Program-made: the position numbers and the translations under genes
Source: a virus
IMG/VR virus record: IMGVR_UViG_3300010396_001257
Span: 1-30,979 of that record
Reading direction: 5' to 3' (one strand)
Length of the DNA: 30,979 nucleotides
Shown: one piece after another, positions 1 through 30,979 of the stretch
Numbering within the stretch: position 1 is the first letter of the stretch
Layout: the number at the start of each line of letters is the position of its first letter
Notes under the pieces: generated by a model
What the model saw: only the letters and a program-made list of their open reading frames with translations
Databases searched by the model: none
Told to the model about the DNA's origin: nothing

Positions 1-1140
1 TCAACCGGCCTTTTGTGCCTCTTTCCCGGCCGGTTGCACAATGTCCAAGTCATGTGAATAGAGGTCCGTCATGGCTGGCGTCTTGTGCCGCGCAGCCTCC
101 TGCCGCGCCGTGCGTCCACCCGGCGTATCCGTGACGCCGCGGTGTTTCAGCCCGTGCATGCCGAAGCGGGTTTCGGCGGTGATCACCTTCGCCTCGATTG
201 CCTGCTTCACCGCCCGGCGCCATGCAGAATTGAGCGTGTAGCGCCCCACGGCCCTTCCTGATTCCGTGACCAATACCGGACGCTTGATCGGCTCGATGGG
301 CACCACGGCCAGCTTCTTGCGCCAGATCGCATCGCGGCGCGCGGTGAGCCAATCCCATGCCTCGCGCAGCTCCGGGCACCACGCGGTGATGTTCGTGAGA
401 CTGCCTTTGTGCCCACGCACGATCAACCCTTCTTCGGTCGCGTCGGCGTCCGTCATTTCCCGCACTTCCACGCTGCGCGCGCGGCACCGGTAGGCGATTT
501 CCGCCACGGCCCAGATGTAGGGCGCCAGTGATCCGCGCGACCGCGTCTTCAAGCTTCCGCGCTGGCGCAGCAACGCCACGAACGCGCGCATGGTGTCAGC
601 CTCGGGCATCCGGTGCGCCTTGCGCTCCGTGGCCTGCGCGACGCCCTTGGCCGGATTGTCCTTGACGCCCATCCGCAGCCGCGCCCAGGAATACGCCGAC
701 GACAGGTAGCGCTTGACGTGGTTGGCCTTGGTCGGATGTTTCTCGGCGAGCTTGTCCACCAGGCGCTGCACCGCGGGCGGCGTGATGCTGGCGCGGCGAA
801 GATCCGCGAACGAAACGCCGAGCTTCGTCTTGAATCCCTGCACGACGCCCCGGCAATACTTGTAATCGTCCTGCGTGCCCTTGGCGAGTGCTCCGAACTG
901 CGGCGATGCCTCGAACTTGCCGAGCATGTAATCCAGCGAGCCGCGGTCAATGCCGTGCAGCGTTTCCATCGCCGCGTGCAGGTCCGACAGCAATGCATCT
1001 GCGCTGACCAGCCATTTCCGCTTGCCATCCGGCAGCGCATACCAGTACCGATCGCGCCGGTTCCAGTAGCAGCCTTTCGGAATCTTGCCCTGGTCGATAT
1101 GGGCCGGGATCGTGGGGTCTGGCTTGCGGTGGCGAGACAT
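1..1140 (-). CDS. int: Tyrosine recombinase integrase
   Basis: Phage integrase of 379 residues that would catalyse site-specific insertion and excision of the phage genome. A SAM-like core-binding region lies at about residues 65-165 and the catalytic domain at about 180-365. Visible catalytic residues are Arg222 (in ARSVEV), Lys245 (in RGHKGS), His329, His352 (in ARHKTP) and the nucleophile Tyr361 (in TDLYSHD). The usual HxxR box reads HGLKHRG, so Lys332 occupies the Arg position; I recall HDLKRRG-type relatives, so this looks like a family variant rather than damage. It is the last gene of the left operon, and its ATG overlaps the stop of the DUF4224 gene as TGATG. The window starts at its stop codon, so attP beyond the gene is not visible. 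Confidence 0.95.
   Translation of the reverse strand: MSRHRKPDPTIPAHIDQGKIPKGCYWNRRDRYWYALPDGKRKWLVSADALLSDLHAAMETLHGIDRGSLDYMLGKFEASPQFGALAKGTQDDYKYCRGVVQGFKTKLGVSFADLRRASITPPAVQRLVDKLAEKHPTKANHVKRYLSSAYSWARLRMGVKDNPAKGVAQATERKAHRMPEADTMRAFVALLRQRGSLKTRSRGSLAPYIWAVAEIAYRCRARSVEVREMTDADATEEGLIVRGHKGSLTNITAWCPELREAWDWLTARRDAIWRKKLAVVPIEPIKRPVLVTESGRAVGRYTLNSAWRRAVKQAIEAKVITAETRFGMHGLKHRGVTDTPGGRTARQEAARHKTPAMTDLYSHDLDIVQPAGKEAQKAG
2..36 (-). repeat. Inverted repeat at the 3' end of int
   Basis: A perfect 9-bp inverted repeat (CAACCGGCC at 2-10, GGCCGGTTG at 28-36) with a 17-nt loop covers the last codons and the stop of int. In the minus-strand transcript it would form a GC-rich hairpin. Whether a T-tract follows cannot be seen because the window ends here. 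It could be half of a terminator or an mRNA-stabilising hairpin. Confidence 0.5.
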
Positions 1141-1355
1141 CAGGCGATGTCCTCGGGCGAGTAAGCAGGATCGTTGGCCGATGATCCTACCCCAAGTGAC
1201 CGGTTGACCGCTTCAATCGTCGTCCACGGGCCTTCTTTGCCATCGTGTACCGGGATTCCGCGCGAGCTTGCCCACTTCCGCACAGATGCGGCCGTGCGCT
1301 TGCCGGAGAGCTTGCGCAGTTGTTCGGCCTCGATGATGTGCGGATTGGGGGTCAC
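1140..1355 (-). CDS. DUF4224 family protein, likely excision or integrase-accessory factor
   Basis: Small protein of 71 residues resembling DUF4224 proteins that sit directly upstream of phage integrases. The core (EAEQLRKLSGK, then RKWASSRGIPVHDG and a Trp-Thr near TIEAVN) looks like a winged-helix or MerR-like DNA-binding fold that picks an element-specific site. I chose the GTG at 1355: it overlaps the TGA of the upstream ATPase gene as GTGA, the pattern used throughout this operon. An ATG 12 codons upstream would lie inside that gene. Its stop overlaps the int start. A role in recombination directionality is inferred from position and fold. Confidence 0.75.
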   Translation of the reverse strand: MTPNPHIIEAEQLRKLSGKRTAASVRKWASSRGIPVHDGKEGPWTTIEAVNRSLGVGSSANDPAYSPEDIA

Positions 1356-3022
1356 GCACGCTCCGGAAACAGCAATGCGCGCGCCACGCACTGGCCGGGC
1401 GTCGGGTAATCGATCAGGCCAAGCGTGCGCAGTCGTCCGCGCGGATTGTTGAACGATCCTGCGCCCGGCGTGTATCCCGCGGCGTGCGCGAGGTCCGCGC
1501 TGTCCATCGGCTGCGGATAGGCGGCAAGCAGCGGCTGCAGCACGCGCTGCTCCGGTCCCGGCAGCTTCGCCAAAATGCGTTCATGCAGTTCCTGCGTCGA
1601 CGCGGGCGCGGTGGGCGCCTTCGCCAGCGCGCGGCCGCTGTCGGTCAAGCAGATGCGGTTGCCAGCCATGTATTCGACGTGCCCGGATTGCCGCAGCTTG
1701 CCGCGAGGGTTGTTGTAGCTGCCGGCGCCGTAGGCATATCCGGCGAGGAATGCGACGGCCGGCTGCTCGGGTTCTTCGACGCCGATGGATTCCAGCCACG
1801 CGATCGCATCGAGGATGCGCTGTTCCGGGCCTGATAATCCAGCGCTGATTTCTGGTGCTGCTGGAGCCGTGCGCGGACGCACTGCCGGCATGCGGGCGCT
1901 GCGCGGTTCCTGTATCGCTTCGGTGCCAGCGGCGCCGAGCGCACTCCCCGCAATCTCGCTGATGCGCGCAAGAGCCTTGCGCATGCGTTCGTCGCCCGTT
2001 TTATGCAGATTCGAGTCGGCCGGGGCCGAATGCTTGAGCGCTTCGGCAACTGCTGCGCGGATCCGCTCGTCGACTTCCTTCTCCGGCACGCCTGCCTGCT
2101 CCGCGCGCTTGTTGGCCATCGTCGCCTCGCGCTTCAGCTTGGCGTTCAGCGCCTGCAGTTCCTCGACCGTGCGCGCCTCCTGCTCGGCATCCTTCTGCAG
2201 GTCGGCGAGCTTGGCCAGTTCCGACCGTACCTTCTCCGATGCCGGCGGCGGGGCCTGCAGCAATCGCTGGCCCGCTTTCGGATGCGTGGTCACGACTGGT
2301 CCAATCTTGACCAGCTCCGGGGTGCGCGTGAATGCAGGGCCGAACGCGTAAAACTCGCCGGGGTTGAGTCCGCGCAGCGTCTGCAGGGCATCCCGGGCAG
2401 ACATGCCGAGCTCGTCTGCGGCGCGCTTCACGTCGACGTCGAGCCCGGTCAGCCCGACCAGCTTGTTCTGCATCTCGGCCGCGGCGTCCTTGTGCAGCTT
2501 CGACAGGCGCTGGGTCGCCAGCACCGCGCACAGCCCGCGCTTGCGGCCGCGCGTCGCGATGTCGATCACTGCGCCGGCAGATTCAGCGCTGCCCGCTTGC
2601 GGGCAGAACACGTGCGCCTCGTCCAGCACCACCAGTACCGGATGCCAGAGCTTGCGCGGCGCGTTCACCAGCGCTTCCAGGAACCGGCGCACGAATAAGA
2701 CGCGCTCGTGGTGCTTCAGGTCGTAGATGTCGAGGATCGCCGACACGCCCGATTCCATCAGGCGCCGCGCGAGCAATGGCGCGGTCTGCGGAGAAGCGAT
2801 CGCATCCGCATCGTGGGCCGCCGCAATCACGTAATCGAACTTCTCCCGGAGTGTGGCGAACTCACCCTCGGGATCGATCACAAGCTGCTGCACCTTCGGC
2901 GCCGTCTGCTCGAGGATCCGGCGAAGCGCCCACGACTTCCCGCCGCCGCTTCCGGCTTGCACGAGTAGGCGCGTTTCCAGCAGCACCGGGAGATTGATCG
3001 GATGTCCGTCGCTGAGATTCAC
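1352..3022 (-). CDS. HerA/DUF87-type P-loop ATPase with two C-terminal winged-helix repeats
   Basis: Protein of 556 residues. The Walker A motif is GSGGGKSW at 24-31, Walker B is VLVVLDEAH at about 129-137, and a sensor-like ATQR lies near residues 169-172. These are hallmarks of the HerA/DUF87 branch of FtsK-HerA ATPases, which pump or unwind DNA, often with a nuclease partner. A charged coiled-coil segment covers about residues 285-345. The last 160 residues hold two related modules that each begin GPEQR and carry Y.GAGS.NNPRG.LR, probably tandem winged helices for DNA binding. The GTG start at 3022 overlaps the upstream stop as GTGA. Its role in the phage is unknown; it sits between HNH/ParB-type genes and the integration genes. 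Confidence 0.8.
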   Translation of the reverse strand: MNLSDGHPINLPVLLETRLLVQAGSGGGKSWALRRILEQTAPKVQQLVIDPEGEFATLREKFDYVIAAAHDADAIASPQTAPLLARRLMESGVSAILDIYDLKHHERVLFVRRFLEALVNAPRKLWHPVLVVLDEAHVFCPQAGSAESAGAVIDIATRGRKRGLCAVLATQRLSKLHKDAAAEMQNKLVGLTGLDVDVKRAADELGMSARDALQTLRGLNPGEFYAFGPAFTRTPELVKIGPVVTTHPKAGQRLLQAPPPASEKVRSELAKLADLQKDAEQEARTVEELQALNAKLKREATMANKRAEQAGVPEKEVDERIRAAVAEALKHSAPADSNLHKTGDERMRKALARISEIAGSALGAAGTEAIQEPRSARMPAVRPRTAPAAPEISAGLSGPEQRILDAIAWLESIGVEEPEQPAVAFLAGYAYGAGSYNNPRGKLRQSGHVEYMAGNRICLTDSGRALAKAPTAPASTQELHERILAKLPGPEQRVLQPLLAAYPQPMDSADLAHAAGYTPGAGSFNNPRGRLRTLGLIDYPTPGQCVARALLFPERA

Positions 3023-3246
3023 GCAGTTTCCTCCATTGCCCGCAGGTCGATTTCGTCTACGAAGTTGCGCAATTCGTGCCACGCGCGGCGAAGCCGTTTC
3101 GGATCAACCACCACTCGCATGTGGATCGCGCGCCGGTGATCGCGGCGCCAGAGCGTCCACATCACGATCCCGTTGCAGTATGTCCGCGACCAGGTGACGT
3201 CGCGGTCCTTGCTCGGGCGGCGCGTGGTGAGATGGCGAGAGTTCAC
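3019..3246 (-). CDS. Small basic protein, unknown function
   Basis: A 75-residue Arg-rich protein that I do not recognise. It starts at a GTG five bases downstream of the previous gene's region and ends in a GTGA overlap with the ATPase gene, so it is translationally linked to it. The N-terminal half is basic and contains WSRTYCNGIVMWTLWRR; the C-terminal half is predicted helical (RAWHELRNFVDEIDLRAMEE). No domain is evident. It may assist the ATPase, but that is only inferred from the overlap. Confidence 0.6.
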   Translation of the reverse strand: MNSRHLTTRRPSKDRDVTWSRTYCNGIVMWTLWRRDHRRAIHMRVVVDPKRLRRAWHELRNFVDEIDLRAMEETA

Positions 3247-3248
3247 GT

Positions 3249-3521
3249 CTATCTCTTGCCGGCGATGGCGCGCAGATTCTGCTTGCCTTCCATGGAATAG
3301 GTTGCGCCTGGCAGAGCCTTCGGCTTGATGAATAGCGACGAGTCCGCCTCTCCGCCAACATGCTTCAACAGGTCGACTTCGACCTTTGCCGAATTGATGA
3401 TCACCTGCGAGACATCGGCGATCGTCTTGGCTCTTTCCAGTTCCATGGGCTCGTCTTTGTCCTTGAGCCTTTCGATAGTCTCGAACAGGTGATTGCGTAG
3501 ATCTTCAATGTTGTTTTTCAT
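3249..3521 (-). CDS. Conserved phage protein, unknown function
   Basis: A 90-residue protein with a mostly helical N-terminal part (NIEDLRNHLFETIERLKD, then ERAKTIADVSQVIINSAKVEVD). This pattern recurs in small early proteins of many temperate phages of Gram-negative bacteria (established from memory, not searched). The ATG at 3521 overlaps the stop of the upstream HNH gene as ATGA. The function is unknown in the family as far as I know. Confidence 0.7.
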   Translation of the reverse strand: MKNNIEDLRNHLFETIERLKDKDEPMELERAKTIADVSQVIINSAKVEVDLLKHVGGEADSSLFIKPKALPGATYSMEGKQNLRAIAGKR

Positions 3522-4345
3522 GCTCGCTTTTCTCGTTTGTGGATTTGCCGCATCAGCCGGCCGCGCAATTGCACGACGTCCTTCAGCGGCTTGGGAAGGT
3601 TGTGGATGCTGTTGCGGCGCATGTTTTCCGCGAGCGTGACGCATTCCAGAAGATCGTCTGTGATCTCGCTGGACACCAGCGTCTTCATGCCTTGGCGGAA
3701 CCGCACGATGTGGCCAGCAGGCACGGCACCGTGCGCGGCTTCCCACACGATCACGTGCACGGGCTTCCATCGATACGTTGGAAGGATGTTCGGATTGTCG
3801 GTGAGCTTGCGAACGATTACGCCGCGCTTGGAGTCGAACCTCTCGGTGCCGATCGGGACGTAATTGCGCGCCTCGCACGCCGGACGGCCTTTCTTGAACT
3901 GCGTCTCGCGCATGCGGCCGCGCGACCAACCAGGACGGCGAAGCCCCTTGTTGGCTGGCACGTGGCCTTTCGGAAATCGATACGCCCTGCCTACTTCGTC
4001 TCCGCGCCGCAGACGGCAGGCGGCAGGGCTCGCGAGATACGCAGCCGATTTGTGCAGCCCGAGTGCAGTCGCATGCTGCGATACCTGAAGGGGCGAGAGA
4101 CCCATGCCGCGCGCGATGTCCGCGGTGCGCTCATTGGGATAGCGCTTCCGCAGATGCGCATCCTCTGCCGCCGTCCAGCGATGGCGCTCATCGAACCGCA
4201 ATCCGAGATCGCGCGCGCGACGATGGATCGTGCAGGTCGCGCAACACATGAATCGCGCGATCCATTTCACGCTGCGTCCGTTGCCGTGCAGGATCTTCAG
4301 CACGGCATCGTCAAGCTCATCCCATTGGCGACGCATGCCCCTCAT
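3518..4345 (-). CDS. HNH endonuclease with N-terminal helix-turn-helix region
   Basis: A 275-residue protein. Residues 1-105 look like tandem SANT/Myb or winged-helix units (WDELDDAVLK... and RWTAAEDAHLRKRYPNERTADIARGMG), suited to DNA-site recognition. A basic stretch with FPKGHVPANKG and FKKGRPACEARNYVPIG is typical of phage HNH_3-type nucleases. The nuclease core follows at about 190-250, with VHVIVWEAAHG and an Asn near ENMRRNSIHN. It is joined by ATGA overlaps to both the ParB-like gene and the small gene downstream. It could be a phage-encoded homing-type nuclease or a genuine early nuclease. Confidence 0.8.
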   Translation of the reverse strand: MRGMRRQWDELDDAVLKILHGNGRSVKWIARFMCCATCTIHRRARDLGLRFDERHRWTAAEDAHLRKRYPNERTADIARGMGLSPLQVSQHATALGLHKSAAYLASPAACRLRRGDEVGRAYRFPKGHVPANKGLRRPGWSRGRMRETQFKKGRPACEARNYVPIGTERFDSKRGVIVRKLTDNPNILPTYRWKPVHVIVWEAAHGAVPAGHIVRFRQGMKTLVSSEITDDLLECVTLAENMRRNSIHNLPKPLKDVVQLRGRLMRQIHKREKRA

Positions 4346-6132
4346 TCCGCGATCGACCACGGGAATGGTTTTGCTTTTGCCGTGCGCGCCTTGGAAGCTA
4401 TATTCTTGGGCTTCGCCTTCTTCTTGCCATGGGCTTTCTTCGGGATCGCGGGCTTGGCGGGCCGCAAGGGCTTCGGCAGCCAGCCCGCGGGAAAGAGTTC
4501 GACGGCCGACTCCGCAAAGGCCGCCTTCGGAAGTTTGACGAGCTTGGCCAGTGCGAGCTTGTCTGCGCCCGCCTCCTGCGCCATCGCGAGCACGGTGGAC
4601 TTCGGAACCGTGCCCAGCCATTCGGAGGACGGCTTCCACTCGGCCGACAGGTCGACGCCGGCGGCGGCGACGAGATCGACCACGCTTTCTTTCGCGCCGG
4701 CGGAGAAATCGATCACTTCGGTTTCGCGCGCGACCAGGAAGGCCAGCAGTTGCTGGATGGTCGGGAAATCCTGGGCGAGGATCCACGCGCGCAATTCCGT
4801 TCGCTTCTTCGGAAGCCGTTCGCGCCAAGCCTTTTCCATCTCCGCTAGTTTTAGCGCGGCTGGTGCGCTGTCGGCTTGATTGCGAATGGCGGCGGGAATG
4901 CGCCCCGTGTGCTCGCGCGTGACATGCACCCATGTGCGCGGGCCGTTGTAGCCCTGATAGAACACGTCGTCCGCGAGCTCCGCCGCGAGCAATCCCAGCG
5001 CGATCGCTGGATTTCCTGCGATGGCCAGCGCCGCGATCTGGCTTGCCTCGGCCTGCAGGCGCTGCACCGATGCAAACGACAGGTCGCCCGGCTTGCGATC
5101 GGCTGGCGATTTGTGGCCGCCCTTGATGTCGCCCTTCGCGGCCTTGGCCGCGCTCTTGCGATCGCCGGGGCGTACCAGCCCGCGCTCGACGTCTGCCTGT
5201 CCATTGTGGCCAAGACAGACGACGGCGCCAGCGTGCTGCTTCGCTTCGTCCGCATACACCTTCTTGCTGCCTTTGTACGTGCAACGCACTTCTCCGAATC
5301 GCGACCTTTCGGACCAGTCGAAGCGGGTACGCACCTCGACCCATGCCCAGCCCTCTTTGCGCACGCGTTCGGCCGTGCGCTCCAGCTTCTCCAGTGCAAG
5401 GCGCTGCACGAGTTCGGTATCCACAAGGAAGGAATCCTCTTCGTTGCCGAAGAGGTCGCGGCGCACGGTGCCACCGGCCTTTTCGTAGGCCTCAATGCCC
5501 ACGAACTTGCCGATACCACTGGCGACGCTGCATTCCTTGTCCGTGATCGCATCGCGCAGCCTGTTCGGCTCGCGTTCCCACTGGCCCCGCGCGGCCTTCC
5601 AGACGCGAAGCTGCAGAGCCTGGTCGTCCGTCATGGCAAGCGCCATCATCTGCTCGAGCGTGGCATTGCCTTCGCGGTAGTCTTTCAGGACCGTCGGCGA
5701 GATCAGCGCCATGCGCATGCGTTGCTGGACGTAGCGCTCGGTCTTTCCGAAGCGTGTGGCGACTTCACCCACGCTGGCGCCATCTTCGACCAACCTGTTG
5801 AACGCATCGAACTCGTCCGCTGGGTGCATGGCCGAACGGGTGACGTTCTCCGTCAGGCTTGCCTCGTGTGCATCGTCCGCGGCCACGACATTGCAAGGCA
5901 CGAGATAGTCAGGCGCGATCAAATTGCGCTTCGCTAGGTCCTGCAGTGCGCGCAGGCGCATGCCGCCGGCGACGACCTGGTACTGCTCGCCGTGATCGAT
6001 CACTGTCAGGTTTTGCAGTAGCCCATGCGCCTGTATCGAAGCTGCGAGCTCGGAAATATCACTGAGGACCATCTTGCGAACATTGCGCGGCGACGACGCC
6101 AGTTGAGAAAGCGGGACATTGATCAGTTGCAC
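4342..6132 (-). CDS. ParB/Srx-domain protein
   Basis: A 596-residue protein. Residues 1-110 form a ParB/Sulfiredoxin-like domain with a box near GLLQNLTV (37-44), GGMRLRAL (56-63, equivalent of the ParB GERR box) and ENVTRSAMHPADE (95-107). A helix-turn-helix region follows (VGEVATRFGKTERYVQQRM). The long C-terminal part has no recognisable domain and ends in a Lys/Ala-rich tail. I chose the GTG at 6132 because GGAGG lies 8 bases upstream. No ParA is encoded here, so plasmid-style partition seems unlikely. A nuclease, CTPase-clamp or regulatory role is possible. Confidence 0.8.
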   Translation of the reverse strand: MQLINVPLSQLASSPRNVRKMVLSDISELAASIQAHGLLQNLTVIDHGEQYQVVAGGMRLRALQDLAKRNLIAPDYLVPCNVVAADDAHEASLTENVTRSAMHPADEFDAFNRLVEDGASVGEVATRFGKTERYVQQRMRMALISPTVLKDYREGNATLEQMMALAMTDDQALQLRVWKAARGQWEREPNRLRDAITDKECSVASGIGKFVGIEAYEKAGGTVRRDLFGNEEDSFLVDTELVQRLALEKLERTAERVRKEGWAWVEVRTRFDWSERSRFGEVRCTYKGSKKVYADEAKQHAGAVVCLGHNGQADVERGLVRPGDRKSAAKAAKGDIKGGHKSPADRKPGDLSFASVQRLQAEASQIAALAIAGNPAIALGLLAAELADDVFYQGYNGPRTWVHVTREHTGRIPAAIRNQADSAPAALKLAEMEKAWRERLPKKRTELRAWILAQDFPTIQQLLAFLVARETEVIDFSAGAKESVVDLVAAAGVDLSAEWKPSSEWLGTVPKSTVLAMAQEAGADKLALAKLVKLPKAAFAESAVELFPAGWLPKPLRPAKPAIPKKAHGKKKAKPKNIASKARTAKAKPFPWSIAE

Positions 6133-6298
6133 GAAGTGACCTCCACGTTGATGTTTCGCCCCTCGAGGCGATAACTGAAATGACTCGGGACGCACACCTG
6201 CTCGATCCACGGGAAGCGCGCGAGAAAGCGCTGGCGGAAGGCGTGCGCGGGCGTGCCTCGCAGGTGCGCGAAGCGGGATACGGAACAGTTGGCGACGC
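6123..6298 (-). pseudogene. Gene remnant between the HNH gene and the ParB-like gene
   Basis: After the TAA of the HNH gene an open frame continues for about 57 codons (containing FRQRFLARFPWIEQVC and SYRLEGRNINVEVTSCN) and ends at 6123, overlapping the ParB-like gene by 10 bases. Its composition is more protein-like than a shadow frame, but it has no ATG, GTG or TTG with a ribosome site at its beginning. I read it as the 3' remainder of a gene whose front was lost or displaced when the HNH gene arrived. It shares the frame of the truncated avd gene upstream. I cannot assign it to avd or to a reverse transcriptase. Confidence 0.4.
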
Positions 6299-6883
6299 TT
6301 ACAGGCCGAGCGCTTCGGCTGGCGTCATGCCTTGCTTGGAGAGGCGGTGCCGCACCGTGCGCGGGCTGATGCCGCGTTCCCGGCACCAATCGGCCAGCGG
6401 CTTGCTCACGCCCTTGATGGTCAGCACGCGATTGGATGCTCGGGAGCGGGAAGGCGTGGTCAGAGTCTGCTCGTCCGTCCAGCCCATGTGCACCCGTCCC
6501 TGCAAGGTCGCAAGGCTGTGGCCGGTGGATTCGACCCATTCGGCCAGCGTTTTTGTCTGCCCGTTGAAAGTGAGCAGCCGGTTGTCCGAACGGTTGCGTG
6601 AGTTCGTCTTGCGCGCCACCCAGCGGCAATTCGCCGGCTCGTAATGACCATCGTTGTTCACTCGATCCAGCGTTGTGCCGTCCGGACGCTCGCCCATGTC
6701 GGCGAGGAAGTTCTCGAACGATTCGAGCCAGCGGGAGCAGACCTTGATGCCACGTCCGCCATACCGCTCGAAGTGAGCTACCTTCGGATTCGCACAGCGC
6801 CGCTTCATCTGCTGCCAGACCGTGTACGTCGGCCCGCGCCTGCCATCCGGAAGGCGCGTCATGCCATGAGAACGTTTCGCCAT
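6299..6883 (-). CDS. HNH homing-type endonuclease interrupting the avd locus
   Basis: A 194-residue protein. The N-terminal HNH core runs from YTVWQQMKRRC through YGGRGIKVC to TLDRVNNDGHYEP (72-83) and NCRW (85-88), a very common free-standing phage HNH type. The C-terminal half holds two related DNA-recognition modules, LLTFNGQTKTLAEWVE (103-118) and RVLTIKGVSKPLADWC (152-167), each followed by a helix and typical of intron-encoded nuclease (NUMOD-like) repeats. No good ribosome site precedes the ATG at 6883. The DNA just upstream (about 6890-6925) is AT-richer than its surroundings. Position within the avd open frame suggests a mobile gene. Confidence 0.85.
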   Translation of the reverse strand: MAKRSHGMTRLPDGRRGPTYTVWQQMKRRCANPKVAHFERYGGRGIKVCSRWLESFENFLADMGERPDGTTLDRVNNDGHYEPANCRWVARKTNSRNRSDNRLLTFNGQTKTLAEWVESTGHSLATLQGRVHMGWTDEQTLTTPSRSRASNRVLTIKGVSKPLADWCRERGISPRTVRHRLSKQGMTPAEALGL

Positions 6884-7148
6884 AGGTGGAAATCTTACCA
6901 CATAACGGCAACGCAAATAAGCTCAGTTTCAGATCGTCGACCGCCCACACGAGTTCACTGATTCTTTCTGCCTGGTGCGCACGATCGCGCCAGACTCGGT
7001 GCGACAACTTTGCAACCTGCATGGCGCTGTCTCGCAGCGTCGTCCCGTAGCTGTACTTGTGGAAACGCCCGAACTTCATCACGGCTCGCTCGATCTCAAG
7101 CAGGAGCCTTTCGGACTGTTTCACGACGGGTGGGACTACGAAGGCCAT
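6884..7148 (-). pseudogene. avd: Avd-like four-helix-bundle protein, truncated by the HNH gene
   Basis: The first 75 or so codons (ERLLLEIERAVMKFGRFHKY, LRDSAMQVAKL, WRDRAHQAERISELVWAVDDLKLS) match the front of the four-helix-bundle proteins encoded beside DUF1566 genes and reverse transcriptases in diversity-generating retroelements (family recalled, not searched). Avd is the accessory factor that binds the DGR reverse transcriptase. Relatives continue beyond DDLK with a fourth helix of some 30-50 residues. Here the similarity stops near position 6921, where AT-rich DNA leads into the HNH gene. The frame itself stays open to 6123, but that stretch is mostly the shadow of the HNH gene. It starts 27 bases after DUF1566 gene A. 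Confidence 0.6.
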
Positions 7149-7163
7149 GTCAGATCACGCTTG

Positions 7164-7288
7164 CCAAGAGCCGATTACTGACTGGCCGGCGCGGCGCGGC
7201 GGCACGCGAGGACGCGGCCGCTGACGTGCTGGCCGTCGATGAGCGCGCTGCCGTCGTGGAGACCGACGCACCACGCGAACGAGGACGG
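7164..7288 (-). repeat. DGR variable repeat A (3' end of DUF1566 gene A)
   Basis: A 125-nt block aligned without gaps to 10981-11105. The 58 bases at 7164-7221 are identical in both copies (the GC-rich end expected to act as the initiation-of-mutagenic-homing region, plus stop codon and 11 bases beyond). In the rest, 12 positions differ, all in base 1 or 2 of nine NNC/NNT codons: TTC/TAC, TGC/TTC, GGT/AAT, CAC/CGC, GAC/AGC, AGC/TAC, CAC/GAC, GTC/GGC and AGC/TGC (A/B). No third-position change occurs. This is what variation from a template with AAC/AAT codons produces. Confidence 0.88.
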
Positions 7289-7717
7289 CGAGTCCGCATA
7301 GCGCGTGCTCGTCCAGTGCCAACCCGATCCCGGAATGCGAAAGAATGTGGTATCGACCGCGGGTTCCGTGCACGTGTAATCGACGATCGAAAGACGTTCC
7401 TGGATCGTTGGCCAGCGCCAATCCTCAAAACCGCCCGTGCGCAGATCGGAGCATGCCTTTTCCGAAGACGCCCAATCGGACACCTTCTGGTCTTCGGCGC
7501 ACCACATGAGGCCCATGGTGTTGTCCAGCACCGCATCCCACGTTTTTGCATCGCAGGAGACTGGGGCGCCCATGACATATTTGATGAACCGAGGCGATTC
7601 CTCGGCGCCGGCGGCCTCCTTGCGTCCGGTCACGGCGTGCAAGATCGCAAAGGGAAGGGTCCTCGGCTCGGCCGAGTGAATGTGTACGTTTTCGATGTTG
7701 ATCAACGCGGGCTTCAT
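7175..7717 (-). CDS. DUF1566 (Lcl-type C-terminal domain) DGR target protein A
   Basis: A 180-residue protein. Residues 1-60 are unassigned. From about residue 62 it is a DUF1566 domain (LDNTMGLMWC, WRWPTIQERLSIVDY, WHWTSTRYAD), a C-type-lectin-like ligand-binding fold often diversified by DGRs. The last 37 residues (144-180) are the variable repeat, ending in invariant RVLACRRAAPASQ. Variable residues cluster at FAWCVGLHDGS and QHVSGR, where surface loops are expected. AAAGGA precedes the ATG by about 7 bases. It lies upstream of avd in the usual target-avd order, yet inside the early recombination operon rather than with tail genes. What it binds cannot be told from sequence. Confidence 0.85.
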   Translation of the reverse strand: MKPALINIENVHIHSAEPRTLPFAILHAVTGRKEAAGAEESPRFIKYVMGAPVSCDAKTWDAVLDNTMGLMWCAEDQKVSDWASSEKACSDLRTGGFEDWRWPTIQERLSIVDYTCTEPAVDTTFFRIPGSGWHWTSTRYADSPSSFAWCVGLHDGSALIDGQHVSGRVLACRRAAPASQ

Positions 7718-7749
7718 GGCGGTCCTTTTGAATAGCGAACGGGGAGAAA

Positions 7750-8268
7750 TCAGGCAGCGAGCTTTTGTTGCGCCGGCTCGTCAGCATCCGGCGGCGTCAA
7801 GGTGATTTCGACGGTCTCCTGGATAAGCTGGCAAAGCTTTCCGCTGGTGCGGCCATCCGGGTGGAAGCTGGCGCGGAACGTGATCAACACGCTGCCGCCA
7901 TCCAGCGCTTCGAACACGAAGCCCGAGAGTTCAACGTCAGACAGTTTCAGTGCTTCATCCAGCGCGAGTCCGGTCGTGATGCTGAGTTCGTAGCCAGGGA
8001 AGTCTTCGTCCCACTTGAGCGGCGCCAGGTGCGGAAGCTTGCGCTGGGTCAGCCCGTCGTGATCGTTCAAAGGAAGGTCTGCTTGCTCGCCCGCACCGGG
8101 CTTGCGGTACAACATCTTTTTCAGCGCCTTGTCGAAATGATCGAGCGCGCTGTTGCCGCACGTCACTTCGAACTTGAGATCGCCGGCTGAAACGTTTTCC
8201 TCTCCGTGCTTCTCCGCACGCGGGTTGAACGATGCGATCTTCGCTTGGTGGTTTTCGAGATTGAACAC
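7750..8268 (-). CDS. Conserved phage protein of the recombination module
   Basis: A 172-residue acidic protein starting at GTG 8268, with AGGAG 7 bases upstream. I recall similar proteins (FNPRAEKHGEE, LDHFDKALKKMLYRKP, WDEDFPGYEL, SGKLCQLIQETVEITLTPP) beside recT and exonuclease genes in Burkholderia and Pseudomonas phages. The alternation of strands suggests a beta-rich fold. Position suggests a helper in single-strand annealing or DNA protection, but no catalytic motif is visible and function is unknown. Confidence 0.75.
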   Translation of the reverse strand: MFNLENHQAKIASFNPRAEKHGEENVSAGDLKFEVTCGNSALDHFDKALKKMLYRKPGAGEQADLPLNDHDGLTQRKLPHLAPLKWDEDFPGYELSITTGLALDEALKLSDVELSGFVFEALDGGSVLITFRASFHPDGRTSGKLCQLIQETVEITLTPPDADEPAQQKLAA

Positions 8269-8294
8269 GTGGCTACTCCTGGCGAGGAAAAGGA

Positions 8295-8344
8295 GGCGGC
8301 GATCAGGGACGGAAGGGGGAGTCCGTTGAAGCCCGATCGCCGCC
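8295..8344 (-). repeat. Intergenic hairpin in the left operon
   Basis: A perfect 10-bp inverted repeat (GGCGGCGATC at 8295-8304, GATCGCCGCC at 8335-8344), extended inward by GGG/CCC with one bulged A. A smaller ACGGA/TCCGT stem lies inside the loop. It fills the gap between the coiled-coil gene stop and the next ribosome site. On the minus transcript it is followed by TCCTTTTCCT, which is not a clean T-tract. It may be a weak terminator, an attenuator or an RNase III site. Confidence 0.5.
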
Positions 8345-8352
8345 GGTGAAAC

Positions 8353-9216
8353 TCATGCGGACCGGCGCACCGAGAGCAGGTCTTCGGCGAATACGCGCAC
8401 GCCGGGGATCCGCGCAGCGCCCTTCAGCGCCTTCGCGACCTGGCCAAGCGCTTTCGTGTTCGGCTCGATGTAGCCGAGCAATGTTGTGTCTCCACGCGCT
8501 GCTGCTGCTGCGGCCGCGCTGACGAGAGCCTGGAAATCCTCGACTTCAGCCTTCCAGTTCTGACGGCCGCTAATGCCGGCGGTCTTGGCCGGGGCAATCA
8601 TGGGCAATACCGGCGCGACGTCGGCAATCTCGATCTCGGCCTTGGCGGCGTCGGCTTTGGCGCGCGCTTCTGCTTCCGCGGCGGCGGCTCTTTCGGCTTC
8701 CTCGCGGGCGATGCGTTCGGCTTCCTTGGCCGCGGCTTCGTTGCCGGCGGCGCGTTCACGCTCGATCGCGACCAGTCGTTCGCGTTCGGCCTTGATCTGT
8801 TCCTCGCGGATTCGGCGCGCCTCAGCTTCAGCGGCCGCCTGCTCGCGTTCCAGACGCTCGCGTTCGGCTTTGGCGACGGCTTCAGCTTCGCGGCGCTTGC
8901 GGTCGGCTTCTTCGCGTTCCTTGACCTGATACGCGACGATGCCCTTGCGCAGCAATCCTTCGGCTTCGGCCAGCCGATCGGTGGGCGTGCGAAACAGGTC
9001 CATGATCCGCTTCTTGGCTTCATCGATCGGCCGGGTGAGAGACAGGCGCAGTTCCTCAATCTCCTTCTTGCGCGCGACCAGGCGGCGCAGTTCTTCGCCG
9101 GCCACATCCAGAGCGGCGGGCGAATCGATCTCGAGGGTGAGTGCCAGCTCGTGCGCTGAGTTGGCGATTCGAGAGGCTTGAGCGAGTTCGCGCGATTCGC
9201 TGACATCGGCATTCAT
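8353..9216 (-). CDS. Coiled-coil protein of the recombination module
   Basis: A 287-residue protein. Residues 25-85 are helical with ELRRLVARKKEIEELR. Residues 85-200 are a long Ala/Glu/Arg-rich coiled coil. The C-terminal 75 residues (GRQNWKAEVEDFQALV ... GYIEPNTKALGQVAKAL ... GVRVFAEDLLSVRR) form a compact conserved module that I recall at the end of similar phage proteins next to exonuclease and recT. It starts at ATG 9216, overlapping the exonuclease stop as ATGA. A structural role in a recombination complex is inferred from context. The coding DNA is strongly repetitive because of the Ala/Glu codons. Confidence 0.75.
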   Translation of the reverse strand: MNADVSESRELAQASRIANSAHELALTLEIDSPAALDVAGEELRRLVARKKEIEELRLSLTRPIDEAKKRIMDLFRTPTDRLAEAEGLLRKGIVAYQVKEREEADRKRREAEAVAKAERERLEREQAAAEAEARRIREEQIKAERERLVAIERERAAGNEAAAKEAERIAREEAERAAAAEAEARAKADAAKAEIEIADVAPVLPMIAPAKTAGISGRQNWKAEVEDFQALVSAAAAAAARGDTTLLGYIEPNTKALGQVAKALKGAARIPGVRVFAEDLLSVRRSA

Positions 9217-9809
9217 GCGGCTTTCTCCAGATAGTTGTGCAGCGTCAAGGCCGCGAGGAATACGCGGAGGTCGTTCGGGTCTTTCTGAGGCACCAAGCGC
9301 CAGCGTTCCGGCGTCAGGTGCAAGGCGTAGCGGTCGGAGACCTGCCACTCGCCGTCGTAAAGCTCGGCGAGCGCGGCGCGATACGCGGCGGTCTGGGGCC
9401 CCGCACTGCGCGGCACGGCGGCGGTGCGTTTTGCATCAATGATTGCGCGTGTGCCGTTGAGCGTACCGGCAAGATCGAGCGTCCCGGCGTAGCCATACCT
9501 GGCCGAGTGAACACGACATTCGCTGTGAATCACCTGGAATCCGGATTGCGCACGGAACTGACGCCATTGCGCGAGATAAGGACGCAGCGAATCGTCCAAC
9601 GGGTCTTCATCCAACGTTCCCGCGATGTCGAGCTCGATCAGCTTGTGGACGGCCTTCCCGAGCAGTGCGCTGCGTTCCATGGTTTCGCGGTCGACGGCGC
9701 GGTACTCGTGTGCGGTGATTGGGCGCAGCACTGTCGTCACACCCGGCAATACATTGCCGTCGAGGCGGTACTCGTGCTCGACTTCATCGAATTGCAGGCC
9801 GTCCGCCAC
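9213..9809 (-). CDS. PD-(D/E)XK exonuclease, partner of RecT
   Basis: A 198-residue nuclease of the Cas4/RecB-like PD-(D/E)XK superfamily. Visible motifs are Glu97 (HSECRV), Asp112 (YAGTLDLAG), Asp125-Ala-Lys127 (IIDAK) and the downstream Gln139...Tyr143 (QTAAY). An exonuclease that resects double-stranded ends would supply 3' single strands to the annealase encoded just upstream. I prefer GTG 9809: GGAAGG sits 6 bases before it. The TTG at 9815, which overlaps the recT stop, leaves no spacing. Confidence 0.85.
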   Translation of the reverse strand: MADGLQFDEVEHEYRLDGNVLPGVTTVLRPITAHEYRAVDRETMERSALLGKAVHKLIELDIAGTLDEDPLDDSLRPYLAQWRQFRAQSGFQVIHSECRVHSARYGYAGTLDLAGTLNGTRAIIDAKRTAAVPRSAGPQTAAYRAALAELYDGEWQVSDRYALHLTPERWRLVPQKDPNDLRVFLAALTLHNYLEKAA

Positions 9810-9811
9810 GA

Positions 9812-10888
9812 TCAACCTTCCTGCGCCGCAGCGGCGTCGGCATCGATCATCGACTGCAGCTCGTCACGAACTGCGTTGAAGTTGGCCGTATCAATCGCCG
9901 GGTACCGCTCGGAAAGCGCTTCCTTCGTGACGCCGGCGCGCTTGGCCAGATCGTCGAGGATGCGCTTGAGCGATGCGGAGAGCGGCTTGCCGGCGTGCGC
10001 GGGCGTCCCAACTTCCGGAACTTCCGCTTGCCCGGAGACGTCAGCCTGTTGTGCTTGCGCCTCCTGCTTCTCGGGCGCTTTCGCCTGCGGCATTGCCACC
10101 CCAGGCGCAGTCTCGGCACCAATTTCTGACGCATCCTGTTCTACCGGCGCCCACGTGCCATCGATCGCATCATCGATATCGACGTGCTGCTTCCCGGTAT
10201 CGGCCGTGTTGTCGAGCGCGAGCGCCGTCGCAAGCTCTGCGGATTTCGGCAGATATTTGCAAATGCGACGGATCAGGGTCTTGCGCCACATCTCCTCTTC
10301 GTCGGTGTCCCAAGGCGTTTTCTTGCCATACTTCCGCGCATTGATCACGTTTTGCGAGCGATCGCGGATCGCTTCGATCTGCCGGCGCGTCATGACCTCG
10401 ACATGGAATCCACCGCCGTCGATTTCCGCGACAGCGTAGGCCAGCCGCGCTTCGCCGGGGTCGCCATCCAACACCGGCTTGTGGACCAAGCGTGTGGTGA
10501 GCCCAACTTCGTACTCGAACGTGTCGTTCGCGTGAACGACATGCGCTTCGATGCGCGATACCTTGCCGCTCCGGCGCACCAGCTCGATCAGGCCCTGATA
10601 GCCGATTTGCAGCTGGCACTCGTCCTTGTACGGGATCAGATAACACTGACCCATGACGCCTGGCTCAAGCCCGAGCTGCGAGGCGATGATGATCGATGCG
10701 AATACACTGCGGGGCTCGCACTTCGCGAGTTTTGGATTGCTGCGGAAGCTCGTCAGCGCAATGCGCGCCATGCGATCGCCGTCCAGATGCTTCGGCAGCG
10801 CGCGCGCGATCTCGCCCTTGAAGCGCTCCAGCATCGCCGGGAAATTGTCCGGAGCCCTGCGTGTGATCTGTTGAGTGTGCTCGTTCAT
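9812..10888 (-). CDS. recT: RecT-family single-strand annealing protein
   Basis: A 358-residue protein. The RecT core at about residues 20-225 includes ALPKHLDGDRMARIALTS, ASQLGLEPGVMGQCYLIPY, QIGYQGLIELVRRSG and MWRKTLIRRICKYLP. It anneals complementary single strands during phage recombination and replication. The C-terminal third is a Gln/Ala/Pro-rich linker and a short helical module (LKRILDDLAKRAGVTKEAL), longer than in minimal RecT and perhaps a site for binding host SSB or the exonuclease. AAGGA precedes the ATG by 9 bases. It forms a unit with the exonuclease downstream. Confidence 0.93.
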   Translation of the reverse strand: MNEHTQQITRRAPDNFPAMLERFKGEIARALPKHLDGDRMARIALTSFRSNPKLAKCEPRSVFASIIIASQLGLEPGVMGQCYLIPYKDECQLQIGYQGLIELVRRSGKVSRIEAHVVHANDTFEYEVGLTTRLVHKPVLDGDPGEARLAYAVAEIDGGGFHVEVMTRRQIEAIRDRSQNVINARKYGKKTPWDTDEEEMWRKTLIRRICKYLPKSAELATALALDNTADTGKQHVDIDDAIDGTWAPVEQDASEIGAETAPGVAMPQAKAPEKQEAQAQQADVSGQAEVPEVGTPAHAGKPLSASLKRILDDLAKRAGVTKEALSERYPAIDTANFNAVRDELQSMIDADAAAAQEG

Positions 10889-10912
10889 TGCTTCATGTCC
10901 TTGGATTGAGAA

Positions 10913-10967
10913 CCGGCCACCTCGCTACGCGCGGAGGGGTTGCGCGCCTGACCTGCGAGGCGGCCGG
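10913..10967 (-). repeat. Intergenic hairpin between DUF1566 gene B and recT
   Basis: Arms CCGGCCACCTCG (10913-10924) and CGAGGCGGCCGG (10956-10967) pair at 11 of 12 positions, with an inner CGCGC/GCGCG stem. It lies 13 bases beyond the end of variable repeat B. In phage BPP-1 a hairpin just downstream of the variable repeat is needed for target recognition, but that one is shorter and closer. I see no equally clear hairpin after repeat A. It may simply be a transcript hairpin upstream of recT. Confidence 0.5.
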
Positions 10968-10980
10968 GGAAACGCTTTGG

Positions 10981-11105
10981 CCAAGAGCCGATTACTGACT
11001 GGCCGGCGCGGCGCGGCGGCACGCGAGGACGCGGCCGCAGCCGTCCTGGCCGTCGATGAGCGCGTAGCCGCTGCGGAGATTGACGAACCACGCGTACGAG
11101 GACGG
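10981..11105 (-). repeat. DGR variable repeat B (3' end of DUF1566 gene B)
   Basis: The partner of 7164-7288, the same length with no gaps. Bases 10981-11038 are identical to 7164-7221. The 12 differences all fall in the first two bases of NNC/NNT codons. Farther upstream in the gene the similarity continues more weakly and includes third-position changes (ACG/ACA, GCG/GCC, GAC/GAA). The mutable window therefore probably ends near the shared CCG TCC TCG, or the copies diverged earlier there. Confidence 0.88.
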
Positions 11106-11426
11106 CGCTTCGGCATCGACTGTGGCCGTCCAGCACCAGGTGCCTTCGACGCCAGGGAATGCTTCGGTGTCGATCGCCGGCACGTAGCGGGAGCGATCGC
11201 ACAGCGCGAACAGCTCTTCGACCTCCGGCAAACGCCAGTCTTTGGCGGACGCCAGATCCATCGCCGCACAGGCGTCTTTCGCCTCCGTATACGTCAGGCG
11301 CTTGGGGCTGATGAAGCTTGCCGACCAGATCAGGCCGGTGCGCTGATCGAGCACGGCGACGTGATCTTTTGCATCGGCCTGGAGCTGCGCGCCATCGGCG
11401 CCGATCTTTACGAAATGCTGTTGCAT
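10992..11426 (-). CDS. DUF1566 DGR target protein B
   Basis: A 144-residue protein with a DUF1566 domain starting near residue 22 (VLDQRTGLIWSASF, YTEAKDACAAMD, WRLPEVEELFALCD, WCWTATVD). Residues 108-144 are the variable repeat and end in the same RVLACRRAAPASQ as protein A. The ATG at 11426 has AGGAGA 7 bases upstream. A TTG 11 codons earlier has no such site. Compared with protein A it lacks most of the N-terminal extension. It lies directly upstream of recT in the early left operon. No signal peptide or tail-attachment domain is visible, so its display site (virion, cell surface or cytoplasm) is unknown. Confidence 0.85.
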   Translation of the reverse strand: MQQHFVKIGADGAQLQADAKDHVAVLDQRTGLIWSASFISPKRLTYTEAKDACAAMDLASAKDWRLPEVEELFALCDRSRYVPAIDTEAFPGVEGTWCWTATVDAEAPSSYAWFVNLRSGYALIDGQDGCGRVLACRRAAPASQ

Positions 11427-11455
11427 GAAGGTGTCTCCTGTGGAAAGGAATGTGC

Positions 11456-11698
11456 TCAACGCTCGCTCTTCGCGATGATTTCGAGCGCTTCTTCGTAGCT
11501 GGGGAGTTCCGCGCGCTTGCCGTCCTTCGAGAGCAGCGACTGCGCGCGGGCGCGGATCGTGATTTCCTGGGCGGTCGGCATCGCCGGCAAACGCTCAACC
11601 TTGTGGCCGCCTGCGAAGCCGTACTGAATCGGCTTGAACGGCTGCGGCTCGGGTTGCGGGCAGTTCGGTACGGCGCGGAGCTTGCGGGCGGTTCTCAT
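11456..11698 (-). CDS. Small protein, unknown function
   Basis: An 80-residue protein that I do not recognise. The basic N-terminus (MRTARKLRAVPNCP) is followed by a Pro-rich stretch (PQPEPQPFKPIQYGF) and a helical C-terminal half (AQEITIRARAQSLLSK, SYEEALEIIAKSER). It starts at ATG 11698 in an ATGA overlap with the gene upstream, which supports real, coupled translation. Confidence 0.6.
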   Translation of the reverse strand: MRTARKLRAVPNCPQPEPQPFKPIQYGFAGGHKVERLPAMPTAQEITIRARAQSLLSKDGKRAELPSYEEALEIIAKSER

Positions 11699-11970
11699 GC
11701 CGTCACCTCGACCTGTTCCGCGAGCGCGTCCTTGGCCCGCTCTGTCGCGGTGGCAATGATCGAATTGCGAAGGTGCAGCATCAGGCGTCGGCCTGCTGCG
11801 CACTCGTCGCCGTCCATCGCCGCGAAGATCACGTCGTTTTCCGCGGCCGGCGTCAGGTCATGCAGGGCATCGGCCCACGCTTCGGGATTGCGCAGGGCCA
11901 GTTCGCGCGCCTGGCGCACGTACGCCTGCACGCTGTCGGCACCATGGGTTGCGATCGTCAGTTGGCACAT
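11695..11970 (-). CDS. Small acidic helical protein, unknown function
   Basis: A 91-residue, Ala-rich, predicted all-helical protein (VQAYVRQARELALRN, GRRLMLHLRNSIIATATERAKDALAEQ). The ATG at 11970 has GGAGG 9 bases upstream. It overlaps both neighbours. No family is recognised. Confidence 0.6.
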   Translation of the reverse strand: MCQLTIATHGADSVQAYVRQARELALRNPEAWADALHDLTPAAENDVIFAAMDGDECAAGRRLMLHLRNSIIATATERAKDALAEQVEVTA

Positions 11971-12179
11971 TTCGGCGACCCTCCGTTCTTCTGTTGACGT
12001 TCTTCGTCGAACGCGCGCAGCAATGCTTGGGCGTGCTCCGGCTGCGCGACGCATGCGCTCACCAGCGCATCACCGGCCTCGTCGGCGTCGATGGGCTCCG
12101 GGTGGCGCGTGAAATCACCGCGCTGGAAATACTCGTCGTCCCACACCAGCAAGCCGCCCGGACCCCTGATCTGTTTCAT
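11958..12179 (-). CDS. Small acidic protein, unknown function
   Basis: A 73-residue protein (MKQIRGPGGLLVWDDEYF, then a helical acidic segment ending in QQKNGGSPKC). The ATG at 12179 overlaps the upstream stop as ATGA. Its 3' end overlaps the next gene by 13 bases and carries that gene's ribosome site. No family is recognised. Confidence 0.6.
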   Translation of the reverse strand: MKQIRGPGGLLVWDDEYFQRGDFTRHPEPIDADEAGDALVSACVAQPEHAQALLRAFDEERQQKNGGSPKCAN

Positions 12180-12421
12180 GGGATTACCTTCCAGGCACGG
12201 CCCAGCAGGATCGCGACGGCGATCGCCAGCGCGCAGACCAGGAACGGCCACGAGTCGACCAGCGAGCGCGGCTCGTCGGCCATCGGCGTCAGCTTGCGCC
12301 GGTATTCGCCCAACGCCTTGCGCACGGCCTTGGGCAGACGCCGCGGCGGGGCCTTGTGGCCCGGCTTCGCGGCGCGCCAGTCCGGCGCCTGATTGGCGAC
12401 GTGGTGATCGCGCGTGTTCAT
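12176..12421 (-). CDS. Small membrane protein, unknown function
   Basis: An 81-residue protein. The first 50 residues are basic and Pro-rich. A single hydrophobic segment (WPFLVCALAIAVAILLG, about 58-74) near the C-terminus should span the inner membrane with the basic part in the cytoplasm. It is linked by ATGA overlaps to both neighbours. It might be a superinfection or host-interaction protein, but nothing in the sequence proves that. Confidence 0.6.
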   Translation of the reverse strand: MNTRDHHVANQAPDWRAAKPGHKAPPRRLPKAVRKALGEYRRKLTPMADEPRSLVDSWPFLVCALAIAVAILLGRAWKVIP

Positions 12422-12624
12422 GCCGGCGCACCTTCGGCCTGGACGGCCTTGGCCGCGTCCGTCGCCGCTTCGGTGATCGCGCGCGAAAGGGCGTCGCGGA
12501 GTTGCACGGCCTCCTCAGGACGCATCGAGATGCAAGCATCGCCACACCAAATGCTGATTTCGCCGGTGCACTCAATCCTGACGGTCGCGGGTTTCGCGTA
12601 GACGCCGCTGTGTGCGTGTGCCAT
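12418..12624 (-). CDS. Small protein, unknown function
   Basis: A 68-residue protein. A short beta-like front (TVRIECTGEISIWCGDACISM) with three Cys is followed by a helical tail (EEAVQLRDALSRAITEAATDAAKAV). The ATG at 12624 follows the upstream stop (TGA at 12627-12629) by two bases. No family is recognised. Confidence 0.55.
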   Translation of the reverse strand: MAHAHSGVYAKPATVRIECTGEISIWCGDACISMRPEEAVQLRDALSRAITEAATDAAKAVQAEGAPA

Positions 12625-12626
12625 GT

Positions 12627-12902
12627 TCAGTTCCCCTCTTCAAGTTCGTTGACCAGCGCCCGCGCCTGCTCCAGCTTCGCCTTCGCGGACGCGCGCAATT
12701 CGCCCTCGTGCAGACGCACGATTGCGATCAGGTGTTTGAGTGAGCCGAGCATCCGCAGCGACGCGGCCATCAACTCCGCGTCCTGCTGGTGCGTGTAGAC
12801 GATGGCGATCGGGTCGTGATGCGTGTTACGCACCGACCAGGTCTTGATGCCCCTGATCACCAGCCTGGCTGCGTGCCATGGACCCCGCGTGAACCTTGCC
12901 AT
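12627..12902 (-). CDS. First gene of the left operon, small conserved phage protein
   Basis: A 91-residue protein. The order TRGPWHAARLV ... DPIAIVYTHQQDAELMAASLRMLGSLK resembles the widespread small phage proteins with a GPW start and an ARLIAAAPELL-like block, whose function is unknown. The ATG at 12902 lies about 36 bases downstream of the predicted PL start, with GGGGCAAG nearby as a modest ribosome site. Confidence 0.65.
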   Translation of the reverse strand: MARFTRGPWHAARLVIRGIKTWSVRNTHHDPIAIVYTHQQDAELMAASLRMLGSLKHLIAIVRLHEGELRASAKAKLEQARALVNELEEGN

Positions 12903-12944
12903 CTCGCTTGCCCCGTCTGGCCGCTGGATCGCGGCGACGGGAGT

Positions 12945-12973
12945 AAATTACCAAACAGTAATCGGCGTGTCAA
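12945..12973 (-). promoter_or_regulatory. PL, early leftward promoter
   Basis: On the minus strand TTGACA (12973-12968) is followed by a 17-base spacer and TAATTT (12950-12945). This is a near-consensus sigma-70 promoter whose transcript would start near 12938. One operator covers the -10/spacer and another overlaps the -35 end, so repressor binding would block it. It should drive the whole minus-strand operon down to int. Confidence 0.8.
12947..12962. promoter_or_regulatory. Operator OL1
   Basis: ATTAC-CAAACA-GTAAT, with perfect inverted half-sites separated by 6 bases. It overlaps the PL -10 element. The same 16-bp pattern occurs at 13719-13734. Confidence 0.75.
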
Positions 12974-12987
12974 TACTTTTTGGTAAT
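12972..12987. promoter_or_regulatory. Operator OL2
   Basis: AATAC-TTTTTG-GTAAT, one half-site mismatch from the ATTAC-N6-GTAAT pattern, centred 25 bp from OL1 and touching the PL -35 element. Confidence 0.65.
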
Positions 12988-13213
12988 AATTTTTGCCAGC
13001 ATCAAACCCCTCGCCGGAGCGGCCCCGTCAAGTGCGCTGGATCACGGGTTTACGTTCCGTGACAGTTGTTTACCGTGTCCCTCGGCTGGCGCAAGGCGTG
13101 CACGTATTCCCGTCGCACCCGGTGAGCCTACTTGCCGGTTCACTGACCCGACAGAAGAGGGGGATTCACCGTGGACAAGGGAATTACGGACAAGCTCGTT
13201 CGCGCGGCGATCG
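12988..13213. other. Noncoding stretch between PL/OL and the repressor gene
   Basis: About 226 bases without a convincing gene. It contains a small inverted repeat (TCACGG at 13042-13047, CCGTGA at 13057-13062) with no T-tract. On the plus strand there is a GTG (13171) preceded by GAGGGGG, whose frame then runs antisense into the repressor gene. It is probably the 3' untranslated region of the repressor transcript. Confidence 0.4.
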
Positions 13214-13681
13214 CTAGGTGCGGCTGCGATTGCGTAGCGCGGGCAACTCAGACTGGACAGCTTCCAGAATGTTGGCTGGGAAGGTATCTGGTGCAGGCTT
13301 CATGCGAGCCAGCTCGCTCACGAACTCCATCCCTGCGGCTGGTATCGACAGGGCCAGGGCGCGAGCCAGCGCCGACACGACCACGCCCAACTCCGCTACT
13401 TCGCGTGATGCATTGCCGCTCGGATCAAGAGGAAGCGGATGCACCAGGTAGCCCTTAGGCATTGCCGCCTGCGCTTCCAAGCGAAGCGCTTTTTTCTCGC
13501 CGAAGGACTTGTGGCTCAGCAGTGCTGATAGCTCACCCTGGTTGATTTCGTGGCCGCGTTTCTTGGCATCGGCAATGAACGCCTGTTGCGAACCGCCGAA
13601 CTTGCGATTGATCCAATCCGCGAGCTTGCGACGCCGTTCCACGACGATGTCGGTATCCATTGCCATGGTTGAAGTATCCAT
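13214..13681 (-). CDS. Phage repressor (CI-position) without peptidase domain
   Basis: A 155-residue protein. A helix-turn-helix lies at about residues 28-65 (GSQQAFIADAKKRGHEINQGELSALLSHKS). The rest is helical (EVAELGVVVSALARALAL). The S24/LexA-type serine peptidase domain of lambda CI is absent, so RecA-driven self-cleavage is not expected. It lies between the OL and OR operator groups and is divergent from the Cro-like gene, the position of a lysogeny repressor. The ATG at 13681 is the most upstream in the frame and lies inside operator OR3, so repressor binding there should affect its own expression. Other ATGs at codons 6 and 8 are possible starts. Confidence 0.75.
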   Translation of the reverse strand: MDTSTMAMDTDIVVERRRKLADWINRKFGGSQQAFIADAKKRGHEINQGELSALLSHKSFGEKKALRLEAQAAMPKGYLVHPLPLDPSGNASREVAELGVVVSALARALALSIPAAGMEFVSELARMKPAPDTFPANILEAVQSELPALRNRSRT

Positions 13682-13695
13682 TACCTACTGGTACA
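13680..13695. promoter_or_regulatory. Operator OR3
   Basis: ATTAC-CTACTG-GTACA, one perfect half-site and one near match. It overlaps the repressor start codon, a natural place for autoregulation or Cro binding. Confidence 0.55.
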
Positions 13696-13710
13696 ACACC
13701 AAAAGGTATT
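13695..13710. promoter_or_regulatory. Operator OR2
   Basis: AACAC-CAAAAG-GTATT, a degenerate copy of the 16-bp operator, centred 15 bp from OR3 and abutting the PR -35 element. Confidence 0.45.
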
Positions 13711-13736
13711 GACGGCCAATTACTAAGTGGTAATAT
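13709..13736 (+). promoter_or_regulatory. PR, early rightward promoter
   Basis: TTGACG (13709-13714), a 16-base spacer, then TAATAT (13731-13736). With a start about 7 bases beyond the -10, the first transcribed base falls at 13743, the A of the Cro-like ATG. The mRNA is thus predicted to be leaderless. Confidence 0.75.
13719..13734. promoter_or_regulatory. Operator OR1
   Basis: ATTAC-TAAGTG-GTAAT, with perfect half-sites, inside the PR spacer and -10. It matches OL1 in both half-sites. Confidence 0.75.
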
Positions 13737-13742
13737 CGCGGC

Positions 13743-14000
13743 ATGGAATCGCTCCGGTCTTACCTCAAATCATTGGAACCGTCCGATCAGGCGGCCTACG
13801 CCAAGCGCTGCGGCACGACGATCGGGTATCTCCGCAAAGCCCTCAGCACGAAGCCAAATCTCGACGGTGCCTTGGTGCGCCTGCTGTGGGATCACAGCCA
13901 CGGAAAGGTGAGTCGCCACGAGCTGCGTTCCGACATCTGGACTCGAATCGAGGACGACGTTTGGCCAGAGCAGACATTTCCACAAGAACAAGCAGCCTGA
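13743..14000 (+). CDS. Cro-like HTH protein (YdaS/Cro family)
   Basis: An 85-residue protein. The front (LRSYLKSLEPSDQAAYAKRC, GTTIGYLRKALS) is the helix-turn-helix of the YdaS/Cro-like group used by many phages as the lytic switch protein. SRHELRSDIW near the end is also typical of the group. It is divergently oriented from the repressor, 61 bp away, and controlled by OR1. No ribosome site lies before the ATG, in line with a leaderless mRNA. A terminator begins at the last base of its stop codon. Confidence 0.8.
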   Translation: MESLRSYLKSLEPSDQAAYAKRCGTTIGYLRKALSTKPNLDGALVRLLWDHSHGKVSRHELRSDIWTRIEDDVWPEQTFPQEQAA

Positions 14001-14038
14001 CCCCGGCCGCCCTCCATGGCAGTCGGGGTTTTTATTTT
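14000..14038 (+). terminator. Intrinsic terminator after the Cro-like gene (tR1-like)
   Basis: ACCCCGGCCGCC pairs with GGCAGTCGGGGT (one mismatch and one G-T) around a CTCCAT loop, followed by TTTTTATTTT. It would stop most PR transcripts right after cro. The genes downstream therefore need readthrough or antitermination. Confidence 0.8.
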
Positions 14039-14081
14039 GCCCACGCAAGCCTCTCAACGCTTCACAACTTCGTTGCTACCC

Positions 14082-14456
14082 ATGACTGACCAGCTCGCGA
14101 TTCCGGTTTCAGTGACGCCCGATGAAGTGGCGCGGGAAAAGACGCTGGGCGGCGCGATCGAGCTTTGCGCGAAGGTTGCGGGCTTCGATCTGGACAAGCA
14201 ATTGCAGATGGCGCTGGGCGTAGACAAGGCGCAGTTTTCGCGCTGGCAGTCCGGCGACGAAGGCATCAAGTGGCCGAAGCTGTCCGCGCTGATGGATCAC
14301 TGCGGCAACAATGCGCCGCTGCTGTGGATGGCCTACGCGCGCGGCTTCGACCTGCACGCCATGCGCATGCGGGAAACCGAAACCGAACGTGAGAACCGGA
14401 TGCTGCGCGAGGAAAACGCTGCGCTGCGCCGCGTACTTCAGGCCAAAACCCCATGA
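14082..14456 (+). CDS. HTH regulator in the CII position
   Basis: A 124-residue protein. The HTH region is about residues 27-70 (LGGAIELCAKVAGFDLDKQLQMALGVDKAQFSRWQSG), followed by a conserved segment (KWPKLSALMDHCGNNAPLLWMAYARGFD) and a C-terminal leucine-zipper-like coiled coil (RETETERENRMLREENAALRRVL). Being the second gene after cro it may play the CII role, but it has no CII homology that I can see. No clear ribosome site precedes ATG 14082. Alternative ATGs upstream would lie in the terminator. Confidence 0.7.
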   Translation: MTDQLAIPVSVTPDEVAREKTLGGAIELCAKVAGFDLDKQLQMALGVDKAQFSRWQSGDEGIKWPKLSALMDHCGNNAPLLWMAYARGFDLHAMRMRETETERENRMLREENAALRRVLQAKTP

Positions 14457-14542
14457 CCTACTTCGCCGGCTATGCACTGCTGTGCATCGGTTTCTGCGGC
14501 GGATGGATCGTCTGTGCAATTTGGAGGCGTGATCAGCCATGA
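14453..14542 (+). CDS. Very small membrane protein
   Basis: A 29-residue reading frame (MTYFAGYALLCIGFCGG, then IVCAIWRRDQP) that is almost entirely one hydrophobic helix with a basic C-terminal tail. It overlaps the gene before it as ATGA and the gene after it by 4 bases. The tight packing is the main evidence that it is translated. Function unknown. Confidence 0.5.
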   Translation: MTYFAGYALLCIGFCGGWIVCAIWRRDQP

Positions 14543-14715
14543 ATCCCTTGCTCTCGCTCGACGAATCCGAAATTGAAGCCCTTCAGGCACACCACGCCGA
14601 GTTCATCGGCCAGTGCGACGACGCCGAATGCGATCGGCACATGAAGCGCATCGAACAGCTTGAGCGGTGCAAGCCTTCGTCGCACTACTTGCACGACTTC
14701 GAGCGTGCCGCATGA
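14539..14715 (+). CDS. Small protein, unknown function
   Basis: A 58-residue acidic protein (LDESEIEALQAHHAEFIGQC, HMKRIEQLERCK) with scattered His and Cys. Its ATG overlaps the upstream stop as ATGA, and its own stop overlaps the next ATG in the same way. No family is recognised. Confidence 0.55.
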   Translation: MNPLLSLDESEIEALQAHHAEFIGQCDDAECDRHMKRIEQLERCKPSSHYLHDFERAA

Positions 14716-14921
14716 ACGCGCCGAAGCTTCACCTGGTCACACAAACGCCCGACGAGCGCATCGAAGCGCTGCTGACAGAGCTTGGCGCGCTGGTGCATGA
14801 CATGTCCCTTTCTGAAGTCCGGCGCCGTCGTCTGTGGCGCGCGTATTGCGAGATTCACGCATGCCGCTCGCCGGAAACAGTGGCACGGATGGAAAAGGAC
14901 ATGGGGCTGAAAACGAAATGA
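14712..14921 (+). CDS. Small helical protein, unknown function
   Basis: A 69-residue protein (ERIEALLTELGALVHDM, RRRRLWRAYCEIHACRS, ARMEKDMGLKTK), predicted helical. ATGA overlaps lie on both sides. It resembles small helical proteins found upstream of phage replication genes, but I cannot name a family. Confidence 0.6.
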   Translation: MNAPKLHLVTQTPDERIEALLTELGALVHDMSLSEVRRRRLWRAYCEIHACRSPETVARMEKDMGLKTK

Positions 14922-15115
14922 GTTCACCGCGCGCCGTCGCCACGGAGTCATGCCCCGTGGAGCAGCCGTACCGCAGTCCGGTCGGCGGTCGCGCGTTCTC
15001 TTTGACTGCGAGGCGCGCCCTCAAACGTGGGGCGCTGTGGGCATTCTGCTGGCACCTGGTACCTGCATGGTTGGTGACGGCAGTCTTTCGGTTGTTTCGA
15101 CTGCGGGGTTTGTGA
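14918..15115 (+). CDS. Small protein with hydrophobic C-terminus
   Basis: A 65-residue protein. The C-terminal half (LWAFCWHLVPAWLVTAVFRLF) is hydrophobic with basic ends and could be a membrane or amphipathic segment. I recall similar LVTAVFRLFRLR endings in small phage proteins near replication genes. It overlaps the neighbours as ATGA and TGATG. Confidence 0.6.
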   Translation: MSSPRAVATESCPVEQPYRSPVGGRAFSLTARRALKRGALWAFCWHLVPAWLVTAVFRLFRLRGL

Positions 15116-15891
15116 TGGCTGGTGACTGGATCAAGATGCGCTCCGATTTGGCCGAAGACCCTTCGGTGATCGGGATTGCCGCGAAGGTGGGGATTGATGA
15201 ATTCGCCGTCGTAGGGCGGCTCCATCATCTGTGGGCATGGGTCGATTGTCAGTCACGCGATGGTCACGCTGACGGCGTGACACATTCGTGGATTGATCGC
15301 AAGGTTCAATGTCCAGGGTTTGCGCTGGCGATGCAGGCAGTTGGATGGTTGATTGTTGACGAAACCGGGATGCAAATTCCGAACTTCGAACGCCACAACG
15401 GGAAAACCGCTAAAACTCGGGCACTTAGCGCAAACCGACAACAAAACCGTCGCGCTTCTGTCACGCATCCTGTAGCTGAATCAGTAACGCAATTGAATAC
15501 AAATGAGTCACGCAGTCCGCGTGACATTTGCGTGACCAGAGAAGAGAAGAGAAGAGAAGAGAAGAAAGAGCAAAAGCAAAAGCTCACGCCATCGGCTTCG
15601 CCGACGGCTGACGCGAAGATGCCGGATTTGCCCGAATGGGTGAACGGTGAAGCGTGGGAAGGTTTCGCCGCAATGCGGCGACGCGAGCGCCACCCCTTGA
15701 CGCCAAGAGCGGCCAAGCTGGTGCTGAACGAACTCACGCGATTGCGAGATACCGGGCAAGACGCGAATGCGGTGCTGGATCAGTCCACCAGGCAAGGCTG
15801 GCGAGACGTGTATCCGCTGAAGCCATCGCAGCAATCGGGGAGGCCGCAGAACAGGCCCGAGCCACCTGACTACCTCGCCGGAGCGGTGTGA
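15115..15891 (+). CDS. O-like replication initiation protein
   Basis: A 258-residue protein. Residues 1-100 look like the winged-helix N-terminal domain of phage O-type or DnaT-like initiators (DWIKMRSDLAEDPSVIGIA, FAVVGRLHHLWAWVD, MQAVGWLIVDETGM, PNFERHNGKTAKTRA). A low-complexity linker rich in Glu, Lys and Arg (residues 140-155) is followed by a C-terminal helical domain. It should bind the origin and load the helicase encoded next. Candidate iterons lie inside its own gene, as the lambda origin lies inside O. The ATG at 15115 overlaps the upstream stop as TGATG. Confidence 0.75.
   Translation: MAGDWIKMRSDLAEDPSVIGIAAKVGIDEFAVVGRLHHLWAWVDCQSRDGHADGVTHSWIDRKVQCPGFALAMQAVGWLIVDETGMQIPNFERHNGKTAKTRALSANRQQNRRASVTHPVAESVTQLNTNESRSPRDICVTREEKRREEKKEQKQKLTPSASPTADAKMPDLPEWVNGEAWEGFAAMRRRERHPLTPRAAKLVLNELTRLRDTGQDANAVLDQSTRQGWRDVYPLKPSQQSGRPQNRPEPPDYLAGAV
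15252..15536. other. Candidate replication origin with seven GTCACGC iterons
   Basis: Exact GTCACGC, or its complement, occurs at 15252-15258, 15263-15269, 15275-15281 (reverse), 15460-15466, 15507-15513, 15519-15525 (reverse) and 15530-15536 (reverse), with a near match GTAACGC at 15484. Chance would give about 0.03 copies in this length. AT-rich stretches (15490-15507) and a purine-only run (15538-15568) lie beside the second cluster and could melt. Confidence 0.6.
15538..15562 (+). repeat. Five tandem AGAGA units inside the replication gene
   Basis: Five perfect copies of a 5-base unit, followed by AGAAAGAG and CAAAAGCAAAAGC. They encode the Arg/Glu/Lys linker. Because the unit is not a multiple of three, loss or gain of one unit would shift the frame. 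Confidence 0.8.
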
Positions 15892-17690
15892 TGCGCGCAA
15901 GCGAGATTGCCGGCAGGCTGGCGATGCAGGTGGAACCGGTGTGCCGTTACCTGCTCCCGAACGGCCGCCGGCTCGGGAACGAGTGGCGGGTTGGCGGCGT
16001 GGACGGCGAGGCTGGAAAGTCCATGGGCGTGCATCTCGGCGCCGACAAGCCGGGCGTCTGGATGGATGGCGCGACCGGGCAGGCCGGTGATCTGATCGGG
16101 CTGTGGATGGCGGCGCGGAACCTTTCGCTGAAGGACGCGTGCCGCGAGGCCTGTGAGTTCCTGGGCATTCGCGACGATCGCCCGGAGCATCATCCGAAGC
16201 CGTACCGGAAGCCGGATCGCGGTGGCGTGACGCGGCTGTCCGTCGAGCATCTGGAATGGCTTCTGGACGTCCGGAAGCTGCCGATCGAAACGGTTGAAAA
16301 GTACAAGCTCGCGAGCCGGGGCGATCGGCTGATGTTCCCGTACCTGCGCGGCGAGGAACTGGTGTTCGCGAAGTACCGGAAGCTGCCCAAGCAGTTCAGC
16401 GCGGAGGGCGATTGCGAACCGATCCTGTTCGGCTGGCAGGCGATCCCTGCGAATGCGCGCGCGGTGATCTTGTCCGAAGGGGAGCTTGACGCCTGCGCGT
16501 GGCACGCCTACGGGTACCCGGCGCTTTCGGTGCCGACTGGCGCGAACGGGCACAAGTGGATCGAGGGCGAATTCGCGGCCCTGGAACCGTTCGACACGAT
16601 CTATCTTTCGTTCGACATGGACGAGGCTGGGCAACGATCCATCGGTGAGCTGGTGGAACGGCTTGGGCGCGAGCGCTGCAAAGTCGTCGCGCTGCCGCAC
16701 AAGGATGCGAACGAATGCCTGATGCGCGAAGTGTCGCGCGACAGCATGACGATGGCCTTGCGCGACGCGCGCACGCAAGACCCGAGCGAGCTTCGGAACG
16801 CGTCGGACTTCGAAGATGCGGTGATCGCGGAACTGTCGCGAGTGGACGACGGCATCCGTCTGCCATGGAAGAAAACGCACGATTCGCTGATGCTTCGGCC
16901 AGGCGAGTGTTCCGTCCTCGCCGGCGTGAACGGGCACGGCAAGACGATCATGGTTTCGCAATTCATTGCGCATGCTTCGATGCACGCGACGCGCTGCTGT
17001 GTGGCGAGCATGGAATGGCGAACGCCCTTGTGGTTGCTGCGCATGGCGAGGCAGGTCGCTGGAATCGCTACACCAAGCCAAGCCTATCTTCGCGAGATCA
17101 TGCGCGCGACACGGGAGACGCTCTGGGTGTTCGATGTGCAGGGAGCCTCGAAGGCTTCGCGCATCCTTGAGGTATTCCAGTACGCGCGCAAGCGGTATCG
17201 CATCGAGTGGTTCGTGATTGACAACCTCGCGAAGTGCGGCTTCGCGGAAGATGACTACTCGGGCCAGAAGCTATTCGTGGAAGCGTTGGGCGACTTCGCC
17301 CGCGCGACCGATTGCCACGTGACCATTGTCGCGCACATGCGCAAGACCGAAAGCGAGGATCACCCGAGCGGCAAGATGGGCGTGAAGGGTTCGGGCGGCA
17401 TTACCGACATGGTGCAGACGGTGCTTGAAGTCTGGCGCAACAAGGCTCGTGAACGCGCATTGGTTCGCGCGGAGAACCGGGACGATCCCGAACCGCTGCC
17501 GGAGAAATTCGAACCGAATGGAAAAAGCGGCATGGATACGCTGCTGCTGTGCCTGAAGCAGAACGCAAGCGGAAAGGAGCCGACATTCCGCCTCTGGTTT
17601 GACAGTGCAACGATGCAGTTCGTGTCGGCGCCGGACCACAAGCCGCGCTCAATGTTGCCGCTCGCTGGGCTGGGAGTGCAGGCCGCATGA
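15891..17690 (+). CDS. Toprim primase-helicase (T7 gp4 / Twinkle-like)
   Basis: A 599-residue protein. Residues 1-100 resemble a primase N-terminal domain without the zinc-binding Cys set. The Toprim domain holds Glu196-Gly-Glu198 with Asp200 (SEGELDA) and Asp242/Asp244 (SFDMDEAG). The RecA-like helicase core has Walker A GVNGHGKT (345-352), Walker B FVIDN (441-445) and IVAHMRK (479-485). It would unwind the fork, and it may or may not prime, since the zinc finger is missing. The ATG at 15891 overlaps the upstream stop and has GGAG 7 bases before it. A GTG one codon earlier is the alternative. Confidence 0.9.
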   Translation: MRASEIAGRLAMQVEPVCRYLLPNGRRLGNEWRVGGVDGEAGKSMGVHLGADKPGVWMDGATGQAGDLIGLWMAARNLSLKDACREACEFLGIRDDRPEHHPKPYRKPDRGGVTRLSVEHLEWLLDVRKLPIETVEKYKLASRGDRLMFPYLRGEELVFAKYRKLPKQFSAEGDCEPILFGWQAIPANARAVILSEGELDACAWHAYGYPALSVPTGANGHKWIEGEFAALEPFDTIYLSFDMDEAGQRSIGELVERLGRERCKVVALPHKDANECLMREVSRDSMTMALRDARTQDPSELRNASDFEDAVIAELSRVDDGIRLPWKKTHDSLMLRPGECSVLAGVNGHGKTIMVSQFIAHASMHATRCCVASMEWRTPLWLLRMARQVAGIATPSQAYLREIMRATRETLWVFDVQGASKASRILEVFQYARKRYRIEWFVIDNLAKCGFAEDDYSGQKLFVEALGDFARATDCHVTIVAHMRKTESEDHPSGKMGVKGSGGITDMVQTVLEVWRNKARERALVRAENRDDPEPLPEKFEPNGKSGMDTLLLCLKQNASGKEPTFRLWFDSATMQFVSAPDHKPRSMLPLAGLGVQAA

Positions 17691-17869
17691 GCACTCGACG
17701 CGACCAAGTCAATGCACTACGCCGCTGCATCGAATCGCAGCGATGCATGGCGCGACAGATAGACGAAGCCAACCCCGGGGACCCATACGCATCGCTGATG
17801 GTGGCCGAGGACTGCGAACTACTGGACCACCTTTTGCGCGAGCTTCAATCGACGGAGCCGTCAGCATGA
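17687..17869 (+). CDS. Small protein, unknown function
   Basis: A 60-residue helical protein (RRDQVNALRRCIESQRCMARQ, then ELLDHLLRELQ) flanked by ATGA overlaps with the helicase gene and the next gene. No family is recognised. Confidence 0.6.
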   Translation: MSTRRDQVNALRRCIESQRCMARQIDEANPGDPYASLMVAEDCELLDHLLRELQSTEPSA

Positions 17870-18381
17870 ACGGCCAGCCCGTCAAGCGCAAGAAAGATCG
17901 CCGCGCCATCTACCTGCGCGTGCACCGCGTGGTGATGCCGGAAACGGGGGAGATCATCGGCGCACTGGTGCCGGAATCGATCATCTCGCAGCGGGAGATG
18001 CGCGAACGCGCGCTGCACACCGGCGACGTGATCCGCTGCGAACTGCGCAAGAAGCGCAACCCGAAATACTTGCGTCTGGTGCACGCGCTCGGTGGATTGC
18101 TCGCGGACCAGGCGGAAGGGTACGAGGGCCTGACACAGCACAAGGCGTTGAAGAAATTACAGGCCGATGCAGGCGTCGAGTGCGACGTCGAGACGTTCGA
18201 CCTTGGCACGCTCGGGAAGGTGCAGCGCATGGCGCCGCGCTCACTGTCGTTCGATGAACTGGACGAGCAGGCGTTCGATGCCGCATGGGCACAGATGGTG
18301 AAACATGCGAGCGTGGCGCTGAAAGGGTTGGACGAAGAAACGATCCAGCAGCTTTGCGAGTCGGTGGCGGGGCATGAGTAG
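17866..18381 (+). CDS. DUF1367-like phage protein
   Basis: A 171-residue protein. IIGALVPESI ... GDVIRCELRKKRNPKYLRLVHALGGLLADQ and the C-terminal RSLSFDELDEQAFDAAW resemble DUF1367-type proteins found in the nin-like region of lambdoid phages (recalled, not searched). It precedes a Ref-like nuclease and RusA, so it probably belongs to the recombination/repair cluster. The ATG at 17866 overlaps the upstream stop. No catalytic motif is evident. Confidence 0.65.
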   Translation: MNGQPVKRKKDRRAIYLRVHRVVMPETGEIIGALVPESIISQREMRERALHTGDVIRCELRKKRNPKYLRLVHALGGLLADQAEGYEGLTQHKALKKLQADAGVECDVETFDLGTLGKVQRMAPRSLSFDELDEQAFDAAWAQMVKHASVALKGLDEETIQQLCESVAGHE

Positions 18382-18640
18382 CGCGGCCGGCGAACGCTAC
18401 ATGGCGCGCGTGCGCGAACTTCCGTGCTTCGTGTGCAGCCGTCCGCCGCCATCGTCCGCGCATCACATTCGCGCCGGCATTGGCAAGAGCCAGAAGGCAT
18501 CGGACTTCCTGACGATCCCGCTATGTCACGAACACCACCAAGGCAAGAGCGGCATTCACGGCGACCGCAGCGCCTGGTACCTGCGCAAGCTGGACGAGTG
18601 GGATGGTATTGCAGACACGATTCGGAGACTGACCAAGTGA
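18374..18640 (+). CDS. Ref-like (RecA-dependent nuclease family) HNH protein
   Basis: An 88-residue protein. CFVCSRPPPSSAHHIRAG, then IPLCHEHHQGKSGIHG, form a compact Cys/His-rich HNH core like that of the phage P1 Ref nuclease family, which cuts DNA at RecA filaments. It is much shorter than P1 Ref and holds essentially only the nuclease core. It starts 8 bases before the end of the previous gene and ends in a GTGA overlap with rusA. Confidence 0.75.
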   Translation: MSSAAGERYMARVRELPCFVCSRPPPSSAHHIRAGIGKSQKASDFLTIPLCHEHHQGKSGIHGDRSAWYLRKLDEWDGIADTIRRLTK

Positions 18641-19068
18641 CAATCGAAATCACGGTGTACGGCAACCCTGCGCCTCAAGGTTCGAAGAAGTTTGTGGGCG
18701 TGATCAACGGCCATGGAATGATGGTCGAATCGTCGAAGAAGGTGAAGCCGTGGCGCCAGGACGTGAAGGCTGCGGCGCTTGCTGCGCGCGCCGGCGCACC
18801 GCCCATCGATGGCCCAGTCATTGCGCGCATGGTCTTCACGATGCCAAAACCCGCCTCGGCGCCCAAGCGCAAGCGGACTTATCCCGACAAGAAACCGGAC
18901 CTCTCGAAACTGGTGCGATCGACGGAAGACGCGCTCACGGAAGCCGGCATCTGGCGCGACGATGCTCGGGTTTGTGAATACGTTCGCGTTGCGAAGGTCT
19001 ATCCAAACGAAGACCCCGAGTCGCTGGACTCCCCTGGAGTGCGGATCACGATAGAGAAAATAGGATGA
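18637..19068 (+). CDS. rusA: RusA-family Holliday junction resolvase
   Basis: A 143-residue protein. ITVYGNPAPQGSKKF, KKVKPWRQDVKAAA, KPDLSKLVRSTEDALTEAG and WRDDARVCEYVRVAKVYP are the RusA signature, with the three catalytic acidic positions in PDLSK, STEDAL and RDDARV. It cleaves four-way junctions before packaging. The GTG at 18637 overlaps the previous stop as GTGA. The last residues (ESLDSPGVRITIEKIG) reappear in diverged form at the end of the next gene, suggesting that its original 3' end was displaced. Confidence 0.9.
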   Translation: MTIEITVYGNPAPQGSKKFVGVINGHGMMVESSKKVKPWRQDVKAAALAARAGAPPIDGPVIARMVFTMPKPASAPKRKRTYPDKKPDLSKLVRSTEDALTEAGIWRDDARVCEYVRVAKVYPNEDPESLDSPGVRITIEKIG

Positions 19069-19604
19069 AACATTGCCCTTCATGCAATACCGAAAAGGCT
19101 GCAGAGTCATTCTGGAACTTGGCGAGTAGCCGTGACGGAAAACAGGCGCGTTGCAAGGACTGTCAGCGCGCGTCCCGCGAGAGGTATCGCCTTGCGAACC
19201 CCGGCGAGGAGCGCGCAAAAGCGAGCGCGCGGTACTGGGCCCAAAAGACGCAGCACAACGCGAACAGCCGAAAGAACCATCTTCGAAGAACGTTTGGCCT
19301 GACTTTGGAGCAGTACGACAAAATGCTTGCAGACCAGAACGGAGGCTGCGCTATTTGTGCAGCGCCACCATCGCGCGGCCGCTCCTTGGCTGTTGATCAC
19401 CATCACGAATCAGGAAAGGTTCGGGCCCTCTTGTGTGACCGCTGCAATCGGCTAATCGGTCTAGCGGAAGAAAACTGGACACTTCTCAGCGACGCCGCGA
19501 GCTACGTTTGTGGACACAACACGCGCCCGCACCTTCCGGAAGCGCTGGACACGCCGGGCGTGCGAATCACGGTGATGCGGCTTGAGCAGTCCGAGGCCGC
19601 ATGA
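19065..19604 (+). CDS. Recombination endonuclease VII-type nuclease with a RusA-derived tail
   Basis: A 179-residue protein. An N-terminal zinc-binding set (CPSC at 4-7, CKDC at 30-33), a basic helix, then the endonuclease VII core follow: LTLEQYDKMLADQNGGCAIC (79-98), VDHHHESGKVRALLCDRCN (110-128) and IGLAEENWTLL. The family includes T4 gp49 and many mobile HNH endonucleases. The last 22 residues (EALDTPGVRITVMRL and so on) do not belong to this fold but match the end of RusA just upstream. It overlaps rusA as ATGA. I read it as a mobile nuclease gene inserted in rusA. Confidence 0.85.
   Translation: MKHCPSCNTEKAAESFWNLASSRDGKQARCKDCQRASRERYRLANPGEERAKASARYWAQKTQHNANSRKNHLRRTFGLTLEQYDKMLADQNGGCAICAAPPSRGRSLAVDHHHESGKVRALLCDRCNRLIGLAEENWTLLSDAASYVCGHNTRPHLPEALDTPGVRITVMRLEQSEAA
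19539..19604 (+). repeat. Second copy of the rusA 3' end
   Basis: Bases 19539-19577 align with 19018-19056 at 28 of 39 positions in the same codon frame (EALDTPGVRIT against ESLDSPGVRIT). The upstream copy ends rusA; this copy ends the endonuclease VII gene. It is best explained as the original rusA tail, left behind an inserted gene that brought a replacement tail. Confidence 0.7.
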
Positions 19605-19780
19605 TTTCGACCTGTCTCCAGCACGCCGTCGAAATCGAGCGCCGATGCGCGCCGAAGGACTGGCCGGAAGCGCTGAAGGGCGTGCCGGCTGAATGCAGGG
19701 ACGAGTGTCGAAACTATCTGCGCGGGATAGCCGCGCGCATTCGCGTTGTGCGGGGATTGAAGAATGGGAAACGTCCGTAA
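19601..19780 (+). CDS. Small Cys-containing protein, unknown function
   Basis: A 59-residue protein (MISTCLQHAVEIERRC, DWPEALKGVPAECRDEC, then a basic helix YLRGIAARIRVVRG). Its ATG overlaps the endonuclease stop as ATGA, and its 3' end overlaps the Q-like gene by 17 bases. The overlaps and conserved-looking composition support it. If the endonuclease gene is an insertion, this gene originally followed rusA. Confidence 0.6.
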   Translation: MISTCLQHAVEIERRCAPKDWPEALKGVPAECRDECRNYLRGIAARIRVVRGLKNGKRP

Positions 19781-20426
19781 GCTTGTGGCGAGGCTCAATC
19801 CCGCCAGCATCCGCTACGGCGCCGGGCGCGGCGGCATTCCCGAACTCACGCCACAAGACATCGCCGGCGCGCTCGGTATGGTGCGGGAAGGCCTTGGCCG
19901 GGAAATCTTCTGCCATCTCTGGTGGCCGGACGGCGCGAAGCTCACGCAGGCGCAGTTGTTCGAATATCTGGTGCGTGCGCAATTCGAGGAGTGGAACCGC
20001 CGCGCGGACATCCTGCGGGCGGCACAGATCGCGCATTACTTGGCCGATGATCAGGCGCGCGCGAAGGCGCAGCTGCAGGCAGCCAAAGAACAGATGTGGC
20101 CCGGCATCGCAGGGCATACGGTTTATCACATGATCCGGCTGGCCGTCGTGCTCGAGCTTTCGGCACCGAACCTTTGCGAAGTGTGCGGCGGCCGCGGTGA
20201 AGTCCTGCGCGGCTCGCTCACCATTCCGTGCGGCGAATGTCATGGCGAAGGGCGCCGCGGTCGAAGCGATCGGCAGCGGGCGGCCATGATCCATCGCGAC
20301 GAAGCGAACTATCGACGCACCTGGCGCGGGCCGTACGAATACCTGTACCGGCATTGCAAGGATGCAGAGGACAAGGCCGTGCACCAACTCGAAAGCGCCT
20401 TGGGCATGAGCAAAGAAGCCGCTTGA
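19764..20426 (+). CDS. Q-like late antiterminator with zinc finger
   Basis: A 220-residue protein. The N-terminal part is helical. A zinc-binding pair CEVCGGRGE (Cys138, Cys141) and CGECHGEG (Cys156, Cys159) is followed by a basic region (RRGRSDRQRAAMIHRD). This DnaJ-like CxxCxGxG layout occurs in several phage Q-type antiterminators. The strongest evidence is position: a promoter begins inside its stop codon and a terminator follows 26 bases later, then the lysis genes. It would let RNA polymerase from the late promoter read through into lysis, packaging and head genes. Confidence 0.7.
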   Translation: MGNVRKLVARLNPASIRYGAGRGGIPELTPQDIAGALGMVREGLGREIFCHLWWPDGAKLTQAQLFEYLVRAQFEEWNRRADILRAAQIAHYLADDQARAKAQLQAAKEQMWPGIAGHTVYHMIRLAVVLELSAPNLCEVCGGRGEVLRGSLTIPCGECHGEGRRGRSDRQRAAMIHRDEANYRRTWRGPYEYLYRHCKDAEDKAVHQLESALGMSKEAA

Positions 20427-20450
20427 CACCGCCGCACTTTCGAGTACCAT
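20423..20450 (+). promoter_or_regulatory. Late promoter (pR'-like)
   Basis: TTGACA (20423-20428), a 16-base spacer, then TACCAT (20445-20450). The TGA inside TTGACA is the stop codon of the Q-like gene. Transcription would start near 20457 and meet the terminator within about 45 bases. Confidence 0.7.
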
Positions 20451-20475
20451 TTCGCTTCAATCAGAAGTTGCCACC

Positions 20476-20501
20476 AAAGCCCGCCCCAAGCGGGCTTTTT
20501 T
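20476..20501 (+). terminator. Late-region terminator (tR'-like)
   Basis: AAAGCCCGC (20476-20484) and GCGGGCTTT (20490-20498) form a 9-bp stem around CCCAA, ending in six T. It is a textbook intrinsic terminator placed between the late promoter and the lysis genes. Confidence 0.9.
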
Positions 20502-20518
20502 GTTGCCTGGAATCCTGA

Positions 20519-20698
20519 ATGCGCTACCACCTCGCCGAAGCGATCCGGATCAGCGGATTGCCGGCGGAGCGTCGGCGCTCAGAAATCCAGCGATTGCCGC
20601 TCGGCACCCGCACTACGGTTGCAGTTCTGGCCAAACGTCTACAGGGGCGTATCCATGAAAAACCTTGCGACGCGCGCGCAACGGAGCGGGCGCGGTGA
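20519..20698 (+). CDS. Small protein ahead of the lysis genes
   Basis: A 59-residue basic protein (RYHLAEAIRISGLPAERR, RTTVAVLAKRLQGRIHEK) that I do not recognise. It is the first reading frame after the late terminator, and its stop overlaps the next start as GTGA. No strong ribosome site is visible before ATG 20519. It may be a leader peptide or a small regulator. Confidence 0.45.
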   Translation: MRYHLAEAIRISGLPAERRRSEIQRLPLGTRTTVAVLAKRLQGRIHEKPCDARATERAR

Positions 20699-20946
20699 GT
20701 GATCTCGACATGCAGCGGTTCCTTGGGGCGATCGAGGCCCGCACGACGATGCTGGAAAAGCGCATGGACGTCGTGGAACGCGACATCAAAGCGCAACTTG
20801 CCGAGATTTACACGAGCATTCAGACGCTCCGGACGGCAGTCGATTCTTCACGCGGAAGCTGGCGCGCGTTGGCATGGACTGCGGGTGTCCTGACAGGCGT
20901 GATGGCGCTGTGGACCCTATTGCACCAAGTCGGCGCCATTCACTGA
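20695..20946 (+). CDS. Membrane-anchored coiled-coil protein (XhlA-like, lysis)
   Basis: An 83-residue protein. An amphipathic coiled coil (MLEKRMDVVERDIKAQLAEIYTS and so on, residues 15-50) is followed by one transmembrane helix (ALAWTAGVLTGVMALWTLL). This is the architecture of hemolysin XhlA-type lysis proteins. The GTG at 20695 overlaps the upstream stop. It may act with the holin two genes downstream. Confidence 0.65.
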   Translation: MSDLDMQRFLGAIEARTTMLEKRMDVVERDIKAQLAEIYTSIQTLRTAVDSSRGSWRALAWTAGVLTGVMALWTLLHQVGAIH

Positions 20947-21443
20947 TGGACCTTCTGCCGCTCCCGGTCTCGCCTGCCGATGCGCTGGGCAAGATCATCG
21001 TGCCTGCGCTGGCAACCTTGCCGCCCGAGATGGATAGCTCGCAGGCGCGGGTGATGCTGTTGGCGATCGCGCTGCAGGAATCCGGCTTGCGGACACGGGA
21101 GCAGGATGGCGGCCCAGCGCGCGGCTTGTGGCAATTCGAGCGCAACGGCGTCTTGGCGGTGATGCACTGCCTCCAGACGGCGGACATCGTGTTCAAGTGG
21201 TGCGCTGACAACGGCGTCACCTACGGCAGCAACGGAATCTATGACCGGCTGGCGCAGGACGATGAACTCGCCTGCGTGTTCGCCCGGCTACTGCTGTGGA
21301 GCGATCCGCGGCCGTTGCCGGAGATCGGCGATTGCATGGGGGCATTCAACTGCTACGAGCGGCCGTGGCGCCCCGGAAAGCCAAGCTACACCCGCTGGCG
21401 CGACACGGCGTATCCCGAAGCCCTGAAGGCGCTGCAGGCATGA
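20946..21443 (+). CDS. Lysozyme-like endolysin
   Basis: A 165-residue protein. LLAIALQESGLRTREQ holds the probable catalytic Glu45, and ARGLWQFE (58-65) is the following substrate-binding motif of the transglycosylase/lysozyme fold. It would cut the glycan strands of peptidoglycan. No signal peptide is visible, so release through a holin is expected. It starts in a TGATG overlap with the XhlA-like gene and ends in an ATGA overlap with the holin-like gene. Confidence 0.75.
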   Translation: MDLLPLPVSPADALGKIIVPALATLPPEMDSSQARVMLLAIALQESGLRTREQDGGPARGLWQFERNGVLAVMHCLQTADIVFKWCADNGVTYGSNGIYDRLAQDDELACVFARLLLWSDPRPLPEIGDCMGAFNCYERPWRPGKPSYTRWRDTAYPEALKALQA

Positions 21444-21688
21444 AAGACCGCGGGATCGTCGCCGGCACGCTGGCCGTGATGGTGGTGATGGCGTTCTGCG
21501 GGTTCGCAATCTACGTCGGTCTGGTGCCGCTGCCCGAGAAAAATGATCACTTCATCGATATTGCGCTGGGCGCGCTGGTGGGGCAGTTCGCCAACGTGAT
21601 CGGCTACTACTTCGGCAGCTCGCGGAGCGCCGACAAACACGCGGAGCGGTTGACCGTGACGGTTCCGCCGCCGCTCGACAAGCCTTGA
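21440..21688 (+). CDS. Holin-like membrane protein
   Basis: An 82-residue protein with two hydrophobic segments (VAGTLAVMVVMAFCGFAIYVG, about 7-27, and IDIALGALVGQFANVIGYYFG, about 39-59), followed by a charged tail starting SSRSADKHAE. The YFGSS-type ending after the last membrane helix is common in phage holins. It sits between the endolysin and a lipoprotein gene, as expected for a lysis cassette. Confidence 0.75.
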   Translation: MKDRGIVAGTLAVMVVMAFCGFAIYVGLVPLPEKNDHFIDIALGALVGQFANVIGYYFGSSRSADKHAERLTVTVPPPLDKP

Positions 21689-21717
21689 GCGCCATCCCGG
21701 CGCATTGGAGCAAACCC

Positions 21718-22188
21718 ATGAAGTTCAAATCCCTCGCGACCCTTGCGGTCGCGCTGATCGTGTGCGCGCTCGCCGGCTGCACCACCACCGGCGTCCAGCC
21801 GATCCAGCCCGCGCAGATTGCGGCTGTCGCATGTCCGCAATTGAGCCTGGTCCACACGCAACTGGTGGCACTCAACACCGCGCTCGAAGCCGATCCGAAA
21901 ACTGCAGCACTCGGCACCAAGGCTGCGGCCCAGCTTGCAGCGATCCAGCCGATCGTGAACGGCGTATGCAATGGCGCCGCTGCATCCCCTGCCGTGAACT
22001 TCGCGACGATCCAGACGCTGGCCCAGACCGGCTTTCCGGCGCTGGCTGCCTTGGCCGCATCGTTGCCGCTGCCGCCATCCCAACAGGCGCAGGTACAGGC
22101 CGCTCTCGCGGTGGCAGAAACCGCCGCCGGTGTCGTGGGCGTGTTGCAGCAGCAGCTTCAGGCCAAGGGACCGGGTACGTCCGCGTGA
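21718..22188 (+). CDS. Lipoprotein of the lysis cassette
   Basis: A 156-residue protein. A short basic N-terminus, a hydrophobic segment and a lipobox LAGC put the lipidated Cys at position 21. The mature part is Ala/Gln-rich and helical. GGAG lies 8 bases before ATG 21718. The position after the holin suggests a spanin-type role in disrupting the outer membrane, although it is longer than Rz1-type proteins and no partner Rz is evident. It could also be an unrelated envelope lipoprotein. Confidence 0.75.
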   Translation: MKFKSLATLAVALIVCALAGCTTTGVQPIQPAQIAAVACPQLSLVHTQLVALNTALEADPKTAALGTKAAAQLAAIQPIVNGVCNGAAASPAVNFATIQTLAQTGFPALAALAASLPLPPSQQAQVQAALAVAETAAGVVGVLQQQLQAKGPGTSA

Positions 22189-22274
22189 TTCCGTTTCGCT
22201 CCACGACTCCGCTTGGCTTCGCTGCGCTCGCTCGGAGCGGATGGGACAAGGCCGCTGTCGCCCATAGCCCCGAA

Positions 22275-22859
22275 ATGAAACCCGTCGATTACGCGCGGCT
22301 GGCCCAGCGCGCCTACACCGATCCCCCAACGATCGGCGATCCCAGCAGCGCATCGCGTATGCACGTCTATGACAGCGTCCACTGCTTTCGCGGCAGTGAC
22401 GACATCATGGCGTTCCTGCATGACGCCGACTGTCGCCCGTTGAACGTCGCGGGGGTGGGCAGGGTGCATTCCGGGTTCTGGCACGCATTGAGCGCGATCC
22501 TGCCCGCGTGCCTCGCGCTGCCAAGGCCCACAGCGGTCACCGGCCACAGCCTTGGCGCTGCCATGGCGATCCTGTACGCGGCGGTCTTGGCGCGGCTCAA
22601 TTGCGTTGTGCCGGTGTACGCATTCGAGTCACCGCGCCTGTGCGCCGACCAAGAACTGCCGGAAGTGTTCAAGGCCGTGAACCTGCCGTGGTACGCAACC
22701 CGCAACGGTGAAGACGTGGTGACGCAGATCCCGCTCGGCTACAGCCTGCCGGGAAGGCTCACCTCGATCGGCCATGCGTGCGTGCCTTTCGCCAACATCC
22801 AAGACCACAACATCGGGCGCGTGGTGGAAGCGCTGGCCGAAGTGGCCAAGGCAGCATGA
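22275..22859 (+). CDS. Class 3 lipase-like alpha/beta hydrolase
   Basis: A 194-residue protein of the lipase_3 fold. The nucleophile elbow is GHSLGAA (Ser92), with probable Asp147 (NGEDVVTQIP) and His178 (QDHNIG). It begins DYARLAQRAYTD, as I recall for related phage and bacterial lipases. No signal peptide is visible, so activity inside the cell or holin-dependent release is likely. It may attack phospholipids during lysis. A GTG at 22185 overlapping the lipoprotein stop would add 30 residues; I chose the ATG where family similarity begins. Confidence 0.8.
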   Translation: MKPVDYARLAQRAYTDPPTIGDPSSASRMHVYDSVHCFRGSDDIMAFLHDADCRPLNVAGVGRVHSGFWHALSAILPACLALPRPTAVTGHSLGAAMAILYAAVLARLNCVVPVYAFESPRLCADQELPEVFKAVNLPWYATRNGEDVVTQIPLGYSLPGRLTSIGHACVPFANIQDHNIGRVVEALAEVAKAA

Positions 22860-23131
22860 TCATGGCCGCGAATCGACGCAAACCGTATCCCCAAGTTGCA
22901 CGCGATCGGATCAACACGGGCATTTTGCTAAATCGTTTGCAAGATCATGTAGTTGGCAAGGCCGAAATGAGCAGCACCCAAGTTCAGGCAGCCAAGGTGC
23001 TGTTGAACAAGACATTGCCTGATCTTCAGGCAGTACAGCACAGCGGCCCAAACGAAGGGCCGATCCCCGTTGTGAATGGAACACCGGCAGAGTTCAAGAA
23101 GGTGGCCGAAGAGGTCGCCGCGAAGGTCTGA
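22856..23131 (+). CDS. Terminase small subunit
   Basis: A 91-residue protein. RINTGILLNRLQDHVVGKAEM and SSTQVQAAKVLLNKTLPDLQ are typical of small terminase-like DNA-recognition proteins found just before this type of large terminase. It would recognise the packaging site. The ATG at 22856 overlaps the lipase stop as ATGA. Confidence 0.85.
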   Translation: MIMAANRRKPYPQVARDRINTGILLNRLQDHVVGKAEMSSTQVQAAKVLLNKTLPDLQAVQHSGPNEGPIPVVNGTPAEFKKVAEEVAAKV

Positions 23132-23132
23132 C

Positions 23133-24557
23133 GTGTTCACCCCACAGGAGCGCTTCGCTGCCAACGCGATGGCGCGGGCTGACCTGTACTTCTTCAGCCG
23201 CTGGATGTTCCTGCAGCGGAAGGGTTTCACCTGGCAGCGGGCGGCGCATCACCGGGCCATCTGCGATGCCCTGATGCGGGTGTATCGCGGCGAGTGCAAG
23301 CGGCTGATCATCAACATCCCGCCGCGGTATTCGAAGACCGAGCTGGCCGTGATCAACTTCATGGCTTGGACGCTGGGGCATGTGCCGGATGCGGAGTTCA
23401 TCCATACCAGCTACTCGGGCACGCTGGCAGCAGGGAACGCGTGGCAGACGCGTGAGCTGGTGCTGGCGGATGCGTACCGGGAGATATTCCCTGCAACGCA
23501 GCTTCGCGGTGACAGCGCAGCGCGGCACGAGTGGCGCACCACGGATGGCGGGTGCGTGTACGCGGTTGGCACTGGCGGCACGATCACCGGTTATGGCGCT
23601 GGCAAGCATCGCGACACCTTCGGCGGCGCGATCCTGATCGATGATCCGCACAAGGCCGACGAAGCGCGCAGTGACGTGATCCGCGGCGGCGTGATCGAGT
23701 GGTTCCAGAACACGCTGGAAAGCCGCAAGAACGGCCCGAACACGCCGGTCATTCTGATCATGCAGCGCTTGCATGAAAGGGACTTGGCGGGCTGGCTGCT
23801 GGCTGGCGGCAATGGCGAGGCCTGGGAGCACGTCTGCCTGCCGGCGATCGATGATGAAGGCCGCGCGCTGTGGCCCGAGAAACATTCGATTGAAGACCTG
23901 CGGCGGATGCAGACGGCATCGCCGTACACGTTCGCGGGTCAGTATCAACAATCGCCGTCCCCGGCCGAGGGCAACATCTTCAAGCCGGACAGCATCGAGA
24001 TCATCGATGCGCTTCCGGCTGGGCCGATTACATGGCTCACGGGTTGGGACTTCGCCGCTTCCGTGCCGGCGCCGGGCAAAGACCCCGACTGGACAGTGGG
24101 GTTCAAGCTCGGCATGCAATCGAACGGACGCTGGATCATCGGCGACGTAACCCGGATGCGCGGCTCGCCGGACAAGGTTGAAGAGTGCCTGGTGAACACC
24201 ACCAAGCGCCACGGCCGCGGCTGTGCGGTGGATTTGCCGCAAGACCCAGGGCAGGCCGGCAAGGCGCAGGTGCAGCACTTCACGAAACTGCTGGCCGGTT
24301 ACAGGGTGAGTTCGTCGCCAGAGTCGGGCGACAAGATTCAGCGCGCGGAAGCCTTCGCGGCACAAGTCAATGTGGGCAACGTTTCGATGGTTCGGGCACC
24401 TTGGAATGACGACGTGATCAACGAAATGCGAGTGTTCCCCAATGGCGCCCATGACGACATCGTCGACGGCGGCAGCCGCGCGTTCAATGCGCTATCGGCG
24501 CGCGGTCACGGTCTGGTGATCCCCGATGAACTGCTGCGCCGCGTAGCCGCCCGATGA
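23133..24557 (+). CDS. Terminase large subunit
   Basis: A 474-residue packaging motor. The ATPase has a Walker A-type loop PPRYSKTE (63-70) and Walker B ILIDDP (168-173). The RNase H-like nuclease has WDFAAS, VDLPQDPG and the late DD in HDDIVDG. It cuts concatemers and pumps DNA into the prohead. The GTG at 23133 is one base after the terS stop; the next in-frame ATG, 12 codons on, would trim conserved-looking sequence. It ends in an ATGA overlap with the portal gene. Confidence 0.95.
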   Translation: MFTPQERFAANAMARADLYFFSRWMFLQRKGFTWQRAAHHRAICDALMRVYRGECKRLIINIPPRYSKTELAVINFMAWTLGHVPDAEFIHTSYSGTLAAGNAWQTRELVLADAYREIFPATQLRGDSAARHEWRTTDGGCVYAVGTGGTITGYGAGKHRDTFGGAILIDDPHKADEARSDVIRGGVIEWFQNTLESRKNGPNTPVILIMQRLHERDLAGWLLAGGNGEAWEHVCLPAIDDEGRALWPEKHSIEDLRRMQTASPYTFAGQYQQSPSPAEGNIFKPDSIEIIDALPAGPITWLTGWDFAASVPAPGKDPDWTVGFKLGMQSNGRWIIGDVTRMRGSPDKVEECLVNTTKRHGRGCAVDLPQDPGQAGKAQVQHFTKLLAGYRVSSSPESGDKIQRAEAFAAQVNVGNVSMVRAPWNDDVINEMRVFPNGAHDDIVDGGSRAFNALSARGHGLVIPDELLRRVAAR

Positions 24558-26092
24558 ACCTTTTTCAGCTATTCAAGCGCGCACAGCCCGCGCCGGTTGC
24601 GGCTGCGCAGAAGAAACGCCGGATCAACTGGGATGCGCTGCTGGCATTGGCTGGGCCGCCCAAGCAGGCGCCGGAGAAACGTGCTGTTGCACGATATGAG
24701 CCGGCTCCCGGCGTGTTGCCGAAGACCGGCGCGGTGCTCGCGCAGGACGCGACGCCGTATGACTACCTCAACGGGTGCTCGTTCTACGGCATGGCGCTGG
24801 AGAACGGATTCCCCGGCTATCCCTACCTTGCCCAGCTCGCGCAGTTGCCGGAATACCGCAAGATCACCTGCACGATCGCGGAGGAAATGACGCGCAAGTG
24901 GATCAAGCTGCGCGTGGTGGGCGAGGGCGACAAGACCGACAAGCTCGAGAAGCTGGAAGCAGCCCTGACGCGGCATCACGTGCGCGATGCGTTCCGCAAG
25001 ATGGCCGAGCACGACGGCTTTTTCGGGCGCGGGCAGATTTACATCGATGTCCGCAAGCCCGGCGGCGTGGCGGCGAGCGAGGATGACACCGAACTGCAAA
25101 CGCCGCTAATCCTGTCGGCGAACAAGATCAAGCAAGGATCGCTCAACGGCTTCCGCGTGGTTGAACCCATGTGGACCTATCCCGGCCTCTACAACTCGAC
25201 CAACCCGCTGGCCCCGCGCTATTACAAGCCCTCCACGTGGTACGTGATGGGCAAGACCGTGCACGACAGCCGGTTCGTGATGATGATCAGCCGTCCGGTG
25301 CCGGACATGCTGAAGGCTGCGTATTCGTTCGGCGGCATCTCCATGTCGCAACTGGCGCGCCCGTACATCGACAACTGGCTGCGCACCCGCGACTCGGTAA
25401 GCGATGTCATCCATTCGTTCTCGATCAATGGGCTCGCGACCGACTTGCAAACGCTGCTTGCGCCCGACCTTACCGGCGCCGGCGACATCCTGAAGCGCGT
25501 GCAGTTGTTCAACCAGCTTCGCGACAACCGCGGGCTGATGGTGACGAACAAGGAAACCGAGGAGTTCTACCAACTCAACACGCCGCTGTCGGGCCTGAAC
25601 GAACTGCAAGCGCAGGCGCAGGAACAGATGGCGTCCGTGGCATCGATTCCGCTGGTGAAGCTGCTGGGCATCACGCCCAACGGGCTGAATGCGTCGAGCG
25701 ATGGCGAAATCCGGGTGTTCTATGACGACATCCATGCCAAGCAGGAGAGTCTGTTCCGTGATCCGCTGAAGCGCGTTTTGGACGTGATCCAGTTGGATGA
25801 GTTCGGCGAGATCGATCCGGACATCACCTTCGAGTTCGAGCCGCTGTTCCAGCTTTCCTCGTTGGAAATGGCGAACCAGCGCAAGGTCGAGGCGGACACT
25901 GACACGGAATTGATCGAGGGCGGGGTGATCGATGCCGCCGAGGCGCGGGCGCGATTGATCGCCGATCCAAACACCCCGTATACCTCGCTGGAGAGTGCCG
26001 ATGAAGTCCCTGCTGACGACCTCGATGCTGGAGAAGAGGGCGATCAATCGGATCGGGTCGATACATCCAGACAGGGTTCTGCGCGCGGTTAA
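24554..26092 (+). CDS. Portal protein (DUF1073 / phage_portal_3 type)
   Basis: A 512-residue protein. CSFYGMALENGFPGYPYLAQ, then ITCTIAEEMTRKWI, FGRGQIYIDV and SIPLVKLLGITPNGLNASS are hallmarks of DUF1073-type portals. It forms the dodecameric vertex through which DNA enters. The acidic tail (DEVPADDLDAGEEGDQSD) overlaps the start of the next gene by 92 bases in another frame. Confidence 0.92.
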   Translation: MNLFQLFKRAQPAPVAAAQKKRRINWDALLALAGPPKQAPEKRAVARYEPAPGVLPKTGAVLAQDATPYDYLNGCSFYGMALENGFPGYPYLAQLAQLPEYRKITCTIAEEMTRKWIKLRVVGEGDKTDKLEKLEAALTRHHVRDAFRKMAEHDGFFGRGQIYIDVRKPGGVAASEDDTELQTPLILSANKIKQGSLNGFRVVEPMWTYPGLYNSTNPLAPRYYKPSTWYVMGKTVHDSRFVMMISRPVPDMLKAAYSFGGISMSQLARPYIDNWLRTRDSVSDVIHSFSINGLATDLQTLLAPDLTGAGDILKRVQLFNQLRDNRGLMVTNKETEEFYQLNTPLSGLNELQAQAQEQMASVASIPLVKLLGITPNGLNASSDGEIRVFYDDIHAKQESLFRDPLKRVLDVIQLDEFGEIDPDITFEFEPLFQLSSLEMANQRKVEADTDTELIEGGVIDAAEARARLIADPNTPYTSLESADEVPADDLDAGEEGDQSDRVDTSRQGSARG

Positions 26093-26846
26093 CCCCAATG
26101 CCGGCGTGCAGGCGTGGTATCGCAAGCGGCTGGAAACCGCGATCGAGCAGATGCAGACGTCCTTGGTGTTCTGGCTGAAAGCCCAATACCGGGCGAGCGG
26201 CGCGGAGTCCTTGGCGGCGGATGAACTGCCGACCATCGGCCTGAATGATGCGCTGCGCAAGCTCGGGAAGCGTTGGCAGGCATCGTTCGACAAGATGGCG
26301 GATGCGCTTTCGAAAGAGCTTGCCGAGCGTGTGCGGGTGAATGGGGATGCCTCGCTGATCGGCAGGCTGCGTGACCGCGGATTGCCCGCGATCAAGTTCA
26401 CGATGTCCGAAGAGATGCGCACTGCGTACCAAGCGGTGATCGGTGAACAGGTGGGTCTGATCAAGTCTATCGCGTCCGAACATCTGACGGACGTGCAGGG
26501 AATCGTGATGCGCGCGGTGGCGCGCGGGCACGACATGGGCCAGTTATCCAAGGCGCTGCAGCATCGCTACGGCGTCACCAAGCGCCGCGCGGCATTGATC
26601 GCGCGGGACCAGACGGCCAAGGCTACGTCGACCCTGCAGGCCGCGCGGCAAAAGCAGATTGGCATCACCGAAGGCATCTGGAAGCACTCACATGCGGGCA
26701 AGCATCCGCGTCCATCGCATCTGGAAGCCAACGGCAAGAAGTTCGACCTGGCCAAGGGCATGTACCTGGATGGTGAATGGGTCATGCCCGGGGAAGCGAT
26801 CAACTGCCGTTGCACGTGGAACGCTGTGATTCCCGGACTGGACTGA
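26001..26846 (+). CDS. Mu F-like head morphogenesis protein
   Basis: A 281-residue minor head protein. The C-terminal Mu F domain is visible (RRAALIARDQTAKATSTLQAAR, KHSHAGKHPRPSHLEANGK and the final INCRCTWNAVIP with its Cys pair). GGAG lies 7 bases before ATG 26001. It is probably a head-assembly protein next to the portal. Confidence 0.9.
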   Translation: MKSLLTTSMLEKRAINRIGSIHPDRVLRAVNPNAGVQAWYRKRLETAIEQMQTSLVFWLKAQYRASGAESLAADELPTIGLNDALRKLGKRWQASFDKMADALSKELAERVRVNGDASLIGRLRDRGLPAIKFTMSEEMRTAYQAVIGEQVGLIKSIASEHLTDVQGIVMRAVARGHDMGQLSKALQHRYGVTKRRAALIARDQTAKATSTLQAARQKQIGITEGIWKHSHAGKHPRPSHLEANGKKFDLAKGMYLDGEWVMPGEAINCRCTWNAVIPGLD

Positions 26847-26850
26847 AACG

Positions 26851-28278
26851 ATGCCATTGAAGAAAGGCTCCTCGAAGGCTGTGATCGAGGCGAACATCGC
26901 CGAGCTGGTCAAGGCTGGCCACGATCCGAAGCAAGCGGCGGCCATCGCCTACCGCGAAGCCGGCATGGCCCACGATGCGCTCGCCTTCGACTACCAGAGC
27001 GTGCGCCGCAAGGACATCGACGGCCGCCTGCACGTGGCGCTCAGCCCGATCAGCAAGGCCAACGTGTGCCCGTACTTTGGGCGCGAGATTCCGAACTGGC
27101 AGGCGTTGGGGCTGGACGGCGATCGCGTCTACAACCTGTTGCGCGACCCGGTGGAACTGGCCAAGGCCGCGGCGAGCTTCAACAACGTGCCGCTGATGGC
27201 GGTGCACGTGGTTTCGACCGCGAATGACCCGCAGAAGGAATACGTGGTGGGCGCTACCGGCACGGATGCACGGTTCGAACCGCCCTACCTCTACAACTCG
27301 CTGGTGATCTGGGATGGCGACGCCATTGCCGCGATCGAATCCAACGAGCAACGCGAATTGTCTTCGTCGTATCGCTACGACGCGGACATGACCCCTGGTG
27401 TGTTCGAAGGCGAGCCGTATGACGGCCGCATGACCAACATCATCGGGAATCACGTGGCCCTTGTCGAAAAGGGCCGCGCAGGTGCTGACGTGCTTGTCAG
27501 CGACTCACTACCTCCGGAGATTGACTCCATGAAACACAAGCGTCGTCAAGTAGCGGTTGCAGTACGCGCCGCTCTCAGCACGCACCTGCGCCCGCTGGTG
27601 GCGGCGGATGGTGCGATTCCCCAACTCAATGTGATTCTGCAGGGCGACAAGTCGCCTGCGCAGATCGCCAAGGACACGAAAACCATGTTCCCCGACAAGG
27701 TGGACGAAGCGGCCCTCGCCAAGGTGCTGAAGCTCGCCGCCGATGAAGCGGCCGATCTTCCCGCCGACCCCGACAAGGCCGAAGACGAAGACGAAACCGA
27801 AGAGGAAAAGGCCGCGCGCGAGAAGAAGGAAGCCGCAGACAAGGCCAAGGACAAGAAGGCCCGCGACAAAGCCAAGGACGAAGACGAAGAAGACGACAAG
27901 GACGACAAAAAAGCCAAGGACGCGGAAAAGGACGAAGAGGACAAGAAGGCGGCCATGGATGCGGCGATCAAGCTCGCGACCGACAATGCCGTCAAGGCCG
28001 CCACGGCCAATGCGCAGGCCATCCGCAAGGCCGAACGCGAAGTGCAGCCGTTGGTCGGCGAGATTGCCGCCATGGATTCCGCCGAAGCTGTGTATCGCTT
28101 TGCGCTGGATTCGGCCGGCATCGACAACCAGGGCGTGCATCCTTCGGCGTTGCCCGCGCTGATCAAGCTGGCGGTACAGAACAAGAGCGCGGTCACCCCG
28201 CGTGTCGCCGCCGACTCGGCCGCTGCGGATGACTTCCGCAAGCGTTTCCCCACCGCATCTCCGATCGCGAGGATCTGA
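26851..28278 (+). CDS. DUF2213 prohead protease-like protein fused to scaffold
   Basis: A 475-residue protein. After a short helical front (SSKAVIEANIAELVKAGHD), residues 50-225 form a DUF2213 domain (GRLHVALSPISKANVCPYFG, YNLLRDPVELAKAAASFNNVPLM, ELSSSYRYDADM, GNHVALVEKGRAG) thought to act as a head maturation protease. Residues 227-475 include a highly charged Lys/Glu/Asp coiled coil (305-375), which is scaffold-like. A second start with its own ribosome site lies at codon 227. It precedes the cement and capsid genes. Confidence 0.88.
   Translation: MPLKKGSSKAVIEANIAELVKAGHDPKQAAAIAYREAGMAHDALAFDYQSVRRKDIDGRLHVALSPISKANVCPYFGREIPNWQALGLDGDRVYNLLRDPVELAKAAASFNNVPLMAVHVVSTANDPQKEYVVGATGTDARFEPPYLYNSLVIWDGDAIAAIESNEQRELSSSYRYDADMTPGVFEGEPYDGRMTNIIGNHVALVEKGRAGADVLVSDSLPPEIDSMKHKRRQVAVAVRAALSTHLRPLVAADGAIPQLNVILQGDKSPAQIAKDTKTMFPDKVDEAALAKVLKLAADEAADLPADPDKAEDEDETEEEKAAREKKEAADKAKDKKARDKAKDEDEEDDKDDKKAKDAEKDEEDKKAAMDAAIKLATDNAVKAATANAQAIRKAEREVQPLVGEIAAMDSAEAVYRFALDSAGIDNQGVHPSALPALIKLAVQNKSAVTPRVAADSAAADDFRKRFPTASPIARI
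27529..28278 (+). CDS. Candidate internal scaffold protein (in-frame start)
   Basis: ATG 27529 lies in the frame of the DUF2213 gene, with GGAG 9 bases upstream, and would yield a 249-residue protein starting MKHKRRQVAV. It holds only the charged coiled coil and the C-terminal helical domain. The arrangement copies lambda C/Nu3, where a scaffold is made from an internal start in the protease gene. Supported by the ribosome site and domain boundary only. Confidence 0.5.
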   Translation: MKHKRRQVAVAVRAALSTHLRPLVAADGAIPQLNVILQGDKSPAQIAKDTKTMFPDKVDEAALAKVLKLAADEAADLPADPDKAEDEDETEEEKAAREKKEAADKAKDKKARDKAKDEDEEDDKDDKKAKDAEKDEEDKKAAMDAAIKLATDNAVKAATANAQAIRKAEREVQPLVGEIAAMDSAEAVYRFALDSAGIDNQGVHPSALPALIKLAVQNKSAVTPRVAADSAAADDFRKRFPTASPIARI

Positions 28279-28280
28279 AC

Positions 28281-28760
28281 ATGCCTTTCCAAACGGTAGT
28301 CAACCAGACCCCCGCGCCGGCCGTGGCGGGTGATTTCGCTTCCGCCAACCCGAACGCCAGCGTCGTGGCCGGTCCCGGTACGTTCGTCGCCGGTTCCGGT
28401 GGCGCCAATGTCGGCGTCTTCGGCTGGGCCGATGGCAGCGGCAATGTCACCAATGCCGGCAGCGGCATCCCGACCGGTTTCATCCATCGCGATTACAACG
28501 CCCTGATCGTGACGTGGCTGGCCTCGGCCTCCATGAACATTCCGCAGGGCCAGCCGGTAACACTGATGTCGGCGGGCGATTTCTGGGCGCAGACGCTCAC
28601 CTCCGCCACCGTCGGCCAGAAGGTTTTCGCGGGCAATGCCGACGGCACCATCAAGACCGGCGCCGCCGGCGCGACCATCGCTGGCTACACCGAAACCAAG
28701 TGGTACGTGGGTTCGGCCGCCAACGCCAACGAACTCGTCAAGATCACGACCTGGAACTAA
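28281..28760 (+). CDS. Head decoration / structural cement protein
   Basis: A 159-residue Gly/Ala-rich, beta-rich protein (VAGDFASANPNASVVAGPG, VFGWADGSGNVTNAGSG, SMNIPQGQPVTLMSAGDFWA, KWYVGSAANANELVKI). This type lies between DUF2213 and DUF2184 genes and decorates or cements the capsid. It starts two bases after the previous stop. Confidence 0.85.
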   Translation: MPFQTVVNQTPAPAVAGDFASANPNASVVAGPGTFVAGSGGANVGVFGWADGSGNVTNAGSGIPTGFIHRDYNALIVTWLASASMNIPQGQPVTLMSAGDFWAQTLTSATVGQKVFAGNADGTIKTGAAGATIAGYTETKWYVGSAANANELVKITTWN

Positions 28761-28764
28761 GACC

Positions 28765-29808
28765 ATGCCCATCAACATCCAGCAGGAAATCCGCGAGCTG
28801 AAGTCTCGCGGCATCGAGCTGGGCGATTTCCGCGGCTATGTCGAGCCGCAGTTCGCCCACGACTTCCAACTCGCCATGGACGCTCAGCCGACCCTGGTGA
28901 CCACCAGCAACGCAGGCATTCCGGCGTTCCTCGCCAACTACCTCGACCCGGAAGTGATCCGCATCCTGGTCTCGCCGATGAAGGTCGCCGAGATCGTGGG
29001 CGAAGCGAAGAAGGGTGACTGGACCACGCTCACCGCGCAGTTCCAGGTGGTGGAATCCACCGGCGAAGTGTCGAGCTACGGCGACTACAGCAACAACGGC
29101 CAGAGCTCGGCGAACGTCAACTGGGTTCCGCGCCAGTCCTACCATTTCCAGACCGTCACCCGCTGGGGTGAGCGCGAAATGGAGATTGCCGGCGAGGCAC
29201 GGGTGAACTTCGCCCAGAACCTCAACATCGCCTCCACCCTGACGATCAACAAGGCGGCCAACAAGATCGCGGCCTTCGGCGTCGCGGGCCTCGACAACTA
29301 TGGCCTGTTGAACGATCCGTCCCTGCCGGCTGGCATCACGCCGCTGGCGACCGGTACGGGTTCCGGCACGTTGTGGAGCACCAAGGATGGCGCGGCCGTC
29401 TATGGCGACATTCAGGCGCTCTACACGCAACTGGTGACCCAGCTCGACGGCTTGCTGGAGCGTGATGCCAAGATGACGCTGGCGCTCTCGCCCGAACGCG
29501 AGACGAACCTGACCAAGACGAACACGTACAACGTCAACGTCTATGACCAGCTCAAGAAGAACTTCCCCAACATGCGGGTCATTTCCGCGGTGGAGTATTC
29601 GGGCGCCGGTTCGGGTTCGACCGAGTTGCTGCAGTTGATCGTGGACGAGATCGACGGCCAGAAGACCGCGCAGGTGGCGTTCACCGAAAAGATGCGCGCG
29701 CATCCGGTGTTCGTGGACCTGTCGAGCTTCAAGCAGAAGAAGTCGGCCGGTTCGTGGGGCACGGTGGTGTTCCGCCCGATCGCCATCGCGAACATGTACG
29801 GCATCTAA
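28765..29808 (+). CDS. Major capsid protein (DUF2184 type)
   Basis: A 347-residue protein. QQEIRELKSRGIELGDFRGYV, GIPAFLANYLDPEVIRILVSPMKV, GDYSNNG and the C-terminal FRPIAIANMYGI match DUF2184 major capsid proteins, which have the HK97-like fold. It starts four bases after the cement gene and is followed by a terminator. Confidence 0.94.
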   Translation: MPINIQQEIRELKSRGIELGDFRGYVEPQFAHDFQLAMDAQPTLVTTSNAGIPAFLANYLDPEVIRILVSPMKVAEIVGEAKKGDWTTLTAQFQVVESTGEVSSYGDYSNNGQSSANVNWVPRQSYHFQTVTRWGEREMEIAGEARVNFAQNLNIASTLTINKAANKIAAFGVAGLDNYGLLNDPSLPAGITPLATGTGSGTLWSTKDGAAVYGDIQALYTQLVTQLDGLLERDAKMTLALSPERETNLTKTNTYNVNVYDQLKKNFPNMRVISAVEYSGAGSGSTELLQLIVDEIDGQKTAQVAFTEKMRAHPVFVDLSSFKQKKSAGSWGTVVFRPIAIANMYGI

Positions 29809-29833
29809 GCCGTATCCGAAAGCAGCACGCATG

Positions 29834-29855
29834 GCCGCCTGATGGCGGCTTTTTT
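29834..29855 (+). terminator. Terminator after the capsid gene
   Basis: GCCGCC (29834-29839), loop TGAT, GGCGGC (29844-29849), then six T. It may lower expression of the connector genes relative to capsid. Confidence 0.85.
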
Positions 29856-29899
29856 GTGCCCGGCCTGTACGGCGGGCACGATCTTTCAAGGAGGTTCCC

Positions 29900-30232
29900 A
29901 TGCCCAACGTTACCGTCGGTTGCAAGATCGTCAACGGCGTCATCCTCGCCCACCAAGGCAAGCGCGTCACGCTCGCCGGTGCGAAATCCTCGCGCATCAT
30001 CGGCGGCTACGGGATGACCGAAGTGGACAAAGACTTCTTCGAAGCATGGTGCAAGGCCAATGCCGATTCCGCATTGCTGTCGGCCAATCTGATCTTCGCG
30101 CAGGACCGCGCTTCCCTGGCGGACGGCAAGGCCAAGGAACAAGCGGACGTGAAGTCGGGCTTCGAGCCGATCAATCCGGAAAAGCCCGTGCCGGGCGTGA
30201 GCGCGGAAGCCTACGAAGGCAAGGCCGCCTGA
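29900..30232 (+). CDS. Conserved head-region protein, unknown function
   Basis: A 110-residue protein. A beta-rich front (NVTVGCKIVNGVILAHQGKRV) contains SSRIIGGYGMTEVDKDFFEAW and is followed by a helical, Pro-containing tail (KEQADVKSGFEPINPEKPVPG). I recall similar proteins after DUF2184 capsid genes, of unknown function. A strong AGGAGG lies 5 bases before ATG 29900. Confidence 0.75.
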   Translation: MPNVTVGCKIVNGVILAHQGKRVTLAGAKSSRIIGGYGMTEVDKDFFEAWCKANADSALLSANLIFAQDRASLADGKAKEQADVKSGFEPINPEKPVPGVSAEAYEGKAA

Positions 30233-30233
30233 C

Positions 30234-30677
30234 ATGACCACCGGCGTGGTGATCTTCGATCCGGCTGGATTCGTCGCCCGCTTTCCAGAATTCGGCACCG
30301 TCGCCACGGGTACGCTCACCGCGTATTTCAACGAAGCGACGCTGGTGCTGGACAATTCGGACGCGAGCACGGTTCAGCAGATCGAACAGCGCACACCGCT
30401 GCTGTGGTTGCTCACCGCGCACCTTGCGGCGCTGTATTCGGGCGTCAACGGACAGTCACCCGCGCAGTTGGTCGGGCGCATCAACAACGCCAGCGAAGGT
30501 TCCGTGTCGGCTGCCACCGACTATGGTACCCAGCCGGCGACCGCCGCATGGTATCTGCAGACGAAGTATGGCGCGCAGTATTGGCAGATGACCGCCAGTA
30601 TCCGCGCCATGCAGTACGTGCCGGGCTTCCCGCAAGCGCATCCGTACCCGCTTCCCGGCTTCAGGTGGCCCTGGTGA
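30234..30677 (+). CDS. DUF4054 head-tail connector protein
   Basis: A 147-residue protein. FDPAGFVARFPEFGTV ... TAYFNEATLVLDN, TPLLWLLTAHLAALY and the C-terminal YGAQYWQM match DUF4054 head-completion adaptor proteins that bind below the portal. The ATG is one base after the previous stop, and its stop overlaps the next GTG. Confidence 0.85.
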   Translation: MTTGVVIFDPAGFVARFPEFGTVATGTLTAYFNEATLVLDNSDASTVQQIEQRTPLLWLLTAHLAALYSGVNGQSPAQLVGRINNASEGSVSAATDYGTQPATAAWYLQTKYGAQYWQMTASIRAMQYVPGFPQAHPYPLPGFRWPW

Positions 30678-30979
30678 GCGCGGACGGCCTGCACGGGGGT
30701 GACAAGCTGCAGCAATACCTCGACCGCCTGCTTGCGCGCGTCTCGTCGGCGCAAGCCGTGCGCGTCGGGTTTCTGGAAGGCGCGACCTACCCCGATGGCA
30801 CGTCGGTTCCGATGGTGGCCGCGGTGCAGGAATTTGGCGGTTCGATGAATATCCCCGCGCGCACGCAAGACCTGAACTTCAAGGTCAACGCGAACACCGG
30901 AAAATCGAGGTTTGCGAAGGCCGCCAAGGCCAACTTCGCGCAGACCGTGACGATCCCGGCGCACACGGTCACGATCCCG
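30674..30979 (+). CDS. Neck / tail-completion protein, partial
   Basis: The first 102 codons of a gene cut by the window end. It starts at GTG 30674 in a GTGA overlap with the DUF4054 gene. LQQYLDRLLARVSSAQAVRVGF, VAAVQEFGG and IPARTQDLNF resemble HK97 gp10-type or Mu G-type neck and tail-completion proteins, where an AxxxEFG box and an IPAR box are typical. Confidence 0.7.
   Translation, partial: MSADGLHGGDKLQQYLDRLLARVSSAQAVRVGFLEGATYPDGTSVPMVAAVQEFGGSMNIPARTQDLNFKVNANTGKSRFAKAAKANFAQTVTIPAHTVTIP

Follow-up and report, generated by a model that had tools for sequence, protein, structure and literature searches.

Organization of the locus

The analysed DNA, here called the window, is the complete record IMGVR_UViG_3300010396_001257 (30,979 nt), a 31-kb linear virus contig that has head genes at its end and is probably incomplete. 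Diversity-generating retroelements (DGRs) vary a single segment of a protein through reverse transcription that is prone to error. Two genes of the DUF1566/Lcl_C family in the window, DUF1566-A and DUF1566-B, carry at their 3' ends the variable repeats VR-A and VR-B of such an element. Both genes lie in the early region around the recT and exonuclease genes, with the head genes at the opposite end. Next to VR-A are found remnants of an avd gene and of a reverse transcriptase (RT) gene, separated by an HNH endonuclease gene. The features of the locus are:

4342..6133, minus strand: parB-like gene, also found 3' of the RT gene in several relatives, which fixes the synteny
6123..6284, minus strand: RT stub, 3'-terminal ~52 codons of the RT gene (family RT HMM, E=4.6e-5)
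6299..6883, minus strand: HNH endonuclease gene, located where relatives have the template repeat (TR) and most of the RT gene (phrog_3377, E=1.5e-61)
6921..7148, minus strand: avd stub, first ~75 codons, then broken (family HMM, E=4e-30)
7164-7288, minus strand: VR-A, variable repeat and constant 3' end (variable codons 7220-7279)
7175..7717, minus strand: DUF1566-A, DGR target gene, 180 aa, Lcl_C domain (Pfam Lcl_C, E=4e-21)
9213..10888, minus strand: exonuclease and recT genes between both targets (context only)
10981-11105, minus strand: VR-B, variable repeat (variable codons 11037-11096)
10992..11426, minus strand: DUF1566-B, DGR target gene (Pfam Lcl_C, E=6e-23; AlphaFold model with C-type-lectin-like fold)

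DUF1566-B starts at the ATG at 11426, as does its counterpart in the related record L003 (IMGVR_UViG_3300010373_000180); a longer frame begins with TTG and extends to 11459. The AlphaFold model of the protein (pLDDT 91) has a predicted C-type-lectin-like fold, as found in DGR targets, and its best PDB match is the carboxyl-terminal domain of Legionella Lcl (8q4e). Across the family, diversity in the carboxyl-terminal region is highest at the variable residues, with a mean entropy of 2.8 versus 1.3 bits. Elsewhere in the window, a gene for a HerA/DUF87-type ATPase (1352-3082, minus strand) adjoins an integrase-like gene; a homologue with 62% identity is located 3' of the RT gene in the related locus L055.

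The two variable repeats

VR-A and VR-B belong to a direct repeat of 159 nt that is 86% identical and ungapped (7163-7321 and 10980-11138). The preliminary description of this DNA had reported two gapless blocks of 125 nt, 7164-7288 and 10981-11105, which both the direct-repeat search and the codon comparison confirm. When the minus strands of the blocks are compared codon by codon, in the reading frame that the two DUF1566 genes use, 12 mismatches are found in nine codons, distributed as 5, 7 and 0 over codon positions 1, 2 and 3. Every affected codon is NNC or NNT, while the final 58 bases of the coding strand, which comprise the last codons and 11 nt beyond the stop, are equal in the two copies. 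These figures agree with the earlier counts. There is no silent difference between VR-A and VR-B over 32 codons. Upstream of the repeat block, on its 5' side, the identity of the two proteins is just ~40-45%.

The relative L003 has one DUF1566 gene with a VR. Its repeat differs from those of the window mostly in the same type of codon and adds two further variable codons. Outside the VR, DUF1566-B and its L003 homologue are constrained (dN 0.077, dS 0.50), whereas inside the VR the ratio is reversed (dN 0.14, dS 0.04).

Templates of related retroelements

When the DUF1566 and Avd proteins served as queries, profile searches retrieved 45 viral and 13 genome loci. The related loci, about 50 and mainly from Xanthomonadales prophages, have mainly the gene order DUF1566(VR)-Avd-TR-RT, and their named hosts belong to Rhodanobacter, Stenotrophomonas, Xanthomonas and Pseudoxanthomonas. 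Four Paraburkholderia matches in the set are weak and showed no cassette. An initial DUF1566 scan of genome contigs gave no matches, and no close relatives of DUF1566-B or Avd at the protein level were found among phage records. A scan of IMG/VR for the codon pattern of VRs gave 42 matches, most of them by chance; true VRs were present only in L003/L011, in L015 and in the record of L004/L028/L033. The last of these, IMGVR_UViG_3300047160_007322 (45 kb, also L210), contains four VR-like repeats of related type; it has no RVT_1 or Avd match and may be a fragment. Besides two VRs, L015 features an Avd-like gene, an RT gene and a template with AAC codons. Its RT frame (1882-3234, minus strand) continues upstream across the template repeat without a stop, and the ORF caller consequently takes the AAC-rich template for coding sequence in a different frame.

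DUF1566 DGRs of Xanthomonadales prophages, for example those of Rhodanobacter thiooxydans LCS2 (L102), Stenotrophomonas rhizophila (L108), Xanthomonas melonis (L107) and Pseudoxanthomonas winnipegensis (L104), share with the window the target family, the Avd family, the register of the variable codons and the gene order up to avd. They have TR and RT directly after avd, where the window has the HNH gene and the RT stub.

The Rhodanobacter template reads GAC TAC GCG TGG AAC GTC AAC TTC AAC AAC GGC AAC GCC AAC TAC AAC CAC CAG AAC AAC AAC GGG. Of its 66 positions 25 are adenines, and each of the 12 differences between VR-A and VR-B coincides with one of them (p=1.1e-6), which excludes chance. The first variable codon of the window is aligned to a TAC codon of this template and varies at base 2 alone because TAC has a single adenine. 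In one template branch an AAT codon occupies the same place as the NNT codon of the window. Fourteen relatives with a template, scored likewise, have 13-22 mismatches per VR pair, with at most 2 off template adenines. The template comparison settles the origin of the pattern: VR-A and VR-B are variable repeats of a DGR. The preliminary description had read the mismatches as a DGR footprint and advised a search for a third, adenine-rich copy. That reading is upheld by templates with AAC/AAT codons in register at related loci and by the Avd and RT remnants that adjoin VR-A; a search of the whole record found no third copy.

A cassette interrupted by an HNH gene

The avd gene starts at 7148, after DUF1566-A, and its DNA homology to relatives stops at 6921-6928. 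The stub matches positions 1-75 of 123 of the family HMM and is 65% identical to Rhodanobacter Avd; its score against NF033474 (E=0.0017) is under the cut-off of that model. The window thus encodes the first ~75 codons of Avd and not the full-length protein. At the other side of the HNH gene, the RT stub matches positions 334-385 of 386 of the family RT HMM and was also detected by tblastn (E=2e-4 over the whole window); it is short and its E-value is moderate. No RVT_1 domain is found in the record, which has only this carboxyl-terminal RT stub. The two stubs flank an open HNH gene and synteny with the parB-like gene is kept; a gene of this kind also lies 3' of RT in L063, L069, L070, L089, L096 and L099. 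In its assembled form the DGR is therefore disabled, a state that the preliminary description had missed.

Two other interpretations of this segment were rejected. A frame of 341 aa (6123-7148) spans the HNH gene and connects the Avd stub with the RT stub, but it was rejected as a candidate fusion protein, since in the second HNH-bearing locus described below the avd frame stops at the start of the HNH gene. An intron around the HNH gene was discarded because no Rfam match was found in 5900-11600. A hairpin after the VR, as present in BPP-1, gave no folding signal in the window nor in intact relatives.

Loss of RT is also seen at related loci of other make-up. L068 (IMGVR_UViG_3300048597_000667, 9115-11264) has two VRs and a full-length Avd, is RT-less, and carries an unrelated ORF of 294 aa (10380-11264) where TR and RT belong. 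L220, in the whole Xanthomonadales genome G398 (G398:C23, 6957-7382, minus strand), is an orphan DUF1566 gene with a VR; the genome has neither an RVT_1 nor an Avd match.

A second HNH-bearing cassette

An arrangement like that of the window, sequenced and assembled independently of it, is found in the prophage L075 (IMGVR_UViG_2885298228_000001, 35 kb), which has two VRs, a cut avd gene, an HNH gene and a carboxyl-terminal RT stub (E=6e-6), with no RVT_1 match. Its breakpoints are unlike those of the window: avd is cut at codon ~92 and the last ~37 codons of RT are left. The constant region of its VRs also differs, and its Avd is from another branch. The HNH products of the two loci are 66% identical over their full length, that of L075 being the closest to the window's found in IMG/VR, while the next-best matches found there are 49-55% identical over parts of the protein. 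Across 399 Xanthomonadales genomes there were just partial matches (45-52%). The two HNH genes are sisters in the tree (SH-aLRT 98) and their divergence (dN 0.31, dS 1.52) indicates purifying selection. A sister relationship of the two Avd genes is rejected (AU p=0.014, in a tree of about 97 columns with long branches), each being nearest to RT-bearing loci.

On the simplest reading of these trees, two distinct cassettes were probably each displaced by one of the related HNH genes, because the HNH genes are sisters, the Avd genes are not, the breakpoints differ and a lost TR-RT is not easily regained. We tentatively suggest, while leaning against it on balance, that the two genes may represent a lineage of homing endonucleases specialised in the invasion of phage DGR cassettes. 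Such genes would replace TR-RT between avd and the RT end, switching the mutator off and freezing its targets, which could then be changed only in trans.

Origin and present state of the variation

VR-A and VR-B are very likely the variable repeats of a phage DGR of the DUF1566/Avd type whose cassette has since been broken, with the HNH gene in place of TR and the rest of RT. An adenine-mutating reverse transcriptase would have copied one template into both DUF1566 genes, rewriting about nine to eleven codons of the C-type-lectin-like domain. A later break would have cut avd after ~75 codons and reduced RT to its last ~52, with the HNH gene between them, a replacement in which this gene probably acted as a homing endonuclease. 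The VRs may now be fixed in the state that the final rounds of diversification left, or they may rely on TR and RT from elsewhere. The reconstituted BPP-1 system needs every one of Avd, TR and RT (PMC12875486); with TR absent from the local cassette, RT reduced to its end and Avd incomplete, the locus would be unable to diversify its targets alone. Judged from the absence of silent differences between VR-A and VR-B over 32 codons, the two repeats were last rewritten a short time ago compared with the separation from L003. This implies either a recent loss of the cassette or continuing rewriting in trans.

Continuing rewriting would depend on TR and RT from a further prophage or DGR that shares the cell, making the phage's own cassette unneeded. 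The lack of silent change fits it, activity in trans at incomplete loci was reported in Thiohalocapsa (PMC10907252), and RT-less carriers of several VRs exist (L068, L075). A donor template, however, is not seen: two patterns of the constant region found no template carrying that of the window in IMG/VR, and in the sampled Xanthomonadales and class-level genomes there was no close copy, the best one (71% identity) being an orphan VR. The constant region of L075 likewise occurs in no other contig of the same isolate, and an orphan VR gene is present in a whole genome without RVT_1 match. Rewriting in trans is on this evidence rather unlikely, with an appreciable chance of being correct. A donor could also lie in the phage itself, as a complete second DGR with matching TR and RT in the part of the genome beyond the contig. 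The record is an incomplete linear contig, many DGRs have multiple targets and a Stenotrophomonas DGR has two TRs (PMC6642488), but in the examined relatives TR and RT come directly after avd beside DUF1566, the very place that the stubs occupy here, and a second element is accordingly held to be improbable.

The assembly itself may be questioned if the contig is a deletion variant or a chimera and most phage copies have an intact avd-TR-RT. Long reads from Thiohalocapsa did give structural variants with intact RT at an incompletely assembled DGR locus (PMC10907252); against such a case, which we consider quite improbable, stands the separately sequenced L075, with the same order, its own breakpoints and a sister HNH gene. 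It is harder still to regard the two genes as ordinary paralogues shaped by positive selection or gene conversion without any retroelement. Gene conversion would likewise homogenise the constant 3' end, yet these processes predict neither that all changes fall on template adenines of related DGRs, nor the complete lack of third-position changes, nor Avd and RT remnants adjoining VR-A, leaving them a negligible probability.

Relation to known systems and significance

DUF1566 targets, multiple VRs and a DGR of Stenotrophomonas sp. SKA14 with several DUF1566 targets are already published (PMC6642488). The window shares with the DGR of Bordetella phage BPP-1 the adenine-specific rewriting of a C-type-lectin fold and the avd-TR-RT logic, while the BPP-1 target is a tail fibre and those of the window lie near recT, in the early region. 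Incomplete cassettes have been described from crAss-like phages (PMC7290462, PMC11054128); like this one they retain VRs, while the RT gene is shortened or lost altogether and TR may be absent as well. These papers mention no HNH gene in the place of the cassette, whereas the window has one. The crAssphage LMMB cassette is without avd, of which the window keeps a stub. Partial DGRs were also described in Nanoarchaeota (PMC4372165). What is new is an HNH gene between avd and RT stubs, in the place of TR-RT, seen twice; the open-access literature, the part searched, yielded no description of such an arrangement.

Searches for DGRs usually start from RT or from TR-VR pairs and so miss a phage like this one despite its clearly diversified targets. 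The locus represents a concrete route by which a hypermutation system is lost, seen twice and with related endonuclease genes. It also offers a clean setting in which to ask if orphan VRs no longer change or undergo rewriting by a co-resident DGR.
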